Virus record (IMG/VR): IMGVR_UViG_3300042879_001340
Location: 1 to 38,993 of that record
Reading direction: 5' to 3' (one strand)
From: a virus
DNA: 38,993 bases
In this document: positions 1 through 38,993 of the stretch, in pieces
How positions within the stretch are numbered: position 1 is the first letter of the stretch
Layout of the letters: every line of letters starts with the position of its first letter
The notes under the pieces: generated by a model
Seen by the model: the letters and a program-made list of their open reading frames with translations, nothing else
The model's database searches: none
What the model was told of the DNA's origin: nothing
Position numbers and translations under genes: made by a program

Positions 1-254
1 GTGAAAACGCGGGCGGCAGCCATGAACCACCGCCCGCGCGTCAGGTCACGCCCCTCATCAGCCCAGGCGATAGGTCACGAAGGTGTTGAGCGCGGTCTTG
101 CGGGTGCGGAACTGACCCGAGGCGCCACCGGCCACCGTGCCAGAGCCAACCACGGTGTGAGTCGCGTCAGGCGAGGTCACCACGAAGTTGTTGCCGCCCG
201 TGTTGATCACGGCCCAGTCGAACGCATCGTTCACCAGGAACTGCGAGGCGAGTT
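1..254. repeat. Terminal direct repeat, left copy (circular overlap)
   Basis: These 254 bases recur at 38740-38993 with a single difference (A at 127, G at 38866). The repeat starts between two virion genes and ends inside the 201-aa gene, which is complete here and cut off at the right end. A functional terminal repeat usually does not break a gene this way, so the simplest reading is assembly overlap of a circular or headful-permuted genome. The difference changes GGT to GGC, both glycine (residue 179), so it may be real strain variation. Confidence 0.93.
4..38 (-). terminator. Possible terminator after the coat-adjacent gene
   Basis: A 9-bp perfect stem (8-16 with 30-38, CGCGGGCGG/CCGCCCGCG) lies just past the stop codon at 58 of the leftward 201-aa gene and is followed on the minus strand by four T residues. 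The T run is short, so termination may be partial; leftward genes continue across the circular junction. The same hairpin appears in the right-hand copy at 38743-38777. Confidence 0.5.
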
Positions 255-663
255 CCACCGTGCCGCCGACATCGAGCGTGGCGGTGGTCAGAGCGCCCGT
301 GGTCGAGGTCACGATGCCGCTCAGGCACAGCGCAGCGGTCAGCGTGCCCGTGGCGTTCAGCACGCCGGGGGCGACCTGCACCGGGGCCAGCAGGCGCTGC
401 TGCTGCACGACGGGGGCCGCGCCCACCTCGTACAGCACCTGGACGCCGCCAGAGGCTTCGATCACGATTTCTGCGCCAGAGGCGTAGGGGCCGAACACGG
501 TCTGACCGTTGTTGACCACACCCAGCGGGCCGGACTGCGTGGGGTAGTTCGGGAAGCCCAGCAGGCGCGAGACGCTGCACGAGCCCTGCGAGAAGACGGC
601 GATGGACTCGCCGGCCGGGACGGTCACCTGGACGGTGCCAAACGGGAGGAGAAGGGACGACAT
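58..663 (-). CDS. Coat-adjacent virion protein of unknown function, 201 aa
   Basis: The protein is rich in Gly, Ala, Val, Thr and Ser, has almost no predicted helix, no signal peptide and no membrane segment, which fits a beta-rich structural protein. The C-terminus (about residues 170-201) carries a Gly-rich turn and a basic patch before FVTYRLG. The ATG at 663 has a good ribosome site (AAAGGA, 8-9 nt upstream). It follows the coat gene by 61 bp in the same direction, so a head decoration or other abundant capsid-associated role is a reasonable inference, but I recognise no family motif. It is interrupted in the right terminal copy only because the sequence ends there. Confidence 0.85.
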   Translation of the reverse strand: MSSLLLPFGTVQVTVPAGESIAVFSQGSCSVSRLLGFPNYPTQSGPLGVVNNGQTVFGPYASGAEIVIEASGGVQVLYEVGAAPVVQQQRLLAPVQVAPGVLNATGTLTAALCLSGIVTSTTGALTTATLDVGGTVELASQFLVNDAFDWAVINTGGNNFVVTSPDATHTVVGSGTVAGGASGQFRTRKTALNTFVTYRLG

Positions 664-694
664 GATCGGATTCCTTTGCAGTGATCTGTGCGAT

Positions 695-718
695 GCGGGC
701 CGGTGTTACCCGGCCCGC
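695..718 (-). promoter_or_regulatory. Strong hairpin between coat gene and next gene
   Basis: A perfect 9-bp GC stem (GCGGGCCGG 695-703 with CCGGCCCGC 710-718, 6-nt loop) begins 7 bp past the coat stop codon. There is no T run, so it is not a standard intrinsic terminator. A role in protecting the 3' end of the coat message or in partial attenuation is inference. Confidence 0.5.
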
Positions 719-724
719 CGCTCA

Positions 725-1999
725 TCAGGGTTGCGAGAACATGATGATGCCGGACATCTCCGGCTGCTTGTTCACGACTCCGTAGAGCGTGTCGAGGCGA
801 TACAGCGTCTTCATCGTCTTGATGTCGTACTGCTTCGTCATCACCAGTTCGATGCCCTGGTCCGTCGAGGCACGCATCACCGCAGCGCCGGCATCGCTCG
901 GCACCGCATAGCGGCCCGGCAGGATTTCGATGGCGTCCTTTTGCCAGAAGGGGTTCATCGCGCCGGCCGCCGTGTTCAGGAACACCACCGGAGCGGTGGC
1001 GCTGGTCGTCGGGATGACGCAGTTCTGGTACTGCAGTTCGGCGTCCGAGCCACCCTGCGCCGAGATGATCGGCGGGCTGATGACCATCGTCGTCAGGCTC
1101 GGCACCGCGATGACGCGGAAGGTCTTCAGGATGCCGGTGGACTGCTTCGTGATCAAGTGGACCTGGAACACATTGCCAATGGTGAACGCATCGCCAGGCT
1201 GGACGTTCGCGGTCGAGTTGACCGTGATCGTCTGGTAGCGGTTGTCCACGTTGGACACCTCGCCCGTGGCGGCCACCGAGGTCGCCTTCGGCACCCAGAA
1301 GTTGCCAGCGGCCGGCAGCGTGGACACCTGGATGCCGGCGCCGCCAGCGGCAGCAGCCTTGCGCAGGCTGTAGTCCAGCTTGTAGGTGTCGAACGAAGCC
1401 ATGCGGCCGACGAAGGCCCGACGCAGCGCGTTGTCGCTGATCTCGTTGCCGAACGAGCGGGACGCCTTGCTCAGGTCGCTGGCCATGCCGTTGTAGTCGC
1501 GGGTGCTCAGGGCGAGGTTGCGGTCCATGTCGGGCACGCCACGCTCGTTGAACACCGCTTCGACCTCGGCCACATCGTCGAAGCCCGACGCGGCGGCCAG
1601 GCGCTTGACGAACGCCGTGCCCTGCAGCGCGGCCACGTTCATCACCGCGACGTTGATGTCGGAGGCGAGCTTCTGCTTGGCGGCGTCACCCAGACGGCCT
1701 TCCTGCAGCGCATCGCGCAGTTCGGTGGCGGTCATCGACCACGGCACCGAGCGGCTGAAACCGATGGTCGCCGGCACGGTCAGCTGGGTGTAGTCGTCGA
1801 AGTTGGTCGTCATGTCGGTGCCGCTGTAGGACACCGAGATGTAGGGCTGCGGACGCCAGATGACGTTGTTGGTCCGCTCCATCATCGTCTGATCCGTGTT
1901 GTACACGGCGACGTTGCGGGAAAGCACGAGCGCGTCCTGGAAGCCTTCGAGGAGGTTCTCGAAAGCGATGCGCTCTTCCTTGGAGAAATTGTTGGCCAC
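725..1999 (-). CDS. Major capsid (coat) protein, P22 gp5-like
   Basis: Forms the icosahedral shell. At 424 aa it is close to P22 gp5 (430 aa), and it shares the family pattern: a helical N-arm, NNVIW followed by a short beta segment near residue 45, an ELRDAL stretch near 90, and a long helix with KLASDINVAVMNVAALQG near 110-125 matching the spine helix of P22 coat. The position after scaffold and portal is the P22 order. The start is GTG at 1999, supported by AGGAG eight bases upstream; no ATG fits better. A candidate promoter lies in the 167-bp gap upstream (2143-2170), which would allow high coat expression independent of the terminase genes. Assignment rests on order, size and motif pattern. 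Confidence 0.93.
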   Translation of the reverse strand: MANNFSKEERIAFENLLEGFQDALVLSRNVAVYNTDQTMMERTNNVIWRPQPYISVSYSGTDMTTNFDDYTQLTVPATIGFSRSVPWSMTATELRDALQEGRLGDAAKQKLASDINVAVMNVAALQGTAFVKRLAAASGFDDVAEVEAVFNERGVPDMDRNLALSTRDYNGMASDLSKASRSFGNEISDNALRRAFVGRMASFDTYKLDYSLRKAAAAGGAGIQVSTLPAAGNFWVPKATSVAATGEVSNVDNRYQTITVNSTANVQPGDAFTIGNVFQVHLITKQSTGILKTFRVIAVPSLTTMVISPPIISAQGGSDAELQYQNCVIPTTSATAPVVFLNTAAGAMNPFWQKDAIEILPGRYAVPSDAGAAVMRASTDQGIELVMTKQYDIKTMKTLYRLDTLYGVVNKQPEMSGIIMFSQP

Positions 2000-2142
2000 G
2001 GTGTGGGCTCCTGATCGGAATGAGTGAACGATTGCCGCTGCTGCGGCGCCTGCTTACTCACCCCGTCAAGAGTCGGGCGGCCACTCGTGATCTGGTCGCT
2101 ACTGCCACTTGAGGGCTGGCGAAACCCGGTGCGATTGGGCCG

Positions 2143-2170
2143 AATGTACCACACTCAGCCGGTTCGTCAA
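2143..2170 (-). promoter_or_regulatory. Candidate sigma70-type promoter for the coat gene
   Basis: On the minus strand TTGACG (2170-2165) is followed after 16 bp by TACATT (2148-2143). The -35 box overlaps the scaffold stop codon. The predicted start would give a leader of about 135 nt before the coat GTG. The 167-bp gap 2000-2166 otherwise contains no convincing gene. Confidence 0.4.
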
Positions 2171-3087
2171 GCCCTCGCCTGCGCCTTCGCCGCCAACTGC
2201 CGCTTGTACGCCACGACCTTCGTCATGTCGCCCGTGCGCGCCGCCTCCTCACGCAGGCGCTCCAGCGTCGAATCTGACCCGCCGCTGACAGGCGCGGTGC
2301 CTGCCGGCAGGACGCGCTCGGGCGCGGGTGCCTTGGTTCGCGGGGTGACTTTCAACTGTGCCTCCAGTTTGGCGACGGCGAATGCGAACTTCACCGGGTC
2401 GGTGAGGGCGGCCAGTTCCTTGGCCTTCTTCGGGTTCTTGCCCAGCGCGTAGACGACGAGTGCGGGGTTCTCGGCACCTTGCAGCACGACGCCCTGCTGG
2501 GTGACGTTCAGCGTCTCCATGACCGTGTGCTCGGCCTCGTCGTAGTCGCGCACCTTGAGGTCGGCCTTGGCCTTGCCGTACCCATCGAGCTTGGCCTGCC
2601 ACGCCTTCTGCGCTTCCTCGGCCTGCTTCTGCGCCTCGCGCTCGGCCTTGTCGGCTGCGGCCTTCTGGGCGTACCACGACTCCAGCGCCGTCTCGTAGCG
2701 GTCGGTGTCGTAGTCGTGGTCTTCGAGTTTGGGCTTGGGGCCGACCGGCTTCGGGCCTACCGGCGCGGCTTGCTCCCTGGCCTCGTACTCGCGCACCTTG
2801 CGCTGCAGTTCGCGGTGCTGCTTGCGCAGGTCGCGCACCCACTCAGGGGCGGCGCGTTCCTCGTCCTCGGCTGGCGGCGCATCGTCTCCGATGCTGACCG
2901 TCACCTCGTCGGGTTCGGGTGCGGCGGCTGCAGGGGCATCAGCCTGGGGAGACGGGTCAGGCGTGTCTGGTGCGCCCTGAGCCGCCGCAACCTGTTCGCC
3001 CTCGTCTGCCTCGGGCGTGGTGTCCTCGTTGCCCTCATGCACCTCTTGCGTGCCATCGGGCTGCGTCACTTCGATCCTGATTCCCAT
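2167..3087 (-). CDS. Scaffolding protein, P22 gp8-like by position
   Basis: A 306-aa, highly charged, low-complexity protein. Residues 1-85 are acidic and rich in Pro/Ala/Asp/Glu; residues about 95-185 are a continuous charged helix or coiled coil (runs such as QKQAEEAQKAWQ); the C-terminal 90 residues are basic, ending QLAAKAQARA. A long helical body with a basic C-terminal coat-binding segment is what P22 and phi29 scaffolds show. It lies between portal and coat, the P22 order. The reading frame extends upstream, but ATG 3087 has AGAGGGAAG before it and the upstream part reads like out-of-frame shadow, so I start there. Confidence 0.85.
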   Translation of the reverse strand: MGIRIEVTQPDGTQEVHEGNEDTTPEADEGEQVAAAQGAPDTPDPSPQADAPAAAAPEPDEVTVSIGDDAPPAEDEERAAPEWVRDLRKQHRELQRKVREYEAREQAAPVGPKPVGPKPKLEDHDYDTDRYETALESWYAQKAAADKAEREAQKQAEEAQKAWQAKLDGYGKAKADLKVRDYDEAEHTVMETLNVTQQGVVLQGAENPALVVYALGKNPKKAKELAALTDPVKFAFAVAKLEAQLKVTPRTKAPAPERVLPAGTAPVSGGSDSTLERLREEAARTGDMTKVVAYKRQLAAKAQARA

Positions 3088-3145
3088 CCGTCTTCCCTCT
3101 CGGCTGATGCGGTCAGCCGGCAACCGTTCGGCACCGTGCCGATTC

Positions 3146-5191
3146 TTACAGCACCGGCCTGGGCGGCGTGACGGGCGGCTGCTGCGCCGCGAGCGTGTCC
3201 ATGACCGCGAGCGTGTCCTTGACCTGGGTGCTGTCAATCTTGGCCAGCGTCTCCAGCGTCTTGGCCTGCGTCAGTTCGCTCTCCGCGCCCGTCTTCACCA
3301 CGTCTGCGCGGGCCTTGGCCGCCTTGGCCAGCGCCTCCTCGGCCGCGGCCTGGAGCAGCGTGTTGTTCGGGTCTTGCTCCTGCGACGCGGCTTGCAGGCG
3401 CTCCATGTCCTTCTCTTCGGGCTCCAGCGCGCCCATGTCCACCAGCTTGCGCCGGAAGTATTCGCGCGTCTGTTCCAGCCCCTCACCCTCCATGTTGAGG
3501 ATGACCATCGCCTGCAGCACCGATTGCGTCTGCGGGTCTTGGGTGATGGCGATCAGGTTGGTCAGCGACTGCACGATGGACTCGCGCTGGCTGCGGAACG
3601 ACGGCCCGATCTCGACGGCGAGGTCAAATTCGGCCTCGCTCAAGTCGTTTTCGTACTCCAGTTCGCCCTCGTCGCTCACCATCGGCTTCATCAGTTCGAT
3701 GGAGCCAACCTCGTTCTGCGACCCGAGGCCCTTCATCTTGCGTCCCGGCTCGACGTAGGTTTCCTTGGCCATCGACAGCCACACCTCGCCGCAGCGGCGC
3801 TTGGCCTTGGCGTAGTTCGAGACGTAGATGAACGACTGCATGTCCAGGCGCTGCTGGACCATCTGCACGGCCTTGCCGCTGACGTTGGCAACGATCTTGT
3901 CGCCCTGCTCCTGGTTGCCCAGAACGTCCTTGATGTCCTGGTCGGTGATCTGCAGCAGCGCCGCCATCGCGGGCGGCAGGTTCGGGCTCTTGGTGTACGC
4001 CACCGGCCCCGCGACCTGCGTGGAGCCGTCCGGGCCGCTGATCGGGTTGATCAACAGGTACGGGTAGTTGCGCAGGTTGTCGTCCTGCCACATCACTTGG
4101 TGGCCGGCGACCTGCTCGGGCGTCAGGATGGGCTTCTCGACGCTCGACAGAGCGGCGATCTCGGCCATCTTGGACAGCTGCATGTTCTTGAGCCGCTGCG
4201 CGTCCTTGGCCAGGCGCACATGGCCGCAGCACCGCTCCACGTTGTCCACGAACCACCGCTTGCCGTAGACCGGGATGATCGGGATGTGCTTGCCGACGAT
4301 GTAGCCCGAGTCCTCCAGCACCTTCGCGCCGCTAAGGACGTACTTGTGGACCTTGCGCACCTTGATGCGCTTCTGACGCACCTCGACGCTGCCGATGGCG
4401 GTCAGTTCGGCCAGCTTCTCGTCGTCGAGTTCGCTGTCCCGGTAGCGCTCCTCCTCGCCGTCCAGGCTCCTGAAGACGCGCACGGTGTCGGGCACCATCT
4501 CGACGCAGTAGTATTCCGCGACGTACACCACGTCGGGCGTCAGCCAGTCGAACTCGTACTGGTGGATCTCCTTCGGCCACGAGGCCGGGTCGTCTCCCCA
4601 CTCGGCCTTGTACGCCTCGCGGGTCATGCTGGTCAGCACGAAGCACTTCGTCGCGTCGGCCTTGTCCTGGCGCTTGGCCTGGAGGTCGAAGAAGACGCTG
4701 GAGTCGGCGTCGAAGATCGGCTCGATCCTGACGCGCTGCTTCTCGTCTTCGTCGTCTTCCTCGTTCTCGTAGACCGTGCGCAGCCGGAACGCTCCGAAAC
4801 CGCCGCCCACCGCCTCCTCGAAGGCGTTGTCGTAGGCCTCCTCGGCGTTGCTGTCCTGCTCGTCGGCTCGGAACAACTGGTCGCAGGCATCGGCCAGGCT
4901 GTCGTACTCCTTGCCCTCCTTGGACACGAAGTCCACGGTGACGCGGTTCGACCGGTACTCGGAAAAGATGCGCTGGACGGCCAACGCGATCTTGTTGACC
5001 TCCAACTTCGGCTTGTTCTCGAACTGCGCGCCCAGCGGTCCTTCCCACTGGGCGCCTGCGATGCTGTAGAACCGACGGTCCTGCAGGCACTGCAGCCGCT
5101 CATCGCGCAGGGCCGACTGGATGTTGTCGAACTCGCGCATCGCCTCCTGGTGTACGTCGGCCAGTCGTTGCTGAGTGGTTGGTCGGGCCAT
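3146..5191 (-). CDS. Portal protein, P22 gp1-like
   Basis: Twelve copies form the portal ring at one vertex, through which DNA is packaged and ejected. The 681-aa length compares with 725 aa in P22 gp1. Characteristic early stretches are the QWEG near residue 47, NKIALAVQRIFSEYRSNR near 66-84, and an acidic loop (ENEEDDEDEK) near 145-155 in the wing. The C-terminal 80 residues form an Ala/Leu-rich helix (QAAAEEALAKAAKARADV) resembling the P22 barrel helix but shorter. ATG 5191 has GAGGT upstream and lies 8 bp after the large terminase stop, so the two are probably co-translated. No other function fits size and position. Confidence 0.94.
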   Translation of the reverse strand: MARPTTQQRLADVHQEAMREFDNIQSALRDERLQCLQDRRFYSIAGAQWEGPLGAQFENKPKLEVNKIALAVQRIFSEYRSNRVTVDFVSKEGKEYDSLADACDQLFRADEQDSNAEEAYDNAFEEAVGGGFGAFRLRTVYENEEDDEDEKQRVRIEPIFDADSSVFFDLQAKRQDKADATKCFVLTSMTREAYKAEWGDDPASWPKEIHQYEFDWLTPDVVYVAEYYCVEMVPDTVRVFRSLDGEEERYRDSELDDEKLAELTAIGSVEVRQKRIKVRKVHKYVLSGAKVLEDSGYIVGKHIPIIPVYGKRWFVDNVERCCGHVRLAKDAQRLKNMQLSKMAEIAALSSVEKPILTPEQVAGHQVMWQDDNLRNYPYLLINPISGPDGSTQVAGPVAYTKSPNLPPAMAALLQITDQDIKDVLGNQEQGDKIVANVSGKAVQMVQQRLDMQSFIYVSNYAKAKRRCGEVWLSMAKETYVEPGRKMKGLGSQNEVGSIELMKPMVSDEGELEYENDLSEAEFDLAVEIGPSFRSQRESIVQSLTNLIAITQDPQTQSVLQAMVILNMEGEGLEQTREYFRRKLVDMGALEPEEKDMERLQAASQEQDPNNTLLQAAAEEALAKAAKARADVVKTGAESELTQAKTLETLAKIDSTQVKDTLAVMDTLAAQQPPVTPPRPVL

Positions 5192-5199
5192 GATGTACC

Positions 5200-6732
5200 T
5201 CAGTGGCCGGCAGCGGACCAGTGGTGGCGGGTCGGCAGCGCGGTGAACTTCGAGACGGTGCCGAAGAAGGCGCTGCCGACGTCGCTGCTCACCGGGAACG
5301 CGAACGTCACGGCGATGGCGTCTGCGGCGTCAGGGGACGCCAGCCCACGGGCCTTCATGTCCTTCTTCGACTCCAGAAAGATCTTGCCCGACGAGTCGGG
5401 CTTGGTGCGCGGGCCGGTCAGGTCGTCTCGAAGCTGTTTGTCCTGTGGCAGGCTGGCGGTCTTGAGCCAGTCCTTGAGCGCGCCCCATAGCTCCGCGCGC
5501 CTGTTGCCCCACATGACGGGCTTCGTGGACTTCCAGCCGAAGTTCACGCCGCGCACCTTATACCGCTGTTCGGTCAGACGGTCAAGGATGCCGTACCCCA
5601 GTCCACCCTCGTCGATCATCGTCAGCGCCGGCCGGAACTCCTCGATGGCCTGGATGACGTGCCCGACGACCGTCATGGTGTCGTCGCCGCGGTAGCGCCG
5701 CAGCGCGATCAGGTTGCGCCCCTGACGGATGGCGATGACCGTGCTGTCCGCGCCCGAGCGCGCCGGGTCCACGCCGATGACGATGGGCGCGCTCTGGTCG
5801 CGCCACGGCTCTCTGGCCATCGCCTCGGCCGCCAGGCTCTGGGGGATGAACTGGTCGTCGTCCGTGGTGGGAAACTGCCCGTAGACCTCGATCCTGGCCT
5901 GCGGGCTGTCCTCGCCGTACTCCGCGATGATCTGCTCGTAGACCGCCTTGTCGGTGTCCTCCACCGTGCGCGAGTCGATCTGCTGCGTCGTCCAGAAATC
6001 CCGCTTGGCGTGGAAGCATTCGTAGAAGTACCCCTGCGCCCGCCGCGGGTTGCTGAACGCCAGCCAGAAGCGGTTGGGCGTGTTCTCCGTCCAAAAGCCC
6101 TGGCTAACGTCCCATATAACGTCCGGTATGCCGCTGGCCTCGTCAAAGATCAGCAGCACGCCGTCTGCGTTGTGCAGGCCCGCGTAGGCGTCCGGGTTCT
6201 CTTCCGACCACAACCGCCCCTCCGCGCCCCAGTACCGCGTGCCCTTGCGTAGATCGCGCTCCACGATTTCGCTCAACCACTTGGCCGGGGTGATCCGCGT
6301 GGCGCTGATCTCCCACCAGTGGCTGCTGATGAGCATCGCCAGCCACTTGGTGATTTCGGCCCAAGTGATCGAGCGTAGCTGCGCCTCGCTGTTGGCGCTG
6401 ATTAGCACACTCGCGCCTATTCGCGTGGTGAGCATCCACAGCACCAGCCACGACACCAGCGCCGACTTGCCGATGCCCCGGCCCGAGGCGATGGCCATGC
6501 GCAGCACCTCATACGCAGCCGCGTAGTCGTTGCGCGCGATGTGGTCGCGGATGTCGCGCAGCACCTTGCGCTGCCAGGCACGCGGGCCTTTGTACTTGGC
6601 CAGCGGCGTGCCGGCTTCCCCCCAAGGGAAGACGAACAGGACGAACTTCTCAGGATCGTTGGCTATCTCGGGCGACCAGAGCTTGGCCATCAGGCTCTGC
6701 TCTTGGGCCGCTGAAAAGCGTGGCTCTTGCAT
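5200..6732 (-). CDS. Terminase large subunit (packaging ATPase and nuclease)
   Basis: Pumps DNA into the procapsid and cuts it. The ATPase domain shows Walker A at about 83-91 (SGRGIGKSA), Walker B LLIFDEAS at 193-200 and a coupling motif FSNPRR at 226-231. The RNase H-fold nuclease domain has its acidic residues in VIGVDPARSG (D322), TMIDEGG (D374) and SPDAADA (D468/D471). The length, 510 aa, is normal. ATG 6732 has GGAG seven bases upstream; a second ATG at 6690 has no such site. The start overlaps the small terminase gene by 83 bp, suggesting coupled translation. All catalytic positions appear intact. Confidence 0.96.
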   Translation of the reverse strand: MQEPRFSAAQEQSLMAKLWSPEIANDPEKFVLFVFPWGEAGTPLAKYKGPRAWQRKVLRDIRDHIARNDYAAAYEVLRMAIASGRGIGKSALVSWLVLWMLTTRIGASVLISANSEAQLRSITWAEITKWLAMLISSHWWEISATRITPAKWLSEIVERDLRKGTRYWGAEGRLWSEENPDAYAGLHNADGVLLIFDEASGIPDVIWDVSQGFWTENTPNRFWLAFSNPRRAQGYFYECFHAKRDFWTTQQIDSRTVEDTDKAVYEQIIAEYGEDSPQARIEVYGQFPTTDDDQFIPQSLAAEAMAREPWRDQSAPIVIGVDPARSGADSTVIAIRQGRNLIALRRYRGDDTMTVVGHVIQAIEEFRPALTMIDEGGLGYGILDRLTEQRYKVRGVNFGWKSTKPVMWGNRRAELWGALKDWLKTASLPQDKQLRDDLTGPRTKPDSSGKIFLESKKDMKARGLASPDAADAIAVTFAFPVSSDVGSAFFGTVSKFTALPTRHHWSAAGH

Positions 6733-7132
6733 CCTGCGTCTCCAGTTCGATCACTTCACTCACGCGCCGCTGCGCGGCTTCCAGCGCCGCCGTGATGCTG
6801 ATCTGCTGCGCCACGTCGATCTGCACCTGCTGCTTGGCCACCCAGCCGTGGGCGTGCTTGAGGATTTCCAGCGCCGCCTTGGCGTCGCCCATCTCGGCCG
6901 CCTCGTGCAACTTCTTGGACAGGGCCATCTCGCCGTCCGCGCGCCCTTTCTGCTCGGCCAGGTCGGCAATCGGGTCCAGTTCGCGCAAGCGCCGGTACTC
7001 GGCCGGCAGCAGCCCGCTTGCCAGCGCCAGTGCGTCCCCCTTGAGCCCTAGCCGCGCAGCGTCGTAGATGCGGTTCAGCACCGCCTCAGTCGCGCGCACA
7101 TCTCGGGTCGTGAGCGGCAAGCTCTTGAACAT
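6650..7132 (-). CDS. Probable terminase small subunit
   Basis: A 160-aa helical protein directly upstream of and overlapping the large terminase. Residues about 16-50 (NRIYDAARLGLKGDALALASGL, then AEYRRLREL) read as a helix-turn-helix DNA-binding region of the kind used by small terminases to recognise the packaging site. Residues 60-125 are helical with heptad-like spacing suitable for ring assembly; the C-terminus is polar. The frame is open far upstream, but that part is Gly/Arg-rich shadow over repeat DNA. The ATG at 7132 has no Shine-Dalgarno, and a TATACT box sits 8 bp before it, so the message may be leaderless. Confidence 0.85.
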   Translation of the reverse strand: MFKSLPLTTRDVRATEAVLNRIYDAARLGLKGDALALASGLLPAEYRRLRELDPIADLAEQKGRADGEMALSKKLHEAAEMGDAKAALEILKHAHGWVAKQQVQIDVAQQISITAALEAAQRRVSEVIELETQDARATLFSGPRAEPDGQALVARDSQRS

Positions 7133-7140
7133 GGCCGCGG

Positions 7141-7169
7141 AGTATACGGCAATGGAATGTCGTTTGCAC
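7141..7169 (-). promoter_or_regulatory. Candidate late promoter before small terminase
   Basis: On the minus strand TATACT (7146-7141) lies 17 bp after GTGCAA (7169-7164), a weak -35. Only 8 bp separate the -10 box from the ATG at 7132, so transcription would begin at or next to the start codon. An A/T-rich block (7171-7191) just upstream could act as an UP-like element. Confidence 0.45.
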
Positions 7170-7266
7170 TTGCAAAAAATAAAAAATTGCTTGTGGCACC
7201 TCCGTTTTTGACACCTGCCCCAGCCGCGTCGATGGGTACCCCCGGGCCCCCCACCCCCGCCAGCTG

Positions 7267-7475
7267 CTAGGCAGCCTAGGCGATCTAGGCTACCGGCTGG
7301 CAGCCGGTAGCCCCCATCTAGGCAGCCTAGGCGCTCTAGGCTATGCATATCGGGGTCGGCCACCCCCTTTCCTGGTGCTAGGCGCTCTAGGCTATCGGGC
7401 CGGGTGCGCCTAACCCGCATACTGGGGGCTGCAGGCGCGGGTGCGAGGGGGCTCGGGGCTATAGGCTATATAGGC
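7267..7475. repeat. Clustered 9-bp CTAGGCNNN repeats (iteron-like array)
   Basis: CTAGGC occurs in tandem at 9-bp spacing: 7267, 7276, 7285; then 7318, 7327, 7336; then 7378, 7387. Corresponding elements are 51 bp apart between clusters (7276-7327-7378; 7285-7336-7387). A fourth, degenerate pair with TAGGC at 7462 and 7471 keeps the 9-bp spacing. CTAG occurs 14 times between 7267 and 7643. Regular short repeats next to an AT-rich segment are typical of binding sites for a replication initiator; the position beside the small terminase gene also allows a packaging-recognition site. No protein coding is convincing here. Confidence 0.85.
7291..7309. repeat. Perfect palindrome inside the CTAG array
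   Basis: TACCGGCTG-G-CAGCCGGTA forms 9-bp arms around one central base and sits between the first and second CTAGGC clusters. It can be a dimeric protein-binding site; a DNA hairpin is possible but the loop is too small for a simple stem. Confidence 0.7.
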
Positions 7476-7582
7476 GACTAGACACCCAAAACAAAATCGC
7501 GCTACCCCATATTGCTCTGTTACATATTGTTACAATTTTTGTTTGGTTCAAGGGGTGATAGATAGACTACCTATATAGCCTA
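7462..7582. other. AT-rich segment between 13-bp inverted repeats (candidate origin core)
   Basis: TAGGCTATATAGG (7462-7474) recurs inverted as CCTATATAGCCTA (7570-7582), 95 bp apart. Between them lies the most AT-rich stretch of the control region (about 7484-7560), with TGTTACATATTGTTACAA containing the direct repeat TGTTACA. Together with the adjacent 9-bp repeats this looks like a DNA unwinding element plus initiator sites. Origin function is inference; a regulatory region between divergent early and late transcription is the main alternative. Confidence 0.5.
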
Positions 7583-7665
7583 GCCCCCTAGGTGGGAGGC
7601 CCCGCGTCAGAGTGCCTAGCGGCATGGCTAGAGTAGGTGCTAGAAAACCGCCCAAGACCCCGCGC

Positions 7666-7695
7666 TTTACTCGGGTAACGAGATAGGCTTACACT
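7666..7695 (+). promoter_or_regulatory. Candidate early rightward promoter
   Basis: TTTACT (7666-7671) and TACACT (7690-7695) are 18 bp apart, giving a leader of about 70 nt before the ATG at 7771. The -35 box overlaps a near-palindrome, TTACTCGGGTAA (7667-7678), which could be an operator. This would drive the small genes up to 10102. Match to consensus is moderate. Confidence 0.35.
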
Positions 7696-7770
7696 ACAGA
7701 TGACCTATCGAAAGCCCTTCAAAACCTAACGGCTATGCGGTATAGGTTGACCTACTCGGAGTGACAAACC

Positions 7771-7965
7771 ATGCTGACCCTCAACAAGCACCAGCAACGC
7801 GAAGTGAACACGGCGATTGCGCGCCTTCCCGTGCTCGGCACCGACTACGCTGCACGCTGCATTAGCGCGCTGTACCGCGCAGCGCTGCGCGACGCTCAGA
7901 AGCGCGAGCTGCTCTCGATTGCCACGGCCTACAAGCTGCTCAGCTCGCCCGACTTCATCATCTGA
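7771..7965 (+). CDS. Small early protein of unknown function, 64 aa
   Basis: First gene of the rightward small-gene block. It encodes a mostly helical, soluble protein with a basic and Ala/Leu-rich character (LNKHQQREVNTAIARLP at the start, ALRDAQKRELLSIATAYKLL near the end). No signal peptide or membrane segment, and no domain that I recognise. GGAG lies 12 bases before the ATG. Its place behind the control region suggests early expression and perhaps a host-takeover role, but nothing in the sequence proves that. Confidence 0.75.
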   Translation: MLTLNKHQQREVNTAIARLPVLGTDYAARCISALYRAALRDAQKRELLSIATAYKLLSSPDFII

Positions 7966-7975
7966 CACTCAACCC

Positions 7976-7993
7976 GCGCCCCTACGGGGGCGC
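7976..7993 (+). promoter_or_regulatory. Intergenic hairpin 1 with UACG tetraloop
   Basis: GCGCCCC-TACG-GGGGCGC has a perfect 7-bp stem closed by C-G around a UNCG-type loop, an unusually stable RNA fold. It lies between stop codon 7965 and start codon 8013, with GGAG (8000-8003) just downstream. No T run follows. The surrounding leader resembles that at 8231-8275. Confidence 0.6.
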
Positions 7994-8012
7994 ACTATTG
8001 GAGACTGACACT

Positions 8013-8228
8013 ATGGATCACATTGGACAAATGCCTAATGCTTACGCGTGCGCACTGGAAACGCTTGGCAATGGCGACAGAACATCGGCACGGCTTACGG
8101 AGCTGATTGATCACTTTGAACGTGCTACGGGCCTGCAGTCTACGCCCGAAATGGTCCCTCACTTGCAGGATTGGCGAGACGCCACGCATCGCATTGCTGC
8201 TCGTCGCTACTACGATTTTCCCGCCTAA
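8013..8228 (+). CDS. Small early protein of unknown function, 71 aa
   Basis: A soluble mixed protein beginning MDHIGQMPNAYACALETLG with a helical middle (LTELIDHFERATGLQ) and basic C-terminus (HRIAARRYYDFPA). No recognised domain. An in-frame TTG at 7998 is an alternative start, but it overlaps the ribosome site; ATG 8013 with GGAG nine bases upstream is preferred. The upstream leader, hairpin 1 plus GGAGACTGACA, is nearly repeated ahead of the next gene. Confidence 0.75.
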   Translation: MDHIGQMPNAYACALETLGNGDRTSARLTELIDHFERATGLQSTPEMVPHLQDWRDATHRIAARRYYDFPA

Positions 8229-8238
8229 CCCTCAACCC

Positions 8239-8256
8239 GCGCGCCTTCGGGGGCGC
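8239..8256 (+). promoter_or_regulatory. Intergenic hairpin 2 with UUCG tetraloop
   Basis: GCGCGCC-TTCG-GGGGCGC pairs with one mismatch and has the C(UUCG)G loop. Together with flanking sequence (CTCAACCCGCG before, GGAGACTGACA after) it is a second copy of the element at 7976-7993, placed identically between two small genes. No T run, so processing, stability or translational control is likelier than termination. Confidence 0.6.
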
Positions 8257-8275
8257 ATCCTCGGAGACTGACACC

Positions 8276-8470
8276 ATGAAAACAACGCCTCAATTCACTT
8301 GGTTTCGTCGGGGTGTTGGCGCCGAACGATGGGGCGCCAACACTCGCTCGCGCGTTGCAGCCATGCTCCGCGTCGCTCGCGCGCGCCGCGAGTGCGAGCG
8401 AGTCGATATCGGCTTGTATCGCATCACGCGCCGCGGCTGCGGCGTTATGGCGCTGATCCGCACGCGCTGA
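8276..8470 (+). CDS. Small Arg-rich early protein of unknown function, 64 aa
   Basis: Strongly basic: about a quarter of residues are Arg, with ARARRECERVD in the middle and YRITRRGCGVMALIRTR at the C-terminus. A charge like this fits nucleic-acid binding, but no fold is recognisable and high-GC DNA also favours Arg codons. GGAG lies upstream of the ATG at 8276, in a leader copied from the previous gene. Moderate confidence that it is translated. Confidence 0.65.
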   Translation: MKTTPQFTWFRRGVGAERWGANTRSRVAAMLRVARARRECERVDIGLYRITRRGCGVMALIRTR

Positions 8471-8480
8471 TCCACCCGCC

Positions 8481-8503
8481 TAGGCGCCCCGTGCGGGCGC
8501 CTA
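8481..8503 (+). promoter_or_regulatory. Intergenic hairpin 3, perfect 9-bp stem
   Basis: TAGGCGCCC-CGTGC-GGGCGCCTA is a perfect inverted repeat 10 bp past the stop codon at 8470, ahead of the gene at 8549. It is the third stem-loop placed between genes of this block. No T run follows, so it is not a typical intrinsic terminator. Confidence 0.55.
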
Positions 8504-8548
8504 TGGGGTGCACCAGCGCCAGACCCACACTACATGGAGTGACACGAC

Positions 8549-8869
8549 ATGATCCAGATCACCCGCGTCGAAACCGTTTACCCCGCACCCGCCGACGATG
8601 AAGGCGACTACTGCCCCGACGGCGAGGCGTCATCGACCGACGATAGCGTGAGCTTCCGCGAGCTGGTCAACCTGCTGCGCGAACACTCGATGCCCTCCTG
8701 CAGCCCCGCGCGCGGCGAGCCCTTTGAGTGGGTTAGCAGCGAGCCCTATCAGGACCCCTACAGCGGAGAATGGACCGAGACGTCCGTCCACTACAGCCGC
8801 GCCAACCCCCCGCGCATGGCCAAATATTGGCGCGCCGCCATGCGCGCTGCTGGCCTCGTTCGCGCCTAA
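8549..8869 (+). CDS. Acidic small phage protein of unknown function, 106 aa
   Basis: Soluble and acidic in the first 60 residues (ADDEGDYCPDGEASSTDD near 14-31), with a helix FRELVNLLREHSM near 37-49, then an aromatic region (EPYQDPYSGEWTETSVHYS near 65-83) and a basic helical end (AKYWRAAMRAAGLV). It is the best-conserved-looking of the early small proteins, but I cannot name a family. GGAG with 9-bp spacing precedes ATG 8549. Acidic early proteins are sometimes DNA mimics; that is speculation here. Confidence 0.8.
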   Translation: MIQITRVETVYPAPADDEGDYCPDGEASSTDDSVSFRELVNLLREHSMPSCSPARGEPFEWVSSEPYQDPYSGEWTETSVHYSRANPPRMAKYWRAAMRAAGLVRA

Positions 8870-8884
8870 CCCGGAGCCCGCATC

Positions 8885-9079
8885 ATGAACCGAATCACCC
8901 GCGCCCGTGACGTGCGCCGCGCCTTCCGCGCCTTCTGGCGTGCCCGTTGCGCCGCTGTACCGGCGTACCGCACCGATAAGCCTGCCATGCGGCAAGCCTT
9001 CTCGTGTTTCATCGACGACCTGAACCGAGACGGGCGCATTAGCGACCGCCTCGCGTTTACCGTCACCCTCGAAGCCTAA
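8885..9079 (+). CDS. Small basic early protein of unknown function, 64 aa
   Basis: Begins MNRITRARDVRRAFRAFWRA, a basic amphipathic helix, and ends in an acidic stretch DDLNRDGRISDRLAF. No recognised domain. It is separated from the previous gene by 15 bp and has CGGAGC upstream; the same CCCGGAGCC(C/G)GCATC leader is repeated before the next gene at 9095, so the two small genes share their translation signal. Confidence 0.7.
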   Translation: MNRITRARDVRRAFRAFWRARCAAVPAYRTDKPAMRQAFSCFIDDLNRDGRISDRLAFTVTLEA

Positions 9080-9094
9080 CCCGGAGCCGGCATC

Positions 9095-9508
9095 ATGCCC
9101 ACCAAGAAAGAAGCCGCGCGCCTCACGGCGCAGGAAAACGCCCTCTGCGCCCTCGGATTCACGCCCGACGAAGCCGATCGCCTGCGGCGCGTCAGCCTCA
9201 CCCTGCGCCGCTGGCACGAGCTGGAATGCGGCATTGACGGCGGCTGCATCGAGCGCGACGATGCCACCGGGCGCCCGTACTGGCGCGCGGATAGCGGGCG
9301 CCGCTGGCCCGTGGCCGACCGCGAGACGGGCGCGCTTCTGCGCCTGCAATCCATCATTTACGCCCGTAACGCGCGCATGCCCGAGCCCGTCTGGACCTAC
9401 ATCCAGCCCGATCCGCGCGGCGCCGCGCTCTACATCCTGCGCCCCGGTGACGTGCCAGCGGGCGCCAGCGCCGATAGCTACTACACCCGGGGGCATTGTG
9501 TCTACTAA
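9095..9508 (+). CDS. Early phage protein of unknown function, 137 aa
   Basis: A soluble helical N-terminus (KKEAARLTAQENALCALGF, then PDEADRLRRVSLTLRRWHELEC) leads into a mixed C-terminal half with WTYIQPDPRGAALYILRPGD. The LRRVSLTLRRWHELECG segment is a strong amphipathic helix. No catalytic motif is evident. GGAG precedes ATG 9095 in a leader shared with the previous gene. It is the longest early gene of the block and clearly coding by composition. Confidence 0.82.
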   Translation: MPTKKEAARLTAQENALCALGFTPDEADRLRRVSLTLRRWHELECGIDGGCIERDDATGRPYWRADSGRRWPVADRETGALLRLQSIIYARNARMPEPVWTYIQPDPRGAALYILRPGDVPAGASADSYYTRGHCVY

Positions 9509-9632
9509 CCCCCGTAGAGGCCCCTTGTGGCCCTTCCCGCCCGTGCCCCTAGATTACCCTTCCCTGCCCCCGGACGCGCGGCCCGTGCGCGCGCCACGTC
9601 CACCCCTGCCGGCCGAGCCGGCGCCGTTCTAG
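9498..9632 (+). CDS. Possible Pro-rich small protein, 44 aa
   Basis: A GTG at 9498, overlapping the end of the previous gene by 11 bp and preceded by GGGGGC, opens a 44-codon frame rich in Pro (about a third of residues) and ending LPAEPAPF. It fills an otherwise 134-bp gap and stops one base into the ribosome site (AGGAG, 9631-9635) of the next gene. Composition could also be chance in GC-rich DNA, so this is tentative. Confidence 0.4.
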   Translation: MSTNPRRGPLWPFPPVPLDYPSLPPDARPVRAPRPPLPAEPAPF

Positions 9633-9642
9633 GAGATTGACC

Positions 9643-9936
9643 ATGCACACAATAGAAACCCGTTACCCCGACGGAACCCGCGCCCGGTACACCCTCGCGC
9701 CAGGCTCCACCGTGCCCCTGCAGCTGGCAGCGCTCAAGCCCCTGCGCAAGCCCCGGCCGAAGCCCTGCAAGCGCACCTATCCGAAATGGGACCCGGCCAT
9801 GTCCACGAAGGACTACATCGGCGCGTACTGGCGCGCGAACGGGCTATGCGGCAAGCCCGCGCAACTCTTCGCGCCCCTGCCCGACCGACCCGCGCCGTTC
9901 TATATGGGCGTGGATAGCGTGGAGGTGGACGAATGA
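9643..9936 (+). CDS. Small phage protein of unknown function, 97 aa
   Basis: Opens with a beta-like stretch (TIETRYPDGTRARYTLAPGS), then a basic Pro/Lys-rich linker (LKPLRKPRPKPCKRTYPKW near 30-48) and a C-terminal part with STKDYIGAYWRANGL and an acidic tail. No family recognised. AGGAG seven bases before ATG 9643 sets the start; a TTG at 9637 is less likely. The stop codon overlaps the start of the next gene (ATGA). Confidence 0.78.
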   Translation: MHTIETRYPDGTRARYTLAPGSTVPLQLAALKPLRKPRPKPCKRTYPKWDPAMSTKDYIGAYWRANGLCGKPAQLFAPLPDRPAPFYMGVDSVEVDE

Positions 9937-10040
9937 GCCTCCTCCTCGTCTGCGCTTCGCTGGCCGTCATCTGGACCTTCTGCCCGTGGTGGCTGGCCCT
10001 GCCCATTACCCTTATTGGCCTGCTTTGCGAGGTGGACTGA
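9933..10040 (+). CDS. Small membrane peptide, 35 aa
   Basis: ATG overlaps the previous stop codon (ATGA) and GGAGGTGG lies just before it. The peptide is nearly all hydrophobic: MSLLLVCASLAVIWTFC followed by a second hydrophobic run ending LLCEVD, enough for one or two membrane passes. Its tight coupling on both sides supports translation. A role in membrane remodelling, superinfection exclusion or early lysis control is possible but not shown. Confidence 0.6.
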   Translation: MSLLLVCASLAVIWTFCPWWLALPITLIGLLCEVD

Positions 10041-10102
10041 TGGTTTGGGCACTTCTCGCCGCACTCGTGGCGGCTTGCATCCTCATCGCCCTTGATCTAT
10101 AG
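10040..10102 (+). CDS. Tiny membrane peptide, 20 aa
   Basis: The ATG shares its first base with the last of the previous stop codon (TGATG), and GAGGTGG lies upstream. The 20 residues (MVWALLAALVAACILIALDL) form a single perfect membrane helix. It ends the operon 48 bp before the terminator at 10151. Coupled hydrophobic microproteins are common in phage operons; function unknown. Its small size makes coding status uncertain. Confidence 0.5.
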   Translation: MVWALLAALVAACILIALDL

Positions 10103-10150
10103 TCAGCACCGCTAGTTGTCATCTCCTCTCTGCCGCGCCTCGCGGCTTAG

Positions 10151-10184
10151 GCCCGCCAGCCACAAGCCGGCGGGCCTTCTTTTT
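10151..10184 (+). terminator. Intrinsic terminator of the rightward small-gene operon
   Basis: A 10-bp stem with one mismatch (GCCCGCCAGC 10151-10160 with GCCGGCGGGC 10166-10175, 5-nt loop) is followed by CTTCTTTTT. A second small hairpin (GCCGCG-CCT-CGCGGC, 10132-10146) precedes it. The T run overlaps the stop codon of the convergent primase gene. Only 80 bp (10103-10182) separate the two genes. Confidence 0.85.
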
Positions 10185-12498
10185 AGCCCTTCACGCGCGC
10201 GATGATTTCCGCGCTACTGGGCGAAGGAAGCTCCAACAGCCGGCGCGCGTCCGACTTTGAGCCCGTCCAGTCGGGCGCGCGGTAGGCGTGGCGCTTCGTC
10301 GGGTGATCCACGCTATAAACCCGGCCCATATCGTGCCAGCCGGCCTCCCTGAGCCCGTGGAACAGCGCAGGGACGACGATTTTGAGGTGCGAGGGGGCCA
10401 GGGCTTGGAGCGTGTCGCAAAGGCCTTGCCACGGGCCGCCAACGACTCCACGGGCAAACGGGCCGAGCCGGTAGGTGGCCTGCTCGACAATCCACGCCTC
10501 AGAGCCGCTCAAACCGGCCTGCAGCATGATGGCCTTAGCTTCCGTCATCATCGGCGCCGCGCCAGGCTGGAACGCCGAAACATCCCGCGCCAGCAGCCAG
10601 CCGGCAATGGCCTCATACCCGCCGGTCTCGTACCAGGCCCACAAGGCGGCGGCAGCGTCTTTCGCCATCGGCTCGCCACCGGACCAAGTGACGAACCATC
10701 GGCGGTCGTCCGATGGCAGGGAGATGGCCGCGCGCTCGTTTGTGAAGGCGACCACCAGCAGACGGTTAAGCGCATCGTAGGGGTGCAGGCCCTTGCGCTG
10801 AATCGGGATCGTCTCAGGCGGGGCGGCCAGGATCGGCTTGAGGGTGTTTTCCAGAGCCCGGCGGTCCCGGGCCTCAGTCTGGCGCAGTTCGTTCAGGACA
10901 AGGACTTCCGACTCGTAAGCGTAGCCCCATTGGCTGGTGATCTCCTCATTCCGCACAAGCGAGACATTCGCCTTGCCCACGGCCCAGAAGAACGGCGCCC
11001 ACAGGGTATCCTTACCCGCGCCCGGCGTGCCCCCGTGCAGGATGCCGTGGTTCACCTTGACGCGCGGGTTCTGCAGCTTGTAGGCCATGACATCCAGCAC
11101 ATGCGCCCGCTCGGCCGCATCGGGGATCAGCGCCTCGGCGTGCGCCAGCCAGCGGCCCACGTCAGCATCCGGCGCCGGGGCGGCCACGGGCCGCGCGTCG
11201 CGCCAGCGGTTGCCGTACACATCCCCGGAGCGCGACACGAGGACCGACTCGCCGGCCGCATAGGTGACGCCCTGCAGCACTCGGCCGCCCTTGGCCTGCC
11301 GGTGTTCGTCATAACAGACTGACGACTCGATCTTCGGGTTCTTGCCATGGATTGAGCGACATGAGATGTGCCGGAAGATCGCATTGAAGTTGCCGCGCGA
11401 CAGTTGCCGGCGCTCCTCAAGGTCGAAGTAAGCGTCATCGGCCACCAGGTAGGCAAAACGATCCCACCAGCCGGCCTTCTCGACCCGTCCGACCTCGCGG
11501 CGCTCGACCTCGGCCAGTGCCTGCGCGGCCTCGGCGGCCAGCTCAGGCGGCGGCGTCAGGCGGCCGATGGTTTGCAGCATGGCGGCCTGCAGCAGTTCGT
11601 CGCGCAGGCCAGGCGTGTGCTTCGGCCCGCCCTGCTCGGCCACCCAATCGAGGAACCACGCGGAATCAAGATCAACGCAATGCGAGTGCAGGCAGCAAAA
11701 CGACCGGCCGGAAGGCAGATAGCGGCCCTCGGGGTTGCCGTCCGTGTGCGAGGCGGCGTTCGGGCACACGACGCCCATCCAGCCCTGCGGATTCGGGCGC
11801 GACAGCACCAGCCCGCGGCTTGACAGCCAGGCGGCCACATCGTCGGCCCCATCGTCGGCCAGGCGCACGGGCTTCGGCCCGCTCGACGAGACGGGCTTGG
11901 GCGTGACGCCCAGCGCGGCGCATATTTCCGCGAGCGAGTATTCCCGCTTGCGGTCGAACTCCACCAGGCGCGCGGCGAACCCGCCCGCGTTGGGCTTGAG
12001 GTTGACCGACCCGGGCAAGCGAAAATTGCGCACCGGGTTGCACGCGCCGGGGTCGGTGTAGCCCGCCTCGGCAATCGCCTCGATGGCGGCGGCATACTCG
12101 GCCTTCGTCGGCTGTTCGCCAAAGGCGTAGCCCCACTGATAGTTGCCGGGGCTCGTCTCCATGATCCATGTCGGGGCCAGCGGCGGCTCCTTGGACTTTG
12201 TGCCGATGTCGTCCAGCATCATCGCCAGCACATACTCGCAGTTCGCCGCGCTGGCGCTTGGCTTGCCCACGATGAAGCGGTCGATCACAAAGCTGGCCGT
12301 ATTGCCAAACCACGCCTCGTCGGCCTTCACCCTGCGCGTGGGCAGGAACGCCGGCCAGGTCGCCTTCACGGCCCCATCGGGGTGCAACTGCACCTCGCCG
12401 CCCTCCCCGCGCCGGGGGGTTTGCCGCACGATCAGGGCCGTCTCGCCCTCGGGGGCCAGCGCGGCCAGCCATTCGATGAACTCTGCTGTCGTTGTCAT
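10183..12498 (-). CDS. Primase-helicase (RepB-like primase plus SF3/DUF5906-type helicase)
   Basis: Likely makes primers and unwinds DNA at the fork. In 771 aa I see an N-terminal archaeo-eukaryotic type primase region: MLDDIGTKS at 94-102 with paired Asp, GNYQWGYAF at 118-126, and RNFRLPGSVNLK at 157-168, a pattern of RepB-like phage primases. A Cys/His cluster at 245-274 (CPN..H.....CCLHSHC) may bind zinc. The C-terminal half is an SF3-type ATPase: Walker A GGTPGAGKDT (489-498), Walker B VLVLNELR (532-539), sensor AFTNERAAISLP (584-595) with an Arg finger-like DDRR. ATG 12498 overlaps the polymerase stop (ATGA). Confidence 0.9.
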   Translation of the reverse strand: MTTTAEFIEWLAALAPEGETALIVRQTPRRGEGGEVQLHPDGAVKATWPAFLPTRRVKADEAWFGNTASFVIDRFIVGKPSASAANCEYVLAMMLDDIGTKSKEPPLAPTWIMETSPGNYQWGYAFGEQPTKAEYAAAIEAIAEAGYTDPGACNPVRNFRLPGSVNLKPNAGGFAARLVEFDRKREYSLAEICAALGVTPKPVSSSGPKPVRLADDGADDVAAWLSSRGLVLSRPNPQGWMGVVCPNAASHTDGNPEGRYLPSGRSFCCLHSHCVDLDSAWFLDWVAEQGGPKHTPGLRDELLQAAMLQTIGRLTPPPELAAEAAQALAEVERREVGRVEKAGWWDRFAYLVADDAYFDLEERRQLSRGNFNAIFRHISCRSIHGKNPKIESSVCYDEHRQAKGGRVLQGVTYAAGESVLVSRSGDVYGNRWRDARPVAAPAPDADVGRWLAHAEALIPDAAERAHVLDVMAYKLQNPRVKVNHGILHGGTPGAGKDTLWAPFFWAVGKANVSLVRNEEITSQWGYAYESEVLVLNELRQTEARDRRALENTLKPILAAPPETIPIQRKGLHPYDALNRLLVVAFTNERAAISLPSDDRRWFVTWSGGEPMAKDAAAALWAWYETGGYEAIAGWLLARDVSAFQPGAAPMMTEAKAIMLQAGLSGSEAWIVEQATYRLGPFARGVVGGPWQGLCDTLQALAPSHLKIVVPALFHGLREAGWHDMGRVYSVDHPTKRHAYRAPDWTGSKSDARRLLELPSPSSAEIIARVKG

Positions 12499-14471
12499 TT
12501 CCCGTATCTCTCCATCGTTTTGATGCCAATGTCCAGCGGCAGACCTGCCGCCCACTCAGGCGGCGTCGTCATCACGCGCCGCATCAGTTCAGTCGTGCCC
12601 TCGGGGTCGGCCGTCTCGCAGACCACTTCGTCGTGGACATGCAGCACGGCCTCGGGCAGAGCCCGCAGCGCCCCGCGCAGCAGATCGTGCGCGGTGGCCT
12701 GCGTGACGTTCTCGCACGCCAGCCCCGGCCACAGGCGGGCTCGGGGCCACTCCTTGGCGTCGGCCGCAGGCTTCCAGGCGGCCTTGGCGTAGCTGATACC
12801 GTCAGAGTCCAGGCGCGCATAGGGGTAGCAGAGGATACGCCCGGACGGCAGCGCATACCAGAGGTGAACCCCGTCAAACAGGTAGGTTATCCGGCCCGCG
12901 CTGAACTCCTGCCCGCGCTTACGCATAGCGGCCATGTAGGCCCGCTCAAGGTCCGACCAGAACGCAGGCGCCCACGGGTTCGCGCGCCGCCAGGCGTTGA
13001 CCATGCGCCGACTCTCGACCTCGGGCAGCACGACGCCGTAGGCGCGGCCCATCGCGTTGAACGCGCCGACGCTCCCCGCGAAGCCGCAGGCCAATTCCTG
13101 CACCTTGCCGAGTTGGCGCTGCGCCGTCGCCTCGGGCTCCTCGTCCTCGTAGCCGGCCAGGATGTCGGCATAGGGGCGGCCAAAGGTCGCAGCGGCGTTG
13201 ACGATGTAGGCGTCCAGGCGCTGCCGGAAGGCGTCCAGTTTGGCCTCGCCCGCGGGCGACTTCGCCAGCCACGGGTTGACCCGGCCCTCGATGGCCGACC
13301 AATCGGCCACGACGAACGAGTGGCCAGGCGCGGGGATCAGCGACGGGCGCAGCATGCCGCGCAGCACGTCGGTTACCCGCTTGCCGAACTGAGGCACGAT
13401 CTGGTGGCCGCGCACCATCGCGTGGCGCACGGCCTGCGGGTCTTTGGCGGTCTTGCGGGTGAAGTTGTGGACTTGCGCCCCGTAGCTGGACGCCCGCCCG
13501 GTGGCCGCGCCGCCCGCGAAGACGAACGCGCCGCGCACCCGGTGGTCTTCCACGTCGGCCAGTTCCTCCAGCCGCTTGAACTTCGCCACGCTGGAGGCCC
13601 AGAGGTCATCGGCGCACTGGATCACGTCAGCGACGTGCGCCGGCACCTCGTCGGGGTTTTCCTCGGCTAGAATCAGTAGCGCGGCACGGACGGACTTGTC
13701 GATGGACTGCTTTTCTTCGCCGTCTTTGTGGACCGTCATCAGGCGCCGCGCCTCGGGGCCGACGCGCTCCCAGACCCACTCGCGCATGCGCGGGCTGCGC
13801 ACGCTGGTGATGACGCCCTCGGTGATCTCCCGCACCTCGGCTTGGATGGCGTCCAGTTCTTGGACGGCGTACTGCTGCGCCGCGCGGCACAGCGCCACGT
13901 CGACCAGCACGCCGCGGTCGTTCACGCGCTCGTTGGCGTGGTAGTCGGCCAGCTCGTCGGCTGACAGGTCGCGCATGGCCTGACTGAACGCCCGCATGGC
14001 CCGCACGTCCTGCTCGCAGTAGGCCGCCATCTCGGCCATCAGCGCCGCGTCCTCGCGGAAGGTGCCATCGGCCTGCGGGATGGACAGCAGCCGGATCAGT
14101 TGCGCGCCCCGGTGATCCTTGCGCATGCCCGCGCCAGCGAACCGGCCCACGTCTTCCAAGCTGCCAGGCGCGCAGTTCGCGCGAGCCTGCGCTGCGGTGC
14201 AATAGAACTGCTCCAGATCGAAGTTGATCTGCAGCACATACCAGAAGATCAACCGCTCAAACGCGGCGTTGTGCGCCCGTATCTGGCCGGTGTGCTGCCG
14301 CACGGCCTCGGGGAATGTCTCGCCGGGGCGCCAGGTGACGACCTCATCGTCGTCGAAGGCGTAGGACATGCACAGCACCTCGGTGCTCATGTCCTGCGCG
14401 TAGTTGTAGACGCCCGCCGCCGTGATGTCCACGCGGGAGCGCGTCTCAAAATCCAGCCAAAGGATCGTCAC
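12495..14471 (-). CDS. Family A DNA polymerase with 3'-5' exonuclease
   Basis: Replicates the phage genome. With a GTG start at 14471 the protein has 658 aa. The proofreading exonuclease is complete: ILWLDFETRS (Asp7/Glu9), AHNAAFERLIFW near 67-78 and AYCEQDV (Asp155). The polymerase domain has GRASSYGAQVHNFTRK near 325-340, motif A FVVADWSAIEGRVN (Asp390), the O-helix region near 455-480, and motif C VHDEVVCE (613-615). All catalytic residues are present. An ATG at 14504 is in frame but would place a terminator-like hairpin in the coding sequence and adds a stretch unlike the family; neither start has a good ribosome site. Confidence 0.95.
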   Translation of the reverse strand: MTILWLDFETRSRVDITAAGVYNYAQDMSTEVLCMSYAFDDDEVVTWRPGETFPEAVRQHTGQIRAHNAAFERLIFWYVLQINFDLEQFYCTAAQARANCAPGSLEDVGRFAGAGMRKDHRGAQLIRLLSIPQADGTFREDAALMAEMAAYCEQDVRAMRAFSQAMRDLSADELADYHANERVNDRGVLVDVALCRAAQQYAVQELDAIQAEVREITEGVITSVRSPRMREWVWERVGPEARRLMTVHKDGEEKQSIDKSVRAALLILAEENPDEVPAHVADVIQCADDLWASSVAKFKRLEELADVEDHRVRGAFVFAGGAATGRASSYGAQVHNFTRKTAKDPQAVRHAMVRGHQIVPQFGKRVTDVLRGMLRPSLIPAPGHSFVVADWSAIEGRVNPWLAKSPAGEAKLDAFRQRLDAYIVNAAATFGRPYADILAGYEDEEPEATAQRQLGKVQELACGFAGSVGAFNAMGRAYGVVLPEVESRRMVNAWRRANPWAPAFWSDLERAYMAAMRKRGQEFSAGRITYLFDGVHLWYALPSGRILCYPYARLDSDGISYAKAAWKPAADAKEWPRARLWPGLACENVTQATAHDLLRGALRALPEAVLHVHDEVVCETADPEGTTELMRRVMTTPPEWAAGLPLDIGIKTMERYGK

Positions 14472-14475
14472 AGTC

Positions 14476-14498
14476 AAAAATGGGGGCCGTAGCCCCCA
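14476..14498 (-). terminator. Terminator or attenuator ahead of the polymerase gene
   Basis: On the minus strand a 7-bp perfect stem (TGGGGGC-TACG-GCCCCCA) is followed by TTTTT, within the 45 bp between the 212-aa gene and the polymerase GTG. Placed inside an operon, it would lower polymerase and primase transcription relative to upstream genes. It includes part of the longer polymerase reading frame, so the start-site choice matters. Confidence 0.65.
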
Positions 14499-14516
14499 TC
14501 CCATGCAAGTTGACGA

Positions 14517-15155
14517 TCAGGCCGCGCGACGGCGGCGGCCCGTGGGCTCGGGCTGCGCGGCCTCCGCGGGCTCAGGCGCCTCGGGGCCTTCCATGCCGAC
14601 CCACTCCACCACGTCAAACACCGGGGTGTAGATGCGACCGTAGGACTTGTGCTGGTAGTGATCCTTGCCGAGCTTGACCACCGGCACGGGCTTGCTCTGG
14701 TCCTTATCGACCTGCGTGGCGATCTCCACCGCCAGCGCCTGCACCGCACGCCGCCCGCCCACGCTGGTGACGGTGTAGCGGGCGTCCATGCCAGCGTCCT
14801 CGCCGCTGACGCACTTGAGGCTGAAGCCGACCTGCGGCTCCCAGCCCTTCTTCGCGCCGGGGGGCGCGGCCTCCATGTCGGGCAGCGGCTGGGTGACGGG
14901 CACCATCTTCTCGCCCAGCACCTCGCCCTCACCCCACGCGATGAACCCGTGGACGAACGAGAACGGATTGACGGCCCACTTGCTGCCGTCCTCCACCTCG
15001 TCCTGATCCGCGCCGAACACCCAATGGCCCGTGCGGTCCATCTTGAGGATGACGGTGCCGCCGCCCGCGATGTCGGGGGCGACGGAGCGCAGCGCGGTGG
15101 CGAGGGACGTGACGGCCGGGAGGCCAGCGGACTTGAATGCGACCAGATTGGACAC
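14517..15155 (-). CDS. Replication-block protein of unknown function, possible ssDNA-binding role
   Basis: A 212-aa soluble protein between the Cas4/AddB-like nuclease and the polymerase. The N-terminal 130 residues are mixed alpha/beta with aromatic beta strands (GHWVFGADQDEVED, WAVNPFSFVHGFIAWGEGE); residues 100-190 hold further strands, and the end is acidic then basic (EPAEAAQPEPTGRRRRAA). In many phages this slot holds DUF2815, a proposed single-strand-binding protein, but this sequence lacks the pattern I associate with DUF2815. An OB-fold-like DNA-binding role is inferred from place and the charged tail only. GTG 15155 has AAGG seven bases upstream; the longer open frame is shadow. Confidence 0.8.
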   Translation of the reverse strand: MSNLVAFKSAGLPAVTSLATALRSVAPDIAGGGTVILKMDRTGHWVFGADQDEVEDGSKWAVNPFSFVHGFIAWGEGEVLGEKMVPVTQPLPDMEAAPPGAKKGWEPQVGFSLKCVSGEDAGMDARYTVTSVGGRRAVQALAVEIATQVDKDQSKPVPVVKLGKDHYQHKSYGRIYTPVFDVVEWVGMEGPEAPEPAEAAQPEPTGRRRRAA

Positions 15156-15166
15156 GATTGAACCTT

Positions 15167-16273
15167 TCAGGACAGTTTGGAAAGGGCTGCAACGAGTTGC
15201 TGCCCGATGAGCACCACGGCCGGCCGCTTGTCGGACTCCTGCGCGATGGTGTTGCCGCTCGACACTGCGGCGACGAGACCGTCGGGCAATGCCAGCTTGC
15301 TCTTTTTCAACGCCGTCTCGGCCTGAGCCGGCGAAAGAATCTCCTGCGTGTAGGGCTCGACACCCTGCTGCTTGAGCCACGCCGCCGCGTCGTCGGGTTT
15401 GACCCACTTCCGGCGCGCTTGCTTGGCTACCAGTTTATACCCCGGCACCGGCAGACTTTTCTCAAGCCGCTGCTGCGCGAGCGCCCGCGCCTCGGCGATG
15501 AAGTCTTCCAGCTTCTCGGCCAGCGCCAGCGCCTGGCCCAGTTCCTCGGGGTTGAGCGTGTCCAGCGCCCGGTGCGTGGCGCGGGCCACAGCCCCGTTGT
15601 ACTGCGGGCAGATCGGCTTGGCCTGGCACCAACGGCAATGGTCGCCCATCGCCAGCGGCGCGGCGGGGCGCTTGGCCGTCTTGACAGCTGCTATCAACTG
15701 CCGCTCAAACTCTTCGACGCGCGACACCGTGGTGACCCAGCGCCGGGTGTGCGGCGGCTGCACGATGACGATCTCGACCTCGGCCGCACCGTCAAAGGCC
15801 CACGCAAGCGTGCGCTTGGCCGCAGCAGCGTAGAACAGGCCCTGCGCGGACTCCTCGGCCTCGACCATTACGCCGTCGCCAAACTTCCAGTCCAGCACGA
15901 TGACGCGCCCGCCCAGCCGGCCGATCAGGTCGGCGTGACCGAACACGCCGTCGAGTTCCGGCACGCCAGCAAAGCCGACCTGCGCCTCCTGCACGAAGGT
16001 CATCTTCTGGTCGGGGTCGATCTCGTCCAGCGCGTCAAGGCAGAACTGCAGCTTGTCGGCCTGGTCGTCGTCGAGCTTGTGCTTGGCGATGATGTCGCCC
16101 ATGTCGCCGTTCTCGGCCAGCAGGTCTTCCATGCAGCCGTGCAGCATGGTGCCCTCGGCCATGTACTTGTTCTCGACCTGCGGCGGCATCCGCTGCACCA
16201 GCGCCACGCTGCCGGGGCAGTTGATGACGCGGCCAGCGGTCGAACCGCCGACGATCTTGGAGTGTTCAGCCAT
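15167..16273 (-). CDS. Cas4/AddB-like PD-(D/E)XK nuclease (DUF2800)
   Basis: A 368-aa RecB-family exonuclease. The early STAGRVINCPGS motif is typical of DUF2800. Nuclease motifs are visible in order: GTMLHGCME (His45), GHADLIGRL (Asp115), VIVLDWKFG (Asp128, Lys130) and QGLFYAA (Gln144/Tyr148). Cys19 together with Cys213, Cys216 and Cys222 (CRWCQAKPIC) makes the four-cysteine Fe-S pattern of AddB and Cas4. The C-terminal 120 residues are helical. Likely processes DNA ends for recombination or replication. ATG 16273 has GGAG; it overlaps the upstream 56-aa gene by 8 bp. Confidence 0.92.
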   Translation of the reverse strand: MAEHSKIVGGSTAGRVINCPGSVALVQRMPPQVENKYMAEGTMLHGCMEDLLAENGDMGDIIAKHKLDDDQADKLQFCLDALDEIDPDQKMTFVQEAQVGFAGVPELDGVFGHADLIGRLGGRVIVLDWKFGDGVMVEAEESAQGLFYAAAAKRTLAWAFDGAAEVEIVIVQPPHTRRWVTTVSRVEEFERQLIAAVKTAKRPAAPLAMGDHCRWCQAKPICPQYNGAVARATHRALDTLNPEELGQALALAEKLEDFIAEARALAQQRLEKSLPVPGYKLVAKQARRKWVKPDDAAAWLKQQGVEPYTQEILSPAQAETALKKSKLALPDGLVAAVSSGNTIAQESDKRPAVVLIGQQLVAALSKLS

Positions 16274-16436
16274 TGAGGTTCTCCAGCTCGTCGGCGTAGA
16301 GGTCGATCTCCACGATGTCGCCGCTCTCCAGCACCAGCTTGATCTGCTGGTGGTTGTAGCGGCACTGGGGCGGCCCCTTGGTCGCGGGCTCCGTGATGAC
16401 CACGCTCTTGACGTGATGGATGCTGATGGTCTGCAT
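16266..16436 (-). CDS. Small leader-proximal protein, 56 aa, unknown function
   Basis: First gene of the leftward replication operon. ATG 16436 follows CTGGAG by nine bases, and the stop overlaps the nuclease start. The peptide (begins MQTISIHHVKSVVITEP; ends ELENLNG) has alternating beta-like stretches, with IKLVLESGDIVEIDLYADE near 33-51. It resembles the small beta-rich proteins often found upstream of DUF2800 genes; no function is known to me. Context of promoter, ribosome site and overlap gives good confidence that it is real. Confidence 0.8.
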   Translation of the reverse strand: MQTISIHHVKSVVITEPATKGPPQCRYNHQQIKLVLESGDIVEIDLYADELENLNG

Positions 16437-16469
16437 TTCAGAAGACTCCAGAGGATTGAACGAGCCCCG

Positions 16470-16497
16470 ATCATAGCCCTACAGTCGGGCTTGTCAA
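16470..16497 (-). promoter_or_regulatory. Strong leftward promoter of the replication operon
   Basis: On the minus strand a perfect TTGACA (16497-16492) and TATGAT (16475-16470) are 16 bp apart. Between them AGCCCTACAGTCGGGCT (16475-16491) has 5-bp inverted arms and may be an operator. The predicted start gives a leader of about 27 nt to the ATG at 16436. This is the best sigma70 match in the window and needs no phage RNA polymerase. Confidence 0.75.
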
Positions 16498-16518
16498 GAA
16501 GTTTTTTCGTGTTACGAT
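16491..16518 (+). promoter_or_regulatory. Candidate rightward promoter of the VRR-NUC operon
   Basis: TTGTCA (16491-16496) and TACGAT (16513-16518), 16 bp apart, point right. The -35 box overlaps the leftward -35 box, so the two promoters would compete for polymerase. The ATG at 16525 is only 6 bp beyond the -10 box, predicting a leaderless message. Confidence 0.5.
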
Positions 16519-16524
16519 GCGGTC

Positions 16525-16812
16525 ATGCTGGAAAAAGACATAGAAGCCTATCTCGTTCGCCGCGTCAAGGACGCTGGCGGGCGGGCGTACAAGTTCGTGA
16601 GCCCCGCCCACCGAGGCGTGAGCGACCGCATCGTCGTGCTGCCAGGCGGACGCATCTGGTTTGTTGAGGTCAAGCAGATGGGCGGGCGGCTGTCGCCGCT
16701 GCAGCGCGTGTTCCTCGACGAGATCAAGGGGCTGGGGTGCAACTACGAAATCGTGTGGTCTAAGGAGGACGTTGATGCTTTCATTGCGCGAGTATCAGAA
16801 CCAGGCGGCTGA
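16525..16812 (+). CDS. VRR-NUC domain nuclease
   Basis: A 95-aa stand-alone nuclease of the VRR-NUC type, found with phage and eukaryotic FAN1-like DNA repair enzymes. The motif HRGVSDRIVVLPGG (29-42) supplies Asp34, and WFVEVK (45-50) supplies Glu48 and Lys50 of the PD-(D/E)XK core, with Gln60 in the following helix (LSPLQR). Probably a structure-specific endonuclease acting on branched or flapped DNA together with the helicase that overlaps it. No Shine-Dalgarno is visible before the ATG, while a -10 box sits 6 bp upstream, so translation may be leaderless. Confidence 0.92.
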   Translation: MLEKDIEAYLVRRVKDAGGRAYKFVSPAHRGVSDRIVVLPGGRIWFVEVKQMGGRLSPLQRVFLDEIKGLGCNYEIVWSKEDVDAFIARVSEPGG

Positions 16813-18073
16813 CTTCCTCTACGAGCGTGACCGGGCGCTGGTGCTGGCGCCGGTCGGCGCGGGCAAGACCGCGATCACGCTCACGGCCATGCGCGACATG
16901 GTGCAAAACGAGAGCACGCGCTGGCTGGTGCTCGCGCCGCTGCGCGTGGCCGAGCATGTGTGGCCAGTCGAGGCCGCGAAGTGGACGCCCGACCTCAAGG
17001 TGCGCGTGGCCGTGGGCTCGCCCCAGCAGCGCATCTCGGCGCTGTACGACCGCCACGCCGACGTGGTGGTGCTGAACTACGACAACCTGCAGTGGGCGGC
17101 TGAACTCGACCTGAGCGAGTTCAACGGCATCGTCTTCGATGAACTCACGCGCCTCAAAAACCCGAGCGGCAAGCGGTTCAAGGCGCTGGAGAAGGTCATC
17201 AAGGGCATGGAGATTCGCTGGGGCCTGACAGGCTCCTTCACCAGCAACGGTCTGGAGGATGTTTTCGGCCAGTGCAAGATCGTTGACCAGACCATGCTCG
17301 GCCGCAGCAAGGGCGCGTTCCAGCAACAGTATTTCTTCCAGCGTGTGCGGGGCACGCACACCGAGTGGGAGGCGATGCCGGGGTCGCTGGAGCGCGTGAT
17401 GAAGCGCGTCAAGCCGTGGACATTCCTGCTGGAACCAGGCGAGTACAAGGACAAGCTCCCGCCGCTGCACACGGTCGAGGTGCCGCTCACGATGGAGATG
17501 CGCGAGTACGAGGAGATGCGCAAGAACTTCGTGCTGCAGTTCCCTGACGAGACGGCGGTGGCTGAGAGCGCGGCGGTCGTGACGCAGAAGCTCCAGCAGC
17601 TTGCCGCTGGGTTCATCTACACGGGCAACGCCGCGCGGCTGTTGTCGTCGCACAAGTACGACGCGCTGGAAGACCTGCTGGCCGAGAACCAGCGCGCACC
17701 CACCATCGTCTGGTATCAGTACGTCGAGCAGCGCGACGAGTTGCTGCGCCGCTTGCCGCAGGCCGTTGATGCCAAAACGGCCGGGGCCATCGATGCATGG
17801 AACGCCGGCAAGGTCGAGGTGCTGCTGGCGCACCCGGCGTCGGCTGGGCACGGCCTGAACCTGCAGCACGGCGGGCACCACATGGTGTGGCTGTCGCTGC
17901 CGTGGTCGCTGGAGTTGTACGAGCAGGCCATCGGCCGGCTGCACCGCAGCGGCCAGGCGCGAGAGGTGTGGAACTATGTGCTGCTGACCGACAACACCAT
18001 TGACAAAAAGATTTTGACATCTCTGCAAGACAAGCGTAGTCTTGCATCACTTGCGCTGGAGGCGCTGAAATGA
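16775..18073 (+). CDS. SNF2-type DEAD/DEAH-box helicase
   Basis: A 432-aa superfamily 2 helicase or translocase that probably acts with the VRR-NUC protein on replication or recombination intermediates. Walker A is LAPVGAGKTAITL near 24-36, motif II IVFDELTRLKN near 116-126 (DELT in place of DEAH), motif III LTGSF near 147, and motif VI EQAIGRLHRSGQ near 384-395, the SNF2 signature. Length is typical for these phage enzymes. ATG 16775 has AAGGAGG six bases upstream and overlaps the nuclease gene by 38 bp; the longer open frame upstream is shadow of the nuclease. Confidence 0.93.
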   Translation: MLSLREYQNQAADFLYERDRALVLAPVGAGKTAITLTAMRDMVQNESTRWLVLAPLRVAEHVWPVEAAKWTPDLKVRVAVGSPQQRISALYDRHADVVVLNYDNLQWAAELDLSEFNGIVFDELTRLKNPSGKRFKALEKVIKGMEIRWGLTGSFTSNGLEDVFGQCKIVDQTMLGRSKGAFQQQYFFQRVRGTHTEWEAMPGSLERVMKRVKPWTFLLEPGEYKDKLPPLHTVEVPLTMEMREYEEMRKNFVLQFPDETAVAESAAVVTQKLQQLAAGFIYTGNAARLLSSHKYDALEDLLAENQRAPTIVWYQYVEQRDELLRRLPQAVDAKTAGAIDAWNAGKVEVLLAHPASAGHGLNLQHGGHHMVWLSLPWSLELYEQAIGRLHRSGQAREVWNYVLLTDNTIDKKILTSLQDKRSLASLALEALK

Positions 18074-18258
18074 ACACGCTACAGGACAAGTTGAAGGTGG
18101 CCCGAGCCGAGTTGCGGCTGTGCAAGCGGGCGTATGGGTCGGCGCAGAAGGCGCTGGCGCGTGCGGTGAGGGCTGTGGACACATTGCAAGAAAGGATTGA
18201 CCGTGACAAGGCAAACAAACTGGCGCGCGCTCAACGCCGTGCTGCATCGGCTGAGTGA
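18070..18258 (+). CDS. Small helical protein, 62 aa
   Basis: The ATG overlaps the helicase stop (ATGA). The protein is strongly helical and basic (DKLKVARAELRLCKRAYGSAQ near 6-26; QERIDRDKANKLARAQRRA near 40-58) with coiled-coil character, so it may dimerise or bind DNA. No family recognised. It ends 56 bp after the next gene begins in another frame, so one or other start could be off, but both have ribosome-site support. Confidence 0.65.
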   Translation: MNTLQDKLKVARAELRLCKRAYGSAQKALARAVRAVDTLQERIDRDKANKLARAQRRAASAE

Positions 18259-18397
18259 GGATGAGGTCAAGGCGATGCTCGACGCCGAACTATTCGGCCC
18301 GCGCCGCGTGACGTTCGTAGAGCGGCTGCACCAGCGGTATTGCGCGCTGCGCGCTGCGCGCGAGCGGATGGAACTGCTGAAGGAGGTGACGAAGTGA
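18203..18397 (+). CDS. Small helical protein, 64 aa, unknown function
   Basis: Start at GTG 18203, with AAAGGA nine bases upstream; a TTG at 18197 is the only upstream choice. Helical throughout, with RLSEDEVKAMLDAELFG and RLHQRYCALRAARERMELLKEV segments. It overlaps the previous gene by 56 bp in another frame and its stop overlaps the next start (GTGA). No recognised domain. The tight packing suggests translational coupling. Confidence 0.65.
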   Translation: MTRQTNWRALNAVLHRLSEDEVKAMLDAELFGPRRVTFVERLHQRYCALRAARERMELLKEVTK

Positions 18398-18582
18398 TCG
18401 AAACCTTGAAGCGTTGGCTCTCGCCACCCGCCGCCCTGGTCCTCGCCGCCCGTGAGCTGGAGGACGCCAAGCGCGGCCTGCTCTCGGCGCAGTCGAGTAG
18501 GGAATATGCGGATGGACTGTGCCGGTACTACGAGAGCAAGATCAAGCGGTTGACGGGTTATCTGAAGGAGGCTGGGGAATGA
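18394..18582 (+). CDS. Small helical protein, 62 aa, possible coiled coil
   Basis: GTG 18394 overlaps the previous stop and has GGAGG upstream. Residues 1-20 include ETLKRWLSPPAALVLAARE, then a heptad-like helix (LEDAKRGLLSAQSSREYADGLC) and a basic end (SKIKRLTGYLKEAGE). It resembles the short helical proteins often repeated in phage accessory operons. Function unknown. The stop overlaps the next start. Confidence 0.7.
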   Translation: MIETLKRWLSPPAALVLAARELEDAKRGLLSAQSSREYADGLCRYYESKIKRLTGYLKEAGE

Positions 18583-18995
18583 ATGACCTGAAGAAAGCCG
18601 CCCAGCAGGCGCTGGAGGCGTTGGGGTTTAGCTGCCCCGCACCGCATCTGATGAGCAAACATGATGCGGCAGTCACCGCCCTCCGCGCCGCGCTGGCGCA
18701 GCAGGAGCAGGAGCAGGAGCAGGAGCCGGTGGCGTGGATGGTCACGGACAAAGACGGACGGCACTTCATCTTTCGCATAAACAAGCCCGTGATCAGCGAG
18801 GGCGAAACGCTGACGCCCCTCTACACCCACCCACCCCGCCGCGAGTGGCAGTCGCTGACGGAGGAGGAGATCAGAGAACTTACGTTTCACAATCAACGGA
18901 CGCTCTGGCCCAGACCCGACAGAAGCGACGTTCGCGCCACGGCAATACCGTTCGCCCGCGCCATCGAGCAGGCGCTGAAGGAGCGAAACACATGA
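18579..18995 (+). CDS. Phage accessory protein with a C-terminal WxxL helix, 138 aa
   Basis: Begins with KKAAQQALEALGF and a run of QE repeats (QQEQEQEQEPVA near 41-52, from a 6-bp tandem repeat), then VAWMVTDKDGRHF and PLYTHPP near 75-85, a pattern I have seen in many temperate and lytic phage hypothetical proteins, then an acidic helix EEIRELTFHNQ and a helical end. No enzyme motif. ATG 18579 has GAAGGAG upstream and overlaps the previous stop. Confidence 0.8.
   Translation: MNDLKKAAQQALEALGFSCPAPHLMSKHDAAVTALRAALAQQEQEQEQEPVAWMVTDKDGRHFIFRINKPVISEGETLTPLYTHPPRREWQSLTEEEIRELTFHNQRTLWPRPDRSDVRATAIPFARAIEQALKERNT
18702..18725 (+). repeat. Tandem CAGGAG repeat, four copies
   Basis: CAGGAG repeats at 18702, 18708, 18714 and 18720, in frame with the 138-aa gene, encoding four Gln-Glu pairs. 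Copy number could vary between isolates by slippage without shifting the frame. Confidence 0.9.
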
Positions 18996-19114
18996 TCCCC
19001 GCCGAGTGCATGGAGTACACCGCCGTGTTCAAGACCCTGAAGCTGGAGATCGGCATCACCTTCATCATAGCGCTGCTGCTGGGCATCTGGATCGGGAGGC
19101 GTGGAGATGACTGA
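18992..19114 (+). CDS. Small membrane protein, 40 aa
   Basis: ATG 18992 overlaps the preceding stop (ATGA) with GAAGGAG upstream. After an 18-residue polar N-terminus (MIPAECMEYTAVFKTLKL) comes one hydrophobic helix (GITFIIALLLGIWIG) and a short RRGDD tail, consistent with a single-pass membrane protein. The next gene begins inside its last codons. Function unknown. Confidence 0.65.
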   Translation: MIPAECMEYTAVFKTLKLEIGITFIIALLLGIWIGRRGDD

Positions 19115-19523
19115 GAAAGCACTAGCTCTGCAGTTAGCTGATGACCTTGAAATTGATTACGCTGGAGAGGTCGTGCCACATAAATCCGCCGCCGCACTGC
19201 GCCGGTTGCACGCCGAGAACGAGATGCTGTGGAAAGAGCGCGAGGAGCCGCACCAGCAGATCGAACTGTACCTCCGTGAATGCAACCGTCTGGAGAGCGA
19301 ACGCGACGAACTGCGGAAGGTGAACGCCGAACTGCTGGAGGCGTTGAAGGACATGGTATCCCGCTACGGTTCTCACTCGGCCAGACAAGAGGACAAGCCA
19401 AAGACTTTTGCTTGCCGCCACATGGCTGAAACTTGTTCGCACTGTGAAGACCTTGTCGCGGACTGGAAGGCTTTTCAAGCGGCCCGCGCCGCCATCGCCA
19501 AAGCGGAAGGAGGACAGACATGA
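19107..19523 (+). CDS. Coiled-coil protein with a possible zinc site, 138 aa
   Basis: The N-terminal 40 residues are polar, then residues about 40-90 form a charged coiled coil (LHAENEMLWKEREEPHQQ, ERDELRKVNAELLEALKDM). The C-terminal part contains CRHMAETCSHC (near 105-115), a Cys/His cluster that could bind metal. Start ATG 19107 with GGGAGG upstream; a GTG two codons earlier is less likely. Similar coiled-coil and Cys/His proteins occur in many phage accessory blocks; function unknown. Confidence 0.75.
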   Translation: MTEKALALQLADDLEIDYAGEVVPHKSAAALRRLHAENEMLWKEREEPHQQIELYLRECNRLESERDELRKVNAELLEALKDMVSRYGSHSARQEDKPKTFACRHMAETCSHCEDLVADWKAFQAARAAIAKAEGGQT

Positions 19524-19753
19524 CCACATGGCACAAAGGCCCGCCGCCATCTATCGGCTGGTGGCCTGCGGGTGTATCGCGCAGCTCAAAAATCCTGCGG
19601 TGGTGGGACGGAAAGGGGTGGAGCGTGGCGGTAAATGTCCGTGAGAACGCGCAAACCGCAGAGGAATGCGCAAAAACGCCATGCTCGGTATACCCGCACG
19701 AAATCGAATGGACAGACCGGCCCGCGTGGTGGCCGGAGAGGTCGAGAACATGA
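19520..19753 (+). CDS. Trp-rich phage protein of unknown function, 77 aa
   Basis: ATG 19520 overlaps the preceding stop and has GGAGG upstream. The protein has nine Trp residues, several in HKGPPPSIGWWPAG and ILRWWDGKGWSVAV, which fit a small beta-rich domain. This WW..G..RWWdG pattern recurs in phage hypothetical proteins I have seen, but without a function. Soluble; no signal peptide. Confidence 0.75.
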   Translation: MTTWHKGPPPSIGWWPAGVSRSSKILRWWDGKGWSVAVNVRENAQTAEECAKTPCSVYPHEIEWTDRPAWWPERSRT

Positions 19754-20052
19754 CCACCGACCGCGACGACATCATCCGCATGGCGCGGGAAGCTGGGTGG
19801 AACTGGCCCGAAGTACACACGACTTCAATCGAGGATCGTTTGGAACGCTTCGCCGCCCTCGTCGCCGCAGCCGAGAGGGAGCGAATCATCGCGGCCAACG
19901 CGCCGGAGATCGAGCGCATCAACGCGCACCTCAACGAGTGGGCCAGGGACCGGCTAGCCCGCCACGGCATCAACCCCTGCCCCGACTGCCACGGCATCGG
20001 CTACGACGCGAGCGGCCAGCTCTGCGCGTGCCAGGAAAACCCGAGCTTCTGA
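19750..20052 (+). CDS. Phage protein with a C-terminal zinc-binding motif, 100 aa
   Basis: ATG 19750 overlaps the previous stop; the longer frame upstream is shadow. Residues 1-60 include DDIIRMAREAGWNWPEV and a Glu/Arg helix (LERFAALVAAAERERIIA), common in phage accessory proteins. The end, CPDCHGIGYDASGQLCAC, has two CxxC or CxC pairs about 12 apart, a DnaJ-like or rubredoxin-like zinc knuckle. A metal-binding regulator is plausible; no exact family named. Confidence 0.78.
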   Translation: MTTDRDDIIRMAREAGWNWPEVHTTSIEDRLERFAALVAAAERERIIAANAPEIERINAHLNEWARDRLARHGINPCPDCHGIGYDASGQLCACQENPSF

Positions 20053-20324
20053 TGCAACTCGACCAACGATTCCTGACCCCTCACCCGGCCACGCTGGCCT
20101 GGTGGCAGCGCCGCGAGAGGTGCGAGTCGTGCAAGCACTCGCGCCTGAAGCGTGGCGAGGGGAATGAAGGGGTGCTACGCTGCACCCGCGCGCAGCACCC
20201 GAACTTGCTGGTGCGGCAGATGCTCTCTGCGCGCGTCGGCGCTGACCTGCGGCCCTACTGTATCGATGCCTCCGACGAGGGCGGGCAGTGCGGGCCGGAT
20301 GGGAAACTCTACGAGGGAAAGTGA
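20052..20324 (+). CDS. Cys-rich phage protein of unknown function, 90 aa
   Basis: ATG shares a base with the previous stop (TGATG). The protein has RERCESCKHSRLKRG (Cys-x2-Cys-x-His), LRCTRAQHP and DLRPYCIDA, so four cysteines and two histidines are spaced to coordinate zinc. The gene order of two consecutive small metal-binding proteins is notable. Function unknown. Confidence 0.75.
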   Translation: MQLDQRFLTPHPATLAWWQRRERCESCKHSRLKRGEGNEGVLRCTRAQHPNLLVRQMLSARVGADLRPYCIDASDEGGQCGPDGKLYEGK

Positions 20325-20557
20325 TGGAACACTACTACACCGACGGCACCGAGCCGACGATCCTGCGCCAGCCGCGCATCCCGCTGGGCTGCGACCAGCA
20401 GGGCAGGCACCCGCAGGCAGCCGAGGCGGCCACCGAACTCGGCCTGGAGGAGCCCGAGCACGACATGCTCAAGGTCGTCGCCACCGATGTCCTGCGTGCC
20501 GTGACCGCGATCTGCGCCCTGTGCATCGTGGTGCTGCTGGTGATGGGGAACCTGTGA
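20324..20557 (+). CDS. Small membrane-anchored protein, 77 aa
   Basis: ATG 20324 overlaps the previous stop (TGATG). A 50-residue polar N-terminus (HYYTDGTEPTILRQPRIPLG early) is followed by a charged stretch and one C-terminal hydrophobic helix (TAICALCIVVLLVMGNL). That suggests a C-terminally anchored inner-membrane protein with its bulk in the cytoplasm. No known family. Confidence 0.72.
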   Translation: MEHYYTDGTEPTILRQPRIPLGCDQQGRHPQAAEAATELGLEEPEHDMLKVVATDVLRAVTAICALCIVVLLVMGNL

Positions 20558-20748
20558 TGGCCGACTTCTACAGCTGGTCGAAAGAGTCGCTGGTGCAGTT
20601 CGCCCACGACGCCAATGAGCGCCTACGCGAGCAGGAGGAGGAGATCAAGCGGCTGCAGATGCTGCTCGATTTCAGCCAGCAGGACGTAGCCTGCGCGCTG
20701 GTGGCGTACCGGGAGCTGCTGCGGGGGTTGCCGCAGGAGAGGCACTAA
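20557..20748 (+). CDS. Small helical protein, 63 aa, last gene of the rightward block
   Basis: ATG shares a base with the preceding stop. Residues 10-45 form an acidic coiled-coil-like helix (VQFAHDANERLREQEEEIKR) followed by LLDFSQQDVACALVAYREL. Function unknown. It ends 1 bp from the stop codon of the convergent holin gene, so no terminator fits between them. Confidence 0.72.
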   Translation: MADFYSWSKESLVQFAHDANERLREQEEEIKRLQMLLDFSQQDVACALVAYRELLRGLPQERH

Positions 20749-20749
20749 C

Positions 20750-21151
20750 CTACTTCGTCACACCCTTCGTCTTCTCAAACGTCCTGAGCCCGCCGATCCC
20801 CAGCATCCCGGTGATCACGACCCACAGCAGGTCGAGGTTCAGCGCAGGGGGCGCAGGCCATCCCTTGATCGCAGCGCCCCAGGCCAGCAGCGGCTGGCCG
20901 ATGGTGGCGTACAGGAACCCCAGCGCACCGCACCAGCCGAACGCAGGCCGCCAGCCGGCGACGAACACCGAGGCGTGCGTGGCCTCGCGGGCGTTGATCT
21001 CCAGCTGCGCGATGACCTGCTTCAGTTCGCCATCGGCCGCCATGCGCAGGAACTCGGCCTCCGCTTCGCGCTTCGCCTCGGGGTCGGGCACGAAGCGGTC
21101 AAGCAGAGTCTTGCCCATCTCGAAGAGCGGGCCGAGGATCAGTGGGTTCAT
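20750..21151 (-). CDS. Three-TM holin-like protein
   Basis: A 133-aa protein of the 3TM holin type. Residues 1-50 are an amphipathic region (GPLFEMGKTLLDRFVPDPEAKREAEAEFLRM), followed by a helix (ELKQVIAQLEINAREA) and then hydrophobic stretches near 73-95 (WRPAFGWCGALGFLYATIG) and 110-125 (LDLLWVVITGMLGIGGL). The N-terminal pattern matches the holin family found in gene-transfer agents and lysis cassettes. ATG 21151 has GGGAG and overlaps the stop of the endolysin gene (ATGA). It would permit escape of the endolysin. Confidence 0.85.
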   Translation of the reverse strand: MNPLILGPLFEMGKTLLDRFVPDPEAKREAEAEFLRMAADGELKQVIAQLEINAREATHASVFVAGWRPAFGWCGALGFLYATIGQPLLAWGAAIKGWPAPPALNLDLLWVVITGMLGIGGLRTFEKTKGVTK

Positions 21152-21585
21152 GGGTACGTCTCCCGAGGTAGCTCGTAGTGGGGTCCATCTGCCTGCGACG
21201 GGTGCAGGCTCGACTGCGTGACGGGCAGTTGCAGCATCTCCAGCGAGCGCCATGTGCCACCCCAGCGCACCGGCACCTTGAGTTCCTGCGCGGCCATCTT
21301 CATCGCGCCCGCGATGCGGTAGAACGGCGGCCAGTCCCACCGGATGCTGCCGGCGACGAACGGCGCGAGGTCCACGGCGTGGCCGGTGATGTGCCGGCTG
21401 GCCATCGTCCAGCTGGCGCCCTTGGCGACCAGTTCGGCCTGCCGGTCCTTCGTGCGCAGGCCCTCGATGACCGCGAAGTCAACGTCGCTCAGTTCCAGCG
21501 CCCGATGCACCACGCGCACGAGGTCGGGGTGGACGCCTTCGAGGTTCTTGCGGCTGCGTGCGCTGAACGAGAAGCGGGGGCTCAT
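21148..21585 (-). CDS. Endolysin, M15-family peptidase
   Basis: A 145-aa Zn-dependent endopeptidase, likely an L-alanyl-D-glutamate peptidase like phage T5 endolysin. The motif SRHITGHAVDLAP supplies His65 and Asp72, and DGPHYE supplies Asp133 and His136, the same spacing as in T5. No signal peptide, so export relies on the holin. The longer frame upstream reads into the next gene; ATG 21585 with overlapping stop/start is preferred. It cleaves peptide crosslinks of the murein. Confidence 0.92.
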   Translation of the reverse strand: MSPRFSFSARSRKNLEGVHPDLVRVVHRALELSDVDFAVIEGLRTKDRQAELVAKGASWTMASRHITGHAVDLAPFVAGSIRWDWPPFYRIAGAMKMAAQELKVPVRWGGTWRSLEMLQLPVTQSSLHPSQADGPHYELPRETYP

Positions 21586-21935
21586 CGCTTCACCTCGTTC
21601 TTCACATGCTCCCACACCCCCACCGCCAGGAATACCAGCGCCGCCCACAGGCCGAGGCTAGCCGTCTTGGCGAAGGCGTCGGACTTCACCTTGTCCCACC
21701 ACGAAGCGTTGGCGATGGCCTTCTCGTGCGCGATGCGGTGCCCGTGCGGGTCGCCGCCCGGGAACGCCTCGGCGAACGTCTGCCGCAGCGCCGCGAACTG
21801 CTTGTCCATGTGCGCCGTCAGATGCTGCTCGTGGTTCGTGAGCGCCTGCTGCACGGCCTCCGCGATCATCAGCTTCACGCGATCCTCGGTCAGTGTGTCC
21901 GTGCGCCGCTCTGGGCCGTCGTAGGGTGGGCTCAC
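21582..21935 (-). CDS. Lysis-cassette membrane protein, XhlA-like layout
   Basis: A 117-aa protein with a long helix (DRVKLMIAEAVQQALTNHEQ near 18-40), then GDPHGHRIAHEKAI, and one hydrophobic C-terminal helix (LGLWAALVFLAVGVW). Cytoplasmic helix plus C-terminal membrane anchor resembles XhlA-type holin partners rather than an Rz spanin, which would have an N-terminal anchor. GTG 21935 overlaps the upstream stop (GTGA) with GGAG upstream; ATG 21968 is an alternative. Its place between two membrane genes supports a holin or antiholin role. Confidence 0.72.
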   Translation of the reverse strand: MSPPYDGPERRTDTLTEDRVKLMIAEAVQQALTNHEQHLTAHMDKQFAALRQTFAEAFPGGDPHGHRIAHEKAIANASWWDKVKSDAFAKTASLGLWAALVFLAVGVWEHVKNEVKR

Positions 21936-22180
21936 TTCATCATCTCCAAGACGAGCCACGCCAGCCATCCGGGCGCAGCGGTTGCGATTGCGTCGATCAG
22001 GTCAGGCTGGCCTTCCTTGCGATACCACTGCTGCACCTCGTAGAGCACGCCCACCGCGGTCGTGGTGTAGGCCAGGCACGCGCCCAGGCCGAACCAGGCG
22101 TGGATGAAGAGCGCGCCCAGCGCGCAGGCGATGGCCAGGACGCCGAGGGCGATGTGGAGCAACTTGTCGCGGGGGATCAT
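21932..22180 (-). CDS. Small membrane protein of the lysis cassette, 82 aa
   Basis: After MIPRDKLLH come hydrophobic segments near 10-28 (ALGVLAIACALGALFIHAW) and 33-48, an YEVQQWYRKEG linker and a final hydrophobic stretch (PGWLAWLVLEMM). Resembles small holin-like proteins often coded directly after a tailspike. ATG 22180 overlaps the tailspike stop (ATGA). A truncated relic of its first codons lies at 32289-32318 behind tailspike 2. Confidence 0.78.
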   Translation of the reverse strand: MIPRDKLLHIALGVLAIACALGALFIHAWFGLGACLAYTTTAVGVLYEVQQWYRKEGQPDLIDAIATAAPGWLAWLVLEMMK

Positions 22181-24111
22181 GTCTGTGTGCCCACGATAGT
22201 GCCATCGGTATCCGATGAGGGCTCTACCGCGTATCGAACCCGGAGCCGCCCGCTGCTATCCGTCCACATATATGTGTAGACGCCAACCTGGGAGCCTGGA
22301 ACAAGAACAGGATTCAGCCATCCGCCCGCGGAAGTCTTGAACTCGGCGCTTGCGTTGGTTTCTATGCTGCCAACGTAAAGCCGGGTTGCGTCGCCGGTCT
22401 TGACCGAGTACCCGCTCGCCGTGTCAAGAGCAAATGCGGTCGTGCTCGCCTCAAGGCGAACCGTATTGTTGTCATCCCACAAGTAAACGTAATAACGGGT
22501 ATTTGCGGAAAGCCCTGAATTGGTCAACAAAATTCCTGGCGTGTTTACTTGATACTCGACCCATTCCCCGCTGGTGGAGCCGGTGCCGCGCAATCGAAGC
22601 GGCATCTTGTTTCCGATGCCAAGCGCAAACCTAAACCTCAGAACCGCATCGGTCGATGAGAGGGTCACAAGGTCGCACGTTTTGGGCACAACATCGAATT
22701 GCCATCCGCTAAATCGAACTTGCCCAGCATGGTCGAAGTTTTGCCAAATGGTGTTTCGCACTCGGCAGGTATCAAGGTCAGCAGCCGCGCCGCCAATCGT
22801 GAAAGCCTGGATTGCATTATTTCCGCTTGTTGCCCTTATCACGATTCCGCGTATATCGATCCCGCGAATTGAGTTCGATGCTGCGTTGAACTCGACGCCC
22901 CGCGTTGCGGTATATAAGTCATTGTTGTAAATCTGGCCTCGATCCCAGGTTAGCCCGTTGATTCCGTCGCAATACAAACCGAGCTTTTTGTTGTTCTCCA
23001 AAACAAAGTTTGAGAGGGTCGCCGTATTGGATAACCCGGCGCCGCCCTGAATGTAGAGCCCGACATTCTCACAAATGACGATACAGCTATCCAAGGCGTG
23101 CAGCACCTGCCCCTTCCACTTCATGCCTCCAGAAGGCGGCGGCACGGTCACGGATGCAGTTCCGCATTGCTGAATGAATGTATGTTCAAGAAGCAGAAAC
23201 GAGAACTCGTTGTAAGGGCCGGTAACGTCGCTGTTGATGCCCCAGCCTGCGCAATTCTCGATGCGGCATTGCCGCAGATGAACCATGTTGCTGCCGTCCA
23301 GATCGCCCTCATTCATTACGATGGCCACACCGTCGCCCGGAAAGCCCGTGATCCAAACATGATCCAGGGCGACCATGTAGGCCCTGCGAAGGCGTATGCC
23401 ATCAGCCGTGCCGGATGCCGAGCTTCCGACAAGCTTGATTCCCTCAAACCTGATCCACATCTGAAATTCGGCGGATGCGTCGGTGTCGATGTTGATTGCC
23501 TGCGTCGAGCCTCTGAAGTCCAGCACCGTCGCATCCGGCCCATCCCCGATAAGTGCTAAACCTTTCGTGAATACGCTGCTTCCCGAGGTGACGTAGGAAA
23601 GCCCGCTATTGAGTCGATATGTTCCGGCGGGCAGATATAACGTGCGACCATTTGCGGCATTGATCGCCGCCTGAATCGCCACCGTGTCGTCGGCCACCCC
23701 ATCGCCCACCGCGCCGAAGTCCTTCACGCTCACCGTGTCGCGCAGCTTGCTCTGCGCCGACCGCACCACGGCCCCGGTGCCGGCCTGGAGGAACGAAACC
23801 TCGACCGCGCTGAACCTGTCGCCAGCCGCAGGCGCGCTATAGACCAACGACCCCTTGGCGTCCTGCACCGTGATCGAGAAGTCCGATGCGACGTACAGCC
23901 GCCCAGGCGTGCCGTTGTTGGCCGGGTAGCCGTTGATCGTGCGCACCGGCAGGGCAGCGGGCTGCGTGAGCCCCGCATCCCAGTACACCGCCACCGGGTT
24001 CGTGATCGGGTTCAGGTTCGCCGTGCCGATCCAGACGTAGCCGTTCTCCAGCGGCTGGCCGTCGCGGTCGCTGAAGATCGGGAACGGGGGCTGGATGGAG
24101 AGGGTGGTCAT
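22177..24111 (-). CDS. Tailspike 1 with P22-type head-binding domain and beta-helix
   Basis: Binds and probably degrades surface polysaccharide. Residues 1-110 form the P22 tailspike head-binding domain (SIQPPFPIFSDRDGQPLENG, then GRLYVASDFSITV). Residues about 125-145 carry VSVKDFGAVGDGVADD, the entry to a pectate-lyase-type beta-helix that runs to about 430. The C-terminus (LSANTRYYVYLWDDNN, GDATRLYVGSIE) is a common phage trimerising or binding end. 644 aa is near P22 gp9 size (667). The stretch coding for the beta-helix is less GC-rich than its neighbours, which fits exchange between phages. The stop overlaps the lysis gene start. Confidence 0.9.
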   Translation of the reverse strand: MTTLSIQPPFPIFSDRDGQPLENGYVWIGTANLNPITNPVAVYWDAGLTQPAALPVRTINGYPANNGTPGRLYVASDFSITVQDAKGSLVYSAPAAGDRFSAVEVSFLQAGTGAVVRSAQSKLRDTVSVKDFGAVGDGVADDTVAIQAAINAANGRTLYLPAGTYRLNSGLSYVTSGSSVFTKGLALIGDGPDATVLDFRGSTQAINIDTDASAEFQMWIRFEGIKLVGSSASGTADGIRLRRAYMVALDHVWITGFPGDGVAIVMNEGDLDGSNMVHLRQCRIENCAGWGINSDVTGPYNEFSFLLLEHTFIQQCGTASVTVPPPSGGMKWKGQVLHALDSCIVICENVGLYIQGGAGLSNTATLSNFVLENNKKLGLYCDGINGLTWDRGQIYNNDLYTATRGVEFNAASNSIRGIDIRGIVIRATSGNNAIQAFTIGGAAADLDTCRVRNTIWQNFDHAGQVRFSGWQFDVVPKTCDLVTLSSTDAVLRFRFALGIGNKMPLRLRGTGSTSGEWVEYQVNTPGILLTNSGLSANTRYYVYLWDDNNTVRLEASTTAFALDTASGYSVKTGDATRLYVGSIETNASAEFKTSAGGWLNPVLVPGSQVGVYTYMWTDSSGRLRVRYAVEPSSDTDGTIVGTQT

Positions 24112-26867
24112 GGTTGGGGTTCCTCTGGAGACATCATTTGCGCGCCTCCGACGATAGCACCGGTAGTTGCTACGCGGGCGCGAGGGCCAGGCTTGCGGGC
24201 GTCTTTTGCGCGGCGCTGCGCGTTGCGGATCATTTCAATCGCGCCGTCCGGGTTTTTGTACATCATGTAGCTCAACTCAGCCGCGACGCGCTTGTTGATA
24301 CGCTCCTCGACGTTGACCCACACGCTACGAGCCATTGTGGCCAATCGGTCAAGCAAAACAGGGAAGCCTTTCGCCGATGCGCCAACCTGTGCTGCCTCTT
24401 CGCTTGCCAGCGCTGCGACGTTGGGTGTTGCGGTTTGCGCCCCAAACCCTGCCAAGTTGTCCACTCGACGGATGCGAGCGATGTCGCGGGCCACGTTCTC
24501 CAAACTCATCAGTTGGTCTGTGGTGAACCCATTGAGCACCGTTGGCATCTTGGCTTCGACGCCGGCAAGTTGCGGGCTGGCCAGTAACTTCTTGACCTCG
24601 CCACCAATCTGCGCCTGATTCAGCAAGCGGTTGTACTGCACTGAACCAAGACCGAGTTTCATCGATTCGGAGGTCTTTGGGTCGCGCAACAGTCGCAGCG
24701 CGTCTTCATAGTTGCCGTCACGAATGCCAGCGTTGATGCGTTCGCTCAGGTTGGCCGACAGCGCCGCCTTAGCCGGCTCGTCCATGCGGCGAAGCGCCAC
24801 ACCCATCTTGTTGGAGTTCTTCAGCAGATCATCCACAAGCGCCGCGGCCGTGGGCTGCTTGAACTGCTTGGCCTCCTCGGCAAGCGCCCGGTAGCCCTCG
24901 TCGATGCGAGCGGCTTCCTGCTGCACCGATTGCAGACGACCGGTGATGTTCGCGCCAGCATTGTCCATCAGCGAAAGTTGGCGCTGGTTGTCGGCCAAAA
25001 ACTTCGCCGCGCGGTTGGGGTCGATGCGGCCCTTGACAAACACGCGGCGTCGAAACTCGTCCTCCACACCTTGCGAGATGGCGTTGAGCGTGGCCGGCTC
25101 GCGCCCGACTGCAGCAAGCAAGTCGGTCGCGCCTGTTTCGGATCCGAGCATTGTCCTGACGATGCGCTCGCTCGGCAGCAACGGTACGTTGGCCGAACTC
25201 ATGCGCTGCAACTTCGACGCGGTGCCAGAGTAGAACTTGTCGGCCACTTCCTTGCCGTGCAGGTTCTTGGCGGCCTCGTAGGCTTTCTTGGCCTCGTCAG
25301 ACAGTGGGCTGCTGTCGATGGCGCTCTTGAGCGATGTCTTGAGTTGCATCAGGTTGGACCTGATGATTCGAGATGTCGAGTCGCTTGACCGACTGAGAGC
25401 AGCAAGGTCGATGTTGAGCGCCTTGTTGAGCGCGTCGGCCTGCTCCAGCGTTACCTCGGGGACGGCCTTTGCAGCAGCTTCCTGAGCCCGCTTCTTCGCG
25501 CCGCCTCGGAGCGTGGCGGGAATGGGTTGCGGTCCATACAGGTCAAGAATCTTGGCCGTCTCAGGCGCGATGGCCTTGAGTTCGGCAAGCGGCATGGCCC
25601 TGATTTCGCGCGCGGCGTTGACAACGCCTTGGAAGTTGATCTTGGTGCTGGGGGGAGCAAGCTCAAATGCGCGGTTGTACGCAGGCGTCACGATCTCTTC
25701 GCGCGCCTTCTTCAGACTCGCCTCGGCCGCGCCCGATAGCACCTCTCCGATGCGAATCTGTGAGGCGTTGGCGAGCCCTTCACCGAGCGCCCGCGTGGCG
25801 TCGTCGAACGCCGCCGTTTCCTCTTGGATGCTGCGCATCACCGAGTCACGGGTAGCCGTGAGATCGGCAAACGCCTGCGGGTTCATCACGCCTGCCTGGC
25901 GCTGCAGATTGGAGTTGATGCGCTCCAGTTGCCCCTTCAGCGCGCCGATGCGCTCTTGTTGAGCCTCGTACACCATGCGGTTCTGCGTGTCCGAAACGCG
26001 CGATACGCGACGCTCCATCGCGGCGATGGTGGGCGATGTAATGCCACCCTCGACAAGCCGCTCACTCAGCGTAGGCTGATACCCTGCTGCGGTCGGCATA
26101 TCGCGCGTCCCACGCAGCGCGCTGATCGCCTCTTCTTCTTGGCCACCAAGCGCCGAAACAAGGCGGTTTTCCGCAACTTGCCGAGGCTGAAGAACTGGCT
26201 GAACGACGCTGCGACCAAAACCGTAGACTGCCGGTACCGCGGGCAAGAACGCACCAATGGCCGTTCCAGTGCCGATCTCGCCAGGTTCGACAAGTGCCGT
26301 GGTCGCCGCGCCTGCGGCGCCGCCTGCTGCCATGCGTGTACCGATGGCGGGAAAACCAGTCAGACCCGCCGCGCCAGCAGAGCCCATGCCGCCAGCCTCC
26401 AGCGCGCCGCCGACCCGCGCCGCGCCAGCGGTACGCGCCAGTCCACCGAGCACCGGTCCTACACCAAGCGTGCCGCCGATTTCGGTGGCGAGTTTGGACA
26501 CCTGAAACGCGGCCGATTCGGGGTCAACGCCGATGTCAATCAATGCCGCCGTGATGTCGCTCATGCGTTGCTGCACGCGCGGCAGGAACGTCTCGGTAGG
26601 CTCACCGCCGATGGCCGCTGGCGCCGCGGTGCGCGCGGCCTCAGTCAGCACTGAGCCGATAGACCCGGCGCCACGAACCGCGCCGCCGACAATATTGCCC
26701 ACTTGCCGCCGGCGCTGCTCGAACATCTGCTGACCAGGATCGGGCGGCGCGGCAGCGAAAAGCCGCTGCGCTTCACGGATTACATCCTCCTCGCTGGCAC
26801 CAGCGGGGCCTTCGATCTCGCGGACCACGCCATTCGGGTCTTGGACGCGATAGATTTGGGTAGCCAT
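24108..26867 (-). CDS. Large DNA ejection (internal virion) protein, 919 aa
   Basis: Begins MATQIYRVQDPNGVVREIEG, an N-terminal pattern of internal virion proteins in podoviruses. Residues about 55-210 include several Gly/Ala-rich hydrophobic stretches (VGNIVGGAVRGAGSIGSVL, GGTLGVGPVLGGLARTAG, RMAAGGAAGAATTAL) able to insert in membrane. The rest is long alpha helix to the C-terminus, which ends RVATTGAIVGGAQMM. By size and order with two smaller neighbours it corresponds to the largest P22-like ejection protein (gp16 role), which forms part of a channel for DNA through the cell envelope. ATG 26867 lies 4 bp after the upstream gene. Confidence 0.82.
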   Translation of the reverse strand: MATQIYRVQDPNGVVREIEGPAGASEEDVIREAQRLFAAAPPDPGQQMFEQRRRQVGNIVGGAVRGAGSIGSVLTEAARTAAPAAIGGEPTETFLPRVQQRMSDITAALIDIGVDPESAAFQVSKLATEIGGTLGVGPVLGGLARTAGAARVGGALEAGGMGSAGAAGLTGFPAIGTRMAAGGAAGAATTALVEPGEIGTGTAIGAFLPAVPAVYGFGRSVVQPVLQPRQVAENRLVSALGGQEEEAISALRGTRDMPTAAGYQPTLSERLVEGGITSPTIAAMERRVSRVSDTQNRMVYEAQQERIGALKGQLERINSNLQRQAGVMNPQAFADLTATRDSVMRSIQEETAAFDDATRALGEGLANASQIRIGEVLSGAAEASLKKAREEIVTPAYNRAFELAPPSTKINFQGVVNAAREIRAMPLAELKAIAPETAKILDLYGPQPIPATLRGGAKKRAQEAAAKAVPEVTLEQADALNKALNIDLAALSRSSDSTSRIIRSNLMQLKTSLKSAIDSSPLSDEAKKAYEAAKNLHGKEVADKFYSGTASKLQRMSSANVPLLPSERIVRTMLGSETGATDLLAAVGREPATLNAISQGVEDEFRRRVFVKGRIDPNRAAKFLADNQRQLSLMDNAGANITGRLQSVQQEAARIDEGYRALAEEAKQFKQPTAAALVDDLLKNSNKMGVALRRMDEPAKAALSANLSERINAGIRDGNYEDALRLLRDPKTSESMKLGLGSVQYNRLLNQAQIGGEVKKLLASPQLAGVEAKMPTVLNGFTTDQLMSLENVARDIARIRRVDNLAGFGAQTATPNVAALASEEAAQVGASAKGFPVLLDRLATMARSVWVNVEERINKRVAAELSYMMYKNPDGAIEMIRNAQRRAKDARKPGPRARVATTGAIVGGAQMMSPEEPQP

Positions 26868-26871
26868 GCGG

Positions 26872-28326
26872 TTACCTCGGCGTGGTCGGCAACAGGCGCC
26901 ATTGGCCTGTTCCGGCTGGAGCAGCGCCTGCGCCCGACTGCATCGTCGGAGACGCCAGCAGCTTGTTCAACTCTTCTTCCAGTTCGGGCGTCCACGCTCT
27001 TCCGGCGCGCACCCTAGCGCCCTCAATCGCCTGTGCCAACCGCTGCCGCTTCGTTGCGCGAGTAGCAGGATCGTCGGACCATACTGGAAGGTACGCGCTC
27101 TTTTGCTGTTCCAACTGCTCTCTGTTGTACGCAGCCCCGGTAGCGAGGTACAGCAATGCGTCCAGCACATCGTTTTGCGCCGAGGATACGATTTGCCTAT
27201 CTGTGTCGCGCACAAGATTGGTGGCTCTGGACAGCAGTGGGGTGTTCTCCATGCCGGCTTCAACAGCACTAGGCGCTTCTGACTTAGGATTTCGCTTAAC
27301 TGCTGCGCTGATCTCTTTGGCGCGCTGAAGCAGCCGCCGCGTAGCCGCCGAGGCTTGCTGCTCGGAGACGTTGGGCGTCTCGGGCCGTGCGCTGGACGCA
27401 GGCGACAATCGGCGGGAAAGTGCCTCGCTCTGAGTGACAAAGATTGTTCGCCCAGTATCGGGGTCAACGGCCTGAACAACTGGCTCTCTTGCTTCACGCG
27501 GCTCTCTAGGCGGCTCCCTCGTCGTCAAAATGCGAAGCCTTCCCTCAATCGCCTGCCGAGCCTGCGGCGTGAGCGCAGGGTCTTTCAGGCGTTCGGTCAG
27601 CCGCTCGACCTCAGTTGGCGCCCCCGGCGCTGCCGGTGCGGTGAACACTACTTGGCCGTCTTGCAGCACCGTAGAGCCCGGAGCAACCACCATCGGCTTC
27701 CCGGGGGCTTCCGGGTACAGCGGCTTGTTTGCACGCTTGAGGTTGTTGACCACCGCGTCGGCGATCTTGCTGGCTCGTTCGTTGCCGGTTGCGGCCACGA
27801 AGTCCATCATGCCGTGGACCATGCGAGCAGCGGCTATCGGGTCAAGTTCGGCTACGCGCGCCGCATCCTCAAGCGCCTTCCTCTCCGTAGGGCCTTGCTC
27901 TGCTTCCGCCGACTCTCGCAGCAACCTGACTCCGATTTCAGGATTCAACGCAAGCGCGTTCACCACGCTACCAAACCTGCGCAGGCGGTTCTCAATGACA
28001 GCCGCGGGCATCTGTTCAAGTTGACGCCCGATGAACGCACGGTTAGCCTCACTGTTGGTCAGTTGCATCAGCCGCAATTGCTGCTGCCGAGACATCTGCT
28101 CGAATGGCACCGCCTGAAGCTGCTGCAACTCGACCTCGTTAGCCGCGGCACGTTGCGCGGCCTGCTGCTCCAGCGCAGCCTTCTGCCGCATGGCCTCCAT
28201 CTGCACAGCCTGCTGCTGTCGAGCCATCTCAACGTCAGCCATCTGCGCACCCACGCGCATCCCCTGCAGCACGCTCTCGAACGGCGTGGCGACCTGCATC
28301 TGGTAGTTGATCGGGCCGAGTGCCAT
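26872..28326 (-). CDS. Ejection protein, P22 gp20-like by position
   Basis: A 484-aa helical protein. The start, MALGPINYQMQVATPFESVL, is typical of phage ejection proteins, then residues 30-90 form a Gln/Glu/Ala-rich coiled coil (EMARQQQAVQMEAMRQKAAL). Middle (about 190-310) is Pro/Ala-rich with linker character, and the end is helical plus Gly/Pro tail. No catalytic motif. It follows the 309-aa gene and precedes the large ejection protein, the usual order for the three ejected proteins of P22-like phages. 4-bp gap to both neighbours. Confidence 0.82.
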   Translation of the reverse strand: MALGPINYQMQVATPFESVLQGMRVGAQMADVEMARQQQAVQMEAMRQKAALEQQAAQRAAANEVELQQLQAVPFEQMSRQQQLRLMQLTNSEANRAFIGRQLEQMPAAVIENRLRRFGSVVNALALNPEIGVRLLRESAEAEQGPTERKALEDAARVAELDPIAAARMVHGMMDFVAATGNERASKIADAVVNNLKRANKPLYPEAPGKPMVVAPGSTVLQDGQVVFTAPAAPGAPTEVERLTERLKDPALTPQARQAIEGRLRILTTREPPREPREAREPVVQAVDPDTGRTIFVTQSEALSRRLSPASSARPETPNVSEQQASAATRRLLQRAKEISAAVKRNPKSEAPSAVEAGMENTPLLSRATNLVRDTDRQIVSSAQNDVLDALLYLATGAAYNREQLEQQKSAYLPVWSDDPATRATKRQRLAQAIEGARVRAGRAWTPELEEELNKLLASPTMQSGAGAAPAGTGQWRLLPTTPR

Positions 28327-28330
28327 GTCG

Positions 28331-29260
28331 TCAGCCTCCGGGAACGCGGCCGTAATCGACCATGAGGTATCCGTCGCGCTGCAGCACGGCGTCCGGGTAC
28401 AGCGGCTGGACCTCCTGCGCCATCAGGCCGATGTGCAGCGGGCCGCCCCAGACGTAGCGGAACTGGTAGACGCCGAGGCCATCGGAGCGCGTGGACAGGC
28501 GCGTGATGTCGGTCTTCAGGCGGCGGTCGCTGACGAACTGGCCGATGTCCTGATTTCCGTAGGCCAGCCCGGTGCCGAACCCTGACGAGCCGAGGCCGGT
28601 CTGCGAGAACGCGGCCTGCGCACCCCCGAACGACGGGAACGGAATCCGTCCGCTGCCCACGCCCATGCCGTACATCTGCAACGGCGTCTGGAGCAGGTTG
28701 GCGAACGGCGCCGCGCGGCCGAGCGTGCCGCCTGCGCGGGCTGCGCCCTGCTGCTGGAGCAGACCGGCGACGCCGCGCCCCGTCTCCATGCCCGCAGCAC
28801 CCACACCCGCAGCGGACTGCTGCCCGAGTGCGGTGAGCCCACCGAGGCGCGCGTACTGCTGGTCGAGCGCCTCTTGCAGCATCGCGGGCCGGAACTGCGC
28901 CAGCGCACCCTGGAGGTTCCCGCCGCGCAGGCCTCCGGTGGCCGAGGCGTTCTGCAGCATGGCCTCCTCGCCCTGACGGGTGAGGGCCTGTAGGAGCGGG
29001 CTCTGCTCGACCCCCGAGATGGCCTGCTGCTGCGCCTCTGCGCCCTGCAACCCGAGCATCGCCTGCATCCCTTGCAGCGCGGGCTGGCCGGCCTGGACGT
29101 AGGGCTCCAGCAGCTTGCGCATCTCGTCGAACTGACGGCGCTGCTCCTCGATGCCGGCCTCGGCAGCTTGCGACTGCTGGCTTGCTGCCTTGCCCGCAGC
29201 GCGGGATTGAATCGCGCTGCTGGCTACAGCAGCGACGATTGGAACTGCTGGATTAGGCAT
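28331..29260 (-). CDS. Ejection-type protein with a C-terminal S74-like chaperone motif
   Basis: Residues 1-240 are Ala/Gln/Gly-rich helices typical of P22 gp7-like ejected proteins (AAVASSAIQSRAAGKAASQQ, LLEPYVQAGQPALQG). Residues 244-309 are different: SDRRLKTDITRLS, YQFRYVW, HIGLMAQEVQPLYPDAV and GYLMVDYG. This order matches the peptidase S74 intramolecular chaperone, whose Ser and Lys (Ser244, Lys249 here, five apart as in that family) cut the domain off after assembly. Whether it cleaves here is not shown. Its fusion to an ejection protein is unusual. ATG 29260 overlaps the upstream gene's end by 8 bp. Confidence 0.83.
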   Translation of the reverse strand: MPNPAVPIVAAVASSAIQSRAAGKAASQQSQAAEAGIEEQRRQFDEMRKLLEPYVQAGQPALQGMQAMLGLQGAEAQQQAISGVEQSPLLQALTRQGEEAMLQNASATGGLRGGNLQGALAQFRPAMLQEALDQQYARLGGLTALGQQSAAGVGAAGMETGRGVAGLLQQQGAARAGGTLGRAAPFANLLQTPLQMYGMGVGSGRIPFPSFGGAQAAFSQTGLGSSGFGTGLAYGNQDIGQFVSDRRLKTDITRLSTRSDGLGVYQFRYVWGGPLHIGLMAQEVQPLYPDAVLQRDGYLMVDYGRVPGG

Positions 29261-29696
29261 CGCTGCCTCCTTCGAATTCGTTCATGTAGGCGTCGAACGT
29301 CTCGCCATACGTCTGCATCACGAACGGCGCGGCCTTCACCGCAGCCGCTGCCCCGTGGCAGATGCAGACCACCGAGAGCACGATGTCGTAGTACCCCGCG
29401 CGCCAGGCGTAGGCCATCGCTGACGGGTTCCCGGCGCGCTCGGCTGCGTCTGCGCCCTGCCACTTGAGGATCGCCTGCGAGATGAGCGGCAGCAGCACGG
29501 CGCTGTGCTGCTGGAAGAACGGCGAAGCCGGCAGCGCGAACAGCAGATTCCAGATGGCCGCGTCGAGGTCGGCACGCTCCACCTTGTCGCCATCGGCAAC
29601 GTCGTCAAGCACTTGGATGCAGTCGTACAGCGCGAGCAGCCACTCCACCGCCGGGGGCGGGAGCCGGAACACTTGCTCGAAATTCTGACGCAGCAT
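29253..29696 (-). CDS. Virion-block protein of unknown function, 147 aa
   Basis: A mainly helical protein with LRQNFEQVFRLPPPAVEWLLALYDCI near 2-27, then ALPASPFFQQHSAVLLPLI and an aromatic region AMAYAWRAGYYDIVLSVVCICHGA, and an acidic end (MNEFEGGSDA). It is coded just upstream of the three ejection-type genes and overlaps the first by 8 bp; similar short proteins occur here in related phages. ATG 29696 has GGGAGG; the longer frame upstream is shadow. A virion or ejection-accessory role is inferred only from place. Confidence 0.75.
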   Translation of the reverse strand: MLRQNFEQVFRLPPPAVEWLLALYDCIQVLDDVADGDKVERADLDAAIWNLLFALPASPFFQQHSAVLLPLISQAILKWQGADAAERAGNPSAMAYAWRAGYYDIVLSVVCICHGAAAAVKAAPFVMQTYGETFDAYMNEFEGGSDA

Positions 29697-29752
29697 GGCA
29701 CCTCCCGGTGGCTGCTGGCGGCCGACAGACTCAGCGGATGCCATCATACCGC

Positions 29753-30088
29753 TCAAGTGATCTCGCGTCCAGACACCCGCAGCGTGAGCGAGGTCGCATT
29801 GCTGGCGATGGCCGAGATGAACCCACCAGGCGCGAGCACCTGGCCCACCAGTTCGGGGCACAGGTACGTCTCGTCAGGCTGCACGGTGCGGGTGTCGATG
29901 ACGAGGTTGGAGTTCCCGGCAGACCCGCCGCTCGTGACGATGTTCACCGAGAACGTGCGCGACACGGTGTCCGTGTTCGTCACGGTGGCCTTGTCGATGA
30001 TGGCCCGCACGTTGGTGGCGGTGTACTGCGTGGTCTGCACGGCCTCCATCTGCTTGGGAGGCACGAGTACGGCTACGGTTACGGTCAT
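29753..30088 (-). CDS. Small beta-rich structural protein, 111 aa
   Basis: A Thr/Val/Ser-rich protein with alternating strands (TVTVAVLVPPKQMEAV, TATVTNTDTVSRTFSVNIV, LVIDTRTVQPDETYL) and no membrane segment, typical of a virion beta-sandwich. ATG 30088 overlaps the upstream stop (ATGA). Between gp10-like and ejection genes, it may be a tail or head accessory protein. No family is recognised. GGGGGC precedes the start. Confidence 0.75.
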   Translation of the reverse strand: MTVTVAVLVPPKQMEAVQTTQYTATNVRAIIDKATVTNTDTVSRTFSVNIVTSGGSAGNSNLVIDTRTVQPDETYLCPELVGQVLAPGGFISAIASNATSLTLRVSGREIT

Positions 30089-30873
30089 GATTCGACGCCC
30101 CCGATGTTGTTTGCGACTGTGAGGATGATGGACGGAATGCCCGGATGCGGAGCCACGGCACCGGAGGCCAGCAACTGCACGCCGAGGTTGGTGACGCTGA
30201 ACATGAGTTCGACGTAATCCCCGGCCTTCAGGTTGAAGAAGTAGTTGAGCGACAGGAACACCTCGGCGTTGTTGCCTTTCACGCGCGCCTGGCTCGCGGA
30301 GTTCGTGACATCCGCGCCGTTGAGCCGGAACCACAGGTAGAACGTTTCATCAGTGGCAACCGTCGAGTCGAGCTGGATGCTGGTCTGGAAGTTGTAGATG
30401 CCCTCGGTGTCCACCACGATGCGTGATGTCGGGCTGCCAAGCGTCACCCCACGCGACAGATCGGTCGTGTTGAACGTGATTTCCTTGGCCGTGTTGATCA
30501 CGGTCGCTGTCTGCGTCGTGGTGTCGTAGAACGACCCGTAGCGGCTGCGCTTGAACTCGCGCGGCGCGGGCGCAGTCTCCACGAAGTCAGCGATGTGCTT
30601 GAGCGCAAGCACCTGCTGCAGCGCCAGCGTGGCCTTGGCTTCGCACGCGGCCAGAGTCGCGGCCAGAGACTGCTCGGCCGACTGCACCTGATCCTGGGCC
30701 TGTACCGCAGCGGCCTGCGCCGTGCCAACCGACGCGCTGAGTTGGGCCACCACATCAGGGGCCAGCGGCTCGACCACGTTGAACAGGTTCTCGAAGGCGC
30801 GAATCTGCTCCTGATCCTTGAGGAACTGCGCCAGCTGCGAGCGGTTCAGGCGAAGCGGAGGCGTGGTGGCCAT
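30085..30873 (-). CDS. Virion protein with coiled coil and C1q-like jelly-roll domain
   Basis: Residues 1-95 are helical with coiled-coil segments (QVQSAEQSLAATLAACEAKA); residues about 108-255 form a beta sandwich (YGSFYDTTTQTATVI, YNFQTSIQLDS, FYLWFRLNGADV, FFNLKAGDYVELMFS, SIILTVANN) whose strand order resembles the C1q/TNF-like domains seen on phage surface fibres. Such a trimeric jelly roll suggests a receptor-facing or tail-needle-like component. It sits between gp10-like and the small beta-rich protein, coupled by TGATG at the gp10-like stop. Confidence 0.8.
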   Translation of the reverse strand: MATTPPLRLNRSQLAQFLKDQEQIRAFENLFNVVEPLAPDVVAQLSASVGTAQAAAVQAQDQVQSAEQSLAATLAACEAKATLALQQVLALKHIADFVETAPAPREFKRSRYGSFYDTTTQTATVINTAKEITFNTTDLSRGVTLGSPTSRIVVDTEGIYNFQTSIQLDSTVATDETFYLWFRLNGADVTNSASQARVKGNNAEVFLSLNYFFNLKAGDYVELMFSVTNLGVQLLASGAVAPHPGIPSIILTVANNIGGVES

Positions 30874-32285
30874 CAGACGTTCAGCGGCTCAAGCCGCGCC
30901 TCCAGCCGCAGGAACGAAATATGCGCGTCCGAGTCGCCTCGGAACCGCTGCATGCGCAGAGATTCCATGTTGCCCTGCTGGAACCACACCAGGCGCTTCC
31001 TCGTGTCGCCCGTGGTGCCGGCACCGATGAACCGATCCTGGCTCCACGACAGGCCATCGGTGCTGTACGAGGTCGAGATGGTCGGGTTCGATCCAACAGT
31101 CACGCGCCCCGGCAGCGCCACGAGTTCCAGTTCGTGGAAGATCGCGCCCTTGGACTCGTTGTAGATGATGGGGCAGGCAAACTCCCATCGCGCCTTCTGG
31201 CCCCACTGCGTGCTTATCTTGCGGTCGAGGTAGCCCACGCGGGGCTCGCTCGGGTGGCCGACGATCCAGCGGTCGTAGCACCACACGACGTTGCGCATGG
31301 GGTACTGGGCGAAGCCCACCACGTCGCTGGTGAGCGTGAACCAGATGCGCTGGCTCAGAGCCTGGCTGGCCGTGTGGTCGTACACCAGCGTGCGGTCGGG
31401 CAGATGGACGTAGAGAAGCTGGTGCGCCCGGTCGAAGCGGGCCTCCAGCTTGACATCGGCCAGTTGCGCCTCGGTGTAGGTCTGCAGCAACAGATCAACG
31501 TCCTGCGTGGCCAGCGGCACGCTGCTGGAGTTCGCCCCCAAGTAGACGCTCGGGGCCTCGTTGCGACCGCCACCGAGGAACGCGATGCCCTCGTCCCCGA
31601 ACACGCAGCAGGAGAACGTGCCGATGGTGCCGCGCATGATCTGCGCGCCGTCGATGCGCTGGAACGGGAACAGGCTGCCGCCAATGTTGTCGAACACCTC
31701 GATGGTGTGGCGATTCAGCGCGTAGACCTCGTTGCGGGACTTGAGCAGCGCCACCACGGGGTCGGGATCGACCTCGCTGGAGCCGTACTTGAGCGGGTTG
31801 ACCTGAGTCGGGTCGCTCAGTTCGGTGACCACCAGAAACTCGCCGTCCGTGGTCATGAAGTAGCCATCCACCCACACAACATCGAGCACCGTGCCGAGAT
31901 CGGGGTCGGTGACTTGGATGAGGCCAAGGGTGGACGACCAGTAGAACAGGTTCCCGCCGCTGGCGATGGCCAGGCGGTCAAACGAGTAGTCAAACGTGAC
32001 GTAGCCCGTCCCGCCCACATCGCCCAGCACCGTGATCGTGCCGCCTGCCGCCACGGTCACGAGCTTGGTGCCCATCACCCGGTAGCAGACGCCGTTCCAC
32101 TCGATGCCGCCACGATCCGCACCCGGAGCCCCGGCCGCCAGTTCCACCACGCCATCGTGCGGGCGCAGGTACTCCTGGCTCACGCCTGAGCCCTTGGGCA
32201 CGGGCATCATGTTCACCGGGAACGACACCCGGATGTCCGGGCCGTTGTCGGTGTAGATGCCGCTGACGATGGGGATGGCGGGCAT
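30873..32285 (-). CDS. Packaged-DNA stabilisation protein, P22 gp10-like
   Basis: Closes the portal after packaging. At 470 aa it equals P22 gp10 (472 aa), and the N-terminus (PIVSGIYTDNGPDIR, then VNMMPVPKG) and repeated beta-propeller-like strands fit the family, e.g. CYRVMGTKLV near 67, FAGG-free region at VWVDGYFMTTDGEFLVV, RGTIGTFSCCVFGDEGIAFLG near 225-245 and LLYVHLPDRTLVYDH near 300. It lies next to gp4-like and tailspike genes as in P22. ATG 32285 lies 102 bp after tailspike 2, a gap that holds a gene relic. Confidence 0.9.
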   Translation of the reverse strand: MPAIPIVSGIYTDNGPDIRVSFPVNMMPVPKGSGVSQEYLRPHDGVVELAAGAPGADRGGIEWNGVCYRVMGTKLVTVAAGGTITVLGDVGGTGYVTFDYSFDRLAIASGGNLFYWSSTLGLIQVTDPDLGTVLDVVWVDGYFMTTDGEFLVVTELSDPTQVNPLKYGSSEVDPDPVVALLKSRNEVYALNRHTIEVFDNIGGSLFPFQRIDGAQIMRGTIGTFSCCVFGDEGIAFLGGGRNEAPSVYLGANSSSVPLATQDVDLLLQTYTEAQLADVKLEARFDRAHQLLYVHLPDRTLVYDHTASQALSQRIWFTLTSDVVGFAQYPMRNVVWCYDRWIVGHPSEPRVGYLDRKISTQWGQKARWEFACPIIYNESKGAIFHELELVALPGRVTVGSNPTISTSYSTDGLSWSQDRFIGAGTTGDTRKRLVWFQQGNMESLRMQRFRGDSDAHISFLRLEARLEPLNV

Positions 32286-32288
32286 GGG

Positions 32289-32318
32289 TTAGGGGAGGAG
32301 TTTGTCGCGGGGGAGCAT
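32289..32318 (-). pseudogene. Relic of the start of the 82-aa lysis-cassette gene
   Basis: A nine-codon frame MLPRDKLLP matches the first nine codons of the gene at 22180 (MIPRDKLLH) at 7 of 9 residues, and the surrounding DNA (TTGTCGCGGGGGA.CATG on the plus strand) is nearly identical. Both lie directly behind a tailspike. It looks like the leftover 5' end of a duplicated lysis gene, but the match is short. Confidence 0.45.
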
Positions 32319-32387
32319 GGTCATGGCTGGTGGATCAGTCGATGATGCGGGGGCGCTAGGCGGGGTGTCATAACCATCCACTCAATC

Positions 32388-34181
32388 TCACGCGGCAAAA
32401 TAAGTCAGTGAAAAATAGATTCTTGTCGTGGATGAGATCGCCCCCACCGCATATACAGATGTGGCGCTTACATAAACCACGCCTCCACTACTTAGGCTGA
32501 CATTGTGGCTCGTACCAGAACCGTCGATGGTTGCGGAAAACGGTAGGTTTGAACACAGCACACCTGCGGATGATGCAGAAATTGATGTGGCCCCATTCAA
32601 CTGCCCAGTGACCGTGACTTGTCGCCCGATCTTGGTGTATGTTCCAGACGATGAAAACGCGCCAGTGACTGTCAAGCCCGCACCTTGATTGGGTGTCCAA
32701 GTGCCTTCTTCGTAGTCGTCCAGCAGCTCGCTAGTCATGCCCGCTGCGTGGCTATTCGATGAGAAGTCAACGCCCTTACCAGCAGTGCCAACAACGAAGT
32801 CATCGTATGCGGTGACTTTATTAAAAAAAGACCCTTCATTAGCCACGCCCACACCGGATAAACCAAACACGAATGCGTTGGTGTATCCATTGCCGATAAA
32901 AGTGTTCTTGCCGCTAGTGGTATTCAGCAGCATCTTAGACGTGTCGTTCCATGACCCGGCAAATTGCGTATTGATGATTGAGTTTCCAGACGAAGCCCCC
33001 AACACCTTAAGGGCGTAGTTCGCAGTCAAATCACCGATACCTTGATCCAGGGTCACACCGCTGATTGTGTTCCCATAAGCGTCGAACAGAACGATTCCAG
33101 AGGTTGAGGCGCTTTGCGCGAAACCTTCAAGGTATCCACCGACGATGTTGTTGGCGCTTGAGTTGTTGTCTATCCAGATGCCGCCATAACCAACAGAGCC
33201 TCCATTGATGAATGGCGAAACGATGGTTGTGGCGTTGACCAAGTTGGTGATGAAGATTGCGTACCCTTGTGGGCCACATCGAATGTCCGGCTTACTCAGC
33301 ACGTTGTAGTAGGTTGCAAACGTAGCGCCGTTGTCGCCGTCTCCATAAATACCGTAATAAAAATTATTGACGGCCACCTCTAAGTAGGAACGGTAAAAGC
33401 CGCTTATATCAATACCGCGTGATGCCCCATTGACGATGTTGTTGGCCTGAATAATTAAAGGCCACCCGTAGATTCGCACCTCAGTCACAGTGGTGGCGCC
33501 GCTCACCAAGGAGATGGCGGCGCCTGGGGTCAGGGTATCGGTTTGCAGAACAGACCCAGCCGCGTAGATTGTCGACCGCCCGCCAGAGGGCAATCTGAAA
33601 ATGCCGGCAACCGTGCTGGTAATACGAGCGCCATCCATCTGAATGACGCAGCCATTTGGCAGAATAAGCGGGGCAGTAATCTTGAAGGCCGCGCCGGTCG
33701 ATGGCGGGAACCAAACAACTTTTCCGGTGTTTAGTGCGTTTTGAATGGCGGCTGTTGAATCTGCCACGCCCGTCGGGTCAGCGCCAAAATCCAGCACGCT
33801 CACGATGTCGCGCAGTTTTGCCTGCACCGTCCTCGGCTGCGCACCAGCGCCCGCTTGGATGAACGTCACGAGGTTGCTGTCGTACCGCTCGGTTGCGTTC
33901 AGCGACGACAGGACATCGTAGCCGTTGCGGTTGCGCACGAGGATGCTGTAGTCGGCGTTGACGTACAGCCGGCCGATGGACGACCCGTTCATCGGGTAGC
34001 CGCCTCGGGTGGTCACGGGCTGCGTGACTACTTGCGTCAGGCCCGCGTCCCAGTACGCGGTGATTGGGTTGGCAATCGGTGCCAGACCGGAAACGCCGAG
34101 CCACACCTGGCCCTGCTCCAACGGCTGTCCGTCGATGTCGGTGAACAGCGGAAACGGCGGCTGAATCGAGGTTGCGGGCAT
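32388..34181 (-). CDS. Tailspike 2 with P22-type head-binding domain
   Basis: Residues 1-110 again form a P22-type head-binding domain (SIQPPFPLFTDIDGQPLEQG, GRLYVNADYSILV), clearly homologous to tailspike 1. Around 120-145 VSVLDFGADPTGVADS begins a different beta-helix that runs to about 450. The end (SELLDDYEEGTWTPNQG, GTYTKIGRQVTVTG) is a widespread phage tail C-terminal domain, absent from tailspike 1. Coding DNA from about 32390 to 33770 is less GC-rich than the rest, as expected for a swapped receptor-binding region. It probably recognises a different surface sugar. 15 bp separate it from the next upstream gene. Confidence 0.9.
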   Translation of the reverse strand: MPATSIQPPFPLFTDIDGQPLEQGQVWLGVSGLAPIANPITAYWDAGLTQVVTQPVTTRGGYPMNGSSIGRLYVNADYSILVRNRNGYDVLSSLNATERYDSNLVTFIQAGAGAQPRTVQAKLRDIVSVLDFGADPTGVADSTAAIQNALNTGKVVWFPPSTGAAFKITAPLILPNGCVIQMDGARITSTVAGIFRLPSGGRSTIYAAGSVLQTDTLTPGAAISLVSGATTVTEVRIYGWPLIIQANNIVNGASRGIDISGFYRSYLEVAVNNFYYGIYGDGDNGATFATYYNVLSKPDIRCGPQGYAIFITNLVNATTIVSPFINGGSVGYGGIWIDNNSSANNIVGGYLEGFAQSASTSGIVLFDAYGNTISGVTLDQGIGDLTANYALKVLGASSGNSIINTQFAGSWNDTSKMLLNTTSGKNTFIGNGYTNAFVFGLSGVGVANEGSFFNKVTAYDDFVVGTAGKGVDFSSNSHAAGMTSELLDDYEEGTWTPNQGAGLTVTGAFSSSGTYTKIGRQVTVTGQLNGATSISASSAGVLCSNLPFSATIDGSGTSHNVSLSSGGVVYVSATSVYAVGAISSTTRIYFSLTYFAA

Positions 34182-34196
34182 TGTCAGATTCCTTGG

Positions 34197-34448
34197 TCAG
34201 CAGTTCCACGCTTTGAGCGCCAGCGCCTTGCGCGTCGGCCTGCCCTTCTCGTCCTTCATCGGCCCCGGCATACCGCCCATGCGGGCGCAGAAGGACTTCC
34301 GGCGAGCGGCGTCCTTCTCGTTCTTGGGGTTCGGGGCGGGCGGCTTGAGGTTCATGCCCTGCGCCTTGGCCGACGCTCGGCCCTTGGCGTTGAGGCCACC
34401 CTTCGGGTCTTTGCCCTCTTTGCGCTGCCAGGCCGGCGTCTTGGCCAT
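34197..34448 (-). CDS. Small basic phage protein, DUF6321-like
   Basis: An 83-aa Lys/Arg/Gly-rich protein, with AWQRKEGKDPKGGLNAKGRA near 6-25, NLKPPAPNPKNEKD and RRKSFCARMGGMPGPMKDEK, ending LALKAWNC. This order of motifs is familiar from a small family (I believe DUF6321) in many phages, of unknown function. ATG 34448 follows a GGGTGA site; the longer frame upstream is shadow. Possibly a head-packaged or DNA-associated protein, given its charge. Confidence 0.82.
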   Translation of the reverse strand: MAKTPAWQRKEGKDPKGGLNAKGRASAKAQGMNLKPPAPNPKNEKDAARRKSFCARMGGMPGPMKDEKGRPTRKALALKAWNC

Positions 34449-34452
34449 GCCG

Positions 34453-34908
34453 TCACCCGATCCGATACCAGGAGTTCGTGGCGGCGTACCAGCGGATGCG
34501 GAAGTTGTCCTCGGCCGCAAGCGTCACCGGATCGCCGTAGACCGCCGTCGCGCCGTTCAGGCCGAGCGCGAAGGTGGTGATCTGCTGCGTCGTGGTGATC
34601 AGCACCTCGGTTCCATCGGGCGTGGCGGTGTTCAGCGGCAGCGTGATCGTACCAGAGGCCAGCGTGCCGGCCGGCTGCAGCAGCGCCCACACCGACGCGG
34701 TTGCCGGCGTGGGAAGCGCGATGTTGAACCCGGTGGCCGGCGTGTAGAAGTTCACCGCCATCGTGGGCGAGGCGAACGACTGCTGGAAATACTGCAGCAG
34801 CGCGTTCACCGACACGCGCCGCGCGTCCCCGTTGGCGGTGTTGTAGACGGCGAACTGGTCGCCGCTCGAAAGCTGCGACAGCACCGGGAGTTGGTTGATC
34901 AGCGGCAT
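34453..34908 (-). CDS. Beta-rich virion protein of unknown function, 151 aa
   Basis: Opens MPLINQLPVLSQLSSGDQF, with DARRVSVNALLQYFQQSF near 28-45, and then beta-rich repeats (PTMAVNFYTPATGFNIALP, GTITLPLNTATPDGTEVLI) to the end FRIRWYAATNSWYRIG. Small proteins with this start occur in many podovirus tail regions. It lies between the gp4-like adaptor and the basic 83-aa gene; function unknown. ATG 34908. Confidence 0.82.
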   Translation of the reverse strand: MPLINQLPVLSQLSSGDQFAVYNTANGDARRVSVNALLQYFQQSFASPTMAVNFYTPATGFNIALPTPATASVWALLQPAGTLASGTITLPLNTATPDGTEVLITTTQQITTFALGLNGATAVYGDPVTLAAEDNFRIRWYAATNSWYRIG

Positions 34909-34917
34909 GGTGCGGCC

Positions 34918-35397
34918 TCAGTAGAGTTCGATGGGTCCGTCCGGGCCGGCCAGCACCGGATCGACCGGCCCCGGCATGAACGGCGTGTCGTAGCGCCACG
35001 GCTTCTGGCCTGCGCCCAGCGGCAGCGTGCGGGGGAACTGCTGCTCGGCCGGGAACGTGGCTCGAGCGAGCAGGGTGTCGTATCCGAGCTTGGCCGTGGT
35101 GCGCGTGTCGATCTGGACCGTCTTGCCGTACTGCGGCGCGATGCGGATGGCCAGATTCGCCACGATGGCCTCGTTGGCACTGTCGGGCACCTGTGTCTCG
35201 GTGTCGAGGTCGCTGTCCTGCGGGCTGCTCGGCAGCGGGTAGCCCAGACGGATGCCCTTGGCGTTCCAGGTCGCCATCATCGTGTCCAGTCGGCGCAGCG
35301 CAGTGTCGAGCTGCTGCGGCTGGAGGTCGAACGTATAGTTCGCCATGCCGAGTTCGGCAAAGGCTTCCTCCACGAATTGGCGCTTGGTGTAGCTCAT
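34918..35397 (-). CDS. Head-to-tail adaptor, P22 gp4-like
   Basis: A 159-aa protein comparable with P22 gp4 (166 aa), the first tail accessory factor bound to the portal. The N-terminal helices (TKRQFVEEAFAELGMA, QQLDTALRRLDTMMATWNAKG) and the following loop IRLGYPLP are the gp4 pattern; the C-terminus is Pro/Gly rich (GPVDPVLAGPDGPIELY). ATG 35397 overlaps the preceding stop (ATGA). It lies in the tail-completion part of the late operon with gp10-like. Confidence 0.9.
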   Translation of the reverse strand: MSYTKRQFVEEAFAELGMANYTFDLQPQQLDTALRRLDTMMATWNAKGIRLGYPLPSSPQDSDLDTETQVPDSANEAIVANLAIRIAPQYGKTVQIDTRTTAKLGYDTLLARATFPAEQQFPRTLPLGAGQKPWRYDTPFMPGPVDPVLAGPDGPIELY

Positions 35398-35555
35398 GCG
35401 GCGAGCAGCGCGTCGAGCGTGGCTTGGGTCGTGGCGCTGTCGGCGTCCAAGGACGCCACCAGAGCGATGTCGCCGCGATGCACCGCAGCGGCTCGCTGCG
35501 AGGCATTGAAGGCGAGCCGGTTCTGCAGGAGCAGGATCAGATCGTCGAGGCTCAT
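35394..35555 (-). CDS. Small helical protein, 53 aa, upstream of the adaptor
   Basis: Starts at ATG 35555 with AAGGA upstream and its stop overlaps the gp4-like start. Mostly two helices (LDDLILLLQNRLAFNASQRA; TTQATLDALLAA). Small two-helix proteins at this place are common in P22-like phages, but I cannot name one. Operon position and overlap support coding. Confidence 0.75.
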   Translation of the reverse strand: MSLDDLILLLQNRLAFNASQRAAAVHRGDIALVASLDADSATTQATLDALLAA

Positions 35556-35564
35556 GGCGTGTCC

Positions 35565-38024
35565 TTACTGGGCGGCGAACCCTTGGAGCGAGGCATACAC
35601 CGCCCCCGCACCCGAGGCCGTGGCGGTCTGAAGTTGCAGTGCCGTGTTGACCGAGCCGCGCAGCGGGACCGGGAACTGGATCGACCGCCCAGCAAGCAGG
35701 CCAGCAGTCGGGATGCGGGTCATCCACAGCACCTTGTGGAAGGTGGCCGTCACGCCCGTGCCAGAGATCGCCAGCGTCGAGCCGCCCCGGGTGGCCGACA
35801 GCGTGATCGTCGTGGTCGCGGGCGTGGTCAGGACGTAGTACGTCACGCCCGTCGAGATGCCCGTCACCGTCGAGGCCGTGAACACCACCGCATCACCGAC
35901 GCGCAGGTTGTGCGTGACAGAGACCGTCAGGGTGTTGGACGCGATGGTCTGCGACGAGCAGGTCAGGTCGGGCTCGCGGATGCGCAGGTCGGTGGCGTTG
36001 GTCAGCGCCTCGGAAAGCAGGTAGAGGGTCGTGACGTAGTTGCACAGCAGTGCGCCAGCCGCCTCCTTGACTTGCAGCGGGGTGTTCGTGTTGACAAGGC
36101 CGCCCACGTTGGCAGGGGTCTGCCACGTGACTTCCGGGATCGCGTACGGAGCCACCACAGCCGCTGCACCAGCCGTCATCGTCAGACGCGCCGCATCGCC
36201 GGCAATCAGCGTGGTCGGGGCCATCGCGGTACGCACTACGCCACCCACAGTCAGCGGGTTGGCGCCAGCCGCCGCGTCTTCCGCTGCGCCGCCACCAGTG
36301 ATGGCGGTGACAGTCGAAACCGTGCCCAGCGTGGCGCCGCCAGTCAGGTACACCGGAGCAGACGCCGAAATGTCGGTGATCGGTCGCTGCGCCCACTCCA
36401 CCCGCTCGCGGCCGAAGTCGAACGCCCGGATGTAGCTCACCCGCAGTTCGGTGCGCCGCACCACCGCGCCGCCGCAGTTGGTCGTGGTGAAGTCGGCCGG
36501 CAGGTTCATGCTGCCCGCGTACGGAAGCACGAGCGTCAGGGTCGTGGTGGCAGCATTGGCGATCTTCCATGCCCCGTCGATGCCGAGGGATGCCCCCGTC
36601 ACGATGTCGCGGCAGCCGATCAGGTCGTGGGTGTCGCCAATGGTCGCAGTCGGGGCGGCCCAAGTTGCCGAACCCACCAGCACCAGTTGACGGGTGCCGT
36701 CAGCCAGCGTCGAGAGCGCCGCAGACTGCACCGTCTGACCACTCGCTCCAAGCGCGGACATCAGGTTGCCGCCCTGCACGCGGGCCACGAAGCCGCCGTA
36801 GGTGGTGGCCGTGACAGCCGCGCCCCACACCACCGTGATCTGCGTGGCGTTGACCACCGACGCCACGGCAGTGGCCGTGGTGAGGTTGGCGAAGTTCGTC
36901 TGGTCCCGCGTACCGTAGGCAACGATCACATCGGCCGTGGTCAGGCCGTGTGGACGGTCGAACGTCACCGTCGCAGTCGTGGTGCCGGTCTTGACAGCCG
37001 TCACGATCTGACCAACCGGGATCGGCATGGAGTCGGCATTGCGAGCCCGCATCCGCAGCCGGTACTGCTTCGTCGGATTGGGGACCACGCTGGTGCGGAT
37101 CAGGCGGCTGGCCGAGCCCGTGAGAACGTCGATGGCCTGATCCTGTACCTGGATGCGGTCGCTCTGGATGATGAGCTTGTACTCGGTCGTCGGCGCGAAT
37201 GCGTACTGGTACGCCGAGTTGACGACCTGCACCGAGGCGGTCGTACCGATGGTCAAGCTATGGTTGCCCGCCACAGTTCCAGTCGGGTAGGCGTCGCCCG
37301 CTTCGCTGCGCGTGTAGAAGCTCGCGTTGGTGGCCGTGGCGTTTTCCATGATCATGGAGACGCCATCATTCGCTCCACCCAGGCGGGGGCGATGGAAGAC
37401 GTAGCCGCCCGTGAACGGACCAGCAGAAACAGACGGAATCGTGCCGCCAGGCCCTGCGGTGACGGTGAACTGCGTCGGGGTCGGCACCGAGGCCACCACG
37501 AGCGAGTTGTAGTTGAACCGAGAATCGCTCACGCCCGCGATGCCGATGCACTTGCCCACGCTCAGGCCGTGCGGCACGGTCGTGTTGACCGTCAGCGTCG
37601 TCGTGGCCTGCGTGACGTTCAGGATCGGGATGTTGGCGCTGCTGATGGTGGACGGGTCCGTGCTCACCAGTTCCAGCGAAAAGTCCTGCCCCAGTGTGCG
37701 CTGCGACATCGATACGCCCATCGCAATCTCGACGGGCATCGTCAGTTCGAGTTGGCCTTCGATGATCGTCTCGGTGCCCGCGAACAGCGAAGACTTGGAC
37801 AGCACCAGATAGCTCGCTGCGGCTGCGTTGCCGTCAGCGTATGCCAGGTCGCCTTGGCCGAGAATCTGCGTGTAGCGCCCGTTGGCGGGGTCATACGTCT
37901 CGAAGGCGTCTCGGGCCTTCGTGGTCACGTTGCCGGCGCTGGCGACAACCTCGGCGTAGGTGCCGTTGTTGAGGTCGATGTTGCGACGGTTGACCTGATC
38001 GCGGCTCTTGATGATGTCGGCCAT
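35565..38024 (-). CDS. Large virion protein with FCCH-like repeats, 819 aa
   Basis: A Thr/Val/Ala-rich beta protein, with no signal peptide. Three stretches share a short strand-turn pattern of the form T.THGL..GD.V: near 143-166 (TVNTTVPHGLSVGKCIGIAG), near 350-372 (ATVTFDRPHGLTTADVIVAY) and near 697-718 (NTLTVSVTHNLRVGDAVVF). Phage proteins with this repeat are often labelled E1 FCCH-like. The N-terminal part (about 1-120) is more helical. Between the 118-aa gene and the adaptor, it may be a large head- or tail-associated fibre. Repeats and size suggest structural, but its exact role is unknown. Confidence 0.85.
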   Translation of the reverse strand: MADIIKSRDQVNRRNIDLNNGTYAEVVASAGNVTTKARDAFETYDPANGRYTQILGQGDLAYADGNAAAASYLVLSKSSLFAGTETIIEGQLELTMPVEIAMGVSMSQRTLGQDFSLELVSTDPSTISSANIPILNVTQATTTLTVNTTVPHGLSVGKCIGIAGVSDSRFNYNSLVVASVPTPTQFTVTAGPGGTIPSVSAGPFTGGYVFHRPRLGGANDGVSMIMENATATNASFYTRSEAGDAYPTGTVAGNHSLTIGTTASVQVVNSAYQYAFAPTTEYKLIIQSDRIQVQDQAIDVLTGSASRLIRTSVVPNPTKQYRLRMRARNADSMPIPVGQIVTAVKTGTTTATVTFDRPHGLTTADVIVAYGTRDQTNFANLTTATAVASVVNATQITVVWGAAVTATTYGGFVARVQGGNLMSALGASGQTVQSAALSTLADGTRQLVLVGSATWAAPTATIGDTHDLIGCRDIVTGASLGIDGAWKIANAATTTLTLVLPYAGSMNLPADFTTTNCGGAVVRRTELRVSYIRAFDFGRERVEWAQRPITDISASAPVYLTGGATLGTVSTVTAITGGGAAEDAAAGANPLTVGGVVRTAMAPTTLIAGDAARLTMTAGAAAVVAPYAIPEVTWQTPANVGGLVNTNTPLQVKEAAGALLCNYVTTLYLLSEALTNATDLRIREPDLTCSSQTIASNTLTVSVTHNLRVGDAVVFTASTVTGISTGVTYYVLTTPATTTITLSATRGGSTLAISGTGVTATFHKVLWMTRIPTAGLLAGRSIQFPVPLRGSVNTALQLQTATASGAGAVYASLQGFAAQ

Positions 38025-38037
38025 GATGTGTCCTCAG

Positions 38038-38394
38038 TTACACCGGGTCTTCGTCGGCCGGTGCGGGGGCGGCCATTGCCGCGTTGATCTTCGCCAGCAG
38101 CGTCTCGTCGTTCCAGCGACGATCCACCTTGATGCCGAGCAGGTTGGCCTGCTGCAGCATCTCGGCACGAGTTGGGGGAGCGTCGTCGGCAGACTCGGGA
38201 TCGGCATCGGGCTGCACCTCGACAGCCGGCGCGTCCACGGGCTCCAGGCCAACCGCCGCGAGAAACGACTCGTGCCAGCCGTCGAGCAGCGCGGCGTCCA
38301 GTTCCTCGGGCTCCACGCCCTTGCAGTCGTAGGTCTTGCCCGGAGGCCCGAAGTGCGGGCCTGGGCTGCGGTAGACGGCGATCTTCTTGCTCAC
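38038..38394 (-). CDS. Small protein with a C-terminal HeH/LEM-like helix, 118 aa
   Basis: Starts at GTG 38394, overlapping the preceding stop (GTGA). N-terminal 50 residues (SKKIAVYRSPGPHFGPPGK) precede an acidic Pro/Ala linker (AVEVQPDADPESADDAPP) and a C-terminal helix pair TRAEMLQQANLLGIKVDRRWNDETLLAKI that resembles the HeH/LEM-type DNA-binding motif in phage proteins. Probably a head-associated regulator; exact role unknown. Confidence 0.78.
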   Translation of the reverse strand: MSKKIAVYRSPGPHFGPPGKTYDCKGVEPEELDAALLDGWHESFLAAVGLEPVDAPAVEVQPDADPESADDAPPTRAEMLQQANLLGIKVDRRWNDETLLAKINAAMAAPAPADEDPV

Positions 38395-38549
38395 TTCTTG
38401 CCCTTCTTGGCGGTCTTGGCCGACTCACGGAACGCAGCTGCGGTTGGAGCGCCCTTCGCGCCAGGCTTGCGCATCTTCTCGCCGCTGCCGGCAGCGATGC
38501 GCTCGCGCTTGGCTGCGATGTTCGCGTACAGGCCGGGAGGCGTCTTCAC
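38391..38549 (-). CDS. Small Lys/Arg-rich phage protein, 52 aa
   Basis: GTG 38549 overlaps the upstream stop. The sequence (PGLYANIAAKRERIAAGSGE, then MRKPGAKGAPTAAAFRESAK and an end KKGKK) is a familiar short phage motif of unknown function. Its charge favours DNA or RNA binding. The two neighbours are similar small charged proteins, all in one overlapping chain. Confidence 0.78.
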   Translation of the reverse strand: MKTPPGLYANIAAKRERIAAGSGEKMRKPGAKGAPTAAAFRESAKTAKKGKK

Positions 38550-38725
38550 TTCTTGCCCTTCGGTGCAGGCCCCGGACCCTTACCCGGCTTGCCGGCCTTC
38601 ATGGCCGCCGTGCGAGCGGTGTTCAGCGCGATGGCCACGGCCTGCTTCTGCGGCTTGCCGGCCTTCATCTCCTTCGACACGTTGGCCGAGATCGACTTCT
38701 GCGAGTAACCCTTCTTCAACGGCAC
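38546..38725 (-). CDS. Small basic phage protein, 59 aa
   Basis: Start GTG 38725 with GGAG upstream; it overlaps the next gene by 4 bp. The sequence PLKKGYSQKSISANVSKEMK then AGKPQKQAVAIALNTARTA and a Lys/Pro/Gly tail (GKPGKGPGPAPKGKK) is a known small phage protein type, whose function is not established. It is the first gene leftward from the circular junction in this numbering. Confidence 0.8.
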   Translation of the reverse strand: MPLKKGYSQKSISANVSKEMKAGKPQKQAVAIALNTARTAAMKAGKPGKGPGPAPKGKK

Positions 38726-38739
38726 GTCAGTCTCCAGAT

Positions 38740-38993
38740 GTGAAAACGCGGGCGGCAGCCATGAACCACCGCCCGCGCGTCAGGTCACGCCCCTCATCAG
38801 CCCAGGCGATAGGTCACGAAGGTGTTGAGCGCGGTCTTGCGGGTGCGGAACTGACCCGAGGCGCCGCCGGCCACCGTGCCAGAGCCAACCACGGTGTGAG
38901 TCGCGTCAGGCGAGGTCACCACGAAGTTGTTGCCGCCCGTGTTGATCACGGCCCAGTCGAACGCATCGTTCACCAGGAACTGCGAGGCGAGTT
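38740..38993. repeat. Terminal direct repeat, right copy
   Basis: Repeats bases 1-254 with one difference (G at 38866 for A at 127). It includes the hairpin at 38743-38777 and the 3' part of the 201-aa gene. This shows the linear window joins head to tail; the unique length is 38,739 bp. Confidence 0.93.
38797..38993 (-). CDS. Partial copy of the coat-adjacent virion protein (C-terminal part)
   Basis: The last 65 codons of the 201-aa gene at 58-663, cut by the window end. The protein sequence is identical because the one base difference is silent. It is not a second gene: it is the circular overlap. Confidence 0.9.
   Translation of the reverse strand, partial: LASQFLVNDAFDWAVINTGGNNFVVTSPDATHTVVGSGTVAGGASGQFRTRKTALNTFVTYRLG

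Follow-up and report, generated by a model that had tools for sequence, protein, structure and literature searches.

A phased array of short repeats in the divergent gap of an uncultivated podovirus: a putative iteron-type origin whose word differs among relatives

Results

Genome and gene setting

The window, that is, the whole stretch of DNA that we analysed, covers its IMG/VR virus record from end to end (38,993 bases, 65% GC) and represents a podovirus of the polA/primase-helicase kind. Its replication module encodes a RepB-type primase fused to a DUF5906 helicase and a family A DNA polymerase, together with a DUF2800/PD-(D/E)XK nuclease, a VRR nuclease and an SNF2-type helicase; outside this module the window codes for a large terminase, a capsid region and a tail spike. 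The minus strand carries the terminase, primase and polymerase genes, the plus strand a series of small early genes, and a divergent gap separates the small terminase-like gene from the first early gene (Table 1). A minus-strand ORF at 16781-18028 was discarded as an antisense artefact of the SNF2-type helicase gene at 16661-18073. None of the bacterial genome contigs searched for the primase carried it, and we therefore identified neither a host nor a prophage.

Table 1. Features of the divergent gap and of the genes around it (window coordinates).
Feature	Position	Strand	Basis or remark
Large terminase gene	5200-6732	-	PHROG 2, E 9e-42
Small terminase-like gene	6650-7132	-	By position and relatives so annotated; weak terminase PHROG match
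Divergent gap, proposed origin/control region	7133-7770		Small terminase gene (-) to first early gene (+); starts read from sequence
Module 1, CTAGGC x3 (7267, 7276, 7285)	7267-7290	+	9-bp steps; cores kept in siblings L147-L153 and L188
Perfect 25-nt palindrome GGCTACCGGCTG-G-CAGCCGGTAGCC	7288-7312		Between modules 1 and 2
Module 2, CTAGGC x3 (7318, 7327, 7336)	7318-7341	+	51 bp past module 1
Imperfect hairpin GGGGTCGGCCACCCC	7352-7366		Between modules 2 and 3; sequence and folds
Module 3, CTAGGC x2 (7378, 7387)	7378-7392	+	
Module 4, TAGGC x2 (7462, 7471; TAGGCTATATAGGC)	7462-7475	+	
AT-rich stretch, candidate DNA unwinding element	7483-7560		Richest 60-bp window 70% AT
Inverted pair, CCTA at 7570 and 7579 (9-bp step), then CCTAGG at 7587	7570-7592	-	
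CTAG x3 at 12-bp steps (7616, 7628, 7640)	7615-7644	-	Similar triple in L008, L010, L011
Scattered TAGG/CCTA words adjoining first early gene	7684-7755		
First early gene, 64 aa	7771-7965	+	No assigned function
Primase-helicase gene: RepB-type primase domain, DUF5906 helicase domain, predicted C-terminal winged helix	10183-12498	-	Start codon inferred from relatives
Family A DNA polymerase gene, replication-module neighbour	12495-14504	-	PHROG 17, E 3e-80

The array in the window

The preliminary description of this DNA had reported CTAGGC elements at exact 9-bp steps in three clusters, with corresponding elements 51 bp apart, a fourth pair that keeps the 9-bp step, 14 occurrences of CTAG in 377 bp, and a position beside the small terminase gene and an AT-rich stretch. 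Each of these observations was borne out: CTAGGC stands eight times on the plus strand, the registers 7276-7327-7378 and 7285-7336-7387 are exact, the fourth pair is reduced to TAGGC, and the 14 CTAG are counted within 7267-7643. The array is larger than first described, filling the divergent gap, whose 635 bp hold 24 TAGG or CCTA where 1.7 are expected. The AT-rich stretch sits between the pair at 7462-7474 and a 13-nt perfect inverted copy of that pair on the opposite strand (CCTATATAGCCTAG, 7570-7583).

The density and phasing of the array exceed chance. In 20,000 dinucleotide shuffles of this GC-rich segment, CTAGGC occurred 1.2 times on average and never more than 7 times, compared with eight in the real 209 bp. 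Exact 5-mer repeats at lag 9 number 13, whereas 200 Markov simulations averaged 1.4 and peaked at 6; the strongest self-match of the array region is at lag 51. CTAG is depleted elsewhere in the window, because the whole window holds 29 against the 62 expected from dinucleotide shuffles, and 14 of the 29 lie in the 377-bp interval. All the 9-bp-stepped TAGGC pairs of the window fall within the array region. An Rfam search gave no match, a promoter and terminator scan found none, and there is no extreme of GC skew at 7.3 kb. We also observed, between early genes at 8478-8510, a hairpin with inverted CTAGGC (GCCTAGGCGCCCCGTGCGGGCGCCTATGGGG).

Relatives keep the grammar and change the word

Relatives were fetched through the large terminase (80 contigs) and through the primase (53 contigs). 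The same array is carried by eight sibling contigs, the primases of which are about 98% identical to that of the window. Between siblings and window the TAGG/CCTA cores are 92% identical, compared with 77% at the other positions of the same stretch, and the steps are fixed at 9 bp while the bases between the words vary. The palindrome between modules 1 and 2 is almost invariant in the siblings but not general across the family, and hairpins, considered as a general feature of the array, are restricted to the window's subgroup.

In wider relatives, the same gap holds arrays built from other words: TGTGGGCAA, TGTGGACAA, TGTTAGTCA, TGTTGGCTA, ATGGGTCAA, GGGGTAGTT and others. Placed in register, many words are nonamers near TGTNGGCAA, namely the first five of these together with TGTGGGTCA, TGTAGGCAA and TGTTGTCAA; among the more divergent words are GGGGTAGTT and the window's own TCTAGGCGC. 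The words step by 9 bp or, in another subgroup, by 10 bp, and an inverted word often comes after a stepped block. Thus the check proposed at the outset, that spacing be conserved while the intervening bases are not, came out so in the siblings and in the wider relatives. Orientation changes across the AT-rich stretch, with 233 plus and 78 minus words to its left and 63 plus and 109 minus words to its right. Stepped pairs are confined to the array region in five long genomes, the window included; single words occur elsewhere in the long genomes at 0.06-0.95 per kb.

The array goes with the RepB-type primase-helicase module. Across 65 loci that have this gene, lags 9 and 10 top all lags from 9 to 69 (38 and 29 loci respectively), and the median array score is 8, against 2 at 17 loci without the primase (P = 1e-6, a value that overstates the evidence since the loci are related, and with short contigs among the 17, where the primase gene could be missing). 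The score is low at eight of the 65. TL-2011b and MW202898, which are more distant by large terminase, have no 9-bp arrays.

Several array words are similar to the DnaA box TGTGGATAA. A DnaA box near iteron-type origins is common, though not universal. The only strict DnaA box of G016 and that of G017 fall in the array region, as does one of the two in G024; the window has no DnaA box.

Two further features of the gap were seen in subsets of relatives. Tandem expansions of 7-, 8- and 15-bp units, different in each phage, lie beside the iterons of L012, L014, L023 and L030; they fit repeat turnover, for which the gap upstream of the small terminase in these phages is a hot spot. A consensus LexA box (TACTGTATATATATACAGTA), which the window lacks, occupies the AT-rich array centre of L007, L014 and L116-L121 (genomes G001, G003, G013, G014, G015 and G027, the last with one mismatch); the host SOS response may control the early genes or the origin in these relatives.

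The primase-helicase

The primase-helicase gave a profile match to the helicase region of the NrS-1 PrimPol (E 4e-10). A model of the whole protein has moderate confidence (mean pLDDT 62), and the fold of its primase part resembles those of the S-2L PrimPol and of RepB' of RSF1010. Modelled alone, the C-terminal domain adopts a winged-helix topology (mean pLDDT 86), with fold matches at Z 7 or less, values at which the fold is a common one; a Foldseek search with this winged-helix model alone gave no match under E 0.001, and the matches listed did not include P4 alpha. An initiator role for the protein is plausible by analogy, because both P4 alpha (PMC4234260) and the SaPI-type Rep helicases (PMC7581432) read origin repeats with their C-terminal domains.

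Which protein reads the word

The preliminary description had offered sites read by the small terminase as one explanation, and the gene for this protein does lie close, about 135 bp from where the array starts. Packaging (pac) sites of this kind are nevertheless extremely unlikely. L033 and L034 have identical small terminases and different words, which rules out reading by this protein, and over five phages of both word types the small terminase differs by 0-2 residues.

Nor can the primase-helicase be the sole setter of the word. Between L030 (TGGGTCA) and L034 (GGGGTAG), an array of about 460 bp is replaced between flanks that are 96% and 84% identical. The primase-helicase of L030 is nonetheless nearer to that of L034 than the latter is to that of L035, which also has GGGGTAG, and the C-terminal 420 residues of the L030 and L034 proteins are nearly identical despite the different words. 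A chimeric assembly is unlikely, because each of the two word types recurs, in three contigs that come from different samples. In a tree of 41 primase sequences the words cluster by descent, with 15 changes compared with 27.5 in shuffles, and are not locked to it. The array swap beside a nearly identical primase-helicase therefore leaves either a reader that is unlinked or belongs to the host, or loose reading by the primase-helicase combined with drift of the repeats. Loose reading has a precedent, as the NrS-1 primase accepts TTTGGTTA or simply GTG (PMC8718748). We consider loose reading with joint repeat drift somewhat more likely than an unlinked or host reader that swaps with the array.

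A dedicated reader, swapped or evolving together with the array and so creating compatibility groups within one phage family, is a variant of the origin reading that need not exclude it; we regard it as possible but doubtful. The L030/L034 replacement favours such a reader, and the satellite PLE offers a known case in which iterons and initiator are swapped under attack (PMC8263062). However, no gene between array and primase is common to all three GGGGTAG phages and missing from L030, and none of the early-gene families compared tracks the word. One lead is a small winged-helix protein encoded after the SNF2 helicase in G027 (L121:13184-13597) and G015 (L118:5126-5413), the recognition helices of which differ (SRSTVNKAL and SRSTVRRAL), as do the words of the two phages. 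It was found in these two genomes only, and the L030 and L034 contigs stop before its expected place.

Two other candidates were rejected as general readers. MW202483, with array words TGTAAACAA, encodes a small DnaA-domain-IV-like protein that lacks an ATPase domain (L003:7083-7379), and is alone in this among the 50 records searched. A conserved 120-aa protein encoded after the portal is present in all members and is conserved whatever the word.

Discussion

A putative replication origin

We propose that the array probably serves this phage as an iteron-type replication origin and control region, a reading drawn from sequence comparison. Such origins combine several direct repeats at fixed helical spacing, an adjoining AT-rich unwinding stretch and occurrence with a replication-initiator gene module; the window has the first two, the stretch lying at 7483-7560, and the related loci show the third. 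A DNA-binding protein would occupy short words whose spacing, 9 bp in the window and 9-10 bp in relatives, is close to one helical turn. Blocks of these words flank the AT-rich stretch, which the crowded complex would bend and open. The phage primase-helicase might then be loaded at the opened DNA and prime there for the phage DNA polymerase. The preliminary description had suggested initiator sites of an origin, and that suggestion gains from the position, grammar, AT-rich centre, orientation flip, confinement and module association of the array; the part that fails, in the clean case of L030 and L034, is the simple version in which the primase-helicase sets the word. The strict DnaA boxes in the array regions of G016, G017 and G024 and the likeness of the gene to PrimPol-helicases also speak for an origin; against one stand the lack of a GC-skew extreme at 7.3 kb, the lack of a DnaA box in the window and the eight low-scoring loci with the primase.

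The same gap is a divergent promoter region, and the array could instead be an operator at which a phage or host regulator controls the early and late promoters, with no part in replication. In relatives a single word stands just 5' of a TTGACA-like early promoter, the LexA box lies in the gap of several of them, and some members encode candidate regulators: the winged-helix protein of G015 and G027, the DnaA-domain-IV protein of MW202483 and a repressor-like protein in OR003940. Yet more than 20 sites at 9-10 bp steps around an AT-rich stretch exceed the usual operator, stepped pairs occur at no other promoter of the long genomes, the presence of the array follows the replication module, and the members searched, many of them incomplete contigs, yielded no family-wide regulator. 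We therefore find an operator array rather unlikely. Neutral turnover of short repeats in a hypervariable gap would account for the tandem 7- to 15-bp expansions seen there in relatives, but it does not explain why cores are kept while flanks change, or why phages with different words share spacing and orientation; a functionless array is very improbable.

Comparison with known systems

The SaPI/PICI and SCCmec origins also consist of several short words, read there by the Rep or Cch2 helicase itself, which opens an origin beside its own gene; Cch2 requires the 5-nt iteron AAGTG (PMC7581432). The protein described here may be a superfamily 3-like helicase with a C-terminal winged helix, as in the SaPI/P4 type (DUF5906, homology to the NrS-1 helicase, and the C-terminal winged-helix model, with fold matches at Z 7 or less). 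Unlike in the SaPI/PICI and SCCmec systems, the array lies about 3 kb from the primase-helicase gene, beside the terminase gene, and its word changes without a change in the primase-helicase, so that word specificity does not follow the helicase (L030 compared with L034). Phage P4 alpha likewise joins primase and helicase in one protein with a C-terminal winged helix, predicted in our case, and acts at origin repeats (PMC4234260), but its primase is of the Toprim type rather than the archaeo-eukaryotic RepB type, and here the word does not follow the winged helix.

With RSF1010 the phage shares a RepB'-like primase and an array of hairpins plus iterons. The RSF1010 origin works with RepC iterons, the RepA helicase and the RepB' primase. 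There a separate protein, RepC, reads the iterons (PMC4234260), whereas we found no RepC here. NrS-1 has a homologous helicase region, a similar primase fold and a short G-rich word that is loosely read; its TTTGGTTA or GTG sites, however, are priming sites on template strands, and phased double-strand arrays are not described in the accessible part of that report (PMC8718748). In the origin of the Vibrio cholerae satellite PLE, as here, iterons differ between close relatives, but that origin covaries with RepA (PMC8263062), and we found no protein that tracks the word.

Implications of a changing word

The array is ordinary in design. What is unusual is the replacement of the word without a change in the grammar or in the known replication genes. 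A possible but doubtful reading is that the family exchanges its origin's address word in cassette form, with no tie to terminase or primase-helicase, with the grammar fixed and a reader that is as yet undescribed. A word replaced in this way would mean that close relatives may hold origins that are mutually incompatible or mutually invisible, and the words may sort co-infecting phages into compatibility groups; satellites or co-infecting phages possibly drive the replacement.

What emerges is a putative origin in a group of uncultivated podoviruses that encode PrimPol-helicases; their arrays form a natural series in which more than ten origin words share one fixed layout. With such a series, it becomes testable what sets iteron specificity and whether the word can change before its reader.

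Two minor observations concern genes of the relatives. An early gene that by eye resembles a DNA polymerase sliding clamp is present in L030 (3696-4337), L034 (3640-4281) and L031 (1962-2609) and absent in other relatives. When the small proteins of G027 and G015 were aligned, one of them matched the anti-CRISPR family AcrF31 (Pfam, E 6.5e-8).
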